A stretch of DNA of 39,511 nt from a virus. The DNA lies in the IMG/VR virus record IMGVR_UViG_3300034200_001358, positions 1-39,511 of that record, one strand, 5' to 3'. Each line of letters opens with the position of its first letter. Position 1 is the first letter of the stretch. The position numbers were made by a program, and so were the translations under genes. The notes below the pieces were generated by a model. That model was given only the letters and a program-made list of their open reading frames with translations. It had not been told where the DNA came from and ran no database searches. Of this stretch, positions 1 to 39,511 are shown piece after piece.

Positions 1-127
1 CGCACCGCGTGGATGCGCTCATGTGGCCGCGACTTCGTGACGCGGAAGGCGAACTTGATCTTGATCAGCACCGGAAACTCCACTGGTTGCCGCGGCTTAA
101 ATTGCCGAAGCTGCAAGACCAGCGCGT
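1..127. repeat. Direct terminal repeat, left copy (127 bp)
   Basis: Bases 1-127 are identical to the last 127 bases of the window. An exact overlap of 127 bases is what an assembler with k=127 leaves on a circular or circularly permuted molecule, so it most likely marks a complete genome rather than physical terminal repeats. It lies inside the rusA coding sequence. Confidence 0.95.
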
Positions 128-245
128 CCTGCGCGTCCTTGACTTTTTTCTTTGTGAAAAACATGGGGCGACCGGCGCGAACCATCACGCCCTTCTGCTG
201 GGCGGTGACGGTTGGTGGGTCGCCGTTAATAATTGCGGTAATCAT
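1..245 (-). CDS. rusA: RusA-like Holliday junction resolvase, N-terminal part (continues at 39234-39511)
   Basis: N-terminal portion of a 131-residue RusA-family endonuclease split by the contig ends. Starting at the ATG at 245, the frame reads into base 1 and continues without a stop in the right-end copy. The start overlaps the stop of the upstream gene as ATGA and is preceded by CACACA rather than a Shine-Dalgarno. RusA cuts four-way DNA junctions as a dimer. In phages it resolves recombination or replication intermediates, which fits its position after recT and the RecE-like gene. Confidence 0.85.
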   Translation of the reverse strand, partial: MITAIINGDPPTVTAQQKGVMVRAGRPMFFTKKKVKDAQDALVLQLRQFKPRQPVEFPVLIKIKFAFRVTKSRPHERIHAV

Positions 246-556
246 TGTGTGGGTTGTTTTTTGCGCCGCGGTGGGCGCGGTTTGGGCGTAGTAATCCGGC
301 GGCGAACGAATCCCTCCGGCAGACCGATTTCAATGAGGGCGGCTTGAAGGTCTTGGTCGGGAACCTCCGCGCCGTGCTTGAGCATGTCGTCGAGCGCATC
401 GCTGCGGTCGGGAACCATGCGGAGGGACAGCGTCTCCCACCACACGATCCGCGCCGCTGCGTGCCTCACGGGCAGCGCCAGCGCCATTAGACGCTGACGC
501 CAGTCCGCGGGCGTGATGCCTCGGCTCCATCTCGGAACGTAGGCTTTGTCGCTCAT
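242..556 (-). CDS. Hypothetical phage protein (104 aa)
   Basis: Small soluble protein starting MSDKAYVPRW, rich in Arg and Trp, with a basic C-terminus (PKPRPPRRKKQ). I do not recognise a catalytic motif. The ATG at 556 overlaps the TAA of the RecE-like gene by one base (TAATG), and its own TGA overlaps the rusA start, placing it inside the recombination operon. Proteins of this look recur beside phage resolvase genes, so an accessory role in DNA metabolism is a guess from context only. Confidence 0.7.
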   Translation of the reverse strand: MSDKAYVPRWSRGITPADWRQRLMALALPVRHAAARIVWWETLSLRMVPDRSDALDDMLKHGAEVPDQDLQAALIEIGLPEGFVRRRITTPKPRPPRRKKQPTQ

Positions 557-1368
557 TAGAGGACGCTCTCCGCTTGTTTCTGCGCCCACGCCGGAAGGCC
601 CAGCGTAGTGATGTCTTGCGTGAACGACGGCCAGTGGTCTTCGGCCATGCAGTGCTTCACCGCGGCGAGGTCGCGCTGGTATTGCTTGCGGCCCCACGCA
701 ATCGCGTCGTGGTCGAGCGCGTAGACGGCGACCGCAAATGGCGGCGTCTTCTCCACGCACACGAACAGGAACTCCGTCTTGTCGAGTCCCAGCAGTTGGC
801 AGAGGTCGAGGTAGTAGGCGGCTTGAACGTCGTAGCGGTAGTTGACCACTGACTTGGCCATCATGTCCGCGTCTGCGCTTTGGCAGGACTTGATGTCCAC
901 AATCACGTTGCCACCCTCCGGCAGCGCATCGATGCGGGCTTTGCGAAGGACTCCGTCTTCGCCATTCGCAAACAGCGAAACCTCGGTCTTCGCGTTGGCC
1001 AGCACCCGCTTGACCGCGGGATGCGCCCACACTGACTCGCGCATGCCGGTGATGGTGTCGGCCTCTTCCTGCGTAATGATCGGCTTGTCCTGCGCGGCCT
1101 TCCATTCCTTGCCCTCTTTAGTGGCAAAGTTCATGCCCGCGGGTTTGATGACCCACGCATTGGCAACCGTCTCCGGCTCCAAGATGGCGCGGTGGATCAT
1201 CTGCCCCAATCGCATGGCCGGTGTCGTTTCGACACGGAGCAGCCCGTCGATGTATGCCTTAAAGTGCTTGGGCGTTCGCGGCGGCGCGATGTAGTCCAAC
1301 GCGCTTTTGCTGATGCCCTCGGCTTCGCGGTATTGCTTTTCCGGTAGCGACAGGATGCCGGTGTTCAT
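556..1368 (-). CDS. RecE/exodeoxyribonuclease VIII-like PD-(D/E)XK nuclease
   Basis: A 270-residue protein resembling the nuclease domain of exonuclease VIII (RecE) and related phage PD-(D/E)XK enzymes. These degrade one strand of duplex DNA from the 5' end to expose a 3' single strand for an annealase. The core motif is visible as RKARIDALPEGGNVIVDIKS, with the metal-binding Asp residues and the D-x-K lysine. The N-terminal segment with YREAEGISKSALD is typical of the family. It sits two genes after recT and overlaps its upstream neighbour by ATGA, giving a RecET-type recombination pair like lambda Red. Confidence 0.85.
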   Translation of the reverse strand: MNTGILSLPEKQYREAEGISKSALDYIAPPRTPKHFKAYIDGLLRVETTPAMRLGQMIHRAILEPETVANAWVIKPAGMNFATKEGKEWKAAQDKPIITQEEADTITGMRESVWAHPAVKRVLANAKTEVSLFANGEDGVLRKARIDALPEGGNVIVDIKSCQSADADMMAKSVVNYRYDVQAAYYLDLCQLLGLDKTEFLFVCVEKTPPFAVAVYALDHDAIAWGRKQYQRDLAAVKHCMAEDHWPSFTQDITTLGLPAWAQKQAESVL

Positions 1369-1580
1369 ATGCCAGCCTCCTTCGCTGCGGAGTTAAGCGC
1401 ATCGCTTTGCGTGCGGCGGTGTTCCAACTCGGCCATGAACTCGGCCACCATGTGGTCGCCGGTCAGCCGGTCGGTCAGCGTGTCGAGCCATTGCAGCGCC
1501 CAAACGAGATCGAGGGTCGCCTGTCCATGAAGAACAAGCGCCTTGACCAGCGCGGGCTGTAGTGAAGTTTGAGCGTTCAT
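1365..1580 (-). CDS. Hypothetical small protein between recT and the RecE-like gene (71 aa)
   Basis: Short, mostly helical protein (MNAQTSLQPALVKALVLHGQ...). No family recognised. Its ATG at 1580 overlaps the recT stop (ATGA) and is preceded by GGAGG at good spacing. Its own stop overlaps the next start as ATGA. The tight coupling on both sides supports real coding and suggests co-expression with the recombination pair. Confidence 0.7.
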   Translation of the reverse strand: MNAQTSLQPALVKALVLHGQATLDLVWALQWLDTLTDRLTGDHMVAEFMAELEHRRTQSDALNSAAKEAGI

Positions 1581-2320
1581 TTCCGCACCTCCGCGAACAG
1601 TTCGCCGGTCGCCTTGTCGTTAAGCGCGGCGCGTTGGCTTGGCTCCGCGGCGGTGTCGAAAAACTCCGCGGCGGTTGTCACCTCCGGCAGCACTACGCTG
1701 GACGCGACTTCGCGCCCGCGGGCCACCTTGACTTGGTAGTCGGCCACCTCTTCGCGGATGCCCAGACCGCGCAGCGCGTCGGGGAAGGCATCGCGCAAGG
1801 CCCACGATCTTGCCCGCATCTGGAGCATGCGGCTGGGGTATTGCTGCCAAGGGCCACTCTTGCCCCAGAGTTGCGCCTTCTTCGCGTCAGCCTCGCTGAA
1901 CGTGCGGACGACGGCACTGCGGTCGCGGCGTTTCACGATGCATGTGGCAACGTGACCTTCAGCCGTTTTGTCGCGGCCAACCGTCTCTTCGATGTCAAGA
2001 AACGACGGATGGGCGGTGCAAAGCGCCAGCGCGGCATCACCGTAGATGCAGGGCTTGCCGTTGATGATGGCGATGGACTGAAGCGCCTGCATGGGCGCGA
2101 GGCCCAGTTCCAAGCCATGCTGCACCGCGACCATGACGGCCTCCGGCGAACTAAAGCCTTTCGGAGCCAGTCCACTGTTAACGACGGCCTTGCAAAAGCG
2201 GGCCATCTCGTCGAAGGAGCGCAATTGCACTCCGTGTGAGTCGAGTTGGATCTCGACGGGTTGGGTCTTCTGGAGAGCCAGTTGACCATTTTCTGCTGTC
2301 ATTGTATTTGTTCCCTTCAT
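1577..2320 (-). CDS. recT: RecT-family single-strand annealing protein
   Basis: RecT-like recombinase of 247 residues. RecT coats single-stranded DNA made by its partner exonuclease, anneals it to complementary strands and promotes strand invasion. Family-like features include the stretch GLELGLAPMQALQSIAIING followed by CIYGDAALAL, and the PSRMLQMRARSWALRDAFPD segment. Two starts are plausible: ATG 2320 (MKGTNT), preceded by the same CACACA leader as other early genes, and ATG 2302 (MTAENG), preceded by AAGGGAA. Upstream extensions of this frame are not protein-like. It probably forms a Red-type system with the gene at 556-1368. Confidence 0.9.
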   Translation of the reverse strand: MKGTNTMTAENGQLALQKTQPVEIQLDSHGVQLRSFDEMARFCKAVVNSGLAPKGFSSPEAVMVAVQHGLELGLAPMQALQSIAIINGKPCIYGDAALALCTAHPSFLDIEETVGRDKTAEGHVATCIVKRRDRSAVVRTFSEADAKKAQLWGKSGPWQQYPSRMLQMRARSWALRDAFPDALRGLGIREEVADYQVKVARGREVASSVVLPEVTTAAEFFDTAAEPSQRAALNDKATGELFAEVRK

Positions 2321-2382
2321 TGTGTGACCCGTCTCCGCGGCATGCTGCGGGGGCGGGTTTTGTTTTGTGGGTTGGTGCATGC

Positions 2383-2544
2383 CTAAAATCGGACGGAGCG
2401 GTTTTCGTATTTGCGGAGCAGCCAGCGGTTCCACTTGTGGTCGGCTTGAGACTTGTCCCAGCCGGTCATCCAACCGGCGCTAAACGCGCCGACGACGGTG
2501 CAAAGCCACATGGCGGCAAGCAGGGCGACGAGGAGGTAGTCCAT
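2383..2544 (-). CDS. Small membrane protein (53 aa)
   Basis: Starts MDYLLVALLAAMWLCTVVGAF and has one hydrophobic segment (about residues 3-24) followed by a charged tail (KWNRWLLRKYENRSVRF). The predicted topology is a single N-terminal membrane anchor. The ATG at 2544 shares a base with the upstream TAA (TAATG). No family recognised. In an early operon such proteins may act on the host envelope or in superinfection exclusion, but nothing here proves that. Confidence 0.6.
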   Translation of the reverse strand: MDYLLVALLAAMWLCTVVGAFSAGWMTGWDKSQADHKWNRWLLRKYENRSVRF

Positions 2545-2732
2545 TAGATCGTCACCTCCATGCGCTCCGTTTTGCGGTAAGCCGCGATGCACTCGCGGAT
2601 CGTTTGACGCCACTTGGCATCGCGCCGCCATTTAAGCGTGCGGCAGATGTCCTGCTTGAGCGCCACTTTGATGGCGACGAGTTCCATCATCGTCAGCGGG
2701 GCGATTTGGTATTTCCATTCCGGTGTGTTCAT
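2544..2732 (-). CDS. Hypothetical small protein (62 aa)
   Basis: Starts MNTPEWKYQIAPLTMMELVA, basic and Trp-containing in the middle (RTLKWRRDAKWRQ). The ATG at 2732 is in the ACACAATGAAC context shared by several early starts and overlaps the upstream stop. No known domain recognised. Co-transcribed with the small genes around it. Confidence 0.6.
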   Translation of the reverse strand: MNTPEWKYQIAPLTMMELVAIKVALKQDICRTLKWRRDAKWRQTIRECIAAYRKTERMEVTI

Positions 2733-2956
2733 TGTGTGTTCTTTTTGTCTCTGCGGTGTTGAATGCGCTGGCACATAGCCGACGCGAAAGTGACCCAGTT
2801 CGGGTTGACGTCTTGGCCCTCGTCCGCGAGCCACTGGTGAATGGCGCGGAAGCCCCAGCCCTTCGACCGCAACACTTCGACGGCATCGACGAGTTCGTGG
2901 CTGTAGTTGCGCTGGTCGCCGCGGGGGGCGGCGTGGGCTTTATCGATGAGTGTCAT
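2729..2956 (-). CDS. Probable helix-turn-helix small protein (75 aa)
   Basis: The segment YSHELVDAVEVLRSKGWGFRAIHQWLADEG looks like a recognition-helix arrangement of small phage DNA-binding proteins, so it may be a regulator. I base this on sequence character only. The start at 2956 has GGAGG upstream and overlaps the stop of the ribbon-helix-helix gene by ATGA. A 13-bp palindrome (2973-2985) lies 16 bases upstream of this ATG, so binding there could affect its translation or transcription. Confidence 0.6.
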   Translation of the reverse strand: MTLIDKAHAAPRGDQRNYSHELVDAVEVLRSKGWGFRAIHQWLADEGQDVNPNWVTFASAMCQRIQHRRDKKNTQ

Positions 2957-3126
2957 CGCTGGCCTCCCTTCGACTGTCTGACAGTTTGAAGCGCAAAAAG
3001 GTCTTCGATGGCCTTGACGACCTGTGGCGAGAACCGGCGGCGCTCGGACTTGGCCTCCGCGGCCAGCCGGACGACAAGGCTGCGAGGGAACGATATGGTT
3101 TTTCTGACGGTGGGTTCGGTGGGCAT
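2953..3126 (-). CDS. Ribbon-helix-helix (Arc/CopG-like) protein (57 aa)
   Basis: Reading from ATG 3126 gives MPTEPTVRKTISFPRSLVVR followed by LAAEAKSERRRFSPQVVKAI and a short tail. The pattern of a short beta strand (KTISFP) and two helices is that of Arc/MetJ/CopG DNA-binding proteins, which bind palindromic operators as dimers. The gene is short and easily missed, but it is supported by a TGA that overlaps the next ATG and by the fold signature. Its last codons contain one copy of the ACTGTCNGACAGT palindrome, so an operator lies within the gene. It may be an anti-repressor or second regulator alongside the one at 3777. Confidence 0.65.
   Translation of the reverse strand: MPTEPTVRKTISFPRSLVVRLAAEAKSERRRFSPQVVKAIEDLFALQTVRQSKGGQR
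2973..2985. promoter_or_regulatory. Operator-like palindrome ACTGTCTGACAGT
   Basis: Perfect 13-bp dyad around a central base, identical in its arms to the two copies at 3704-3716 and 3727-3739. It sits in the 3' end of the 57-residue ribbon-helix-helix gene, just upstream of the next start. Confidence 0.6.
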
Positions 3127-3140
3127 GGGCTAAAATGTAA

Positions 3141-3157
3141 GCGGGGGTGGAACCCGC
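3141..3157 (-). other. Short stem-loop upstream of the 57-aa RHH gene
   Basis: On the minus strand GCGGG and CCCGC pair around a seven-base loop, followed by TTACATTTT. It lies in the 39-bp gap between two early genes and could act as a weak terminator or attenuator. Confidence 0.3.
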
Positions 3158-3165
3158 GTTGGTGG

Positions 3166-3408
3166 TTACATGGAATCGGCGTAGACTTGGGCGACTTCCC
3201 TTACATGTTTGGTTGGTTTGTTGTGGACGATGCCATTGGCATGCAGCGTCACCCATTCGTGAGCAATGCGTTCCTGCAATCTGTCGTCGTGGTATCCGTG
3301 CTGGCGATACGCGCTGCAAGCGATAGCGGCCAGCACCGCCTTGGGCATATCGTGAAACACTCGACCAAGAGCAAGTTGGTCGTCGTTGGTAATATTTTTG
3401 AGATTCAT
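3166..3408 (-). CDS. Hypothetical protein (80 aa)
   Basis: Starts MNLKNITNDDQLALGRVFHD and is rich in His, Ala and charged residues (YRQHGYHDDRLQERIAHEW). No domain recognised. It could begin at GTG 3411 or ATG 3408. Both overlap the TGA of the upstream gene, so translation is coupled. Second gene of the leftward early operon. Confidence 0.6.
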   Translation of the reverse strand: MNLKNITNDDQLALGRVFHDMPKAVLAAIACSAYRQHGYHDDRLQERIAHEWVTLHANGIVHNKPTKHVREVAQVYADSM

Positions 3409-3671
3409 CACGCGGCCCTCCGGTTAAGGATTGGGATCTCGGAGTTCGCGCTGATGGCCACGCGGCGTGCGCTCGGCTTGAGCGTAACCGTCTGGCCCAT
3501 GAGCGTGGTAAACGAGCGTGCCTCGCGTGGCAGCGCAACGTAGGCGGCGGTCGGCGTGACGCGCTCGACGCGCACCGTTTGATTGTCATACTTGACGAGG
3601 TCGCCCTCGCGCAAGCGTGTGAATGTCCCGTTAAAATTCCAACGGGGCTTGCTGGGTGTTTGTGTGTTCAT
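3408..3671 (-). CDS. Hypothetical protein, first gene of the early operon (87 aa)
   Basis: Starts MNTQTPSKPRWNFNGTFTRL and contains LREGDLVKYDNQTVRVERVT, a beta-rich stretch like a small SH3/KOW-type barrel, but I cannot assign a family. ATG 3671 is preferred because it has the CACACAATGAAC leader seen at other early starts. ATG 3701 would place the start against the operator. It lies directly downstream of the leftward promoter and the two palindromic operators, so it should be the first gene expressed when repression is lifted. Confidence 0.6.
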   Translation of the reverse strand: MNTQTPSKPRWNFNGTFTRLREGDLVKYDNQTVRVERVTPTAAYVALPREARSFTTLMGQTVTLKPSARRVAISANSEIPILNRRAA

Positions 3672-3703
3672 TGTGTGTGGATTAGTTGAGGATTTATTCA
3701 TCA

Positions 3704-3716
3704 ACTGTCAGACAGT
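3704..3716. promoter_or_regulatory. Operator O2, palindrome ACTGTCAGACAGT
   Basis: Perfect 13-bp dyad, 23 bp centre-to-centre from the second copy. It overlaps the proposed -10 region of the leftward early promoter. Confidence 0.7.
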
Positions 3717-3742
3717 CTATAGACCTACTGTCAGACAGTCAA
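3716..3742 (-). promoter_or_regulatory. Leftward early promoter overlapped by both operators
   Basis: On the minus strand TTGACT (3742-3737) matches a -35 box, with TATAGA (3721-3716, 15-bp spacer) or TAGACT (3719-3714, 17-bp spacer) as -10. The two ACTGTCNGACAGT palindromes cover the -35/spacer and the -10, the arrangement expected of a repressed promoter. The AT-rich run upstream could serve as an UP element. Confidence 0.5.
3727..3739. promoter_or_regulatory. Operator O1, palindrome ACTGTCAGACAGT
   Basis: Exact copy of the palindrome at 3704-3716. It overlaps the -35 box of the leftward promoter. Confidence 0.7.
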
Positions 3743-3751
3743 TAGCAAAAA

Positions 3752-3790
3752 ATAAAAAAAGTGCGGGGGGCCGAAATTATTTTTTCCGGC
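3752..3790 (-). terminator. Weak terminator-like hairpin after the RHH regulator
   Basis: On the minus strand GCCG/CGGC plus AAA/TTT pair around the stop codon of the regulator gene (3770-3790), followed by CCCCCGCAC and a run of seven T. The gap between stem and T-run makes it non-ideal. Confidence 0.3.
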
Positions 3791-3995
3791 TGTGCTTGTA
3801 GGTCGTGTTCTCGCGCAGGAACTTCCGCGCTTCGGGATAGCGCGTGGCCAGAATTTCCAACGTCGCCCGCGTGAAATCACCGGCATACTTGTCATCCGCC
3901 ACTTTTTGAATGCGGGCCGTCAGATCCTGCGGCAACGAGAGTGTCTTGCGGACACGATCCGCCGCCCTCCCGTCCTTGGTGGTTTCTTTCTTCAT
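3777..3995 (-). CDS. Ribbon-helix-helix regulator, candidate early repressor (72 aa)
   Basis: MKKETTKDGRAADRVRKTLS then LPQDLTARIQKVADDKYAGD and an FTRATLEILATRYPEA helix: a beta strand followed by two helices as in Arc/CopG regulators, with a basic tail (HSRKK). Such proteins bind palindromes as dimers or tetramers. The gene lies immediately upstream of the two-operator promoter at 3704-3742, and a degenerate copy of the operator (11 of 13 bases, 4013-4025) lies just before its own start. This suggests it represses the early operon and itself. ATG 4010 is an alternative start. This is my best candidate for the lysogeny repressor, by inference. Confidence 0.65.
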   Translation of the reverse strand: MKKETTKDGRAADRVRKTLSLPQDLTARIQKVADDKYAGDFTRATLEILATRYPEARKFLRENTTYKHSRKK

Positions 3996-4113
3996 GTTGG
4001 TAACTGTCATCCAGTGTCTGCCAGTTGTCAAGGCAGCGGGCCAACAATTCGGATGGGGTAAAACCCTTCCTTTGTGAGAGTTGCAAGATGAGTTCAATAG
4101 CTTGGTGTTCCAT
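3892..4113 (-). CDS. Possible small ORF upstream of and overlapping the RHH regulator (73 aa)
   Basis: The first half (MEHQAIELILQLSQRKGFTP and SELLARCLDNWQTLDD) looks like a genuine small helical protein, while the second half overlaps the regulator in another frame and is poor in structure. AGGTGAT lies very close to the ATG. It may be a short leader gene or a gene truncated by drift. Not recognised. Confidence 0.35.
   Translation of the reverse strand: MEHQAIELILQLSQRKGFTPSELLARCLDNWQTLDDSYQHEERNHQGREGGGSCPQDTLVAAGSDGPHSKSGG
4013..4025. promoter_or_regulatory. Degenerate operator AGTGTCTGCCAGT
   Basis: Matches the ACTGTCTGACAGT palindrome at 11 of 13 positions and lies 3 bases upstream of the possible ATG at 4010 of the regulator. 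An extra half-site ACTGTC is at 4003-4008. Suggests autoregulation. Confidence 0.35.
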
Positions 4114-4178
4114 ATCACCTGCGACACTACAGGTGGGGGTAGGACATTTACAGTCCAGCCCGTCTCATCTTTTTAATA

Positions 4179-4361
4179 TCAGACGGATTTCCGGCGGGCC
4201 TTGACCTTCTTTTTGACCCGCCGCTGGTAGGCGGGGTTCTCGGAGTAGTAGCGGGCCTTGCGCTTACTCTCGGCTCGCCGGAACTTCGGGTCTGACGCAT
4301 AGCGGTCGGCGTAGCGTTGGCGCATGGCCTTCAACTGGGCGTCCCGATCTGCGTACGGCAT
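4179..4361 (-). CDS. Small basic protein (60 aa)
   Basis: MPYADRDAQLKAMRQRYADR followed by repeated Arg/Lys-Tyr patterns (FRRAESKRKARYYSENPAYQ) and a very basic tail (KKKVKARRKS). It resembles the N-terminal helical repeats found next to HNH/endonuclease VII-type domains in phages, but no nuclease motif is present. A DNA-binding role is likely from its charge. The ATG is only two bases from a copy of the 12-mer GGTTTAGTCAAA (4364-4375), leaving no room for a Shine-Dalgarno. It is separated from the integrase by the att-like region. Confidence 0.6.
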   Translation of the reverse strand: MPYADRDAQLKAMRQRYADRYASDPKFRRAESKRKARYYSENPAYQRRVKKKVKARRKSV

Positions 4362-4363
4362 AC

Positions 4364-4375
4364 GGTTTAGTCAAA
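4364..4375 (+). repeat. 12-mer GGTTTAGTCAAA, copy 1 (intergenic)
   Basis: Exact copy of the genome-wide 12-mer, on the plus strand, two bases upstream of the minus-strand start at 4361. Confidence 0.85.
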
Positions 4376-4587
4376 CGCATGCCTAAAGGTTCTGCAATAT
4401 ATAAAACGTGCGATATATTACTGTGCTATCTCCGGCCCTCCGCGGTCATTTAACAGAGTAAAATGGGCCAAATTCGTTCGATCCCATAACTGGTCATTTC
4501 CCTTCTGTTACAGAGTAAAGCGTGACAATTTTGCATACATTTTAGGTATTTCATTGCATAACAAATAGTGCTAATTTTTACTACGTT
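4376..4587. other. Intergenic region before integrase: candidate attP and int promoter
   Basis: This AT-rich stretch holds paired short repeats: TGCAATATAT (4393-4402) with TGCGATATAT (4409-4418), ACAGAGTAAA twice (4453-4462, 4510-4519) and GGTCATTT twice (4444-4451, 4492-4499). Paired direct repeats next to a tyrosine integrase are typical arm-type binding sites of a phage attachment site. I cannot define the core because no attB is available. A weak -35 such as GTGACA near 4522-4527 may serve the integrase, but no clear -10 follows. Confidence 0.45.
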
Positions 4588-5733
4588 ATGGCATCGCTTA
4601 CCACCCTCCCCAAGTCACCTTACTGGATAGCCCGCATGAGAGTGTGGGTTGCTGCGCCGGAAAGCCCGTCTGGCGGCTTTTGGCGACTCACCATGCGTAG
4701 CACCAAGCTACCGCACAAAACAACCCCTAAACGCACGGCCAAGGCTTTTGCTGACGACATGGAGCGGACGGCGCGGGAACTTCGTTCGGTCAAACCGACG
4801 GCACAATGGTATGCCCATCGCGTCGATAGCCTCATGCGGCTGGCCAACGTCGCCAGCCCGCGCAAGGCGGTCACTTGGACAAAGGCCGCGGAAAGTTGGG
4901 TCGAGGCCAAGACGACGGCCAAGCCCAAGACCATCGACAAATACCGCACCGACATCGCCCACTTCGCCCGCTGGCTCGGCGTGCGGGTCAGCCACGATCT
5001 GCGCGACATCACGCCCGACGACATCAGCGCCTTCTTCCGCGACCTCAAGGACAAGGGTTATTCGGATAACACGGGTGCGCTCATCATTGCCACAATCCGG
5101 TCAGTCTTCCGGCGGGCCGTCCTCCTGCGCCAGATCGACGTCAACCCCGCGGAACTGCTGACGATTAGCCGTTCGGACGCGGCCAAGCGCCGGTCGTTCA
5201 CACCGGACGAGATCGGGCGCATCCTTGCCATCGTAGACGAGGAATGGCGGGTCGCCTGCCTCTTCGGACTCTACTACGGCATGCGGCTTTGGGATGCCTG
5301 CAACCGCTCCCACGAAGAGATCGACGGCGGCGTCCTGCGCTTTGTTCCGCAAAAGAAGTCTCGCAAGGGCAAGGTCGTTGCCGTCCCGCTTATCGGGGAA
5401 CTGGCCAGCCTGCAAGGCACCGGCCCCATCACGCCGCGCCTGCACAAGCTGACGGTGTCAGTGGCCAGCGGGCAGTTTTCCCGCATCTTGGACAAGGCTG
5501 GCATCGTCCGTTCGCGGCAAAAGGCTACTGGCAAAGGCCGCGGGGTTGTGGATGCAACCTTCCATTCGTGGCGGCATACGACCAATTCGCTACTGGTAGA
5601 CGCGGGCGTTGACCAGAAGGTGCGGCAAATGATCTGCGACCACGATACGGTCGAGATGTCCAACCGCTACACGCACGCCTCGCTGGCTACGATGAGCAAG
5701 GCGCTGGAGTCGCTGCAACAGCAGATCAAATAA
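4588..5733 (+). CDS. int: Tyrosine-family integrase
   Basis: Site-specific recombinase of 381 residues that inserts and excises the prophage through a covalent tyrosine intermediate. An N-terminal SAM-like core-binding domain (about residues 95-180, with TIDKYRTDIAHFARWLG) precedes the catalytic domain. The active-site residues are Arg233 (GMRLWD), a Lys in the KKSRKGK loop, His326 and Arg329 (HSWRHT), His352 (CDHD) and nucleophile Tyr361 (NRYTH), so the enzyme looks intact. It is the only gene on the plus strand and its 3' end overlaps the minus-strand nuclease gene by 8 bases. No Shine-Dalgarno is visible before the ATG. Confidence 0.95.
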   Translation: MASLTTLPKSPYWIARMRVWVAAPESPSGGFWRLTMRSTKLPHKTTPKRTAKAFADDMERTARELRSVKPTAQWYAHRVDSLMRLANVASPRKAVTWTKAAESWVEAKTTAKPKTIDKYRTDIAHFARWLGVRVSHDLRDITPDDISAFFRDLKDKGYSDNTGALIIATIRSVFRRAVLLRQIDVNPAELLTISRSDAAKRRSFTPDEIGRILAIVDEEWRVACLFGLYYGMRLWDACNRSHEEIDGGVLRFVPQKKSRKGKVVAVPLIGELASLQGTGPITPRLHKLTVSVASGQFSRILDKAGIVRSRQKATGKGRGVVDATFHSWRHTTNSLLVDAGVDQKVRQMICDHDTVEMSNRYTHASLATMSKALESLQQQIK

Positions 5734-6247
5734 GCCGCTCGGCCATTTCGTCAACAACTTGCCAGTTGTTACAGGCGTTGCCCGCATACCAATAAACGCA
5801 GGAAGTCCCGCGCTCGACCAATTCATTAAGCGTCCAAAAAACAAAGCACTCTTTTTCCTGCACCCACATAGCCAGCACATCAAACTCACCGCGCTGGTAT
5901 CGAGTATAGCGTTTTCCGTAGTCCTTGGGATTCGCGGCACAGGACGGCTTGCCAGACCCAGCTATGAATTTCCAACTGCCGCTTCCCTTGTCTTGATACA
6001 CTCCTTTTTTGACTTGCACCGTCACCGGCCTACCAAATGGCCGAAAGACAATGACGTCGGCTTTGGTGGCGTGACCAAACGGAACGTAGCAGTGCCAGCC
6101 GTTGCGCTGCGCCCGCACAAGAAATTCAGCTTCGGCTATACTGCCGGACTCGCAGTTGCGCGGTGCGTCGTCGCTGACATCCGGCGAGGATTCAAACTCG
6201 CCTACGTCGAACAAGTAAGACGCGGCTCTATCCTCTCCAAGTAGCAT
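5726..6247 (-). CDS. PD-(D/E)XK endonuclease-like protein (173 aa)
   Basis: Contains SIAEAEFLVRAQRNGWHCYV, then KADVIVFRPFGRPVTVQVKK, the layout of PD-(D/E)XK nucleases: an early Glu, the Asp of KAD and the Q-V-K lysine strand. Relatives are known as intron-associated or resolvase-like endonucleases. The frame extends to a TTG at 6274, but ATG 6247 with GCGGA upstream is preferred. It overlaps the endolysin end and meets the integrase tail to tail, a position where phages often carry accessory cargo. A role in defence, exclusion or homing is possible but unproven. Confidence 0.7.
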   Translation of the reverse strand: MLLGEDRAASYLFDVGEFESSPDVSDDAPRNCESGSIAEAEFLVRAQRNGWHCYVPFGHATKADVIVFRPFGRPVTVQVKKGVYQDKGSGSWKFIAGSGKPSCAANPKDYGKRYTRYQRGEFDVLAMWVQEKECFVFWTLNELVERGTSCVYWYAGNACNNWQVVDEMAERLI

Positions 6248-6656
6248 TATTTCCGCGGGTGTCCAGATGGACAAAACTGCGATACAACCCCAGCCCGCCC
6301 TTGAACATGCCCTCGCGCCGGAGGTCGAGCAGGACGAGATAAAGCGAGGCCGGTTGCGCTGTCACCAGATCGGTCGCGTTGAAGCGCACATGCGTCGAGT
6401 TGCTCACGCCGCCGATGCGCTTGTTGTAGGCCGGTGACCGATAGGCGCTGGTGATACGGATCGACGCGCCCAGTCGCTTGCGGGCCTCGTCCAGCACCTT
6501 GGCCGTGCGCTCCATGTTTGGCCACAGTGCCGCCGGAGGGTCGGTGTTGAGGTTGAGTTTCTCGTCGCTGGCTCCGCGGTAGAAAAACTCCTTGGCCGCA
6601 AAATGCTTCACGCCCCAGCGGTCGAGATCCCGCTGGAACTTTTGTTCGTTGCTCAC
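6228..6656 (-). CDS. Endolysin, peptidase M15-type D-Ala-D-Ala peptidase
   Basis: A 142-residue protein matching the M15 (VanY/Peptidase_M15_3) fold, which cuts peptide cross-bridges in peptidoglycan. Zinc ligands are visible as His89 and Asp96 in STHVRFNATD and His130 in FVHLDTRG. ITSAYRSPAYNKRIGG before them is the typical lead-in. The usual glycine of SxHxxG is Phe here, a mild deviation. It has no signal peptide, so it should need the holin encoded just upstream, with which its start overlaps by four bases (ATGA). Confidence 0.88.
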   Translation of the reverse strand: MSNEQKFQRDLDRWGVKHFAAKEFFYRGASDEKLNLNTDPPAALWPNMERTAKVLDEARKRLGASIRITSAYRSPAYNKRIGGVSNSTHVRFNATDLVTAQPASLYLVLLDLRREGMFKGGLGLYRSFVHLDTRGNNATWRG

Positions 6657-6823
6657 TTCTTTTCGCGGCGAACGATTTCGATCAGAGCGATGACGGCGAT
6701 GCCAGCGGAGGCAATCGCGCCCATCAACTCCGGCGAAAGTTTCCAGCCGACGAGAGCCAGCAAGGTGGCCGCTCCGGCATAGGTGGAAGGTTCTTTAAGT
6801 CGGGCGAGGATGTAGTCGATCAT
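6653..6823 (-). CDS. Holin-like membrane protein (56 aa)
   Basis: Starts MIDYILARLKEPSTYAGAAT and carries two hydrophobic segments (about residues 16-28 and 35-50) and a charged end (EIVRREKK). Size, topology and position directly before the endolysin fit a small phage holin that permeabilises the inner membrane to time lysis. Upstream in-frame codons overlap the lipoprotein gene and are not needed. The stop overlaps the endolysin ATG. Confidence 0.75.
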   Translation of the reverse strand: MIDYILARLKEPSTYAGAATLLALVGWKLSPELMGAIASAGIAVIALIEIVRREKK

Positions 6824-6824
6824 G

Positions 6825-6962
6825 TTATTTGGACGAGGTTGGTTTTTGAAGTGGCACAGAAACGTGCAAAGTGTTTTTGGCGAAGTCCCAGCCAAAGCGG
6901 ACTTCGGAAAGATTCGCGCAGCCTGTCAGCGCAAAGGCGGCGAGGATAAGAAAGAGGCGCAT
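6825..6962 (-). CDS. Small lipoprotein, possible outer-membrane spanin (45 aa)
   Basis: MRLFLILAAFALTGCANLSE is a textbook lipoprotein signal peptide with lipobox LTGC, and the mature part is only about 31 residues. Small lipoproteins next to holin and endolysin are usually Rz1-type o-spanins that help fuse inner and outer membranes, which would imply a Gram-negative host. No Pro-rich segment is present, so the spanin role is an inference. The ATG lies two bases after a copy of the 12-mer (6965-6976) with no Shine-Dalgarno between. Confidence 0.65.
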   Translation of the reverse strand: MRLFLILAAFALTGCANLSEVRFGWDFAKNTLHVSVPLQKPTSSK

Positions 6963-6964
6963 GT

Positions 6965-6976
6965 TTTGACTAAACC
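6965..6976 (-). repeat. 12-mer GGTTTAGTCAAA, copy 2 (intergenic)
   Basis: Exact minus-strand copy in the gap between the gene ending at 6994 and the lipoprotein start at 6962. Confidence 0.85.
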
Positions 6977-6993
6977 CGCACGCCGAATGGGGG

Positions 6994-7410
6994 TCAAGGG
7001 TTTGCGGCCAATGCGGCGATGGCTTCGGCGCTCGCGGCTTCGTAGGCACAAGGTGCAGCAGGCCAGTCGGAGCGCGGCGAAGGATTTTCCGCCGATGCCA
7101 CAATCAGTTGCGAAGTCCAATCGCGCAAAGATTGCATGAGCGGCCCAAGGGGTTTGCCAGCCAGCACAAGCGACAAGCGAAGATCGGACAGCGCGTGGAG
7201 TTGCGTGCTGGTGAGGTGCTGCTCGACCCATTGCTCGGCGGTGATCGGTTCGCCCTGCGGTTGAGGCTCTGCCATCTGCCAATCGGAAGGCAGATCGGCA
7301 GACGGAATGGCGCGGGTGCCTGCGGGCGGCTTCCACCCTTGCGGCTGGTCGGGGCGAACAAAGGTCACAACCTTGCCGTCTGATTCGCGGATGATGGCGA
7401 GTGAGTTCAT
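6994..7410 (-). CDS. Hypothetical fibre-associated protein (138 aa)
   Basis: Starts MNSLAIIRESDGKVVTFVRP. It has an N-terminal beta-rich part with a Pro-rich linker (PDQPQGWKPPAGTRAIPSAD) and an Ala-rich helical C-terminus. No family recognised. It lies directly downstream of a glycine-rich fibre gene, a common place for small fibre chaperones or accessory tail proteins. The longer in-frame start would overlap the fibre gene and is not preferred. Confidence 0.6.
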   Translation of the reverse strand: MNSLAIIRESDGKVVTFVRPDQPQGWKPPAGTRAIPSADLPSDWQMAEPQPQGEPITAEQWVEQHLTSTQLHALSDLRLSLVLAGKPLGPLMQSLRDWTSQLIVASAENPSPRSDWPAAPCAYEAASAEAIAALAANP

Positions 7411-7411
7411 G

Positions 7412-8650
7412 TCAGTAACAGTTGATGCGGACAAAGCCGTCGCCTCCGTTGCCGCCAGCGCCACTTAAAAATCCAGAAAGCGCCGCACCACCACCACCGC
7501 CACCGCCGCCAAGCCCACCAGCGTTGTCTCCCGCTTGTGCGTTGGCGGTTGTTGAGGCGTTGCCACCCTTTGCGCCTGTGCCGATTTTTGGCGAGAGGCT
7601 GGGCAAAAGAAAAGATTCACGAACGTCTGTAAAGGAACTTCCCGCCAGCGTTCCGCCATTAAATGCCGTTGGCGTTGCGTCGATGGAGCCGCCTGCGCGT
7701 CCGCCTTGCGTTGAGTTGTTGTTTCCGCCGCCACCAGCGTTGCCAACCAAGCTGCCCGCGTTGCCCGCACCTCCGCTGCCACCACTGCCCAGTATGCTGC
7801 CTGCAACTCCTGTTCCACCAGTTCCAGCGGTTCCAATTGCATTGTTGCCGCCGCCACCGCCAGCGCCTCCTGCCCCAAAACCGGAGCTTGTTCGCAGCGT
7901 GAGGTTGGGAGTTACCCATTTGACATACGTGTCGCCGCCTACCGTTCCGGCTGATCCGTTGCCTATGGCCGTGCCAGCCGCTGCGCCGCCCGCACCGCCT
8001 GCGCCAACAAGCACTTCAATCTGATCTCCGCCTGTAATGCGCGTTATGAACGTGCCATACGCGCCGCCAGCGCCAGCACCGCCACCGCCGCAAACCGCAC
8101 CGGAAGCACCTACGCGACCACTGCCGCCGCCTCCGCCCGCGCCGATCATTGTGATGACTTGCATCGTAGACCATGACGGAATGTTCCAGACCCAGACGGA
8201 GCCAGAGCCGCCTGTGGCTCCAGACGGTGCTGTTGCGTAGTAGAAGTCGAAGGCTTCGCTTTGCAGGGCGATGGTTCTGGAGGCATTGGGAACTGTAAGC
8301 GTGCGAACCGTCGAGGAGCTAATCCCCGACAGATCAAATTTTAATTCCTTGCTTGGTGTAGTTCCGTCATAGAGCGACCAGTTGGCCGAAGAGTTCACCT
8401 CTGGGAACGCGCCGAGATATGTCCAATCCGCGGCCAAGCCGTTGTTGGCCACTCGCACATACAGTCCCGCGGGCTTGCGATTGATGAGCCACACGCCGCT
8501 TCCGGCCTTGGCTAAATATACAGCGTCCAGCGCCGGAGTTCCCAGCGTGACCGGCAGCAGCGAAGAATCCGCAACGACGCCGTCGATGTAGCTTGCGCCG
8601 CCTCCGGCATAATCAAGTTCGCCGGTAAATGGATTGAGCTTCCACGCCAT
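7412..8650 (-). CDS. Glycine-rich tail fibre / adhesin (412 aa)
   Basis: N-terminus MAWKLNPFTGELDYAGGGAS is a motif seen in phage fibre proteins. From about residue 165 to the end it is dominated by polyglycine blocks (MIGAGGGGGSG, GVGGAGG-like repeats) separated by short polar strands. Such glycine-rich modules form polyglycine sandwiches at the tips of receptor-binding proteins. It probably contributes to host recognition. A second fibre at 9245-10285 ends in a similar glycine-rich domain, so the two may be paralogous at the tip. Confidence 0.8.
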   Translation of the reverse strand: MAWKLNPFTGELDYAGGGASYIDGVVADSSLLPVTLGTPALDAVYLAKAGSGVWLINRKPAGLYVRVANNGLAADWTYLGAFPEVNSSANWSLYDGTTPSKELKFDLSGISSSTVRTLTVPNASRTIALQSEAFDFYYATAPSGATGGSGSVWVWNIPSWSTMQVITMIGAGGGGGSGRVGASGAVCGGGGAGAGGAYGTFITRITGGDQIEVLVGAGGAGGAAAGTAIGNGSAGTVGGDTYVKWVTPNLTLRTSSGFGAGGAGGGGGNNAIGTAGTGGTGVAGSILGSGGSGGAGNAGSLVGNAGGGGNNNSTQGGRAGGSIDATPTAFNGGTLAGSSFTDVRESFLLPSLSPKIGTGAKGGNASTTANAQAGDNAGGLGGGGGGGGAALSGFLSGAGGNGGDGFVRINCY

Positions 8651-8651
8651 G

Positions 8652-8906
8652 TTACGGGTAGGTCAGCGTCTGGGTGAGCGGGTTGCCGTCGCCGTCGTAG
8701 GTAAAAGTTTCGGTCAGCACTATGGTTCCGCTTGCTCCACCTTGCCTGTAGACAACTTGCGTTGCATTGCCGGAAGTCCAAGTGAAGGCGCGGTAGTCGT
8801 AAGCGGGCTTGTTCTCCGCGAGCAGCGCAGGCTTACCATCTGGCCCTTGGGCGACAAGGACGACGTTGGAGGCAATCTTGTTCCAGTCTTGAATTTTAAC
8901 GCTCAT
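8652..8906 (-). CDS. Hypothetical structural protein (84 aa)
   Basis: MSVKIQDWNKIASNVVLVAQ followed by beta-rich segments ending TYDGDGNPLTQTLTYP. It looks like a small tail or fibre accessory protein with a repeated beta strand pattern, but no family is recognised. The gene is sandwiched between a membrane protein and a fibre gene with gaps of only a base. Confidence 0.6.
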   Translation of the reverse strand: MSVKIQDWNKIASNVVLVAQGPDGKPALLAENKPAYDYRAFTWTSGNATQVVYRQGGASGTIVLTETFTYDGDGNPLTQTLTYP

Positions 8907-9242
8907 TTACTTGACCCCCTTCAAAGTGTGATGGACATCGCGGATCGACTGATCGATCTGGTGCAGCGACTGGTTGAGTTTCTCCGCGTTCGCGTGCCGC
9001 TGCTCGCGCTCCTTGGAAAGTTCGACGAGGAAGCTGTCGCGGGCTTTGTCCAAGTGGTTGATGAAAGCCGGAGCAACCTTGACCAGCAGCATGATCGCGG
9101 AAAAGGCGACGAGTCCAAAGCTGCCCAGTTCCGCCACAGTGCGAAGCCAACCGAAGGACTCCATGACCGGCGTTGCGGTAGCGAAGACGCCGAAAGTTCC
9201 GGCGGTCAGCATGGCGGCGCTGGTTTTGAGTTCAAGGATCAT
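8907..9242 (-). CDS. Membrane protein with coiled coil (111 aa)
   Basis: Two hydrophobic segments (about residues 8-25 and 39-59, including LGSFGLVAFSAIMLLVKVA) are followed by a charged coiled coil (KEREQRHANAEKLNQSLHQI). This is compatible with a lysis-cassette protein such as a holin-like or inner-membrane spanin partner for the lipoprotein at 6825, or with a tail-associated membrane protein. The ATG at 9242 follows the fibre stop by two bases. Upstream in-frame sequence is a shadow of the fibre gene. Confidence 0.6.
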   Translation of the reverse strand: MILELKTSAAMLTAGTFGVFATATPVMESFGWLRTVAELGSFGLVAFSAIMLLVKVAPAFINHLDKARDSFLVELSKEREQRHANAEKLNQSLHQIDQSIRDVHHTLKGVK

Positions 9243-9244
9243 GG

Positions 9245-10285
9245 CTACGAAAAGAGTTCGACGATGACCACGCCCGCGCTGCCTGCGCCGCCTGTGCGAG
9301 CCGATGCTTGGCTTTCTGCGTTCATGCCACCAGTTCCACCACTGCCGTAAATGTAGCCAGCCGATCCCGCGGCTCCGGTTGTGGTGCTGGCGACAATGCG
9401 CGGTGCGCCCAAAATGCTGAACCCGCTGGGCGCGGATACAACGCGAGTCGCGGAAGGAACGACGGCGCTTTGTCCGGCGCTGCCGTTGTAAATGAATTGT
9501 CCGGTGCCTGTCGTCTGTGCCGCTGCGCCATCGATGATGGCCGGTGCGCTCTGGGCTGCACCCCCTGCCCCTCCGGTGCCGCCTTTGCCAATGACGTCGG
9601 CGCCAAAAAAACTGTCCGCGCCGCTGCCTCCGGCGTTGTTGCCCTCGGCTCCCGCGGTGCCGCCCGCGCCCACGGTCACCGCGATGCTGGTGGCCAAAAG
9701 CTGCGAAATCGGAATGACGCGCACGGCCACGCTGGCACCGCCGCCAGCACCGCCCACGGCGATTTGGCTTGATCCGGTCGTGGCAGCACCGCCGCCCCCA
9801 CCGCCTCCACCAACGGCAATGACGCGCACGGCACGAAGCCAAGGGTAGGACGCCTTGGTGAAGGTGCCGTTGGCGGTAAAATAGATGCTCTCGTTGTAGC
9901 CCAAACCAATCTGCGGAAACTGGGACTGGATGCTGCGTTGAAGCTGTTGCGCCGCCATTGTTAGCTTGTCGAGCGCGGCCTCATGGCTTTTGGCCGGAAA
10001 GTCGCCACCTTCTTGGTAGATCGTTGATTGCGTGAACGGAACCTCACGAAAGATAAGCAACGTGCTGGTTGTTGGAATGGCGACCGCGGTGCGAACAGTG
10101 CCGCCGTTGGGGTCGCCTGCGCCGGAATGGTTGGTCAGCACAATATCAGTGACCACGCCGCCTTCGTCGCGGGCCTGCGCCTTCAAGTGTCCGTTTTCCA
10201 AAAACAAAAACGGCACACTGTAGGGCGTCACCGTCGAGTCGTTGCCGGTGTAAGTGATGCTGCTGGTTGGTGATTGAACGGCCAT
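9245..10285 (-). CDS. Tail fibre with T7-type N-terminus and glycine-rich C-terminus (346 aa)
   Basis: The first ~150 residues (ITYTGNDSTVTPYSVPFLFL, then FREVPFTQSTIYQEGGDFPA) match the T7 gp17-like N-terminal domain that docks fibres on the podovirus tail. The rest consists of glycine-rich blocks (VIAVGGGGGGGGAA onwards) like the adhesin at 7412. This should be the fibre attached to the tail tube. The presence of two glycine-rich proteins suggests exchange of tip domains. Confidence 0.87.
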   Translation of the reverse strand: MAVQSPTSSITYTGNDSTVTPYSVPFLFLENGHLKAQARDEGGVVTDIVLTNHSGAGDPNGGTVRTAVAIPTTSTLLIFREVPFTQSTIYQEGGDFPAKSHEAALDKLTMAAQQLQRSIQSQFPQIGLGYNESIYFTANGTFTKASYPWLRAVRVIAVGGGGGGGGAATTGSSQIAVGGAGGGASVAVRVIPISQLLATSIAVTVGAGGTAGAEGNNAGGSGADSFFGADVIGKGGTGGAGGAAQSAPAIIDGAAAQTTGTGQFIYNGSAGQSAVVPSATRVVSAPSGFSILGAPRIVASTTTGAAGSAGYIYGSGGTGGMNAESQASARTGGAGSAGVVIVELFS

Positions 10286-10301
10286 TGTCTTTACAAATGT
10301 C

Positions 10302-10577
10302 TTACAACCAGACGCGGCGCTGCTGCGTTGGTGTGACGGTATAACTTCCCGCTGGATTTCTTCGATTGTCGGTCACACGCAGGTTGACATGCCAGCCGTC
10401 GAGCAGCGTGCTGACCGGATTCTCTGGGTCGGTGTTGTCTGCGTCTGCCAGCACACCAACAGGATCAAGCGCATAGCCGGTGCCGCTGGTCTTCCAGCCG
10501 TTCTCGGCATCATAGTAATCGGCGAGAGCAGTCTGCGCCGCGGCTTCGTCGGGGAATTTGTAGAGGTAATCGGTCAT
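10302..10577 (-). CDS. Hypothetical protein in fibre module (91 aa)
   Basis: MTDYLYKFPDEAAAQTALAD and a C-terminal beta part ending TPTQQRRVWL. Similar small proteins are found beside fibre genes of podoviruses and siphoviruses, but I know no function. It sits between the spike-like protein and the T7-type fibre with short gaps, so it is probably co-expressed with them. Confidence 0.65.
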   Translation of the reverse strand: MTDYLYKFPDEAAAQTALADYYDAENGWKTSGTGYALDPVGVLADADNTDPENPVSTLLDGWHVNLRVTDNRRNPAGSYTVTPTQQRRVWL

Positions 10578-10581
10578 GGCT

Positions 10582-11871
10582 TTAGGTCGTTAGCTGTTGC
10601 AGTAGCGCGTTGGAGAGGCGCTTGGGCCAGTAGGCGATCTTGCGGATGTGGCCGTTGGCTGCTTGTCCGCCGTCTGCTCTCTGACCGATTCTTAAACTTG
10701 TCGCAGATGGGAGTGAACCGGAAGTGTCTACAGCAACAGTTCCGCCGTTCGTAGCCATTGCAAAATTATCACTCGCAAACGCAAGCGCCGATTTGGTGGG
10801 CTGCGTGGTTACTGTATTCACCAAACCGCTTTGACCGCTGTTGCCAACCATAACAAACGAAGCCATGTCGGTAGAACTCGCAACACGATAAATGCCCAAA
10901 CGATTTTGCACGTCGGTATAAACGTCTGCCGCAAAAGCGTTGCTTGGCGATGATGGAATGTTTGCCTCCGCAAACAACGTCCCCTCCGCTTGATTATAAA
11001 ACGAACTAATCGGCGTAACGACCGCCGAGTCCGCTGCGCGTGTAGCGGCGGCGGTGGTCGTCGGGATGTAGCTGGTGGGGAAGGCGCCTTGTTCAAGCTG
11101 CGGGGCGGCGATGCGGAGGGTAAAATCTACGGTTGCGCCGTTGGCGACCGTCCAAATAAACTGCGACGTAATTCTTTCCGTTCCAGCGCCATTAAGCGTG
11201 CGAGACACCGAAACCCTCGACAGTGTTGCATTGGCTGCAGAAATGTCAGTTGTAGAGACTGCACCAGATATGGCGGTCGTGGCCGCATCACGCTCAACCA
11301 TTCTCCAAAGCGGCGATGTGGTTCCAGAGAAAGTTCCAGCAATCAGGGCTATGTAAATTGACGCAGACCAAGATTGCCCCGATGCTGCTACAACTTGACC
11401 AAGGGCTTCGGGGTGTATTTGGAGAAAGCCACCGGCGCCCGATGTGTTTGTGCCGCTAAATTTAATATCGATGTAGCTAAACCCATTAACCGTTCCTGTT
11501 GCTACAACCTCCCTTGATATTCCTGTGAGTAAGTTTGTGATCCAATTCGTAGGCAACGTCCCAGACGCTCCAACCACAGCCCCACCAGCCTGCGAGTTGC
11601 GAATGCTGTTCGTCCGCGACTCCTCAATCAGCAACCCACGCGACTCGCCAGTCACCGGATCGTGGTCAAAGCGCGGGGCATCATTGGTCGCCGTCTGCAA
11701 GACACCATTGGCATCAAAGAATGTCGCTCCGCTCGCCCGCGTGAAGGTAATCGCGGGGCCGGTGCCGTGGTCGAGGGTCTTCAGCGCGGCGAAGTCACGT
11801 TGGAAGGACGGAAGATCGACGTAGTAATACGGAGTCGCCGCCCGCAAGAAATTGGAGAAGCCAAGGATCAT
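10582..11871 (-). CDS. Tail spike / appendage protein with lectin-like domain (429 aa)
   Basis: Contains ITFTRASGATFFDANGVLQT and PRFDHDPVTGESRGLLIEES, the signature of a common phage appendage module, followed by beta-sandwich repeats and a C-terminal LamG/concanavalin-like region (ANGHIRKIAYWPKRLSNALL). Such proteins bind surface polysaccharide. ATG 11871 is used because codons upstream overlap the preceding gene. Position among fibres supports a virion appendage. Confidence 0.8.
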   Translation of the reverse strand: MILGFSNFLRAATPYYYVDLPSFQRDFAALKTLDHGTGPAITFTRASGATFFDANGVLQTATNDAPRFDHDPVTGESRGLLIEESRTNSIRNSQAGGAVVGASGTLPTNWITNLLTGISREVVATGTVNGFSYIDIKFSGTNTSGAGGFLQIHPEALGQVVAASGQSWSASIYIALIAGTFSGTTSPLWRMVERDAATTAISGAVSTTDISAANATLSRVSVSRTLNGAGTERITSQFIWTVANGATVDFTLRIAAPQLEQGAFPTSYIPTTTAAATRAADSAVVTPISSFYNQAEGTLFAEANIPSSPSNAFAADVYTDVQNRLGIYRVASSTDMASFVMVGNSGQSGLVNTVTTQPTKSALAFASDNFAMATNGGTVAVDTSGSLPSATSLRIGQRADGGQAANGHIRKIAYWPKRLSNALLQQLTT

Positions 11872-11872
11872 G

Positions 11873-12160
11873 TTAGCGCAAGTAGGCGATGACGGAGCCG
11901 CTGTGCAGCTTGAGTTCGGTAAAGTTGCCAAAGACGACAAGGCCCGCGGGCAGAAGCGGGGCGCTGCCCAGCAAAGCCGCGGCCAGACCGCTGACGTTGC
12001 CGGTCAAGGTTTCGATCTTGGTGTCGGTCACCATTTGGATCGCGGCCCACGTTCCGGTGCGCGAAGTGGTGTCGGCGTAATAGGCACCGCCCTTGGTCGA
12101 GTTGATCACTTGCGCTCCGACAAGCTGCGTAATTTGGGCTGGGTAGTCTTGGAGATTCAT
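11873..12160 (-). CDS. Hypothetical protein (95 aa)
   Basis: MNLQDYPAQITQLVGAQVIN, then a beta-rich C-terminus ending ELKLHSGSVIAYLR. No domain recognised. It is the first gene after the 2714-residue protein. A copy of the 12-mer (12166-12177) lies 5 bases before the ATG where a ribosome binding site would be expected. Confidence 0.6.
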   Translation of the reverse strand: MNLQDYPAQITQLVGAQVINSTKGGAYYADTTSRTGTWAAIQMVTDTKIETLTGNVSGLAAALLGSAPLLPAGLVVFGNFTELKLHSGSVIAYLR

Positions 12161-12165
12161 AGTGA

Positions 12166-12177
12166 TTTGACTAAACC
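12166..12177 (-). repeat. 12-mer GGTTTAGTCAAA, copy 3 (intergenic)
   Basis: Exact minus-strand copy in the 42-bp gap between the giant gene and the gene starting at 12160. Confidence 0.85.
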
Positions 12178-12202
12178 TTCGTGGTCATGGTGGCGCAATA
12201 GT

Positions 12203-15200
12203 TTATTCGTCGTCGTCCATGCGCTCCCAACCCTGCACCAGCGGGCGAACGATGTTCATGATGACCGCGGGCGCGGCGAGCGGTGGCGTAAGCGCAATGG
12301 AGCGCGTGATGTTTGTCCACTCTTTGACCAGCGCGTCGGGGTCGTCGAAGTTGAAGGCGTCGTCGAGATTGTTGAAGGCCCGAAAGGCGGTGTCCGCGGT
12401 GCGGATGAGCGGGTTCTGCGTGGGCGTAAACCATTGGGCCTCGGTCAAGCGCGACAGCACAAGGTCGCTGACACTGCCCAGCAGGAAGTAGCCTTGGAAC
12501 GGAGCCAGCAGCAGGGCGCGGGCAAAACCGCCCATAGACCACAAATCCTCGTCCTCATCGTCGCTGGTCGCATCTCTGAACGCGGTGGCCAGCACATGGG
12601 AAACCACGGCCATCATTTCAATGGCCACAATCCGGCGCACATGGGTTTTCCAGTCGCCGCGTCCGGTGGCCAGTCCGCGGACGGAATCGGAGATGATGGC
12701 CATCTTCAATCGCGGGTCGGACATGAAGAGGAAGAACGCTTTGGTAAATGCGTTGCCGCTGTTTTCGATGTTCGACTTCTGGCCCATCAGCACTGGTTGT
12801 CCGTAGCGGTAGACCATTGCTTCGACGGCATCCTTGGCCACTTGCTCCGCGGAGGTCGGGTCTACGCCGCTGTCGAGCGCGTCCTTGTAGGCGGCTTGGT
12901 AAACAATTGCGCCAGAGACAGATAGACCCGCCGAATCAAGGTAGTTCATGGGCATCATGGACATTTCGGCCACCTTGGCCCCACGCCGGAACATGGAGAC
13001 AAACCGCTCAAAGAAAAACCGCGTTTCCGCCGTGGCACCGCCCTCCAAGCGGGTCTGGATAATGTCCGTCTTCCACACCTTGCGGACGTTCTGCATGAGG
13101 GCAACCGGATCGGACAAAGCAGACCCGATTTGACGGCTGTCGAGCGCCAAGAAGAAGCGCATAAAGTTGTCGGTCTGCATCAACAGCGACTTGAGGTTGT
13201 AGCCCAAAAGCGAAACGGACTGACCGCCAATGACCGCGCCCAGCATGTTTTGAATCCACGCAATCTCCCTGCCCTTGTTGCCGCCGCGCTGCTCCATCTG
13301 GTCGCCCCACATTTCGGCACTGGCAAGAACGTCCTTGCCCAGACGCTGTCTGATGGACTCGCGGACGTCGGGGTTGGAAAGTAGCGAGCGGTATTCGCGA
13401 GTGACTTCGGCAAAGGCGACCCAGTGCGACTGCATGGCAATGTGGCTCTGCAAGACGGTCAGCGCGTCTTCCGGTGCCAGCTTGGCGGTGTGGTTCACGC
13501 GGGACTTGGCAAAGCTGGGCTGGCCACCGGCTGTCAGCGGCGACCCGTCGAGTCCGACGTCTTTGACTTCTTTTTCCGATAGGTAGCGGGCCGGAGCGTA
13601 GTTTCTGACCATTGGCATGTTCATACCAAACATGCGGGCGTAGATCGGGTTGGTCAGCGCGTAGCCGGAACCGTAGATGCGCGACGTCACGCGGAGGATG
13701 GCTTGCGCGAACGGGCCGGAGATAAGGTTGTCGAGATCGTCGAAGCTGTCGTCAGTAAAACCGTCGGCACGCATCTTCTCCTGCGCGTCCGATTGCTGCC
13801 ATGTCAGCCATAGCTGCATGGCCTGTGCGCGGCTCATGGTGAGGCGCACTTCTTCCCCTCGGAAGATCACTTGTTGGATGGTTACATTTTCTTTTCTTGT
13901 GTCCCGCGGCAACGCAGCCAATTCGTCGGCCAGCGTTTGGACGTCGGCTTGCGATAAACTGCTGCGGTCGGCCAGCCCGCGCACAATTTTTTTGGCCAGT
14001 TCAATGGAAATTGTTACCGGCCTTACTTTGCGCCCTTCCATTTTGCGGACGGCGTAGGGCTGGTTCTCCTTGAATGCGACCAGCGCCTTGCTGGTTGACA
14101 TGCCTGCCGCTTTGGCCCCTTGACGTAGGGCGGCAAGAATGCTGCGTGTGTTCTCCAGTTCCAGCTTGGCCTCGTCGATCTGCGCCCGCTGCATTTTCTT
14201 GGACAACTCGGCGGCAACCTCGTCGCCAAAAAGGTAAGGAGCAAACTGCTCAAAACTTTTGTGGTCGAGGTCGAAGGCGTTGACCGCCTGCAAAAAGCGT
14301 TGCAGCGCAGACTTGTTTTCAAAACGTCCAAAGTCGGTTGGCTTGCCCAAGAACGCGATGACCTTGGCGGCTCGCTCGCGGTTCTCTTGGATGCGGGCAG
14401 CTTCCTTGATCTGCCACGCTTCGCGCCCTGCCTTGAGTTGCCCCCGCAACCATTCCAGCCCGTAGGCCAGCGTCTCGGACGAGCGGTTTTTTAAATCGCC
14501 AAACGTGTTGACGATTGTCCACTCTTCAGAAAGTTGCGAAATTTCTTTCTGGCTTTTCGCCACCGATTCGGGATCGCCGTCTTTTGGCACAATGCTGGTG
14601 ATTTCCGCCTCAATTTGCGCCAGACGCTTTGGCGTCTTTTCATCGTCGAGCAGTGAGGCGCGGTAAACCATGTCGGCAAACTTCTGCGTCTCGGCCCCCA
14701 GCGTGCTGCGCTTGACCCCGCTCTGACCGGCCTTGGGACGCGACTTGTCCAGCACATCGAAGATGCGCTCCATGAGGTCGCGCTTGTAGTAACGCTCCAG
14801 TTCGCGGTCGATTTTCTTGAGCCGGTCGATAAGGAAGTTGGCGATAGTTTTGTCCCTGCGCTCGTCGGTGGTGTTTGGCACCGTGCTGTAGCCTTCCGGC
14901 AGTGCCGTGTTTTTCTGCGCCTGCCCGATATTCTGACCCTCGCGCATCCACGCGCTGATGATTGCGCCCGCGGGGTTCTTGGCCTCGCTGACTTTCTGGT
15001 CGCCCTTGTAGACGTCTACCGGCGCAATGCTGGCGAGGTTGGTGTAGCCCCCCACCCGCCCGCGGACTTCCGGCGGTAGCACCTTGAGGATGTAGTCGAG
15101 GAAGCCAAGGTCGTTAAGGATGCGCGTGCGGTCGAAATCCTGCGGCAACATATCGCCGCGCATGGACTGCATGATGGGCTTGTTGCGCTCCAAGGCCGCG

Positions 15201-18200
15201 GCAAGGCGTTCTTTCAGCGCGGCATACTGCGAGATGCGCTCGGAGGGACTGCGGGCGAGACGATCCATCGCCGCCTGCACGCGGTCAATTTCGCGTTGGG
15301 TGGAGATGGAGTAACTGCGCGTGACAGATGGCGTTTCGCCATTGGCCCAGCGTTCCAAAAATCCATGCACGCGAGTCCACTTACCGGACTCCAACATCAT
15401 GGCGGTGCCGTTGCCCAAGTCGTCTTCCAAGTCCAGATACGCGCCGTCGGCAGAAGTGACGAGGTCTTTGAGGACGCGCAACTGCGCTGACGTCGGGCGC
15501 AACCGGCTCCGCATGGAAATCGTGCCGCTGTTGCCATCGATGCGGACGGCTCCCAAGCGGAGAAAGTCGGCCATGCTGCCCCACGTTTCGGTGTATTCCG
15601 GCATCCCGTCCCATTCGATCTCGCGGTGATCCACCTTGCGGCTTCCGCCCATGTAATCGCCTTGGCCGTCTATTGGACGAAAAACTGCGCCGTCGCGCTT
15701 GTAGCCGGACGCCTGCGAACGGCCAGAGAAGTCGAGCATGGTGCCATCCGGCAAAACGTAGCCCGCTTCGTAAATCGAATCGGTGATGCCAAAGCGTTCC
15801 TTGGCGCTGGCAAAAATGTCTTCGGCACTGACGCCGTTGATTGACTTGGCAACCGGCGTGTCCGGCGTGATGGCAACGTCCGCTTTGCGCTGCTCTTGCG
15901 CGGCGGCGATGGAGTAATTTAGCAAATTCGCACTGCTGCCCGCTTTGACGCCCAGCACCTTGAGCGAGGTGGAGGACATGCCGGAGGTGGGCAGCAGATT
16001 AAGTCGCTCCTGCGGCGTGGCGTATTGCCCCGTCTCCTTGCCGACGACGTCCTGCCAATCGACCGCTTCCTTCAGAACGTGCAGCTTGACCTTGGACTTT
16101 TTATCCACCGGCACAATGGTCGCCGGATACGATTCATGCTCGGTTGTGGCGATGCCCTTGACCTCGCCTTGAACTTCGACGATGGCGTAAATCTTGCCGC
16201 TGCCATGCTCTTGGAAGTCGCGCAGGAACGGCTCGGTGAGCATGTTGCCCAGTCCTTGCAGGACGGACGCCTTGGATAGCGTGCCGCGCTTGATGGTGTT
16301 CTTCGCGTGCTTGTTCTCGGCGTCGGCCAGAATGCCCGCGACATACTTGGCGCTCTCCGGCTTGGCGTTGAGGTGCTTGGCGATCTGCTCGGCCAAAGAT
16401 TCCACAAACGCCTTGCGGACTTGGAAGATGGAGCCGGTCGGTTCCAGCAGTGCGTCGATCTTGGCAAAGTTTGTCGCGTAGCTGTCACTGGCCTTGAGCT
16501 TGGTGCGGAAGGTCTTCTTTGTCTCCTTGGTCTTGGTCGGGACGACGACCTCCACCTTGCTGGCGGCGACCAGCATGGCGTTGAGGTCACTCTTTCGTAG
16601 GCCCGCCCGCGGGTCGGTCGTCAGCGCGTTAAGAAACTTGACCACTCCGGTGGCCATCGATGTCGAGGAGAACAACTTCTCGACCGGCGCGGAGACAAGG
16701 CCCATGAGAATCCTGCCGCCGTTCTTCGCCCCGATCTCGTTGAGGTGGTTGGCCGTCCGCATGACCATTGCTTCGGTGGACGCCCAGAAGTAGTTCTTGT
16801 CGGCATACAAAGCCGGATAGTAGACGCCGCCCTTGCCATCAATCTGACCGCCGTCGGTCAACTGGATCGTTCCGGCAAAGGCGTTATCCGGCGAGTGCAG
16901 CAGAATGTGCATGTCGGTAAAGTCGTTGACGTCCACGCCAGTGAACACTCGTCCGTCCTTGACCAACTTGTCGAAGCGCGTGTCGTTCCTGTAGTGATCG
17001 ACGGAGCGTACGATGGAGTAATTTGCCTGCTGCCGCTTGGTGTGTTCGCCAAAAAGGTAATCGTCAACAACCCACGCAGGCACAACGTCAAATCCTTGTT
17101 CTTGCCATGTGTCGAGTCGGTGGTTGCCGTCAACCATCTCGTAAGTGGTTTCTCCTGTGCGAATAACAACAAGAGGAGGATACCCGCTGCCTCGCGGCCT
17201 GCTGTATTCGTCGTAGCGCAACGACTCCCAACCCTGCTCTTCTTGTTGCGTCAAACGGTCGCGGACGTCGCGCCAATCAAAGTCGTCAATATTTTCCTCG
17301 TCGAAAAATTCGTCGGGATAATTTTCTCGGAGTTCTTTTTCGGACATTTTTCGGATGTCCTGTGCGTTCTGTAATTCTACAACATTGGCTCGTAGGTCAG
17401 ATGCGTCCAACATGGCCGGATAAATAAAATCATGCTCCGAATTGGTGTGCGCTTTTACAGTTTCCTCGTTCCAAGCGGTGCCGTAGTTGTCTACCTTGTC
17501 CCAGTCTACTTGAGGCGATGTTCCGCTGTAGTCGTCTGGAGATGCGCCTGCGCGAAATAGCTCCGGTTGGCCAATCGAATAATTCGCCGTCTCCGGCGCA
17601 ACCTCCTGCGCTGTCTTTTCGCGGGAGCGGTCTACCAGTGCCTGCTGGTCAACGCCAACCGCCTCGGCCAAGAGTGCCTCAAAGTCGCGGTCGAGTTTTC
17701 CCTCGGCGCGTAGGCGGGCGAGGTTGTAGGCGCGGCGGAAGATGTCGCGGGTGAAGATGGCCAACCGGCGCATGATACCGCGCAGGCCCGCGGGGATTTG
17801 CTCCTCGCGGATCTGGCCGCGGAAGTAAGCCAAGGCAACGTCGGAGAACGCTTCGATGACGTCGGTGTCCGTCTCGGTGCGTAGCTGGCGATCCATCCGT
17901 TCGCTGTCGATCTGCGGCAGGATGTCGTTGAGTTGCTGACGGACGAAGTCAATGGTCACCCGTCCCTCGGCCATAGCCCGCTTGAGGTTGTCTTGGGCGA
18001 ACTCGCGCATGACGATGGTGCCGTCCGCGCCTTCGTTGATGCGGATGATGCTGCGCCAGATGCCTTCGCGCAGTGCGCCTTGGTTGCTGCCGGTGACGGG
18101 GAAGTTGGCCAATTCGGCGGGTTCGTTGATGTCCTGCCCAAAGGCGCGGACAGTCTCAAAGAGTCGGTCGAGGTTTTCTTGCGTCGGGTTGGCCTCGTAG

Positions 18201-20347
18201 TCGGTGAGCAGCGTGCGCGGCGCTTCCTCGCGGATGACCTTGGCAACGTCCTCGCCGCGCTGGCGGGCTTCGTTGACCCGCTGGATAAAGGCGACAGCTT
18301 CGTTGATGCCGGTATGGACGTCGCGCATCTCGCGCTGCACCGTCTCGCGGCGGGCGGATACCAGTGCCTGCTCGGCGGCGGTCTGGTCGGTCGTGCGGGC
18401 CAGTTCCTTGCCTTCCGGCGAAAGGACAACGTAGTCGGCCCCCTGCTTCTCCAGACGCGGCAACGCGGCGGGATTGGCCTTCTCGCGCAGGGCGATGGAC
18501 TCGTCCACGATGCGCTGGGCGGCGGCTTTGACCAGCTTGGGGTCGCGCTTGCCGTGTTCCTCGACCAGTGCGGCTTGGGCGGCTTCGGCGCTCTCGGCTC
18601 CGGTTATGCGGTCGATCTGTTCGGTGCTGTAACCCATCTTCTCCAAGTCGGCCTTGCTCTTGAGGTAGTTCTCGCCGCGGCTGATCTCGCGGTAGGACAG
18701 TGCGCCAACGCCCATGAGGGAAAGCGGAAGGAGGGCGACAAATTGCACCGCCAGTTCCCGCGGCATACCGGCGAGGCGCTCCTCCCAGTCGTAGTCGGGC
18801 ATGTCGGCGTCGAGCGCCGCGGCGATGGTTTGGACAAACGGAAAGGTGGCGTTTTGCACGATCTCCTGCACGTTTTGCTCGGCCACGATTCCGGCCCCAC
18901 CGATGGCGATGCGGGTGATGTTTCGCTGGTTGGGGTGTTGCAGGCGTTTGACTAAACCGCCAAAGACGGGCAGGCGTCCGGTGATCGTGTTGACCTTCAT
19001 GCGCTCCAGACCGGCTTCGATGGGCGCGGAGATGGCGGCGATGAGCGCGGCCTTGTCGGGATCAAGGTCGGGATACTCCAGCATGATCCGGTCGTAGTTG
19101 CTGCTGAACAGCGCGGAGGCCACGGCGGGAACGCCCGCAATCGGCACCGCGGCGACAGCGGTGTAAGGGATGCTGCGGGCGGCTCCGTAAAGACCTTCCT
19201 CAATAATCTCCGGCAGGACGCCGGTCATCTTAATCGGATCGACGACGCGCTCGGCCAAGTCGCGCAGTTCGCGCTCGACCTTCAAGACGCCAAGGTCGGA
19301 CTGGATCTTGGCCTTGGCTTCCTCGCGTTCTTCCGGCGTCAGCATCTGGCCTTGGGTCGCTCCGAAGACCGGCGTGCTGCCTGCGGCGCTGAACTCGGCA
19401 CCGGCCACGCCTGTGGCGCGGAAGACGGGCTGGTCGCTATTCAAGAGGCGAAGCTGACCGCGGAGCGTCTGCTCGCGGAAGTTGCGCGGCACGCGCTCGA
19501 CGATGTCGCTGGCCCCGCGGCCAAGGGATTCGGCCATCTGATACCAAAAGCCTTTGTCGGTCTGGGTGATCTGGGCAAAGCCTCCGGCCAGTTCGTAGAT
19601 GGCCTTGCGCTGGTTGTCGGGCAACTGGGCAAAGCGGGATGCCATGTCGCGCATGTCGGGCGCTCCGAAGCCGGTCTTTTGTCCGGTGGACTGCTGGAGG
19701 GCGTCAAAGATGAAGCGGGCCTCCGGTGCAAATTTGTCCTGCGAGGCGCGGATCTTCATGTCGAGTTCCTCGGCCTTCTCCCACAGGCGGGACTTTTCCT
19801 CGTCGTCGAACATCTCGGAGGCGGCATCGATGTCCTTGCCCACGCTCTCGACAAAGGGCGTGTCGCCGCCGGAGAGCGCGTCCTCAAGGCTGCGGCGGAT
19901 GACGCCTTGCAGGATCTGGTCGGCGGCAGCTTTCTTCTCGTTGCTGCGCTCAAACTGCCCCTTCTGATAGTCAAACATCTCGCGGGCGCTGGCCGTCTGC
20001 TTGCCCAAAACCTTTTTGGCAAAGCCGTCTTTCTCCGCATCGAAAATCGACCGCATGTCGTCGAGCGGCACCTTACGGGTGTCGGCCAAGAAACCGATCA
20101 TCGCTTGCCGGTAGACGTAGTCGTCGCCATGCAGGCTGACCTTTGCGCCCTCGGTCATGCCTTTCTGCTTGGCGATGGAGTCGAAGTAGTTCTGGTCGGT
20201 AAAGACTTTGTTCCAGTGGCCCAGATCGACGTAGGGCGCATTGTAGCCGCTGCGGCGGCTCGGAGGCGCTCCGGCGCTGGGGTCGGTGTAAGTCCGCGCC
20301 TGCTGGGCTTCCTTGGACTGCGGGGTGGCGGCGAAGGAAATACTCAT
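12203..20347 (-). CDS. Giant polyvalent internal virion protein (2714 aa)
   Basis: One reading frame covering a fifth of the genome. Residues 1-921 are helical with hydrophobic stretches (around 385-425 and 535-560). Residues 922-1108 carry a ParB/sulfiredoxin-like domain with DGNHR at 1073-1077. Residues 1109-1476 and 1477-1677 resemble large polyvalent protein-associated domains (for example SAPVEKLFSSTSMATG and AGYVLPDGTMLDFSG). From 1678 on there is helical sequence ending in a membrane-active C-terminal domain like those of podovirus internal proteins. Each boundary is marked by (N/S)YSI. It is probably ejected into the host with the DNA, where its domains act. It overlaps the transglycosylase gene by ATGA. 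Exact activities are unknown. Confidence 0.85.
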   Translation of the reverse strand: MSISFAATPQSKEAQQARTYTDPSAGAPPSRRSGYNAPYVDLGHWNKVFTDQNYFDSIAKQKGMTEGAKVSLHGDDYVYRQAMIGFLADTRKVPLDDMRSIFDAEKDGFAKKVLGKQTASAREMFDYQKGQFERSNEKKAAADQILQGVIRRSLEDALSGGDTPFVESVGKDIDAASEMFDDEEKSRLWEKAEELDMKIRASQDKFAPEARFIFDALQQSTGQKTGFGAPDMRDMASRFAQLPDNQRKAIYELAGGFAQITQTDKGFWYQMAESLGRGASDIVERVPRNFREQTLRGQLRLLNSDQPVFRATGVAGAEFSAAGSTPVFGATQGQMLTPEEREEAKAKIQSDLGVLKVERELRDLAERVVDPIKMTGVLPEIIEEGLYGAARSIPYTAVAAVPIAGVPAVASALFSSNYDRIMLEYPDLDPDKAALIAAISAPIEAGLERMKVNTITGRLPVFGGLVKRLQHPNQRNITRIAIGGAGIVAEQNVQEIVQNATFPFVQTIAAALDADMPDYDWEERLAGMPRELAVQFVALLPLSLMGVGALSYREISRGENYLKSKADLEKMGYSTEQIDRITGAESAEAAQAALVEEHGKRDPKLVKAAAQRIVDESIALREKANPAALPRLEKQGADYVVLSPEGKELARTTDQTAAEQALVSARRETVQREMRDVHTGINEAVAFIQRVNEARQRGEDVAKVIREEAPRTLLTDYEANPTQENLDRLFETVRAFGQDINEPAELANFPVTGSNQGALREGIWRSIIRINEGADGTIVMREFAQDNLKRAMAEGRVTIDFVRQQLNDILPQIDSERMDRQLRTETDTDVIEAFSDVALAYFRGQIREEQIPAGLRGIMRRLAIFTRDIFRRAYNLARLRAEGKLDRDFEALLAEAVGVDQQALVDRSREKTAQEVAPETANYSIGQPELFRAGASPDDYSGTSPQVDWDKVDNYGTAWNEETVKAHTNSEHDFIYPAMLDASDLRANVVELQNAQDIRKMSEKELRENYPDEFFDEENIDDFDWRDVRDRLTQQEEQGWESLRYDEYSRPRGSGYPPLVVIRTGETTYEMVDGNHRLDTWQEQGFDVVPAWVVDDYLFGEHTKRQQANYSIVRSVDHYRNDTRFDKLVKDGRVFTGVDVNDFTDMHILLHSPDNAFAGTIQLTDGGQIDGKGGVYYPALYADKNYFWASTEAMVMRTANHLNEIGAKNGGRILMGLVSAPVEKLFSSTSMATGVVKFLNALTTDPRAGLRKSDLNAMLVAASKVEVVVPTKTKETKKTFRTKLKASDSYATNFAKIDALLEPTGSIFQVRKAFVESLAEQIAKHLNAKPESAKYVAGILADAENKHAKNTIKRGTLSKASVLQGLGNMLTEPFLRDFQEHGSGKIYAIVEVQGEVKGIATTEHESYPATIVPVDKKSKVKLHVLKEAVDWQDVVGKETGQYATPQERLNLLPTSGMSSTSLKVLGVKAGSSANLLNYSIAAAQEQRKADVAITPDTPVAKSINGVSAEDIFASAKERFGITDSIYEAGYVLPDGTMLDFSGRSQASGYKRDGAVFRPIDGQGDYMGGSRKVDHREIEWDGMPEYTETWGSMADFLRLGAVRIDGNSGTISMRSRLRPTSAQLRVLKDLVTSADGAYLDLEDDLGNGTAMMLESGKWTRVHGFLERWANGETPSVTRSYSISTQREIDRVQAAMDRLARSPSERISQYAALKERLAAALERNKPIMQSMRGDMLPQDFDRTRILNDLGFLDYILKVLPPEVRGRVGGYTNLASIAPVDVYKGDQKVSEAKNPAGAIISAWMREGQNIGQAQKNTALPEGYSTVPNTTDERRDKTIANFLIDRLKKIDRELERYYKRDLMERIFDVLDKSRPKAGQSGVKRSTLGAETQKFADMVYRASLLDDEKTPKRLAQIEAEITSIVPKDGDPESVAKSQKEISQLSEEWTIVNTFGDLKNRSSETLAYGLEWLRGQLKAGREAWQIKEAARIQENRERAAKVIAFLGKPTDFGRFENKSALQRFLQAVNAFDLDHKSFEQFAPYLFGDEVAAELSKKMQRAQIDEAKLELENTRSILAALRQGAKAAGMSTSKALVAFKENQPYAVRKMEGRKVRPVTISIELAKKIVRGLADRSSLSQADVQTLADELAALPRDTRKENVTIQQVIFRGEEVRLTMSRAQAMQLWLTWQQSDAQEKMRADGFTDDSFDDLDNLISGPFAQAILRVTSRIYGSGYALTNPIYARMFGMNMPMVRNYAPARYLSEKEVKDVGLDGSPLTAGGQPSFAKSRVNHTAKLAPEDALTVLQSHIAMQSHWVAFAEVTREYRSLLSNPDVRESIRQRLGKDVLASAEMWGDQMEQRGGNKGREIAWIQNMLGAVIGGQSVSLLGYNLKSLLMQTDNFMRFFLALDSRQIGSALSDPVALMQNVRKVWKTDIIQTRLEGGATAETRFFFERFVSMFRRGAKVAEMSMMPMNYLDSAGLSVSGAIVYQAAYKDALDSGVDPTSAEQVAKDAVEAMVYRYGQPVLMGQKSNIENSGNAFTKAFFLFMSDPRLKMAIISDSVRGLATGRGDWKTHVRRIVAIEMMAVVSHVLATAFRDATSDDEDEDLWSMGGFARALLLAPFQGYFLLGSVSDLVLSRLTEAQWFTPTQNPLIRTADTAFRAFNNLDDAFNFDDPDALVKEWTNITRSIALTPPLAAPAVIMNIVRPLVQGWERMDDDE
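18947..18958 (-). repeat. 12-mer GGTTTAGTCAAA, copy 4 (coding)
   Basis: Exact minus-strand copy read as Gly-Leu-Val-Lys in the giant protein. Uses the Leu codon TTA, which should be uncommon in such GC-rich DNA. Confidence 0.8.
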
Positions 20348-22557
20348 GCCATGCCAAGGGCCGCGGCTTTCTTGGACAGGCGCTCGCGCACCCAGTCCAT
20401 GAAGTCTTGGTTGGTTTGAATATCAGCCAGCCATTTGTTGGCGCGGATCACGCGGGCGGCGTGGCCCTTGCCTCCGGTGGCGTCGAGCGTCTGGCGGAAG
20501 TCACCGTCGGGATTTTTGAGGATGGCAGGCCCAGCGCCGATGCCTTGGTAGTGGACGACATAGAGTTCAAAGGGGTCGGGGTCGCGGCCAAGGGCGCGGC
20601 GGGCTGCGTTGATGTTCTCCTTGGTTTTGGCTAAACCGGCGCGGATCTGGCCGTCGAGACTGCTGTCGCTGCCAAAGCGTTTGCGGTCGGCGTTGAGTAG
20701 CTGGAAGAGTCCGCGGGCCGACGAGGTGCTGATCGTTTGGTCGGGGTTGAAGTTGCTCTCCTGCGCGACGAGCAGCATGAGGTGCGGCGTGTATTGGCCC
20801 AAGCCCTCGGCCTCGGCCATGCTGGCAATCTGGCCCGCGATGGGTTGCTTGGCCGGAGGGAGGTTAGACACGCTGAAATTCTCGGAGGAGGGCGCGGGCG
20901 GCATGCCTTGCACCGGAGGAAGCGGTTCGTCGGCGTCTTGCAGTCCGTCCATAGGCGACCCGCCAAAGCCGCGGAATCCCAGACCGGCGGTCATCACATT
21001 CGGGTTGTTGGCCGTCGGGTTCATGGCGAAGTCGGCCCAAGTGGCGACATCCATGATGGACTTCCACCATGCGTCCTCTTCTTCCGGCTTGTTCATAAAC
21101 GAAGCCGCCGGATCAAGGTATGGCTCGACGATGCCCCTAAAACGATCTTGCGCCTGCTCAATGGTAAGGTCGGGGTTGTCTTTAACCATGTCGCGGATCT
21201 CGTTGATCACTTGCTGGCGCTTGGTCTGCACGTTGAGCCACGCATTGACGTCTTGTGGTTTGGTCACAGTGACATCGCCGCGCTGCTCTTTCTTCCATTT
21301 GCCCGCATCGCCAAACTGGCCCCACTCGGCCAGACTGGTGGTTTGGTTGATAAGGTTTCTGGTGATTTCGTCGGTGCGCGATTTCTGCCCTTGGTTGGCT
21401 TTCGATACCATGCCGTCGAGCGTGTCCATGAAAGGCTTGCGCTGGCCCTCCGGCGCGGTCGTCACGATCTCGCTGATGAGGCGCTGGTATTCGCGCTTGT
21501 GCGTGTCGGGATCAGCCATGCTGATGTCCTTCTCCGCGTTGTAGGAAAAAATTTTCTGCCAGAGGTCGCTGAATTTCGTGGCTTGGTCGGCTTGACCCTC
21601 CGGCGTGTCGGCATACTTGAAGCCGCGGTATTCTTTCATCTTGTTGATGAGTTCCCGCGGCGCATCGATGTCGGGACGAGTGTAAAACTTTTCGATGTCT
21701 TCGTTCGTGATGGCGGCGCTCTCGGTTTCCAGACGGGTCAGCATCTCGTTGTTGAGGTCGTCGAGAAGCTGGGCGTGGGTTCCCTCGGCCATGCGGCGGA
21801 ATTGCAGGACTTGTTCGGGGCGTAGCTTGTGGGGGTTCTTGCCCTCCTTCTGATACTTGGCCAGTTCCTTGCGCCACTGGGCAGGGTTCTGCTGGATGAC
21901 GTTGGTCATGGTGTTGACGCGCTGTTCCTCTTCGATGGCAATCATGCCCGCGTCCGCTTCCTCTGGAGTCCACAGTCCGACGGTAGCCCCTTGTCGGTAT
22001 CCGGCCATTGCGTCTTCCCAACGGCCCTCCCGCTTTGCCCGCTCAATGTAGTTTTTCTTTTCCTGCGTGGCGCGTCCGATCATGGCCTTGTTGGCGTCGG
22101 TGAACACTTTTGACTTCACCGCGTTTTCAGTGTTGGCCAGCCACGCATCTCGACGATTGCGGCCTCCGGCTGTGGCCATGCGAAGCGAGCCAACTTGGTC
22201 GCGCAGTTTCGGCGCGTAGTTGTTTTCCCAAATTCGACTCCACTCGCTTTCCGGCTTGGTCATGGTGTCTACTTCAAATTTGGACAGCATGTCGGATTTG
22301 ATGCGGTCGGCGGCGTCAAGGTTCGCTTCGTCGCTGGCTTCGGCCATGTTGAGAGCAAAGTCGCCCAACACGTTGGCAGCTTTTTGACCGGCGTTGCCCA
22401 AGTTGGAATACGCCTGTCCGACGGCCAAGTAGCTGGCGTCATCGATCATGCCCGCGAGTTCGATGTCGGGCGTGCGGATGGCCCCTACCGGCAGCGGAAC
22501 GGCGGTTGAGCCGGTCGCAGGAGCGTTGGGAATTTGGACGAGCGGGATGTTGGCCAT
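20344..22557 (-). CDS. Internal virion protein with lytic transglycosylase domain (737 aa)
   Basis: Long helical N-terminal region and a C-terminal SLT-type transglycosylase. The catalytic glutamate is Glu600 in LLVAQESNFNP, followed by the ARGLFQLL motif and the VVHYQGIGAGP segment typical of the fold. Such proteins leave the capsid at infection and open the peptidoglycan so that a transperiplasmic channel can form, as T7 gp16 does. Here the enzyme is a separate gene upstream of the giant protein. A one-base variant of the 12-mer (20626-20637) lies inside the catalytic domain. Confidence 0.87.
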   Translation of the reverse strand: MANIPLVQIPNAPATGSTAVPLPVGAIRTPDIELAGMIDDASYLAVGQAYSNLGNAGQKAANVLGDFALNMAEASDEANLDAADRIKSDMLSKFEVDTMTKPESEWSRIWENNYAPKLRDQVGSLRMATAGGRNRRDAWLANTENAVKSKVFTDANKAMIGRATQEKKNYIERAKREGRWEDAMAGYRQGATVGLWTPEEADAGMIAIEEEQRVNTMTNVIQQNPAQWRKELAKYQKEGKNPHKLRPEQVLQFRRMAEGTHAQLLDDLNNEMLTRLETESAAITNEDIEKFYTRPDIDAPRELINKMKEYRGFKYADTPEGQADQATKFSDLWQKIFSYNAEKDISMADPDTHKREYQRLISEIVTTAPEGQRKPFMDTLDGMVSKANQGQKSRTDEITRNLINQTTSLAEWGQFGDAGKWKKEQRGDVTVTKPQDVNAWLNVQTKRQQVINEIRDMVKDNPDLTIEQAQDRFRGIVEPYLDPAASFMNKPEEEDAWWKSIMDVATWADFAMNPTANNPNVMTAGLGFRGFGGSPMDGLQDADEPLPPVQGMPPAPSSENFSVSNLPPAKQPIAGQIASMAEAEGLGQYTPHLMLLVAQESNFNPDQTISTSSARGLFQLLNADRKRFGSDSSLDGQIRAGLAKTKENINAARRALGRDPDPFELYVVHYQGIGAGPAILKNPDGDFRQTLDATGGKGHAARVIRANKWLADIQTNQDFMDWVRERLSKKAAALGMA
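20626..20637 (-). repeat. 12-mer variant GGTTTAGCCAAA (coding)
   Basis: One mismatch from the genome-wide 12-mer. Its wider context on the plus strand, TTGGTTTTGGCTAAACCGGC, matches the copy at 28117 over about 20 bases with one difference. Confidence 0.6.
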
Positions 22558-22558
22558 G

Positions 22559-23266
22559 TTAAGCGGAGGTTGTTAGGGCGCGGGCCAATCGTGACGCTTG
22601 GGAAGAACCGCCCATCGAATAATTTGCGCCCATGCTGGCCGCTTGAGTTGCGCCGGAAATGAGCGACCCATAGCTGTTGACGCGCAGAGCGCTCGCGGTG
22701 TTCTGACCTTCCAAAAGGATCGGCTGGGCGCGGAAGGACGCGCTGGCCGCGTTGTAGTCCGCGGCGGCTTTATCGACCAAAGAGTATCCGGCCTGCCACT
22801 TCTCGACCTCGGCCTTGCGGTAGTAGGCGCTGCGCTCCAAGTCGGCCTTGTAGAGTTCGTCGCCCACGGCAAGTTCCATGAGGCCCGCCGATTCAGCCAT
22901 GACGGCCAAGGGCGAACCGGCGCTGGTCACGCCCGCCTTGCCAAACTGCGCCCGCTGCTGGCCCAAGAGGCGCTCGTTTTCTGAACGCATACGCTTGGCG
23001 CGTTCGCGGGCCTCTTGCTCCACGCGCAGTCCCTCGTTCTGCATCGCGGTGGCGTTCTGTATTCCCGCTTGGTATTGCTGCTCGGCAGCGACCTTTTGCA
23101 TCTGCGCCTGCATCTGCGCCTGCTGCAACTGCACTTGGTAGTTGTAGTTGGCAAGGCGCTCGGCAGAAGCGGCTTGTTGCTGCTGGCCGTAGTAGGACAT
23201 GCCTGCGGAAGCAAGGCTTCCAACGATAGCCACACCGGCCAAAACTGATGCGGTAACTCCAGCCAT
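22559..23266 (-). CDS. Internal virion protein, gp14-like (235 aa)
   Basis: N-terminal hydrophobic segment (VTASVLAGVAIVGSLASAGM) followed by a long Gln/Ala/Glu-rich coiled coil (NYQVQLQQAQMQAQMQKVAA) and a Ser/Gly-rich end. This is the profile of the T7 gp14 class of ejection proteins, which form the outer-membrane part of the DNA translocation channel. It lies between the GNAT-like gene and the two larger internal proteins, the T7-like order. Confidence 0.75.
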   Translation of the reverse strand: MAGVTASVLAGVAIVGSLASAGMSYYGQQQQAASAERLANYNYQVQLQQAQMQAQMQKVAAEQQYQAGIQNATAMQNEGLRVEQEARERAKRMRSENERLLGQQRAQFGKAGVTSAGSPLAVMAESAGLMELAVGDELYKADLERSAYYRKAEVEKWQAGYSLVDKAAADYNAASASFRAQPILLEGQNTASALRVNSYGSLISGATQAASMGANYSMGGSSQASRLARALTTSA

Positions 23267-23267
23267 A

Positions 23268-23693
23268 TTATTCGATGACTTTGACGAGGTGGGTGACGTC
23301 CTCGTCGGTTTTCTTAAAGCCGTTCTTTTCGTGGAACTTGACCAGCGAATCCTGCCTGCATGTGGTCATCATCACGACGTATCCGGTGGCCTTGGCCTCG
23401 CCGGTCAAAAAGGCATCCAAGTGACGGAGGGCTTTGACAGCGCGTCCCGCGTTGGCTTCGGGATTGCTGACCATGTATTCCAGCCAGCAAACCGGAGCGG
23501 AGTTGTCCATGTAGAGCCACGCCGCGGCGGTGTCCTCGGTCTTCTCTCCCTCGGCCCAGCAGGCGACCACGCCCAGCTTGGGCAGGAAGAACGGCGGCAC
23601 CGGATTCCATCCGTGGCCCTTCCACCATCCGGCGACCATGTCATAGTCCTTGGACGGATCGAACATGCGAAGTTGAAGAACGGGCTGGCTCAT
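23268..23693 (-). CDS. GNAT-like protein in the virion module (141 aa)
   Basis: MSQPVLQLRMFDPSKDYDMV through a GNAT-like core ending SLVKFHEKNGFKKTDEDVTH, where the K-F-H-E-K-N-G-F pattern is the acetyltransferase C-terminal motif. Related acetyltransferase-fold proteins stand before the internal virion genes of several podoviruses. Whether it still binds acetyl-CoA cannot be judged. ATG 23693 is preferred to the TTG at 23705. The start is one base from a copy of the 12-mer (23695-23706). Confidence 0.7.
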   Translation of the reverse strand: MSQPVLQLRMFDPSKDYDMVAGWWKGHGWNPVPPFFLPKLGVVACWAEGEKTEDTAAAWLYMDNSAPVCWLEYMVSNPEANAGRAVKALRHLDAFLTGEAKATGYVVMMTTCRQDSLVKFHEKNGFKKTDEDVTHLVKVIE

Positions 23694-23694
23694 G

Positions 23695-23706
23695 GGTTTA
23701 GTCAAA
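23695..23706 (+). repeat. 12-mer GGTTTAGTCAAA, copy 5 (intergenic)
   Basis: Exact plus-strand copy, opposite to the direction of the adjacent gene, one base upstream of the start at 23693. Confidence 0.85.
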
Positions 23707-23717
23707 ACAAGCTAATG

Positions 23718-26030
23718 TCAATCCCCGTATGCGTCGAGCTTTACGACAAGGGCGCGGACAGTAAACGGGTAAGGCAGGCGCTGACGGAGGTAGATGTCGC
23801 TGTCGTCGGAGTAGTCGCCCGCGACGACAACCTCCGCATCGCCGGAAAAGGGCGGCGGGCTGGCGTCCATCGGGTCGTCGAAGTCCCGCGGGTAGATCCA
23901 GAGCCACTCGGTGCCATTGGTGCTGGCCTCCCCTGCCAAGGACTTGAACAGGCTGACCTCCACGCGATTGATGCGCTTCTTGCGTCCTCGGGTCGGGCCG
24001 TCGCGCAGATCGAAGTCGAACTTCATAGGCAAAATCGTCGAGGTGTAGGGCAGACCGGCCAGAACCTTGGTGTAGGTCTTGTCGAGGGTGATCTGACCGC
24101 TGGCAACCGTCTCGTCGGGCTGGACGGCCCCGTTGGCCAAGACGCTGACCGCCTTGCCTTCCAAGTGGGAAAGTCCGGTGATGGTGGCCGTCGCGGTGCC
24201 GGAATAGCGTTTGGCACAGTCGAGATACCACCAGTCGTCCTTGGTCTGGGCCTCAAACTTGGCGCGGTTGTCGGCCTTGAATCGTTCGATGTAGCGTTTG
24301 GTCTGCCCGTTGATCGTGCGCTTGACCACCAGCCAGACCTCGTCGTCCGCGCCGGACAACCCGTAGACGGTGGCGACGGATTCAAATTCCCCGTCGGTGG
24401 TGTGCCGGTGCCATGCGACGACCTCTTGGTCGCGCTCGTAGGACATGCCCACCAGTTGGCCATCGCCCCGCACCGCCCAAAGGATGGCGTCGGGCTGTTG
24501 CTGAAAGGCCAGTTCGACCAGTTCGCCTTGGGTCACATGCTCGGACAAAACGGTCAGATCCGGCGCAACCCATCCGTCGCGCTCAAAGTTATAGGTCAGT
24601 TCGCGCACCTTGCGTCCGCGGCGCTGGACGAAGAGCAGGACGTCGTTGAGCAGGATGGCCCGCATGGTCTTCGATCCAAAGCTGCTTTGCTTCTGGGCCT
24701 GCACGTTGGTCGAACTGAACGCTTCGCCGCTATTGGCCCCGCCGATTGTCCACTCGTCGCCGCTGGTTCCCAGCATGAGGCGCTTCTGGCTGAACATCCA
24801 TTCGATGCGGTTGCCTTCAGACGAGGCCACGGTGAATTGCAACCCGTCGTCCGCGCCAACTCCCAGTTGGAAGTTTTCAAAGTCATCGACCTTGCTGCAC
24901 CAGACGGTGTTGGGCTGGTGGGCGGTGCCGCCGAAGCACAGGCGCTGTTCGTGGATAGCGACGGCCCGCGGGTAGCCGCGCACCGCGGAGAACGCGGCCT
25001 CGCTCCACTGGGTGGTTCCGGTGATGACTGATCCCAGCCACTTGTTGACCGTGGCTCCGGCGCTGGTGCCGCTGGCCACGCTGTTGATCGTGACGGTGCC
25101 GCCGCTGTTGAAGTCGGTGGATTCAAGGAAGACGCGGGCGCTGGTGTTGGAGGAATAGTTAAGCACTTGCAGCTTGAGTCCGACGCGCTCGTCCTCGGTG
25201 CCGGTGGCGGTAAAGTTGCGGGCGGTGGTCAGCGAATTAAACTCCCGCACCACTTCGTAAGCGGTAAATCCGCTGCCGCCGTTGGCATCCATTTCCTTTT
25301 GCGGGATGCGAAGCAGGCGCACGGTGCCGATCCATGTGCCAACTGTGGTCAGCGTCCAAGAGCCTTGGATGTCCAAGGTGTCGGTCGTTGTCTTGTTGGC
25401 ATCGATGGTTGTCGAAATTGCCCCGCTGTTGCGCGGCCACTGGATAGCCCACTGGCTACCCACATGGCCCGCTTGGAAAACAGACGCGCTGGCGGTCAAC
25501 GTGGCGCTGCCAGAGGCCGCGGAGGAAGCAATGGTGGTGGTCGTGAGGTTCTGGTCGAGAAGCGGCGGATAGCTCCACGCGACGGTGGTCAGCGTCCAAT
25601 CGTTATCGGCCAAGCGGGCCAGTTTGCGCGGCGCGTGGTTGGCGTGCGCGATATACATGATGTCGTTGACTTGGACGTATTGCAGTTCGCGCAGTTCGCT
25701 TTCTTGGTAAGGACTGGCCACTTCCAAGGGCGAGCCGCCGGAAAGCACTTGCGAGTCGTTGCCCCAGAACCGGATGTATTGGTGGCCAAACTCCAAGACA
25801 AAGCGGGTGGTCACGCTGAAGTTAAACCCGATCAGACGGCACCGCTGGTTGGCGTTCTTGGCCTCGCCCAAGTATTCGGTGCCAGCGCGGCGGTAGACGC
25901 CTCCGTAGGGCAGGACGACCATGTTCTCCAGCGTGCGGCATCCGCTGCGGTATTTTTCGACGTCCGTGCGGGCGTCCATGTAAGGACTCAACTCGCCTGC
26001 ATTGAGGGCGGTGACGAGGAGATTGGCCAT
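23718..26030 (-). CDS. Tail tubular protein B, gp12-like nozzle (770 aa)
   Basis: N-terminus MANLLVTALNAGELSPYMDA, then RSGCRTLENMVVLPYGGVYR and RRAGTEYLGE, is the hallmark of podovirus tail nozzle proteins (T7 gp12 class). About 770 residues is the usual size. It forms the distal tail tube below the gp11-like adaptor encoded just upstream. Mostly beta-propeller-like sequence with no unusual insertions seen. Confidence 0.92.
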   Translation of the reverse strand: MANLLVTALNAGELSPYMDARTDVEKYRSGCRTLENMVVLPYGGVYRRAGTEYLGEAKNANQRCRLIGFNFSVTTRFVLEFGHQYIRFWGNDSQVLSGGSPLEVASPYQESELRELQYVQVNDIMYIAHANHAPRKLARLADNDWTLTTVAWSYPPLLDQNLTTTTIASSAASGSATLTASASVFQAGHVGSQWAIQWPRNSGAISTTIDANKTTTDTLDIQGSWTLTTVGTWIGTVRLLRIPQKEMDANGGSGFTAYEVVREFNSLTTARNFTATGTEDERVGLKLQVLNYSSNTSARVFLESTDFNSGGTVTINSVASGTSAGATVNKWLGSVITGTTQWSEAAFSAVRGYPRAVAIHEQRLCFGGTAHQPNTVWCSKVDDFENFQLGVGADDGLQFTVASSEGNRIEWMFSQKRLMLGTSGDEWTIGGANSGEAFSSTNVQAQKQSSFGSKTMRAILLNDVLLFVQRRGRKVRELTYNFERDGWVAPDLTVLSEHVTQGELVELAFQQQPDAILWAVRGDGQLVGMSYERDQEVVAWHRHTTDGEFESVATVYGLSGADDEVWLVVKRTINGQTKRYIERFKADNRAKFEAQTKDDWWYLDCAKRYSGTATATITGLSHLEGKAVSVLANGAVQPDETVASGQITLDKTYTKVLAGLPYTSTILPMKFDFDLRDGPTRGRKKRINRVEVSLFKSLAGEASTNGTEWLWIYPRDFDDPMDASPPPFSGDAEVVVAGDYSDDSDIYLRQRLPYPFTVRALVVKLDAYGD

Positions 26031-26033
26031 GAT

Positions 26034-26639
26034 CTATTGGCTGGACGGGAACTTGGTGTAGCGGGCGGCGACAAGGTCGCTGTTCGTCCACGGCATCTTG
26101 CGGCGCAGGCGCTCCTCAAAGGCGTCGGCCATGCGGGCCTTGGGGCCGGTGATGGCTTCGTATTCTTGCAGCAACTCCTGCGGCATGTTGCGGCTTCCGG
26201 TTAGCGGGCCTGCCAGACGCGAGGCCAGCATGGTGGCCAGCGCATGGACAAACAGCGGGTGGTAGAACGATCCGTCTTCCACGCGGGCGACATACCGGAT
26301 GTTGGCCTCCTCCGCGTTGGTCAGAAGCTGGTCGCCTTCGACGCTAAACTCCCCCAACCTTTCGTTGGGTTCGTAGCCATTGAGTTGGACGACGCGCAAG
26401 CAATCAACCGGCAACTGGTAGGCGCTTTCCCATTCGCTTTGCGGGGCGGTGGCCAGCTTGTTGAGCGCGGAGCGGCGCATGGCGAAGTTCCAGCGATGCC
26501 CTTGCAAGACTTCGTCGCGGGTCTGGGCGAAGAAACGATTGCAAAATTGGGCCTGCTTGCTGTCGTCGGTCAGCGCCATGATCGGGCTGATGCCCAGCTT
26601 GGCCAAAGCCAAGTTGCAGATGGATGTTTCGTCGGCCAT
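26034..26639 (-). CDS. Tail tubular protein A, gp11-like adaptor (201 aa)
   Basis: MADETSICNLALAKLGISPI followed by FCNRFFAQTRDEVLQGHRWN FAMRR is characteristic of the T7 gp11 gatekeeper family, which links the portal to the nozzle. Size is normal. It begins a new transcriptional unit after the strong terminator at 26648-26681 or is reached by read-through. Confidence 0.9.
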   Translation of the reverse strand: MADETSICNLALAKLGISPIMALTDDSKQAQFCNRFFAQTRDEVLQGHRWNFAMRRSALNKLATAPQSEWESAYQLPVDCLRVVQLNGYEPNERLGEFSVEGDQLLTNAEEANIRYVARVEDGSFYHPLFVHALATMLASRLAGPLTGSRNMPQELLQEYEAITGPKARMADAFEERLRRKMPWTNSDLVAARYTKFPSSQ

Positions 26640-26647
26640 GAAAAGTT

Positions 26648-26681
26648 AAAAAGGTGGCAGGCGTTTATTCGCGGCCTGCCA
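26648..26681 (-). terminator. Rho-independent terminator after the capsid genes
   Basis: On the minus strand TGGCAGGC (26681-26674) pairs perfectly with GCCTGCCA (26662-26655) around an 11-base loop, followed after CC by five T and then AACTTTT. It stands between the head genes and the tail genes and would limit read-through of the highly expressed capsid message. Confidence 0.75.
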
Positions 26682-26701
26682 GCGCGTTAATCAGTCGGGA
26701 C

Positions 26702-27169
26702 TTACAGTTTGTAAGCGATGAGGAAGCTGATTTTCTTCCCTGCGGTCACCGCATTGGTGCGGGTGATCGCGGCGACCACACGCTGGGTGGCCTCGGTTAC
26801 GGTGTAACGGGGCAACACGCTGGTGGCGATGGCGGGGGTAACCGCCGTGGAACCCGCGGTGCTGCTGTTGAGCGAGATGCTCGTGGCGCTGTAACGGTCG
26901 TCGTTATCGGCATCCCCGATTTTGGGGATAGCAACAGCGGAACCGCCAAGGCTCGCCTCGTTAGAGACGCGCCACAGTTCGGGCATTGGCACTGCGCCGA
27001 CGGGCAGGACGGCCACTTCGATGGTGTCCCCGCTCGCGGCTTCGGTGCCGGTGGTGGTGTAGGTCGCTTCCGCGTAGCGGACGTCACCGTTGGTGAGGTC
27101 TGCCGAATTGCGGTTGCGGACGTTAAGCGTCAGATCAACTGGCGCGAGGTCAGTGTAGAAGGCTGGCAT
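26702..27169 (-). CDS. Probable head decoration or capsid-associated protein (155 aa)
   Basis: MPAFYTDLAPVDLTLNVRNR followed by a Thr/Ser/Ala-rich beta sequence (ATYTTTGTEAASGDTIEVAV). No signature I can name, but position directly after the major capsid gene, good Shine-Dalgarno context and composition fit a small capsid stabilising or decoration protein. It ends just before the strong terminator. Confidence 0.6.
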   Translation of the reverse strand: MPAFYTDLAPVDLTLNVRNRNSADLTNGDVRYAEATYTTTGTEAASGDTIEVAVLPVGAVPMPELWRVSNEASLGGSAVAIPKIGDADNDDRYSATSISLNSSTAGSTAVTPAIATSVLPRYTVTEATQRVVAAITRTNAVTAGKKISFLIAYKL

Positions 27170-27194
27170 GATGTTATTTCTCCTTGGTTAGTTG

Positions 27195-28100
27195 TTAGAG
27201 AACTTCGTCACACGGGACTTCGACGACTTTGGCTTCCTGCATGCGCGTGGCGCCCAAAGAGGCGACAGTGCGGATTTGCAGGGCGTGGCTTTTGTCGGCA
27301 CGGATGTCCACATGCACTTTGCGTCCCGCGTCGGCCAGCTTGAGGCCGGACTTGACGTAGGCAAAGCAGGTGCGGACGCCGGTTCCACTCGCGTAGGGCA
27401 AGAGGCCGGAAGCAACACGGCGGAAGGTGAATCCCATGAACGTGTTGATCTCGCCATTGACCAAGGCGCGAACGGTGTTGAAGTCGCCGCTGGTCACCTC
27501 GGTCGTGCGAAGCAAATCTTGGATCTGCTTGGCGGAAACGACCATGATGCGCGGATCGCTGTCATCAACTTCAGCGTTGGTGAGCAGGAACGCCGCTTGA
27601 CGCAGCTTGGCGATGGTGAGGCCACTGTTGGCCGCGGAGCCGGACTCGACGTAATCGACGGCGATCTTCTGCCCAGCGGGCAAAGCGGTCGGCGTGACTC
27701 CGGTTTCTCCGGTGTAGGCGGTGCCAAGGGCGGCATCGATGATCACCTTGTCGGCGGTGCGGGCATAGGCGGCGGCGTGATTGGCAACCGTCTCGCTCTG
27801 GGGAAGGCTAACCTCGCCCAGATACTCGCTGTCCCACTCGTCGAACAACGTGGCGTGTTCAAACGGATAGGGGCGAAGCCAGCGTTTGGCCAAGGCCACA
27901 TCGCTGATGTTGGTGTCGGCTGCGCGGCTGGTGATGCGTTGCATCTCCACTGCGCCCATTTGATTGTAGGATTTCTCCTTGCCGCGGACTGTCTCGACGG
28001 AAACGAATTCGCGCAGCTTGGAAAGTTTCTGCTGAAGCAGATGCTCCCAGTTGCTGGAGAACTCCGTCGTGAAGTATTGCGGAATTTGTGATACGGGCAT
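27195..28100 (-). CDS. Major capsid protein (301 aa)
   Basis: MPVSQIPQYFTTEFSSNWEH, then LQQKLSKLREFVSVETVRGK and a Trp/Arg-rich middle (LAKRWLRPYPFEHATLFDEW) match a phage capsid family of HK97 fold found in podoviruses. The C-terminal half contains the beta-rich AVDYVESGSAANSGLTIAKL. Length is about right. A strong AGGAG lies before the ATG, consistent with high expression, and scaffold, portal and terminase genes are upstream. Confidence 0.88.
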   Translation of the reverse strand: MPVSQIPQYFTTEFSSNWEHLLQQKLSKLREFVSVETVRGKEKSYNQMGAVEMQRITSRAADTNISDVALAKRWLRPYPFEHATLFDEWDSEYLGEVSLPQSETVANHAAAYARTADKVIIDAALGTAYTGETGVTPTALPAGQKIAVDYVESGSAANSGLTIAKLRQAAFLLTNAEVDDSDPRIMVVSAKQIQDLLRTTEVTSGDFNTVRALVNGEINTFMGFTFRRVASGLLPYASGTGVRTCFAYVKSGLKLADAGRKVHVDIRADKSHALQIRTVASLGATRMQEAKVVEVPCDEVL

Positions 28101-28116
28101 AACTAACTCCTTTGGT

Positions 28117-28128
28117 TTTGACTAAACC
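28117..28128 (-). repeat. 12-mer GGTTTAGTCAAA, copy 6 (capsid leader)
   Basis: Exact minus-strand copy 16 bases upstream of the capsid ATG, directly before the Shine-Dalgarno. Confidence 0.85.
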
Positions 28129-28292
28129 GGCGTCGTGCCGATCTCGTCGGGTTGATTGGTTGTGGTGTCCTCGGCGCTACCGATTATCCGCGAGCGCGGG
28201 TCGTCGGCCTTGGGCTGCCGTCGGACAGGCTCCACAAGGAGTTGTCTGCCTAACTGTGCGCGAGAATTGCGCTGCGCCACAATTGGCGCAAG

Positions 28293-28304
28293 GGTTTAGT
28301 CAAA
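28293..28304 (+). repeat. 12-mer GGTTTAGTCAAA, copy 7 (intergenic)
   Basis: Exact plus-strand copy, three bases after the hairpin at 28273-28290, in the capsid leader. Confidence 0.85.
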
Positions 28305-28423
28305 AAAAGTTCGCGGCGCTTTCTTTAACAAGACCGGCGCTTATTTAAGCAACGTGTCGATGCCTTAAACATGTTGTCCGAAACGTGTATAGAAAACTGC
28401 TATTTTTCGACAGATTAGCAGGA

Positions 28424-28522
28424 GGGCGGTGGCGGGACTTGCACCCGCTTTGTTACATATTCTTGTGTTATTTTGTAACGCTCCACTGTCTGGCCGCGTG
28501 TCCATCTCCACGCCGCACCGCC
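28424..28522 (-). ncRNA. tRNA-like element with non-canonical anticodon region
   Basis: The minus strand begins GGCGGTG and ends CACCGCC, a perfect seven-pair acceptor stem. A perfect five-pair T arm (GCGGG-TGCAAGT-CCCGC) stands in the correct place, and a D-like arm (GCGTG/CACGC) follows the acceptor. The region between (about 47 bases) holds only a GTTACA/TGTAAC stem with a 16-base loop and no 5-bp/7-nt anticodon arm. The T loop has TGC where TTC is usual, and CCA is not encoded. It could be a decayed class II tRNA or a tRNA mimic. It starts 3 bases after the stop of the upstream gene. Confidence 0.45.
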
Positions 28523-28525
28523 AAA

Positions 28526-28678
28526 TTATCGTCCGTTCAACGCGATGTAGACGAACGCGAAGTTGCTGAACATGTAGCCGACGAAGACCGCGCACATGGG
28601 GCGGTCGTCCTGCATGTAAAACCCCGCCGCCGTCCAGCCGTAGCAGAGCGTGCAGATGAGTAGCGGGACAAAGGTCAC
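28526..28678 (-). CDS. Small membrane protein (50 aa, GTG start)
   Basis: Starts at GTG 28678, which overlaps the upstream stop as GTGA, and reads MTFVPLLICTLCYGWTAAGF then FVGYMFSNFAFVYIALNGR. Two hydrophobic segments with a short polar turn (YMQDDRP) predict two membrane passes. No family recognised. It precedes the tRNA-like element. Confidence 0.6.
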   Translation of the reverse strand: MTFVPLLICTLCYGWTAAGFYMQDDRPMCAVFVGYMFSNFAFVYIALNGR

Positions 28679-28965
28679 CCGATGACTCCGTCGTTGTGCC
28701 GCGCCAGCCAGCCACAGACCTCGCTGACCAGACGCCCGATCTCGTCCACGCACTCTTCGTCCAAGTCAAAAAGACGGGCGTGGATTAGTTCGTGGCAGGC
28801 CAATTCGATGCCGCGGTGACTGATAGCGTCGGGATGGATGTAGATCGTGCGGTCGTCCTTCACGCACAACCCGTCGTGGGTCACGCGGGCCGGTGGGCGC
28901 TGAATCTTGATCCGCCACGGTTTGCCATCAATGGCGAGACGTTTGGTCGGGATGCGGCGGCTCAT
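28675..28965 (-). CDS. HExxH metallopeptidase-like protein (96 aa)
   Basis: Contains ELACHELIHARLFDLDEECV: a zinc-binding HELIH at residues 58-62 with acidic residues downstream that could supply the third ligand, as in small SprT- or ImmA-like metallopeptidases. Only 96 residues, so it is a minimal domain. Among head genes it might act on virion proteins, and this genome shows no other obvious protease, but processing activity is speculation. Frame upstream of ATG 28965 is a shadow of other genes. Confidence 0.65.
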   Translation of the reverse strand: MSRRIPTKRLAIDGKPWRIKIQRPPARVTHDGLCVKDDRTIYIHPDAISHRGIELACHELIHARLFDLDEECVDEIGRLVSEVCGWLARHNDGVIG

Positions 28966-29213
28966 TTCAGTCGGTAGTGCGGAACGGGCCGGACGCGCTC
29001 GGCCAGCCGGATGGTGAAGTTGCGTTTCTCGGCCAGTCCTTGCTCGATCTTCCGGCGCACTTGTGTGCTGGTGATGCACTCGCTGCGTCCGCGGGCCTTG
29101 GCCAGTTGCTTGATCGTGAACCAGCCCTCCGGCACTTCTTCGACCGGAATGGTGGGCTGCGACAGGGCTTCGCACCACTGGGCCAGTTGCTTGTCGGCTT
29201 TGGTCTGTTTCAT
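28962..29213 (-). CDS. Hypothetical protein, possibly winged-helix (83 aa)
   Basis: MKQTKADKQLAQWCEALSQP, then GWFTIKQLAKARGRSECITS with TQVRRKIEQGLAEKRNF: a helix-turn-helix-like arrangement in which a short wing (VRPVPHYRLK) ends the protein. May bind DNA. The start overlaps the phosphoesterase stop and the end overlaps the peptidase start. Confidence 0.6.
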   Translation of the reverse strand: MKQTKADKQLAQWCEALSQPTIPVEEVPEGWFTIKQLAKARGRSECITSTQVRRKIEQGLAEKRNFTIRLAERVRPVPHYRLK

Positions 29214-29950
29214 AGCGGTAACTGGTAGTGCGGATCGAAGACCGCAATGTTGACGTTGCAGTTGGTGCCATTGAACGACCCGAAACACGCGGCATGTCGC
29301 CATCCCAGCGTCTGCCGCCGGATGGCCGAATACCCGATGTCCAGCTTGATCCCGCACCCGATGTTGTAGCCGATGGCCTTGTTGTGGATGCGGGCGCTCT
29401 CCATCGCCACGCGGTGGGTGTGGCCCATGACCACCGAATGGCCCACCATTTCCGCGGTGTCCCGCGCCGCCGACACGTTATACATGGCCCCGTGGGTAAA
29501 TCCGGTGTCGCCCAGCATGAACATGCCGCTCTTGTGGACGCCCGCGTAGGGAATGATCTGGCACTTGAGCTTGCCCATCTCGTCCTCAATGCGGGACAGG
29601 ACGCTGCTGGCCGCGTAGGACAAGACCGCGTTGGGACTGTGGGCCAGTTCGGTCAATCGACTTTCGTGATTTCCGAAAAGAAAGACGTCGGGCTTGAGTT
29701 CGCGCAGGAAAGCCAGTCCTTGCATCAGATCGTCGGCCAGATCGGCCCCGTGGTCGGCGCTGTCGCTGTCTTTGCGAGCGCCGGAGCGCAGGGCGCGGGC
29801 ATCGATGGCATCGCCCAGATGCAGGACAAAGTCCGGCTTCCACGCTTCGCGCAGTCTCAAAATGGCGTCGAGCGCCCGCGGATCGGCCTCTGACCCGTGG
29901 GTGCATGTGCAGGCCAGAAACTTCTGCCAGCCTTTGGTTTTGTTGGCCAT
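29210..29950 (-). CDS. Calcineurin-like metallophosphoesterase (246 aa)
   Basis: Carries the ordered motifs of the family: HLGDAID (residues 44-50), LFGNHESR (91-98), GFTHG and VVMGHTHR, which bind two metals and hydrolyse phosphate esters or nucleic acids. The first motif, normally D-x-H, reads CTCTHG, so the first Asp ligand is missing and His18 remains. Activity may therefore be altered. Phage relatives sit among head genes, but their substrate is unknown to me. Confidence 0.82.
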   Translation of the reverse strand: MANKTKGWQKFLACTCTHGSEADPRALDAILRLREAWKPDFVLHLGDAIDARALRSGARKDSDSADHGADLADDLMQGLAFLRELKPDVFLFGNHESRLTELAHSPNAVLSYAASSVLSRIEDEMGKLKCQIIPYAGVHKSGMFMLGDTGFTHGAMYNVSAARDTAEMVGHSVVMGHTHRVAMESARIHNKAIGYNIGCGIKLDIGYSAIRRQTLGWRHAACFGSFNGTNCNVNIAVFDPHYQLPL

Positions 29951-29972
29951 GATGAGCCGATTGTTGAGCCGA

Positions 29973-30842
29973 TTAGGCGCTGGTCAGCATCCGGCGCACT
30001 TGGTCAACAACTTCCGCGTCACCCTCTTGGTAGCGCGAGTAGAGCGGGTTGGCTTGGTTGGTCATAATGTCGCGGGCGCGGGCGCGGGTGCTGCTCGCTC
30101 CGGTCTGGTCACCGGCCACCAGCTTGTCGTCGGAGAGCTTCTCCGCGAGGCTGACGATGGCCTTGACCACTTGCGGATCGACAAACCCTTGGGACGTCGG
30201 ATCGACTCCGGCGGTCACCGCGGCGCGGCGTGCCAGTTCGATCTTCTCCGGCATCTTATCGCCCCACACCTTCTGGAGTTCGGCGCGTCCGGTTTCCAGT
30301 TGGGTTTCGATCATCTGGGCGGCGGCTTGGTTCATCAGCGCGGCCCGCTCCATGTCGAACTTCATAAACTCCTGCATGGCGGCGGCAGGCACGTTGTGCT
30401 TGTGGGCGAGTTCCGCGGCCTTCTTGGCCACGTTGTCGTCCCATGTGACCCCTTCCGGCAGTTGCTCCGGTTTAAGGTTGTAGGCTTCGGGCGATTCGGG
30501 AACGCCGATGGCTTTGCGGTAGGCGGCAACTTCTTCCGGCGTAGACTTCTCACTGGGAGGAACGATGGCGTTGGCCTTCTTGCCCAAGAGTTGCTCCAGC
30601 CCTTGGTAGGACTTGGAAAGGCTTTCAACGTCAGCCTTGTCGTTGCGCCAAAACTTCTCCGGTAGCCATTCGGGCTTTTCGGCTACTGCGGGCGCTGGCG
30701 CGTCGGTGGCGCTGGCAGGCGCACTGGAAAGGAGTGTCCCTTCCGTTGTGGTGTTGAGGTTAGCAGCGGGTGCGGTGGACGCGGAAACAGCGGCGCTGTC
30801 CGCGGTGGTGCTGGTTTCAGAGGTGGTGGTTGCATCAGTCAT
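29973..30842 (-). CDS. Scaffolding protein (289 aa)
   Basis: Low-complexity acidic/Thr/Ala N-terminus (TTTSETSTTADSAAVSASTA), then PEWLPEKFWRNDKADVESLS with SYQGLEQLLGKK, a hallmark of T7 gp9-type scaffolds, and a charged helical C-terminus. Scaffolds guide capsid assembly and leave before packaging. It lies between the portal and the major capsid gene, as expected. A copy of the 12-mer lies 26 bases before the ATG. Confidence 0.85.
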   Translation of the reverse strand: MTDATTTSETSTTADSAAVSASTAPAANLNTTTEGTLLSSAPASATDAPAPAVAEKPEWLPEKFWRNDKADVESLSKSYQGLEQLLGKKANAIVPPSEKSTPEEVAAYRKAIGVPESPEAYNLKPEQLPEGVTWDDNVAKKAAELAHKHNVPAAAMQEFMKFDMERAALMNQAAAQMIETQLETGRAELQKVWGDKMPEKIELARRAAVTAGVDPTSQGFVDPQVVKAIVSLAEKLSDDKLVAGDQTGASSTRARARDIMTNQANPLYSRYQEGDAEVVDQVRRMLTSA

Positions 30843-30868
30843 GGTGGTTGGTGTTGGTTGGTTGTTGT

Positions 30869-30880
30869 TTTGACTAAACC
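30869..30880 (-). repeat. 12-mer GGTTTAGTCAAA, copy 8 (intergenic)
   Basis: Exact minus-strand copy between the Bbp19-like gene and the scaffold gene. Confidence 0.85.
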
Positions 30881-30884
30881 GCGT

Positions 30885-31175
30885 TTAGCGGAGGACTTCG
30901 GTGGAGGGCCGCTCGACGTCGGCATCTCCGACGACGGGCAGCGAAAGTTTGTGTTCGATGAAAAGGATCACCTCGCGCTGGCCGTCACGCACCGCGGCGG
31001 CGATGGGATCAAACGGACGTCCCAGCGTGCGCTCAAAGGCGGGCCGGTTCATACGGAAATAGGCGCGGAGGTTGTCCAAGACAACGCGCCCGTCTTCGTT
31101 GTCGAAACAGCGGTGGTAAGCGTTGTTGATGCGCTGAAGGCTTTTGCTGCGCTCCAGTTCTTTGTCGGTGGTCAT
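30885..31175 (-). CDS. Bbp19-like phage protein (96 aa)
   Basis: RINNAYHRCFDNEDGRVVLD followed by FRMNRPAFERTLGRPFDPIA and VRDGQREVILFIEHKL resembles the Bbp19 family of small phage proteins located next to portal genes. Role not established to my knowledge. It overlaps the portal stop by ATGA. Confidence 0.75.
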   Translation of the reverse strand: MTTDKELERSKSLQRINNAYHRCFDNEDGRVVLDNLRAYFRMNRPAFERTLGRPFDPIAAAVRDGQREVILFIEHKLSLPVVGDADVERPSTEVLR

Positions 31176-32860
31176 GCGGTGGCTTGGTTCATCAAACGGC
31201 CAAGGGCGCTGTCCTGCTTGACGCTACCGGCTTTGCCCGCGGCCTCGGCCATCGTGAGCATCTCCTGCTGCTGCTGCATCTGGGCCTGTGCCTGTGCGCG
31301 GGCGGCGCGGGCCTCTTCGACCTCGTCCTCCTCGGCCAGCCAATCGGCGGGCAGTCCGTCGTTGCGGGCGGTTTCGCGGGCGATGACGTCCCATTTGAAG
31401 TTGTCCAGCACTTCGGGGCGCACTTGGGCGATGATCGCGTTGCGCTCCATTGTCCTTGCCAAGGAAAGATTGTGCATGGCGCGGATGGCGAGCGCCACTT
31501 TGGACACATAGCTGACCTCCGGTTCCGGCAGCATGGGTTGGCCCATCGCGTCCATTTGGATCGCGTCCTGCGGCGGCGGCGGGAAATGGCCATTGCGGAT
31601 AAGAATCCCGAAGACTCCGCGCAGCATGGGCGAAAGCAACTCGGTCGTCTTGCGCGTGAACGAGGGGGAAAACTGCACCAGCTTTTCGGAAGCACGTTCC
31701 GCGACCTCGGTGGCCGTCATGTTGGCCTTTTCCAAGGACGCGAACATGCGGAACATATCCACATGCATGGCGGTGTTGATCGCGTTGGTCTTACGGGCCT
31801 CGCGGTCGAGTCCGATGGAATAATCGCCCGCGGTGGCCCACTCCTGCGGCAGCGCGTTGGGTTGCGTAGGGTCGTAATAAGTGACGCCCCCAGAGCGCAA
31901 ATCGACTTCCCCTTCATGGGTTGCAGGCATAAGGAGACGAGGGAACGCTTTGATCTCCGACAGGGCGTCAAGTTGCTTGGCTAAAAAATTGAGTTGGCGG
32001 GCTTCGGGCAAAGCCATCCATGCCGGAGACACTCCGTAAACGCCCTGCTGGCTTTTAACGTGGCGACCGGCAAAGAAGGGCTTCTCGTCGTAGCCGCTGT
32101 TGCGCGTGACATGTTTGTTGCTCTGGTCAACGTAGACGCTGGCCCAAGGCTTGTTCGGGCCGTCGGCCTTGTTGCGGTCGCGGTCGCCGTCCTCGCGCTT
32201 GTAGAGGGCATGAACAAAGCGATGCTTCACTGTGCCGCCCTTGCCGGTGCGCCGGATCTCGGCCAGCTTCTTCTGCATGGCGGGCGCAAGGTTGTCTTCG
32301 CCAAACTTGTCCGCGGCTTGCAGGACGGTGAGTTCCAGTTCGCGGAAGACGGTGTCGATCAGTCCCTCGTCGTTTTCAGCCAGTGAGTAGGTGCCGATGT
32401 CAAACTTGTGGAAGACAAGCGGGTGCGACATTCCTGCCTCAACGAACATGCAGTAGGTGCCGAAAACGGAGTCGTCGTAGTAGAGTTCGTGAACCTCGGT
32501 GTAGAGATTGCTGGTCGCCAAGAGCAACTGGGTCATCTCGCTGCACTTCGCATACCACTGCTTGGCCTTGTCGCTGTTGACTCCCTTGGGCGGCTCGTAA
32601 ACAAACCACCGGCTGTCGGCAGGCGTGATGTAGGCAAGCTGCCCATTGGCCAGCGTGGCCGCGGCTTGGACGGCAGAGGTGTCGAAGAGAACATCGTAGC
32701 GCGAGCTATCCGGCACTGACCGCTTGGCGCTGATCTCGGCTTTGCGCGGTAAGAAGTATTCGGCCAACTCCTGCCAATGCGTGTCCCATGAGGCACGCTC
32801 GGAACCCAAGTCTTGGTTGCGGGCAAGAACCCAGTCAGCGAGTTGGACGTTGTCTTTCAT
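31172..32860 (-). CDS. Portal (head-tail connector) protein (562 aa)
   Basis: Matches the T7 gp8-type connector: DWVLARNQDLGSERASWDTH, WQELAEYFLPRK, the TPADSRWFVYEPP segment and TEVAERASEKLVQFSPSF are family-like. Forms the dodecameric ring through which DNA is packaged and to which the tail binds. The C-terminal part is Glu/Gln-rich (QAQAQMQQQQEML). ATG 32860 shares a base with the stop of a 27-residue membrane peptide gene (TAATG). Confidence 0.93.
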   Translation of the reverse strand: MKDNVQLADWVLARNQDLGSERASWDTHWQELAEYFLPRKAEISAKRSVPDSSRYDVLFDTSAVQAAATLANGQLAYITPADSRWFVYEPPKGVNSDKAKQWYAKCSEMTQLLLATSNLYTEVHELYYDDSVFGTYCMFVEAGMSHPLVFHKFDIGTYSLAENDEGLIDTVFRELELTVLQAADKFGEDNLAPAMQKKLAEIRRTGKGGTVKHRFVHALYKREDGDRDRNKADGPNKPWASVYVDQSNKHVTRNSGYDEKPFFAGRHVKSQQGVYGVSPAWMALPEARQLNFLAKQLDALSEIKAFPRLLMPATHEGEVDLRSGGVTYYDPTQPNALPQEWATAGDYSIGLDREARKTNAINTAMHVDMFRMFASLEKANMTATEVAERASEKLVQFSPSFTRKTTELLSPMLRGVFGILIRNGHFPPPPQDAIQMDAMGQPMLPEPEVSYVSKVALAIRAMHNLSLARTMERNAIIAQVRPEVLDNFKWDVIARETARNDGLPADWLAEEDEVEEARAARAQAQAQMQQQQEMLTMAEAAGKAGSVKQDSALGRLMNQATA

Positions 32861-32943
32861 TACCACATGTCGGGGTCGTTAGCCGCGGTAATGAGCAGGA
32901 CAATGCCCACCGCAAAGACGGCCAGATGGAAGGTTAGCTCCAT
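32860..32943 (-). CDS. Tiny membrane peptide before portal (27 aa)
   Basis: Reads MELTFHLAVFAVGIVLLITA ANDPDMW: a single membrane helix. Too short for most gene finders, but supported by its stop overlapping the portal ATG (TAATG) and by its start 4 bases after the preceding gene. May be a small virion or coupling peptide. Function unknown. Confidence 0.5.
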   Translation of the reverse strand: MELTFHLAVFAVGIVLLITAANDPDMW

Positions 32944-32946
32944 CCA

Positions 32947-33249
32947 TTAGCCAAGGAGGCTGTTGGCTCCGGTGGCCGGATTGACGTAGCCGCCGGTTTC
33001 GCCCGCGAGGATCGACTTGCGGAAGCCGCTGCGCTTGGCCGCGGCAGCGCGTTGCTGGTTGGCCGCGTCGTTGGCTCCCATTGTCTGGGCTTCCGGTGGT
33101 GGGGGCGGTGGGGGCGGCGGTGGCGGGAGCGGCGGCGCTTGGAAGGCTGGCACAGGAGGAGGCGGTGGCGGGGCAGAGGGACGACGACCGCCGCCTCCGA
33201 AATGGCAACGGCAAGTCTGGTCAATCTTGGACGAGTGGTAGTTTCGCAT
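32947..33249 (-). CDS. Proline-rich structural protein (100 aa)
   Basis: Two long proline runs (APPPPPP and an eleven-Pro stretch after PPL) connect an N-terminal Gly/Cys segment (QTCRCHFGGGG) to a basic, Gly-rich C-terminus (KRSGFRKSILAGETGGYVNP). Small proteins with this layout occur between terminase and portal genes of many podoviruses and are thought to be virion components. Function is not known. Confidence 0.7.
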   Translation of the reverse strand: MRNYHSSKIDQTCRCHFGGGGRRPSAPPPPPPVPAFQAPPLPPPPPPPPPPPEAQTMGANDAANQQRAAAAKRSGFRKSILAGETGGYVNPATGANSLLG

Positions 33250-33610
33250 ATTTTTGGATGAGTTTGTCGGTCGAAAAGAAAGTCAGCGGATGACCGCTCC
33301 TCTCCCATGCGATGAGCGGAAGATAAAACGGTATGTGGCGCAATAGTTTTTTGACTAAACCCTGCAAGCCTTGGTCGTCGGCCAAGGCAAAGGCGTAGAC
33401 ATACCATGCGTCCCAGTCCTTGCGCTGGAAGCCACACCAGACGTCGTTGATCATCTCCTGTGGGGCGGCACTGCACACCGGCCTCGCCATCATCACATAC
33501 TCCGGCGTGCTAAAAAAACAGCCATGCGAGAGGTGCGCGAGCATGTCCTCTTCAAACGTCCGCGGGCTGTCCGCGGTGTAAAGCATCTTGCATTTTTCGA
33601 TCGGCGTCAT
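33221..33610 (-). CDS. Hypothetical protein downstream of terminase (129 aa)
   Basis: MTPIEKCKMLYTADSPRTFE, then WCGFQRKDWDAWYVYAFALA and a hydrophobic C-terminal part (LLRHIPFYLPLIAWERSG). Proteins of this type accompany terminases of podoviruses and may be virion or packaging accessories. A copy of the 12-mer (33350-33361) lies in its coding sequence, read as Gly-Leu-Val-Lys. The start overlaps the terminase stop. Confidence 0.7.
   Translation of the reverse strand: MTPIEKCKMLYTADSPRTFEEDMLAHLSHGCFFSTPEYVMMARPVCSAAPQEMINDVWCGFQRKDWDAWYVYAFALADDQGLQGLVKKLLRHIPFYLPLIAWERSGHPLTFFSTDKLIQKYAKLPLVQD
33350..33361 (-). repeat. 12-mer GGTTTAGTCAAA, copy 9 (coding)
   Basis: Exact minus-strand copy inside the gene at 33221-33610. 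Confidence 0.8.
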
Positions 33611-35145
33611 CGTCTCACGATTGTCCTGCGGGTGAAGTCCAGTTCGCGGATGCCGGTTGTGACCACGGTCGGGCGCGGCTTGGCAAAGCCCGTCTTGAGC
33701 ATGCCCGCCATCTCGGCCTCGGCTATCATGCGGAGCGCGTCCGCGGCGTGGCTGGCCCAGTTATGCACCGGCTCGTTGACCACAATGCCGGTCGCGCTGC
33801 TGCGCTTGTAGGCGTAGTTGGCCAAGGCATCGAGGCCACGCTCGCAGGCAGGCAGGCGGAACGAGAACCGCGGGAACATTTGCAAGCAGGCATTGATCCC
33901 GATCCAGATGTCATGCGTCCGCGGCAGCACGCGCACGTTGGCCAGACCGGCCTCGGTGTAGACTTGGGCGTCGGCCTTGCCGCTGGTGCGGGTCGCCGCG
34001 GCATCGTGGGGCAGGAAGTGCGCTCCGTAGCTATATCCCTTGGCCAGCATGTGGCCGACGCGCTGGACAGGCGTCATGTCCATGTCCATGTCGCAATCGA
34101 TCACGCGCACCTCGTTTCCGCCGATCACTTGGAAATACCAGACCACCGTATTGACCGGACTGCCCAAATCCCACGCGGTGTGGACAAGTGTGCTGTTGTC
34201 GGTCTTGAACGCACTGATCGCACCGGAGGCGCGGAGCTTGTCCAGTTCCCCCGCGTAGATTGCGCCCTCGACCGGACTCTTGAAACACTCGTCCAAGGTG
34301 GTGGGAAATTCTCTAAAAATAAACAGACCCAAGTCGCGGGACTGGCGGTCATACCAGAGGCGCTGCTGGGGCGTGAACGTGTGGCCGGTCGTCTGCTCCA
34401 TGTTGTCGAGATAGGCGCTGATCGCCGGACTGATTGTGGACACATCGCCCTCCACCACATAGGTCGGGTCGCGCCACCACGGGAAGAACACCACGCGCCA
34501 ATCCTTGTCCGTCTTGGCCGCTTCCGGCGTCTCCAAGGCTCCCTTAACGATTTCCCAGAGGTGGCCCCCTCGCCCGCCCTTCCAAGTGGTTTCGACGATG
34601 ATCCGGCCATGCTCCGCGGACGGGATCGCGCCGGTCAGAATCTCTTCACTGCGCCGCGGGTCGTCCGCTTGGATGACTCCCCACTCGGAGAGGTGCAGCC
34701 AGTTGTTGGTGCCGCCACGGGCGCGTAGACCGGCAAAGAACGACGACGCGGCCTCTCCGGCCACGCTGACCTCAAGGATGCTGCCGCTGTCACGCACCTT
34801 CTCGATGCACTGCAAGGCGACCGGAGGGAGGTTGTCCAAAGCGACCTTGGCAATCGTCGCTAACTTGCGCTCGGCATCCGCCGCGGTCTGATCGACCAAC
34901 GAGCATTGTGTTCCCGCGTTCCACAGCATCTGATCGGTCAGCAGGACGTCGAGCGCGGTGGACATGCCCAGTCGCCGCGCTTTCAAGATGATGAGGCGCT
35001 TGACGCCCTCCTTGAACAGCATGTCGTAGACCCGCTGCTGCTCCGGCCTCGGCGCAAACTTGATGATCCGCCCGTCGGTCGCCTGCTTGATGTGGTAGAG
35101 GTTCCGCAACCGCCAGAGCGGGTTGGCCAAGTCGTCAGTCGTCAC
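33607..35145 (-). CDS. terL: Terminase large subunit (512 aa)
   Basis: ATPase-nuclease motor that packages and cuts DNA. The ATPase half has a Walker A-like LKARRLGMST (residues 54-63). The nuclease half has HTAWDLGS with Asp326, then VIDCDMDMDM and LPHDAAATR supplying metal-binding acidic residues of the RNase H-like fold. The start is GTG, overlapping the small subunit stop as GTGA. The circular permutation implied by the contig ends would fit headful packaging. Confidence 0.93.
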   Translation of the reverse strand: MTTDDLANPLWRLRNLYHIKQATDGRIIKFAPRPEQQRVYDMLFKEGVKRLIILKARRLGMSTALDVLLTDQMLWNAGTQCSLVDQTAADAERKLATIAKVALDNLPPVALQCIEKVRDSGSILEVSVAGEAASSFFAGLRARGGTNNWLHLSEWGVIQADDPRRSEEILTGAIPSAEHGRIIVETTWKGGRGGHLWEIVKGALETPEAAKTDKDWRVVFFPWWRDPTYVVEGDVSTISPAISAYLDNMEQTTGHTFTPQQRLWYDRQSRDLGLFIFREFPTTLDECFKSPVEGAIYAGELDKLRASGAISAFKTDNSTLVHTAWDLGSPVNTVVWYFQVIGGNEVRVIDCDMDMDMTPVQRVGHMLAKGYSYGAHFLPHDAAATRTSGKADAQVYTEAGLANVRVLPRTHDIWIGINACLQMFPRFSFRLPACERGLDALANYAYKRSSATGIVVNEPVHNWASHAADALRMIAEAEMAGMLKTGFAKPRPTVVTTGIRELDFTRRTIVRR

Positions 35146-35546
35146 GCGGGCTTGTCGGTAGACTTCACAATGCCTTTGAAGACGCCAACAAACTCGTCAG
35201 TGAGGTCATGCTTGACCTCTTGTTTCTCGGCCTCGGCCAGACCCAGTAGCTTGACCAGTTCGCGCACGGCTCCGGTCGCGGCGCTGCAATCCTCGCGGGC
35301 GTAGGCTTTGTCGTGGATCTTCTCCAGCTTGTCCGCGGCGCGGGCAATCATGGTTTCCTTCTGCTTCATGCGCGTCTCGCGGGCGATGGGATTGGCTCGT
35401 TCGATCAGCCTTTCCGCGGTGCGCTTGCAGACTTTCCACTCACCGACAATAGCCGACACAAGTTCAGAGTAGCGGCGACCCTCTAAAACCCAGTCGGCCA
35501 CCACGCTCACGCGGTGTTCCATTTCGCTGTCGGAAGTGATTGGCAT
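35142..35546 (-). CDS. terS: Terminase small subunit (134 aa)
   Basis: N-terminal helix-turn-helix (VSVVADWVLEGRRYSELVSA with CKRTAERLIERA), a long central helix (KQKETMIARAADKLEKIHDK) and a charged tail. This is typical of small terminase subunits that recognise the packaging site and stimulate the large subunit. Immediately upstream of terL with GTGA overlap. An inverted repeat GGTCAA-N9-TTGACC (35566-35586) lies before it. Confidence 0.85.
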   Translation of the reverse strand: MPITSDSEMEHRVSVVADWVLEGRRYSELVSAIVGEWKVCKRTAERLIERANPIARETRMKQKETMIARAADKLEKIHDKAYAREDCSAATGAVRELVKLLGLAEAEKQEVKHDLTDEFVGVFKGIVKSTDKPA

Positions 35547-35565
35547 GCGTCTTTTCTACTCTGTT

Positions 35566-35586
35566 GGTCAAACTAAAACATTGACC
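35566..35586. promoter_or_regulatory. Inverted repeat upstream of the terminase operon
   Basis: GGTCAA (35566-35571) and TTGACC (35581-35586) form a six-base dyad with a nine-base spacer. It stands in the short gap before terS and could be an operator or part of a late promoter. The nearby minus-strand AACAGAGTA repeats a nine-mer found twice in the att-like region. Confidence 0.4.
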
Positions 35587-35619
35587 GCTTGGTCGTTTGG
35601 TTTCCTTAAATATCCTTCC

Positions 35620-35850
35620 TTACTTGGTTTCGCTCCTGCTTTGCAGCCACTCTTTGGCTTCGTCTCTGGCCCATTTCACTGCCTGTTGCATTTCGGCTAA
35701 TAGCGCCCTCGCCTCGTTGCGCTCGCGCTCCAGCTTGCGAGCAAACTCCGCACTGACTTTGCCAGTGCTGCACTCAAAGCGTTTCTTCAGCTTGCTGATC
35801 GAACTGAACGTCGTCACTTGGGCGTCGGTTTCTGGAGTGTCGCTTACCAT
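35620..35850 (-). CDS. Coiled-coil small protein (76 aa)
   Basis: MVSDTPETDAQVTTFSSISK, then EFARKLERERNEARALLAEM, a pattern (T-P-E-T-D-A at the start, E-F-A-R-x-L-E-R-E coil) seen in many small phage proteins of unknown function. Soluble, helical. Last gene before the terminase module. Confidence 0.7.
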   Translation of the reverse strand: MVSDTPETDAQVTTFSSISKLKKRFECSTGKVSAEFARKLERERNEARALLAEMQQAVKWARDEAKEWLQSRSETK

Positions 35851-36278
35851 GAATATTCCCTCGGTATTTCCTCTTTGAACTTGTCCGTCGGTATTTCAAT
35901 GACCGGCTCGTTGTCGGCGCTGGTGCGTCCGGTGGTGCCGGTGCGGTTGACGTAGCTGATCTCGTAGTGGTCGCCGTTGATCCGGTGGCTAAAGATGCCG
36001 TCCTCCCACTCGACGAGCAGGACGGTTGGCAACACTTCGGCAAACTGCTTCGCGTGGATGAACTTTTGCAGCGACCACATGAAGGTCGGATACTTGTCCT
36101 TCGCGTTGTTGCGGTGCCTTGCCTCGACAAAGCAGACCGGCTTCCGGCCCCGCATAAACATGGAGTCCACGGGGTAAGCCTTGGAGCAAAACGCGGTGCC
36201 GAATCCGTGCTTGGCGGCGACGGCTTCGACGATCCGCGCTTCGGTGCGCCGGTCTGCTTGTGTCTCGTGCAGGATCAA
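35844..36278 (-). CDS. Hypothetical protein, possibly nuclease-fold (144 aa)
   Basis: ILHETQADRRTEARIVEAVA with VDSMFMRGRKPVCFVEARHR suggests an early Glu, an Asp and an E-x-R in the order of a degenerate PD-(D/E)XK core. I cannot call it active. The start is a TTG overlapping the upstream TGA as TTGA, consistent with coupling elsewhere in the operon. Confidence 0.6.
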   Translation of the reverse strand: MILHETQADRRTEARIVEAVAAKHGFGTAFCSKAYPVDSMFMRGRKPVCFVEARHRNNAKDKYPTFMWSLQKFIHAKQFAEVLPTVLLVEWEDGIFSHRINGDHYEISYVNRTGTTGRTSADNEPVIEIPTDKFKEEIPREYSW

Positions 36279-36547
36279 AACGGAATGTCGTCGTCAGTCG
36301 CCGGTTCGTCCGTTGTCCGCGGTGCCGCCGGTTTCGGTGCGTTGTAGTTGCTGCCCTTTTCCTTCGGTTGCCACGGCGGGCCAAACTTCAGCGAGAGGAA
36401 GTCCTTCCCGCTTTTGCTCGTTTGCTCCCAGATGCTAATCTCGTAGTCGCGGCCTTCGATTTTAACGGGGCCAGACCACTTGGGCGCTTTGGGGTTGTCG
36501 CTTTGGCGCGGGAAAGCCGCGCCTCGGTTGTCGTCGTTGTATTGCAT
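36275..36547 (-). CDS. Small SSB-like protein with acidic DDDIPF tip (90 aa)
   Basis: The core (VKIEGRDYEISIWEQTSKSG, KDFLSLKFGPPW) resembles short beta-barrel proteins of phages. The protein ends EPATDDDIPF, the C-terminal tip with which bacterial SSB recruits repair and replication partners. I infer a single-strand DNA-binding or SSB-mimic role. It lies in the replication/recombination operon. Upstream in-frame sequence is a shadow, so ATG 36547 is chosen. Confidence 0.65.
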   Translation of the reverse strand: MQYNDDNRGAAFPRQSDNPKAPKWSGPVKIEGRDYEISIWEQTSKSGKDFLSLKFGPPWQPKEKGSNYNAPKPAAPRTTDEPATDDDIPF

Positions 36548-36750
36548 GGTGTTGGTGTTGTGTTGATGTCGAGCGTCCCGTTGGGGAGCGCCCAGATTTG
36601 TTCGGATCGGAAATGCACAAACGCGCCGTCGCGTTCCATGACGACCGTCCAGATGTCGTTGGCCAGATTGCTCTCGCGGGACACAATGATCGCCCATCCG
36701 TAGCCAAGCGGTGTGTCCACGGGGAACGGGCGTTGCAGTTCCAGCATCAT
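36388..36750 (-). CDS. Hypothetical protein (120 aa, C-terminus uncertain)
   Basis: The first ~60 residues (LQRPFPVDTPLGYGWAIIVS, NDIWTVVMERDGAFVHFRSE) look like a small beta-barrel of a family common in phages (VDTPLG...W...DG...HF). The remainder is Thr/Pro/Ala-rich and overlaps the SSB-like gene by 160 bases in another frame, which is unusual. Possibly the natural stop was lost by frameshift. Confidence 0.5.
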   Translation of the reverse strand: MMLELQRPFPVDTPLGYGWAIIVSRESNLANDIWTVVMERDGAFVHFRSEQIWALPNGTLDINTTPTPCNTTTTTEARLSRAKATTPKRPSGLAPLKSKAATTRLASGSKRAKAGRTSSR

Positions 36751-36965
36751 GGGAAAAGTGCGGAGCGCAGACGCTGGGCCACGGCTGCACCCCTCGGATG
36801 AGCGTCGGCTGGAACCTTGCCCATCCCGCTCCTCCTAAAAAAGTTCCGGCGGGTCGCGGATAGCGCAATACCGCGACGGCCCCCACACAATGCTGTCCCA
36901 CCCTCCCCCATTGAGGTGGTGGCCAGATATGAGTTGGCGCAGCCTGTTCCGCCGGAAAGTTTCAT
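36747..36965 (-). CDS. Doubtful ORF over a structured region (72 aa)
   Basis: The frame starts at ATG 36965, overlapping the upstream stop (ATGA), and ends overlapping the next ATG, which favours coding. Its sequence (MKLSGGTGCANSYLATTSMG...) has no protein-like character, and it contains inverted repeats, a T6 run and, in frame, a perfect AGGAGG (36831-36836) six bases before ATG 36824. A shorter 25-residue product from 36824 is an alternative. Confidence 0.35.
   Translation of the reverse strand: MKLSGGTGCANSYLATTSMGEGGTALCGGRRGIALSATRRNFFRRSGMGKVPADAHPRGAAVAQRLRSALFP
36837..36957 (-). ncRNA. Candidate structured RNA or attenuator
   Basis: Minus-strand TTCCGGCGG (36957-36949) and CCGCCGGAA (36852-36844) form a nine-pair closing stem around a nested hairpin GTCGCGG/CCGCGAC (36877-36853). 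The closing stem is followed by C and six T, as in a terminator, then by AGGAGG and an ATG. It could regulate the genes downstream or be a small RNA. Confidence 0.3.
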
Positions 36966-37171
36966 CGTCTCTTTGTTTTGACTAAACCGATACGCCGAAA
37001 ATGTTGCGGGTTCCGATGAATCCACGCGATGACCTCGCCGGTATTGTGAACGTCGGACGCCCAGACGGCGTTGTCGGAAACGAGCGGGCAATGTTCGCAC
37101 AGGATATTCATCACGCTCACCTCGTCGTCTTGCATGCTATAGGCAATGAAGTCTTCAAGACTGTTGGCCAT
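36962..37171 (-). CDS. Hypothetical protein (69 aa)
   Basis: MANSLEDFIAYSMQDDEVSV, then NILCEHCPLVSDNAVWASDV and NTGEVIAWIHRNPQHFRRIG. Contains a C-x-x-C pair but no recognised zinc site. A copy of the 12-mer encodes its GLVK near the end. Overlaps the GIY-YIG gene by 17 bases. Confidence 0.6.
   Translation of the reverse strand: MANSLEDFIAYSMQDDEVSVMNILCEHCPLVSDNAVWASDVHNTGEVIAWIHRNPQHFRRIGLVKTKRR
36977..36988 (-). repeat. 12-mer GGTTTAGTCAAA, copy 10 (coding)
   Basis: Exact minus-strand copy near the end of the 69-residue gene, 11 bases upstream of ATG 36965. Confidence 0.8.
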
Positions 37172-37538
37172 GTGGCGATTTTAGGGGTGTGGTCAAATGC
37201 CCCTTGGTAAGTTCGCGCCATACCGCAATGTGTCGCTTCGCGATTGGCAACAACCGGCCCAACATTTTCTTGTGGTGAAGCGGGCCATTGTGAGCTTTTG
37301 CATGCTGCCTGTTCCACGGCGGGTTAAGCAGCTTAATAAGAAACTGCTCGACGGCATCCAGATGCTTTCGCTCGACATCAATAACGACCACCGAATCAAA
37401 CCGTTTTTGCTCACGATGAACGGCAACACGCTTGTAGATATGCTCTGACTTTCCAACGTATGCTATACGGTCGCAAAGCAGCAGAGCATAGATGCCGCAA
37501 ACAATTTCGGGCGCGTCTATAGTCTTTAACTTTTTCAC
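37155..37538 (-). CDS. GIY-YIG nuclease domain protein (127 aa)
   Basis: From GTG 37538 (GTGA overlap with the replication gene) the protein has GIY at residues 15-17, YVG at 27-29, an Arg in YKRVAVHRE and a Glu in AVEQFLIKLLNPPWN, the full signature of the GIY-YIG nuclease fold. It is a single-domain form with a short basic tail. It could be a repair or homing nuclease, or could act on host DNA. No DNA-binding module is seen. Confidence 0.78.
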   Translation of the reverse strand: MKKLKTIDAPEIVCGIYALLLCDRIAYVGKSEHIYKRVAVHREQKRFDSVVVIDVERKHLDAVEQFLIKLLNPPWNRQHAKAHNGPLHHKKMLGRLLPIAKRHIAVWRELTKGHLTTPLKSPHGQQS

Positions 37539-38377
37539 GCTGCCACCACCCCTTCTAACTCGCGGATCTTCTCGCGGATGCGGGCGACCTCGGCCTTGGC
37601 CTCTTCCTTCCACTCGGTTTCCCAAGGGCAGTCGGCTTTTTGTCTCCGGTTCCGCGGATCGCCCTTCATTCGCTCCAGCTTCGCTTTTAAGGCGTCAATG
37701 CCTTGTTTGGCGTCCCAGACGCCGCGGGGTTTAGTCAAAGCCTTGGAGGGCCGTTTCCGCGCAATCTGGGCGGCTCTGGCTTTGAGGTTGGAACGCCAGT
37801 TGTGAATCGGGCGTCCATTCCAGTCCGTCCACTCGCCGGTTGGGGCGATGGCGCGGGACTCGTTGTCATGCCAGACCTCTTCGGCAACGGCCTCCTCGAC
37901 TCCCATCAAAAGCGCCGCGGCCTTGAACTCCTCCAAGGTGGGGGTCGTGACGCTCTCTGTAGAAAAACCATATGGTTTGCATATGGTATCCATATGCTTT
38001 TCATATGCGCCAAGCCCTACCCTACCATTATCAGTATTATTGTCTTTAGTAGGACGGCCACCCTTCTGGCCAATGTGCCAGCACCGGATTAGCTGGTGGT
38101 TGTGCTGCTCAAAGCCATGAATGGCCCACGTTCCCTCCGGTTCCTCGTCGAGCCACGGCGAGTCCTTGTCGGTCATCGCGGCCCAAAGCGCGTCGGCATC
38201 GCCATCGTGGCGCATGATCGCGGCCAACTTGCGCGGGTTGAGCGTCAGACCACGCCACTGGCGCTTGTTCTGCGCGTCTCCCCAAAGCCGGAGCAGTCCC
38301 AAGACCGCGGTCGGCCCGCATGCTTCAAGCAGGCGCTCGGTCTTCCAATGCGTAATGAAGTTTGCGTCAAGTTTCAT
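37535..38377 (-). CDS. Replication initiator-like protein (280 aa)
   Basis: MKLDANFITHWKTERLLEAC followed by GPTAVLGLLRLWGDAQ and a winged-helix-like region matches the N-terminal part of phage replisome organisers that bind the origin. The C-terminus is basic and helical (KAEVARIREKIRELEG), suitable for contacting host helicase loaders. No helicase motif is present, so the host machinery must be recruited. Four CATATG iterons lie inside the gene (37969-38007), as lambda places its origin inside O. ATG 38377 overlaps the methyltransferase stop. Confidence 0.65.
   Translation of the reverse strand: MKLDANFITHWKTERLLEACGPTAVLGLLRLWGDAQNKRQWRGLTLNPRKLAAIMRHDGDADALWAAMTDKDSPWLDEEPEGTWAIHGFEQHNHQLIRCWHIGQKGGRPTKDNNTDNGRVGLGAYEKHMDTICKPYGFSTESVTTPTLEEFKAAALLMGVEEAVAEEVWHDNESRAIAPTGEWTDWNGRPIHNWRSNLKARAAQIARKRPSKALTKPRGVWDAKQGIDALKAKLERMKGDPRNRRQKADCPWETEWKEEAKAEVARIREKIRELEGVVAA
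37728..37739 (+). repeat. 12-mer GGTTTAGTCAAA, copy 11 (coding)
   Basis: Exact plus-strand copy inside the replication gene, read on the minus strand as Leu-Thr-Lys-Pro. Confidence 0.8.
37969..38053. other. Candidate replication origin: four 11-bp iterons and AT-rich tract
   Basis: CATATG begins at 37969, 37980, 37991 and 38002, an exact 11-bp period, with partly conserved spacers (GGTTTG, GGTATC, CTTTT). An AT-rich stretch follows at 38026-38053, suitable as an unwinding element. Location inside the initiator-like gene is the lambda O arrangement. Confidence 0.6.
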
Positions 38378-39233
38378 CGCTCTGGCCCTCCAAGCAAATG
38401 CCATGCGAGTCGCACCACTGCCGGAACTTGGGCGTTTCCAATGGCGCGGAGGCGGTGAACCCTATCGGGAACCCCATTAGCCACTCTGTCCAATCGGGGT
38501 TCAACTGCCCATTGCGCTCGGCAACGGTCAATCCATCCTTGTTGCACACCTGTTCGTTCAGTCCCGTCTGGCGCGTTCCTCCGTTTGCAGCCAGCTTTGC
38601 GGGGTTCCTTGCGTTCTTCCAATCCCGCGCCGACGGTGTTCGCCACAGCACCACCGCCTCCTCCAGTTGCCTCCGGTAGCCGCGCTTGGCCACCGTCCGC
38701 AATATCTGCCCCACCGTCCCGCTGCTCATGGCCGGTGACGATCTGGGCGTGGGCCACAATCCAGATTCTGTCTCGCCTGTGGGCAGCGCCGACATGATGC
38801 GCTCCCACAATTCCCCATCGCGCATCATACCCCAGCGCGGCAAGGTCAGAGAGGACTCTGGCAAGTCCTCGTCGAACAAGCATTGGGCTGTTTTCCACGA
38901 AGACGTATTGCGGTCGAACCTCACCGACAATTCGCGCCATGTGCTTCCACATGGAGCTTGCCTGTCCGTCGATCCCCGCTCCTCGTCCGGCAACACTGAT
39001 GTCGGTGCAAGGAAACCCTCCCGATACCACTTGAGCAATGCCTCGCCACGGTCGTCCGTCAAAGGACTGGACGTCATCCCAGACGGGAAACGGCTCCAAG
39101 CATCCGTCGTTTTGTCGCGCCACAAGAACGCTTGCGGCGTAGGCGTCGTATTCGACGGCGCAGACGGTGCGCCATCCGAGGAGTTTGCCGCCGAGTATCC
39201 CGCCACCAGCGCCTGCGAAAAGAGCCAACTCAT
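38367..39233 (-). CDS. Second full-length overlapping ORF across the methyltransferase (frame B, 288 aa)
   Basis: In a different frame on the same strand, an ORF runs the whole locus without a stop. Its sequence looks protein-like: MSWLFSQALV at the start, SSWKTAQCLFDEDLPESS, LPRWGMMRDGELWE, and NPDWTEWLMGFPIGFT near the end. I recall similar proteins annotated in phages, but cannot check. ATG 39233 directly follows the rusA TGA and has AAGGAGAGG at six bases, a better spacing than the GTG of frame A. It may be a real dual-coded product or a shadow preserved by constraint on frame A. Confidence 0.4.
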   Translation of the reverse strand: MSWLFSQALVAGYSAANSSDGAPSAPSNTTPTPQAFLWRDKTTDAWSRFPSGMTSSPLTDDRGEALLKWYREGFLAPTSVLPDEERGSTDRQAPCGSTWRELSVRFDRNTSSWKTAQCLFDEDLPESSLTLPRWGMMRDGELWERIMSALPTGETESGLWPTPRSSPAMSSGTVGQILRTVAKRGYRRQLEEAVVLWRTPSARDWKNARNPAKLAANGGTRQTGLNEQVCNKDGLTVAERNGQLNPDWTEWLMGFPIGFTASAPLETPKFRQWCDSHGICLEGQSDET

Positions 39234-39237
39234 TCAC
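38374..39237 (-). CDS. C5-cytosine DNA methyltransferase (frame A, 287 aa)
   Basis: Methylates cytosine at a recognition site, probably to protect phage DNA from restriction. Motif I is LALFAGAGGG at the N-terminus, the catalytic Cys77 is in SGGFPCTDIS, ENS at 115-117, HRRDRIWIVA at 153-162, and RLRAIGNAQVP near the end is motif X. All main motifs are present, so it should be active. The start is GTG 39237, overlapping the rusA stop. The TGA overlaps the replication ATG. No restriction enzyme is seen nearby, so it is an orphan enzyme. Confidence 0.92.
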   Translation of the reverse strand: MNELALFAGAGGGILGGKLLGWRTVCAVEYDAYAASVLVARQNDGCLEPFPVWDDVQSFDGRPWRGIAQVVSGGFPCTDISVAGRGAGIDGQASSMWKHMARIVGEVRPQYVFVENSPMLVRRGLARVLSDLAALGYDARWGIVGAHHVGAAHRRDRIWIVAHAQIVTGHEQRDGGADIADGGQARLPEATGGGGGAVANTVGAGLEERKEPRKAGCKRRNAPDGTERTGVQQGWIDRCRAQWAVEPRLDRVANGVPDRVHRLRAIGNAQVPAVVRLAWHLLGGPER

Positions 39238-39511
39238 AACCTCTCCTTCATCGTGATTTCCATGTACGGATCTCCCACGCGGCACTTCTCCGCGACGAGT
39301 TGATCCACCAGCGCGTCGTCCGCGATCCATCCGGCAGGCACCAGCGCGTCCAAGACGCCCTTGCACAAGTTGTCAAGGTCGGGACGCACCGCGTGGATGC
39401 GCTCATGTGGCCGCGACTTCGTGACGCGGAAGGCGAACTTGATCTTGATCAGCACCGGAAACTCCACTGGTTGCCGCGGCTTAAATTGCCGAAGCTGCAA
39501 GACCAGCGCGT
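39234..39511 (-). CDS. rusA: RusA-like Holliday junction resolvase, C-terminal part
   Basis: C-terminal part of the same protein. The signature RPDLDNLCKGVLDAL is visible, with the paired acidic residues of the RusA active site (PDLDN) and a third acidic cluster in IADDALVDQL. In RusA enzymes these aspartates bind the catalytic magnesium. The closed gene is 396 nt (131 residues), a normal length for the family. Its TGA overlaps the GTG of the methyltransferase frame and directly abuts the ATG of a second overlapping frame, so it may couple translation of either. Confidence 0.88.
   Translation of the reverse strand, partial: ALVLQLRQFKPRQPVEFPVLIKIKFAFRVTKSRPHERIHAVRPDLDNLCKGVLDALVPAGWIADDALVDQLVAEKCRVGDPYMEITMKERL
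39385..39511. repeat. Direct terminal repeat, right copy (127 bp)
   Basis: Second exact copy of the first 127 bases. Removing one copy gives a circle of 39,384 bp and restores an uninterrupted rusA reading frame across the join, which supports true circularity. Confidence 0.95.

What the first reader, a model, noticed from the sequence alone, without database searches (positions are those of the whole stretch)
28424..28522. tRNA-like RNA with perfect acceptor and T arms but no anticodon arm
Seven of seven acceptor pairs and five of five T-arm pairs are unlikely by chance at the right spacing. A D-like stem is also present. The middle part folds into a single GTTACA/TGTAAC stem with a large loop and no anticodon hairpin. 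It lies between a small membrane protein gene and the capsid leader, so it would be co-transcribed with the head genes. Options: decayed class II tRNA, a decoy for tRNA-cutting defences, or a processing signal for RNase P that separates head transcripts.
Basis: partly seen in the sequence, partly recalled or inferred. Interest (0 to 1): 0.6.

Follow-up and report, generated by a model that had tools for sequence, protein, structure and literature searches.

The report
Anticodon-less tRNA-Leu-like phage RNA
A 98-base RNA gene that copies the shape of a leucine transfer RNA but has no working anticodon is shared, as a small self-contained unit, by dozens of unrelated phages; this suggests that phages carry it to engage a host protein that handles tRNAs, perhaps a defence enzyme, although that role is not yet tested.

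Summary
Window 28425-28522 (minus strand) is a tRNA-like RNA: 7-bp acceptor, 5-bp D arm, 5-bp T arm with a 7-nt T-loop, and no anticodon loop. The middle is two hairpins (a 3-bp stub and a 6-bp arm with a 16-nt loop), not one. ARAGORN and Rfam find nothing. Pattern and model searches found copies in 46 IMG/VR contigs, in at least five unrelated gene contexts, including identical copies in unrelated phages. In 28 distinct copies 99.9% of pair cells are standard, with compensated changes in all four inner stems. Two distant homologues (Acidovorax phage AP1 and an unnamed bacterial prophage) change five of seven acceptor pairs on both sides while keeping pairing. Run over about 500 bacterial genomes, the model's weak hits are mostly tRNA-Leu genes (24 of 41; none tRNA-Ser or tRNA-Tyr). 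So it is a tRNA-Leu-like RNA under selection, not a decayed tRNA. It is not tied to capsid genes: some copies lie at operon ends or beside a dCMP deaminase gene. Most likely it acts in trans as an anticodon-less mimic of a tRNA body, perhaps a decoy for a tRNA-directed host enzyme; that step is inferred. Excision by RNase P is plausible but untested.

The parts
28425..28522 (-). whole tRNA-like RNA element (98 nt)
   Evidence: covariance model R1 125 bits
28516..28522 (-). acceptor-like stem, 5' strand GGCGGTG
   Evidence: pairs 7/7 with 28425-28431; in AP1 and the G109 prophage five of the seven pairs change on both sides
28425..28431 (-). acceptor-like stem, 3' strand CACCGCC
28514..28515 (-). 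two-nucleotide linker CG, at tRNA positions 8-9 (canonical U8 is absent)
   Evidence: invariant in the family listing and in the distant homologues
28496..28513 (-). D-like arm, 5 bp GCGTG/CACGC, loop GAGATGGA with GG
   Evidence: compensated GC/UA pair; loop varies in length (6-9 nt) and keeps GGA in all but 4 rows (GAGAGAA) of the listing
28483..28493 (-). stub hairpin CCA(GACAG)TGG where tRNA has its anticodon arm
   Evidence: compensated AU/GC pair in 12 of 28 sequences
28452..28479 (-). long variable-arm-like hairpin GTTACA-16 nt-TGTAAC; loop frame TAACA....AATA with a variable middle
   Evidence: UA/CG compensated pair, 14 versus 13 sequences plus one UG; loop variants
28432..28448 (-). 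T-like arm GCGGG(TGCAAGT)CCCGC
   Evidence: GC/AU/UA third pair across the family and distant homologues; same T-arm in a real phage tRNA-Met, L103
28421..28424 (-). 3' end CTCC in place of discriminator+CCA; other copies have ACCA or GCCA here
28526..28687 (-). small membrane-protein gene directly upstream; stop codon 3 nt before the element
   Evidence: conserved in relatives
27195..28100 (-). major capsid protein, start 324 nt downstream of the element
   Evidence: PHROG 3437 major head protein E 3.8e-62; Pfam Phage_capsid_2
28393..28421 (-). CTGCTA..TAGCAG hairpin followed by TTTT just after the element; possible weak terminator, loop too long for the scan
   Evidence: read by eye; not flagged

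Best explanation
It is a non-coding RNA gene of phages built on the body of a leucine tRNA. Acceptor, D and T arms keep tRNA length, spacing and elbow; the anticodon arm is cut to a 3-bp stub and the variable arm is enlarged. It is transcribed with the gene upstream of it and, by inference, released from the mRNA by host RNase P at its 5' end, with 3' trimming. It then acts in trans as a mimic of a tRNA body that cannot decode, by occupying a host protein that reads the tRNA elbow or acceptor. The most likely partner is an enzyme of tRNA-directed immunity, with a tRNA-handling enzyme as the alternative. Shown here: existence, structure, selection for pairing, kinship in form to tRNA-Leu, and horizontal spread. 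Inferred: release, trans action, decoy role.
For: Standard pairs in 99.9% of 728 cells in 28 distinct copies, with one compensated pair in each of four stems; partners slid by 1-3 columns give 27-50%. AP1 and the G109 prophage keep linker CG, D-arm and T-loop ATCAAG while five of the seven acceptor pairs change on both sides; 7 pairs with double changes in all, 0 of 500 shuffles reach this. Over about 500 bacterial genomes the model finds no true member, and 24 of 41 inspected weak hits (20-31 bits) are tRNA-Leu genes in register (5 other tRNAs, 3 tmRNAs, 9 neither, no Ser or Tyr). Exactly 7+5 bp acceptor/T stack and 2-nt linker throughout. CCA after the discriminator position in several copies (ACCA in L122, L129, L137, L144; GCCA in L102, L109, L117). 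Identical copies in unrelated phages (L112/L114 before dCMP deaminase; L117/L120 between TerL and MFTKTKT). Reading frame broken by 1-2 nt loop changes and by a TGA in L092/L105, so not a peptide gene. Known tRNA-cutting defences read the variable loop (Septu, PMC13096335) or acceptor+T-arm+CCA (Cas12a3, PMC12851939), so a decoy needs no anticodon; E. coli LeuRS also ignores the anticodon (PMC9976931).
Against: No expression or processing data. No partner protein or linked defence gene identified. The discriminator base varies (C in the window) and CCA is often absent, so charging or CCA-dependent binding cannot be a conserved function. In AP1 the acceptor helix runs on to 16 bp, so an exposed tRNA end is not general. 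The copies without GG in the D-loop and the G55 T-loop weaken the canonical elbow contacts. tRNA-Leu origin is by resemblance; the model's bias towards GC-rich class II tRNAs may contribute. Acceptor and T arms hardly vary inside the main family.
Confidence: 0.42

Rival explanations
1. Cis-acting processing or 3'-end signal: RNase P/Z (or a structured 3' end) cuts or stabilises the phage mRNA at the element, separating transcripts or protecting ends.
For: In the contexts examined it lies on the coding strand of the upstream gene and soon after its stop codon; the tRNA-like 12-bp acceptor/T stack and T-loop are the usual RNase P substrate form; some copies lie at operon ends before convergent genes.
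Against: A plain processing signal does not need an invariant D arm, stub hairpin and variable arm with conserved loop frame; close relatives with 98% identical capsid lack it; contexts range from head to replication genes.
Confidence: 0.2
2. Selfish or recombination module: the element persists as a short homology island through which phages exchange flanking genes, with little function as RNA.
For: Same 5' flank joined to several different 3' flanks and vice versa exactly at the element; identical copies in unrelated phages.
Against: Compensated base changes in all stems need selection on RNA pairing; no clean empty site; one copy per record in the records searched whole.
Confidence: 0.15
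3. Charged tRNA mimic: leucylated by LeuRS, which does not read the anticodon, and used to sequester leucine, LeuRS or EF-Tu.
For: tRNA-Leu-like body; minimal truncated tRNA-Leu can be charged if A73 and elbow contacts are kept (PMC9976931); A73 and CCA present in L122, L129, L137, L144.
Against: C73, G73 or T73 in most copies, and C73 abolishes charging; CCA not kept; AP1 has a closed helix.
Confidence: 0.08
4. Decayed class II tRNA without function.
For: Anticodon arm lost; discriminator and CCA variable.
Against: 99.9% of pairs kept with compensated changes; wide spread and distant homologues with the same layout.
Confidence: 0.04
5. A known class missed by the reader: twister-sister ribozyme, tmRNA, bacterial Y RNA, or a 5' leader riboswitch of the capsid gene.
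For: Best Rfam match is twister-sister, 17.3 bits, E 0.92; weak R1 hits include tmRNA ends.
Against: Below the gathering score of 34; its 3' half falls in flanks that are not conserved; no Rfam match in any copy tested; copies occur without any downstream co-directional gene.
Confidence: 0.04

Closest known systems
Bacterial tRNA-Leu (class II tRNA)
   Same: Acceptor 7 bp, 2-nt linker, D-arm core GGCG..GA..GG..A.A.CGC, T-arm GCGGGTTCAAGTCCCGCC, long variable arm; best genomic matches of the model.
   Different: No anticodon arm or loop, 5-bp D stem, 16-nt variable loop, discriminator not A73 in most copies, C8 and G55, CCA mostly absent.
tmRNA (tRNA-like domain)
   Same: tRNA-like RNA without an anticodon arm; weak R1 hits to tmRNA 3' ends.
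   Different: 98 nt, no tag reading frame, pair 3:70 is C-G rather than G-U, no Rfam or ARAGORN match.
Bacterial Y RNA (YrlA)
   Same: A tRNA-mimicking module in a non-coding RNA; AP1 copy has a closed long stem (similarity recalled, not tested by alignment).
   Different: No Rfam match of any copy tested to any family.
Phage tRNAs that counter tRNA-cutting defences (T5/T6 tRNA-Tyr, mycobacteriophage tRNAs)
   Same: Phage-borne tRNA-shaped RNA; proposed decoy or replacement (PMC13096335, PMC10264068).
   Different: Those decode codons; this one cannot.
T4 stable RNAs C and D
   Same: Phage-coded stable RNAs with unknown role (from memory, not tested).
   Different: Lie in a tRNA cluster; sequence not compared here.

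Membership tests
tRNA | cloverleaf with anticodon arm and 7-nt anticodon loop | tested here: not met
   covarying 3-bp/5-nt stub instead; ARAGORN finds none in the window or in nine family-member loci
tRNA | 7-bp acceptor and 5-bp T arm stacked, 2-nt linker, D arm | tested here: met
tRNA | match to Rfam tRNA model RF00005 | tested here: not met
   no match up to E 10 (window, L102) and up to E 5 (L076, L122, L126, L131, L144)
tRNA | RNase P 5' processing and 3' CCA end | not testable with these tools
   CCA encoded only in some copies
tRNA-Leu derived | closest genomic relatives are tRNA-Leu | tested here: met
   24 of 41 weak hits are tRNA-Leu, none Ser/Tyr; homology versus resemblance not settled
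tRNA-Leu derived | discriminator A73 needed by LeuRS | tested here: not met
   C in the window; A, G, C or T across copies
tmRNA | G3-U70 pair, tag reading frame, Rfam match | tested here: not met
   C3-G70
Twister-sister ribozyme | score above gathering threshold and conserved 3' strand | tested here: not met
   17.3 vs 34 bits; 3' strand lies in unconserved flank
Bacterial Y RNA (YrlA) | Ro60/Rsr-binding stem and partner gene | not tested
   only absence of an Rfam match
mobile insertion element | clean empty site or target duplication | tested here: not met
   flanks replaced over some 20-50 nt in relatives without it

The most novel reading that the evidence does not exclude
A new class of phage RNA: anticodon-less mimics of tRNA-Leu, spread as single-gene modules among unrelated phages, that act as decoys or inhibitors of host tRNA-targeting immunity, with the variable loop as the contact that changes in an arms race.
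Probability: 0.28. Interest if true: 0.87.

Novelty: new variant of a known kind. Interest (0 to 1): 0.7.

Why it matters
Phage tRNAs have been debated for decades as codon helpers or as replacements for cut tRNAs. An RNA that keeps the tRNA body and gives up decoding separates those ideas: any benefit it gives must come from binding or processing, not translation. It is short, well delimited, found in at least 46 contigs with two distant homologues, one in a cultured phage, so expression, processing and binding partners can be tested directly. It also shows that standard tRNA finders and Rfam overlook such genes.

Tried and rejected
Peptide gene: all copies have ATG or TTG at the 5' edge and some frames are open, but loop changes of 1-2 nt and a TGA in L092/L105 break the frame. 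Twister-sister: rejected. Promoter/terminator of its own: none found by consensus scan. Clean insertion site: none. T-loop/stub kissing pair GACA/UGUC: present in 8-nt T-loop copies only, not kept in others. Bacterial chromosomal copies: two genome contigs patterns gave nothing or chance hits; no true member by model in about 500 genomes; one distant homologue in a prophage by D-arm 16-mer (the 16-mer itself is at about chance level, 5 versus 4 control matches). A last viral scan on the D arm gave only coding coincidences besides known members. Plasmid matches (IS110, Borrelia, Azospirillum) are chance. L087 and L103 are real tRNAs whose T-arms match. Host of the window phage not determined. 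Literature searches found no description of such a family.

Full report
Observation. The minus strand of 28425-28522 reads GGCGGTG-CG-GCGTG(GAGATGGA)CACGC-GG-CCA(GACAG)TGG-AGC-GTTACA(AAATAACACAAGAATA)TGTAAC-AAA-GCGGG(TGCAAGT)CCCGC-CACCGCC. The minimum-energy fold is this structure, though the energy alone is modest (z -1.5). In dinucleotide-shuffled windows the acceptor+T motif arises 0.18 times per strand; with a D stem at the tRNA position it arose in none of 40. ARAGORN, Rfam at gathering score and Rfam at E up to 10 find no known RNA.

Family. A scan with the capsid protein gave 74 loci. Only a few carry the element, while others with 98% identical capsid do not, which shows that it comes and goes. 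Degenerate patterns then found it in 46 IMG/VR contigs, the window included. The rows fall in unrelated settings: before the capsid gene of T7-like podoviruses (window, L003, L079 and others); between TerL and a small gene in phages with an SU10-type capsid (L093, L102, L109); between a primase-like gene and a dCMP deaminase in phages with DNA polymerase A, on contigs of up to 74 kb (L112, L124, L127); after a GNAT gene and before a convergent amidase (L082); between an M15 endolysin and an integrase (L084, L136, L143). L112/L114 and L117/L120 carry the same 98 nt in two of these settings. The same 5' flank is joined to different 3' flanks at the element, so recombination runs through it. No clean empty site was found.

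Structure under selection. On 13 sequences three inner stems show compensated pairs; on 28 distinct copies all four inner stems do, 99.9% of cells are standard pairs, and partners slid by 1-3 columns give 27-50%. The larger alignment was fitted to the model, but these copies differ by few indels and the same pairs were counted on a free MAFFT alignment. Loop and junction lengths vary by 1-3 nt. With the TGA in L092/L105 this argues against a peptide.

Distant homologues. A weak blastn hit led to Acidovorax phage AP1, OM049504 4329-4443, intergenic: same linker and D-arm, acceptor TCGGGAG/CTCCCGA within a helix that runs on to 16 bp, T-arm GCTGG(AATCAAGC)CCAGC. The D-arm 16-mer in 398 genomes gave five hits, about the number of its control, but one of them (G109) is flanked by acceptor CGACGCG/CGCGTCG and T-arm GCAGG(TATCAAGC)CCTGC. 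It lies in a prophage, between helicase and terminase genes and next to tRNA-Ser and tRNA-Arg. On the hand-joined cores of eight sequences all 136 cells pair, five of seven acceptor pairs change on both sides, and no shuffle reaches this. The T arms and 3' acceptor strands of these two were not used to find them, so they are independent evidence.

Kinship. Model R1 over about 500 bacterial genomes gave 41 inspected weak hits of 20-31 bits, against 91-125 for members: 24 are tRNA-Leu genes in register, 5 other tRNAs, 3 tmRNAs, 9 neither; none is tRNA-Ser or tRNA-Tyr, the other long-arm tRNAs. The alignment shows the shared D-arm and T-arm words. A real phage tRNA-Met (L103) has the same 21-nt T-arm and acceptor strand. 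Some copies continue with A or G and then CCA. Resemblance to tRNA-Leu is therefore shown; descent from it is likely but not proven.

Mechanism. The retained parts are those read by RNase P, tRNA-end enzymes, elongation factor and synthetases; the lost part is decoding. E. coli LeuRS does not read the anticodon, but C73 abolishes charging (PMC9976931), and the window has C, so charging cannot be general. Defence nucleases that read the variable loop (Septu, PMC13096335) or acceptor, T-arm and tail (Cas12a3, PMC12851939) show that a decoy without an anticodon could work. Phage tRNAs are already proposed to counter tRNA cutting (PMC10264068). I therefore favour a trans-acting tRNA-body mimic, with decoy as the leading specific role. 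Shares: real structured RNA about 0.97; tRNA-like 0.9; tRNA-Leu related 0.75; acting in trans 0.55; decoy for immunity 0.3.

Limits. No transcript data, no host for the window phage, no partner protein. Genome scans could not be aimed at the likely host phylum. The AP1 form, with its closed helix, warns that an exposed acceptor end may not be essential.

Noticed in passing
L228:1395-1476 (G109 prophage): A second tRNA-Leu-like gene with its anticodon loop replaced by a GCAA tetraloop (ATCGC-GCAA-GCGAT), directly upstream of the distant homologue; ARAGORN does not call it.
   Followed up: partly
L087:6207-7179: Phage tRNA array with ten tRNAs; its tRNA-His has T-loop TGCAAGT (G55 instead of U55).
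   Followed up: partly
L103:9290-9364: Phage tRNA-Met(CAT) with T-arm and acceptor strand identical over 21 nt to the window element.
   Followed up: partly
OM049504 49103-49135 (L234): tRNA-Leu-like 3' end close to the AP1 integrase gene, probably its attachment site.
   Followed up: no
window 4588-5733: Tyrosine integrase on the plus strand in an otherwise T7-like podovirus, so the phage may be temperate.
   Followed up: no
window 12203-20347: A 2714-aa open reading frame in the tail/internal virion region; not examined.
   Followed up: no
window 29210-29950: Metallophosphoesterase gene; homologues precede the element at other sites too (L092, L119, L144; L082 has another phosphoesterase-like gene).
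   Followed up: partly
L109, L118 and others, 3' of the element: The following gene (MFTKTKT...) starts 10-13 nt after the element with no Shine-Dalgarno-like sequence between.
   Followed up: no
all copies, variable-arm loop: ATG followed at once by a stop (ATGTAA or ATGTGA) at the 3' side of the arm is kept in every copy of the main family, including across the compensated pair; may be coincidence.
   Followed up: no
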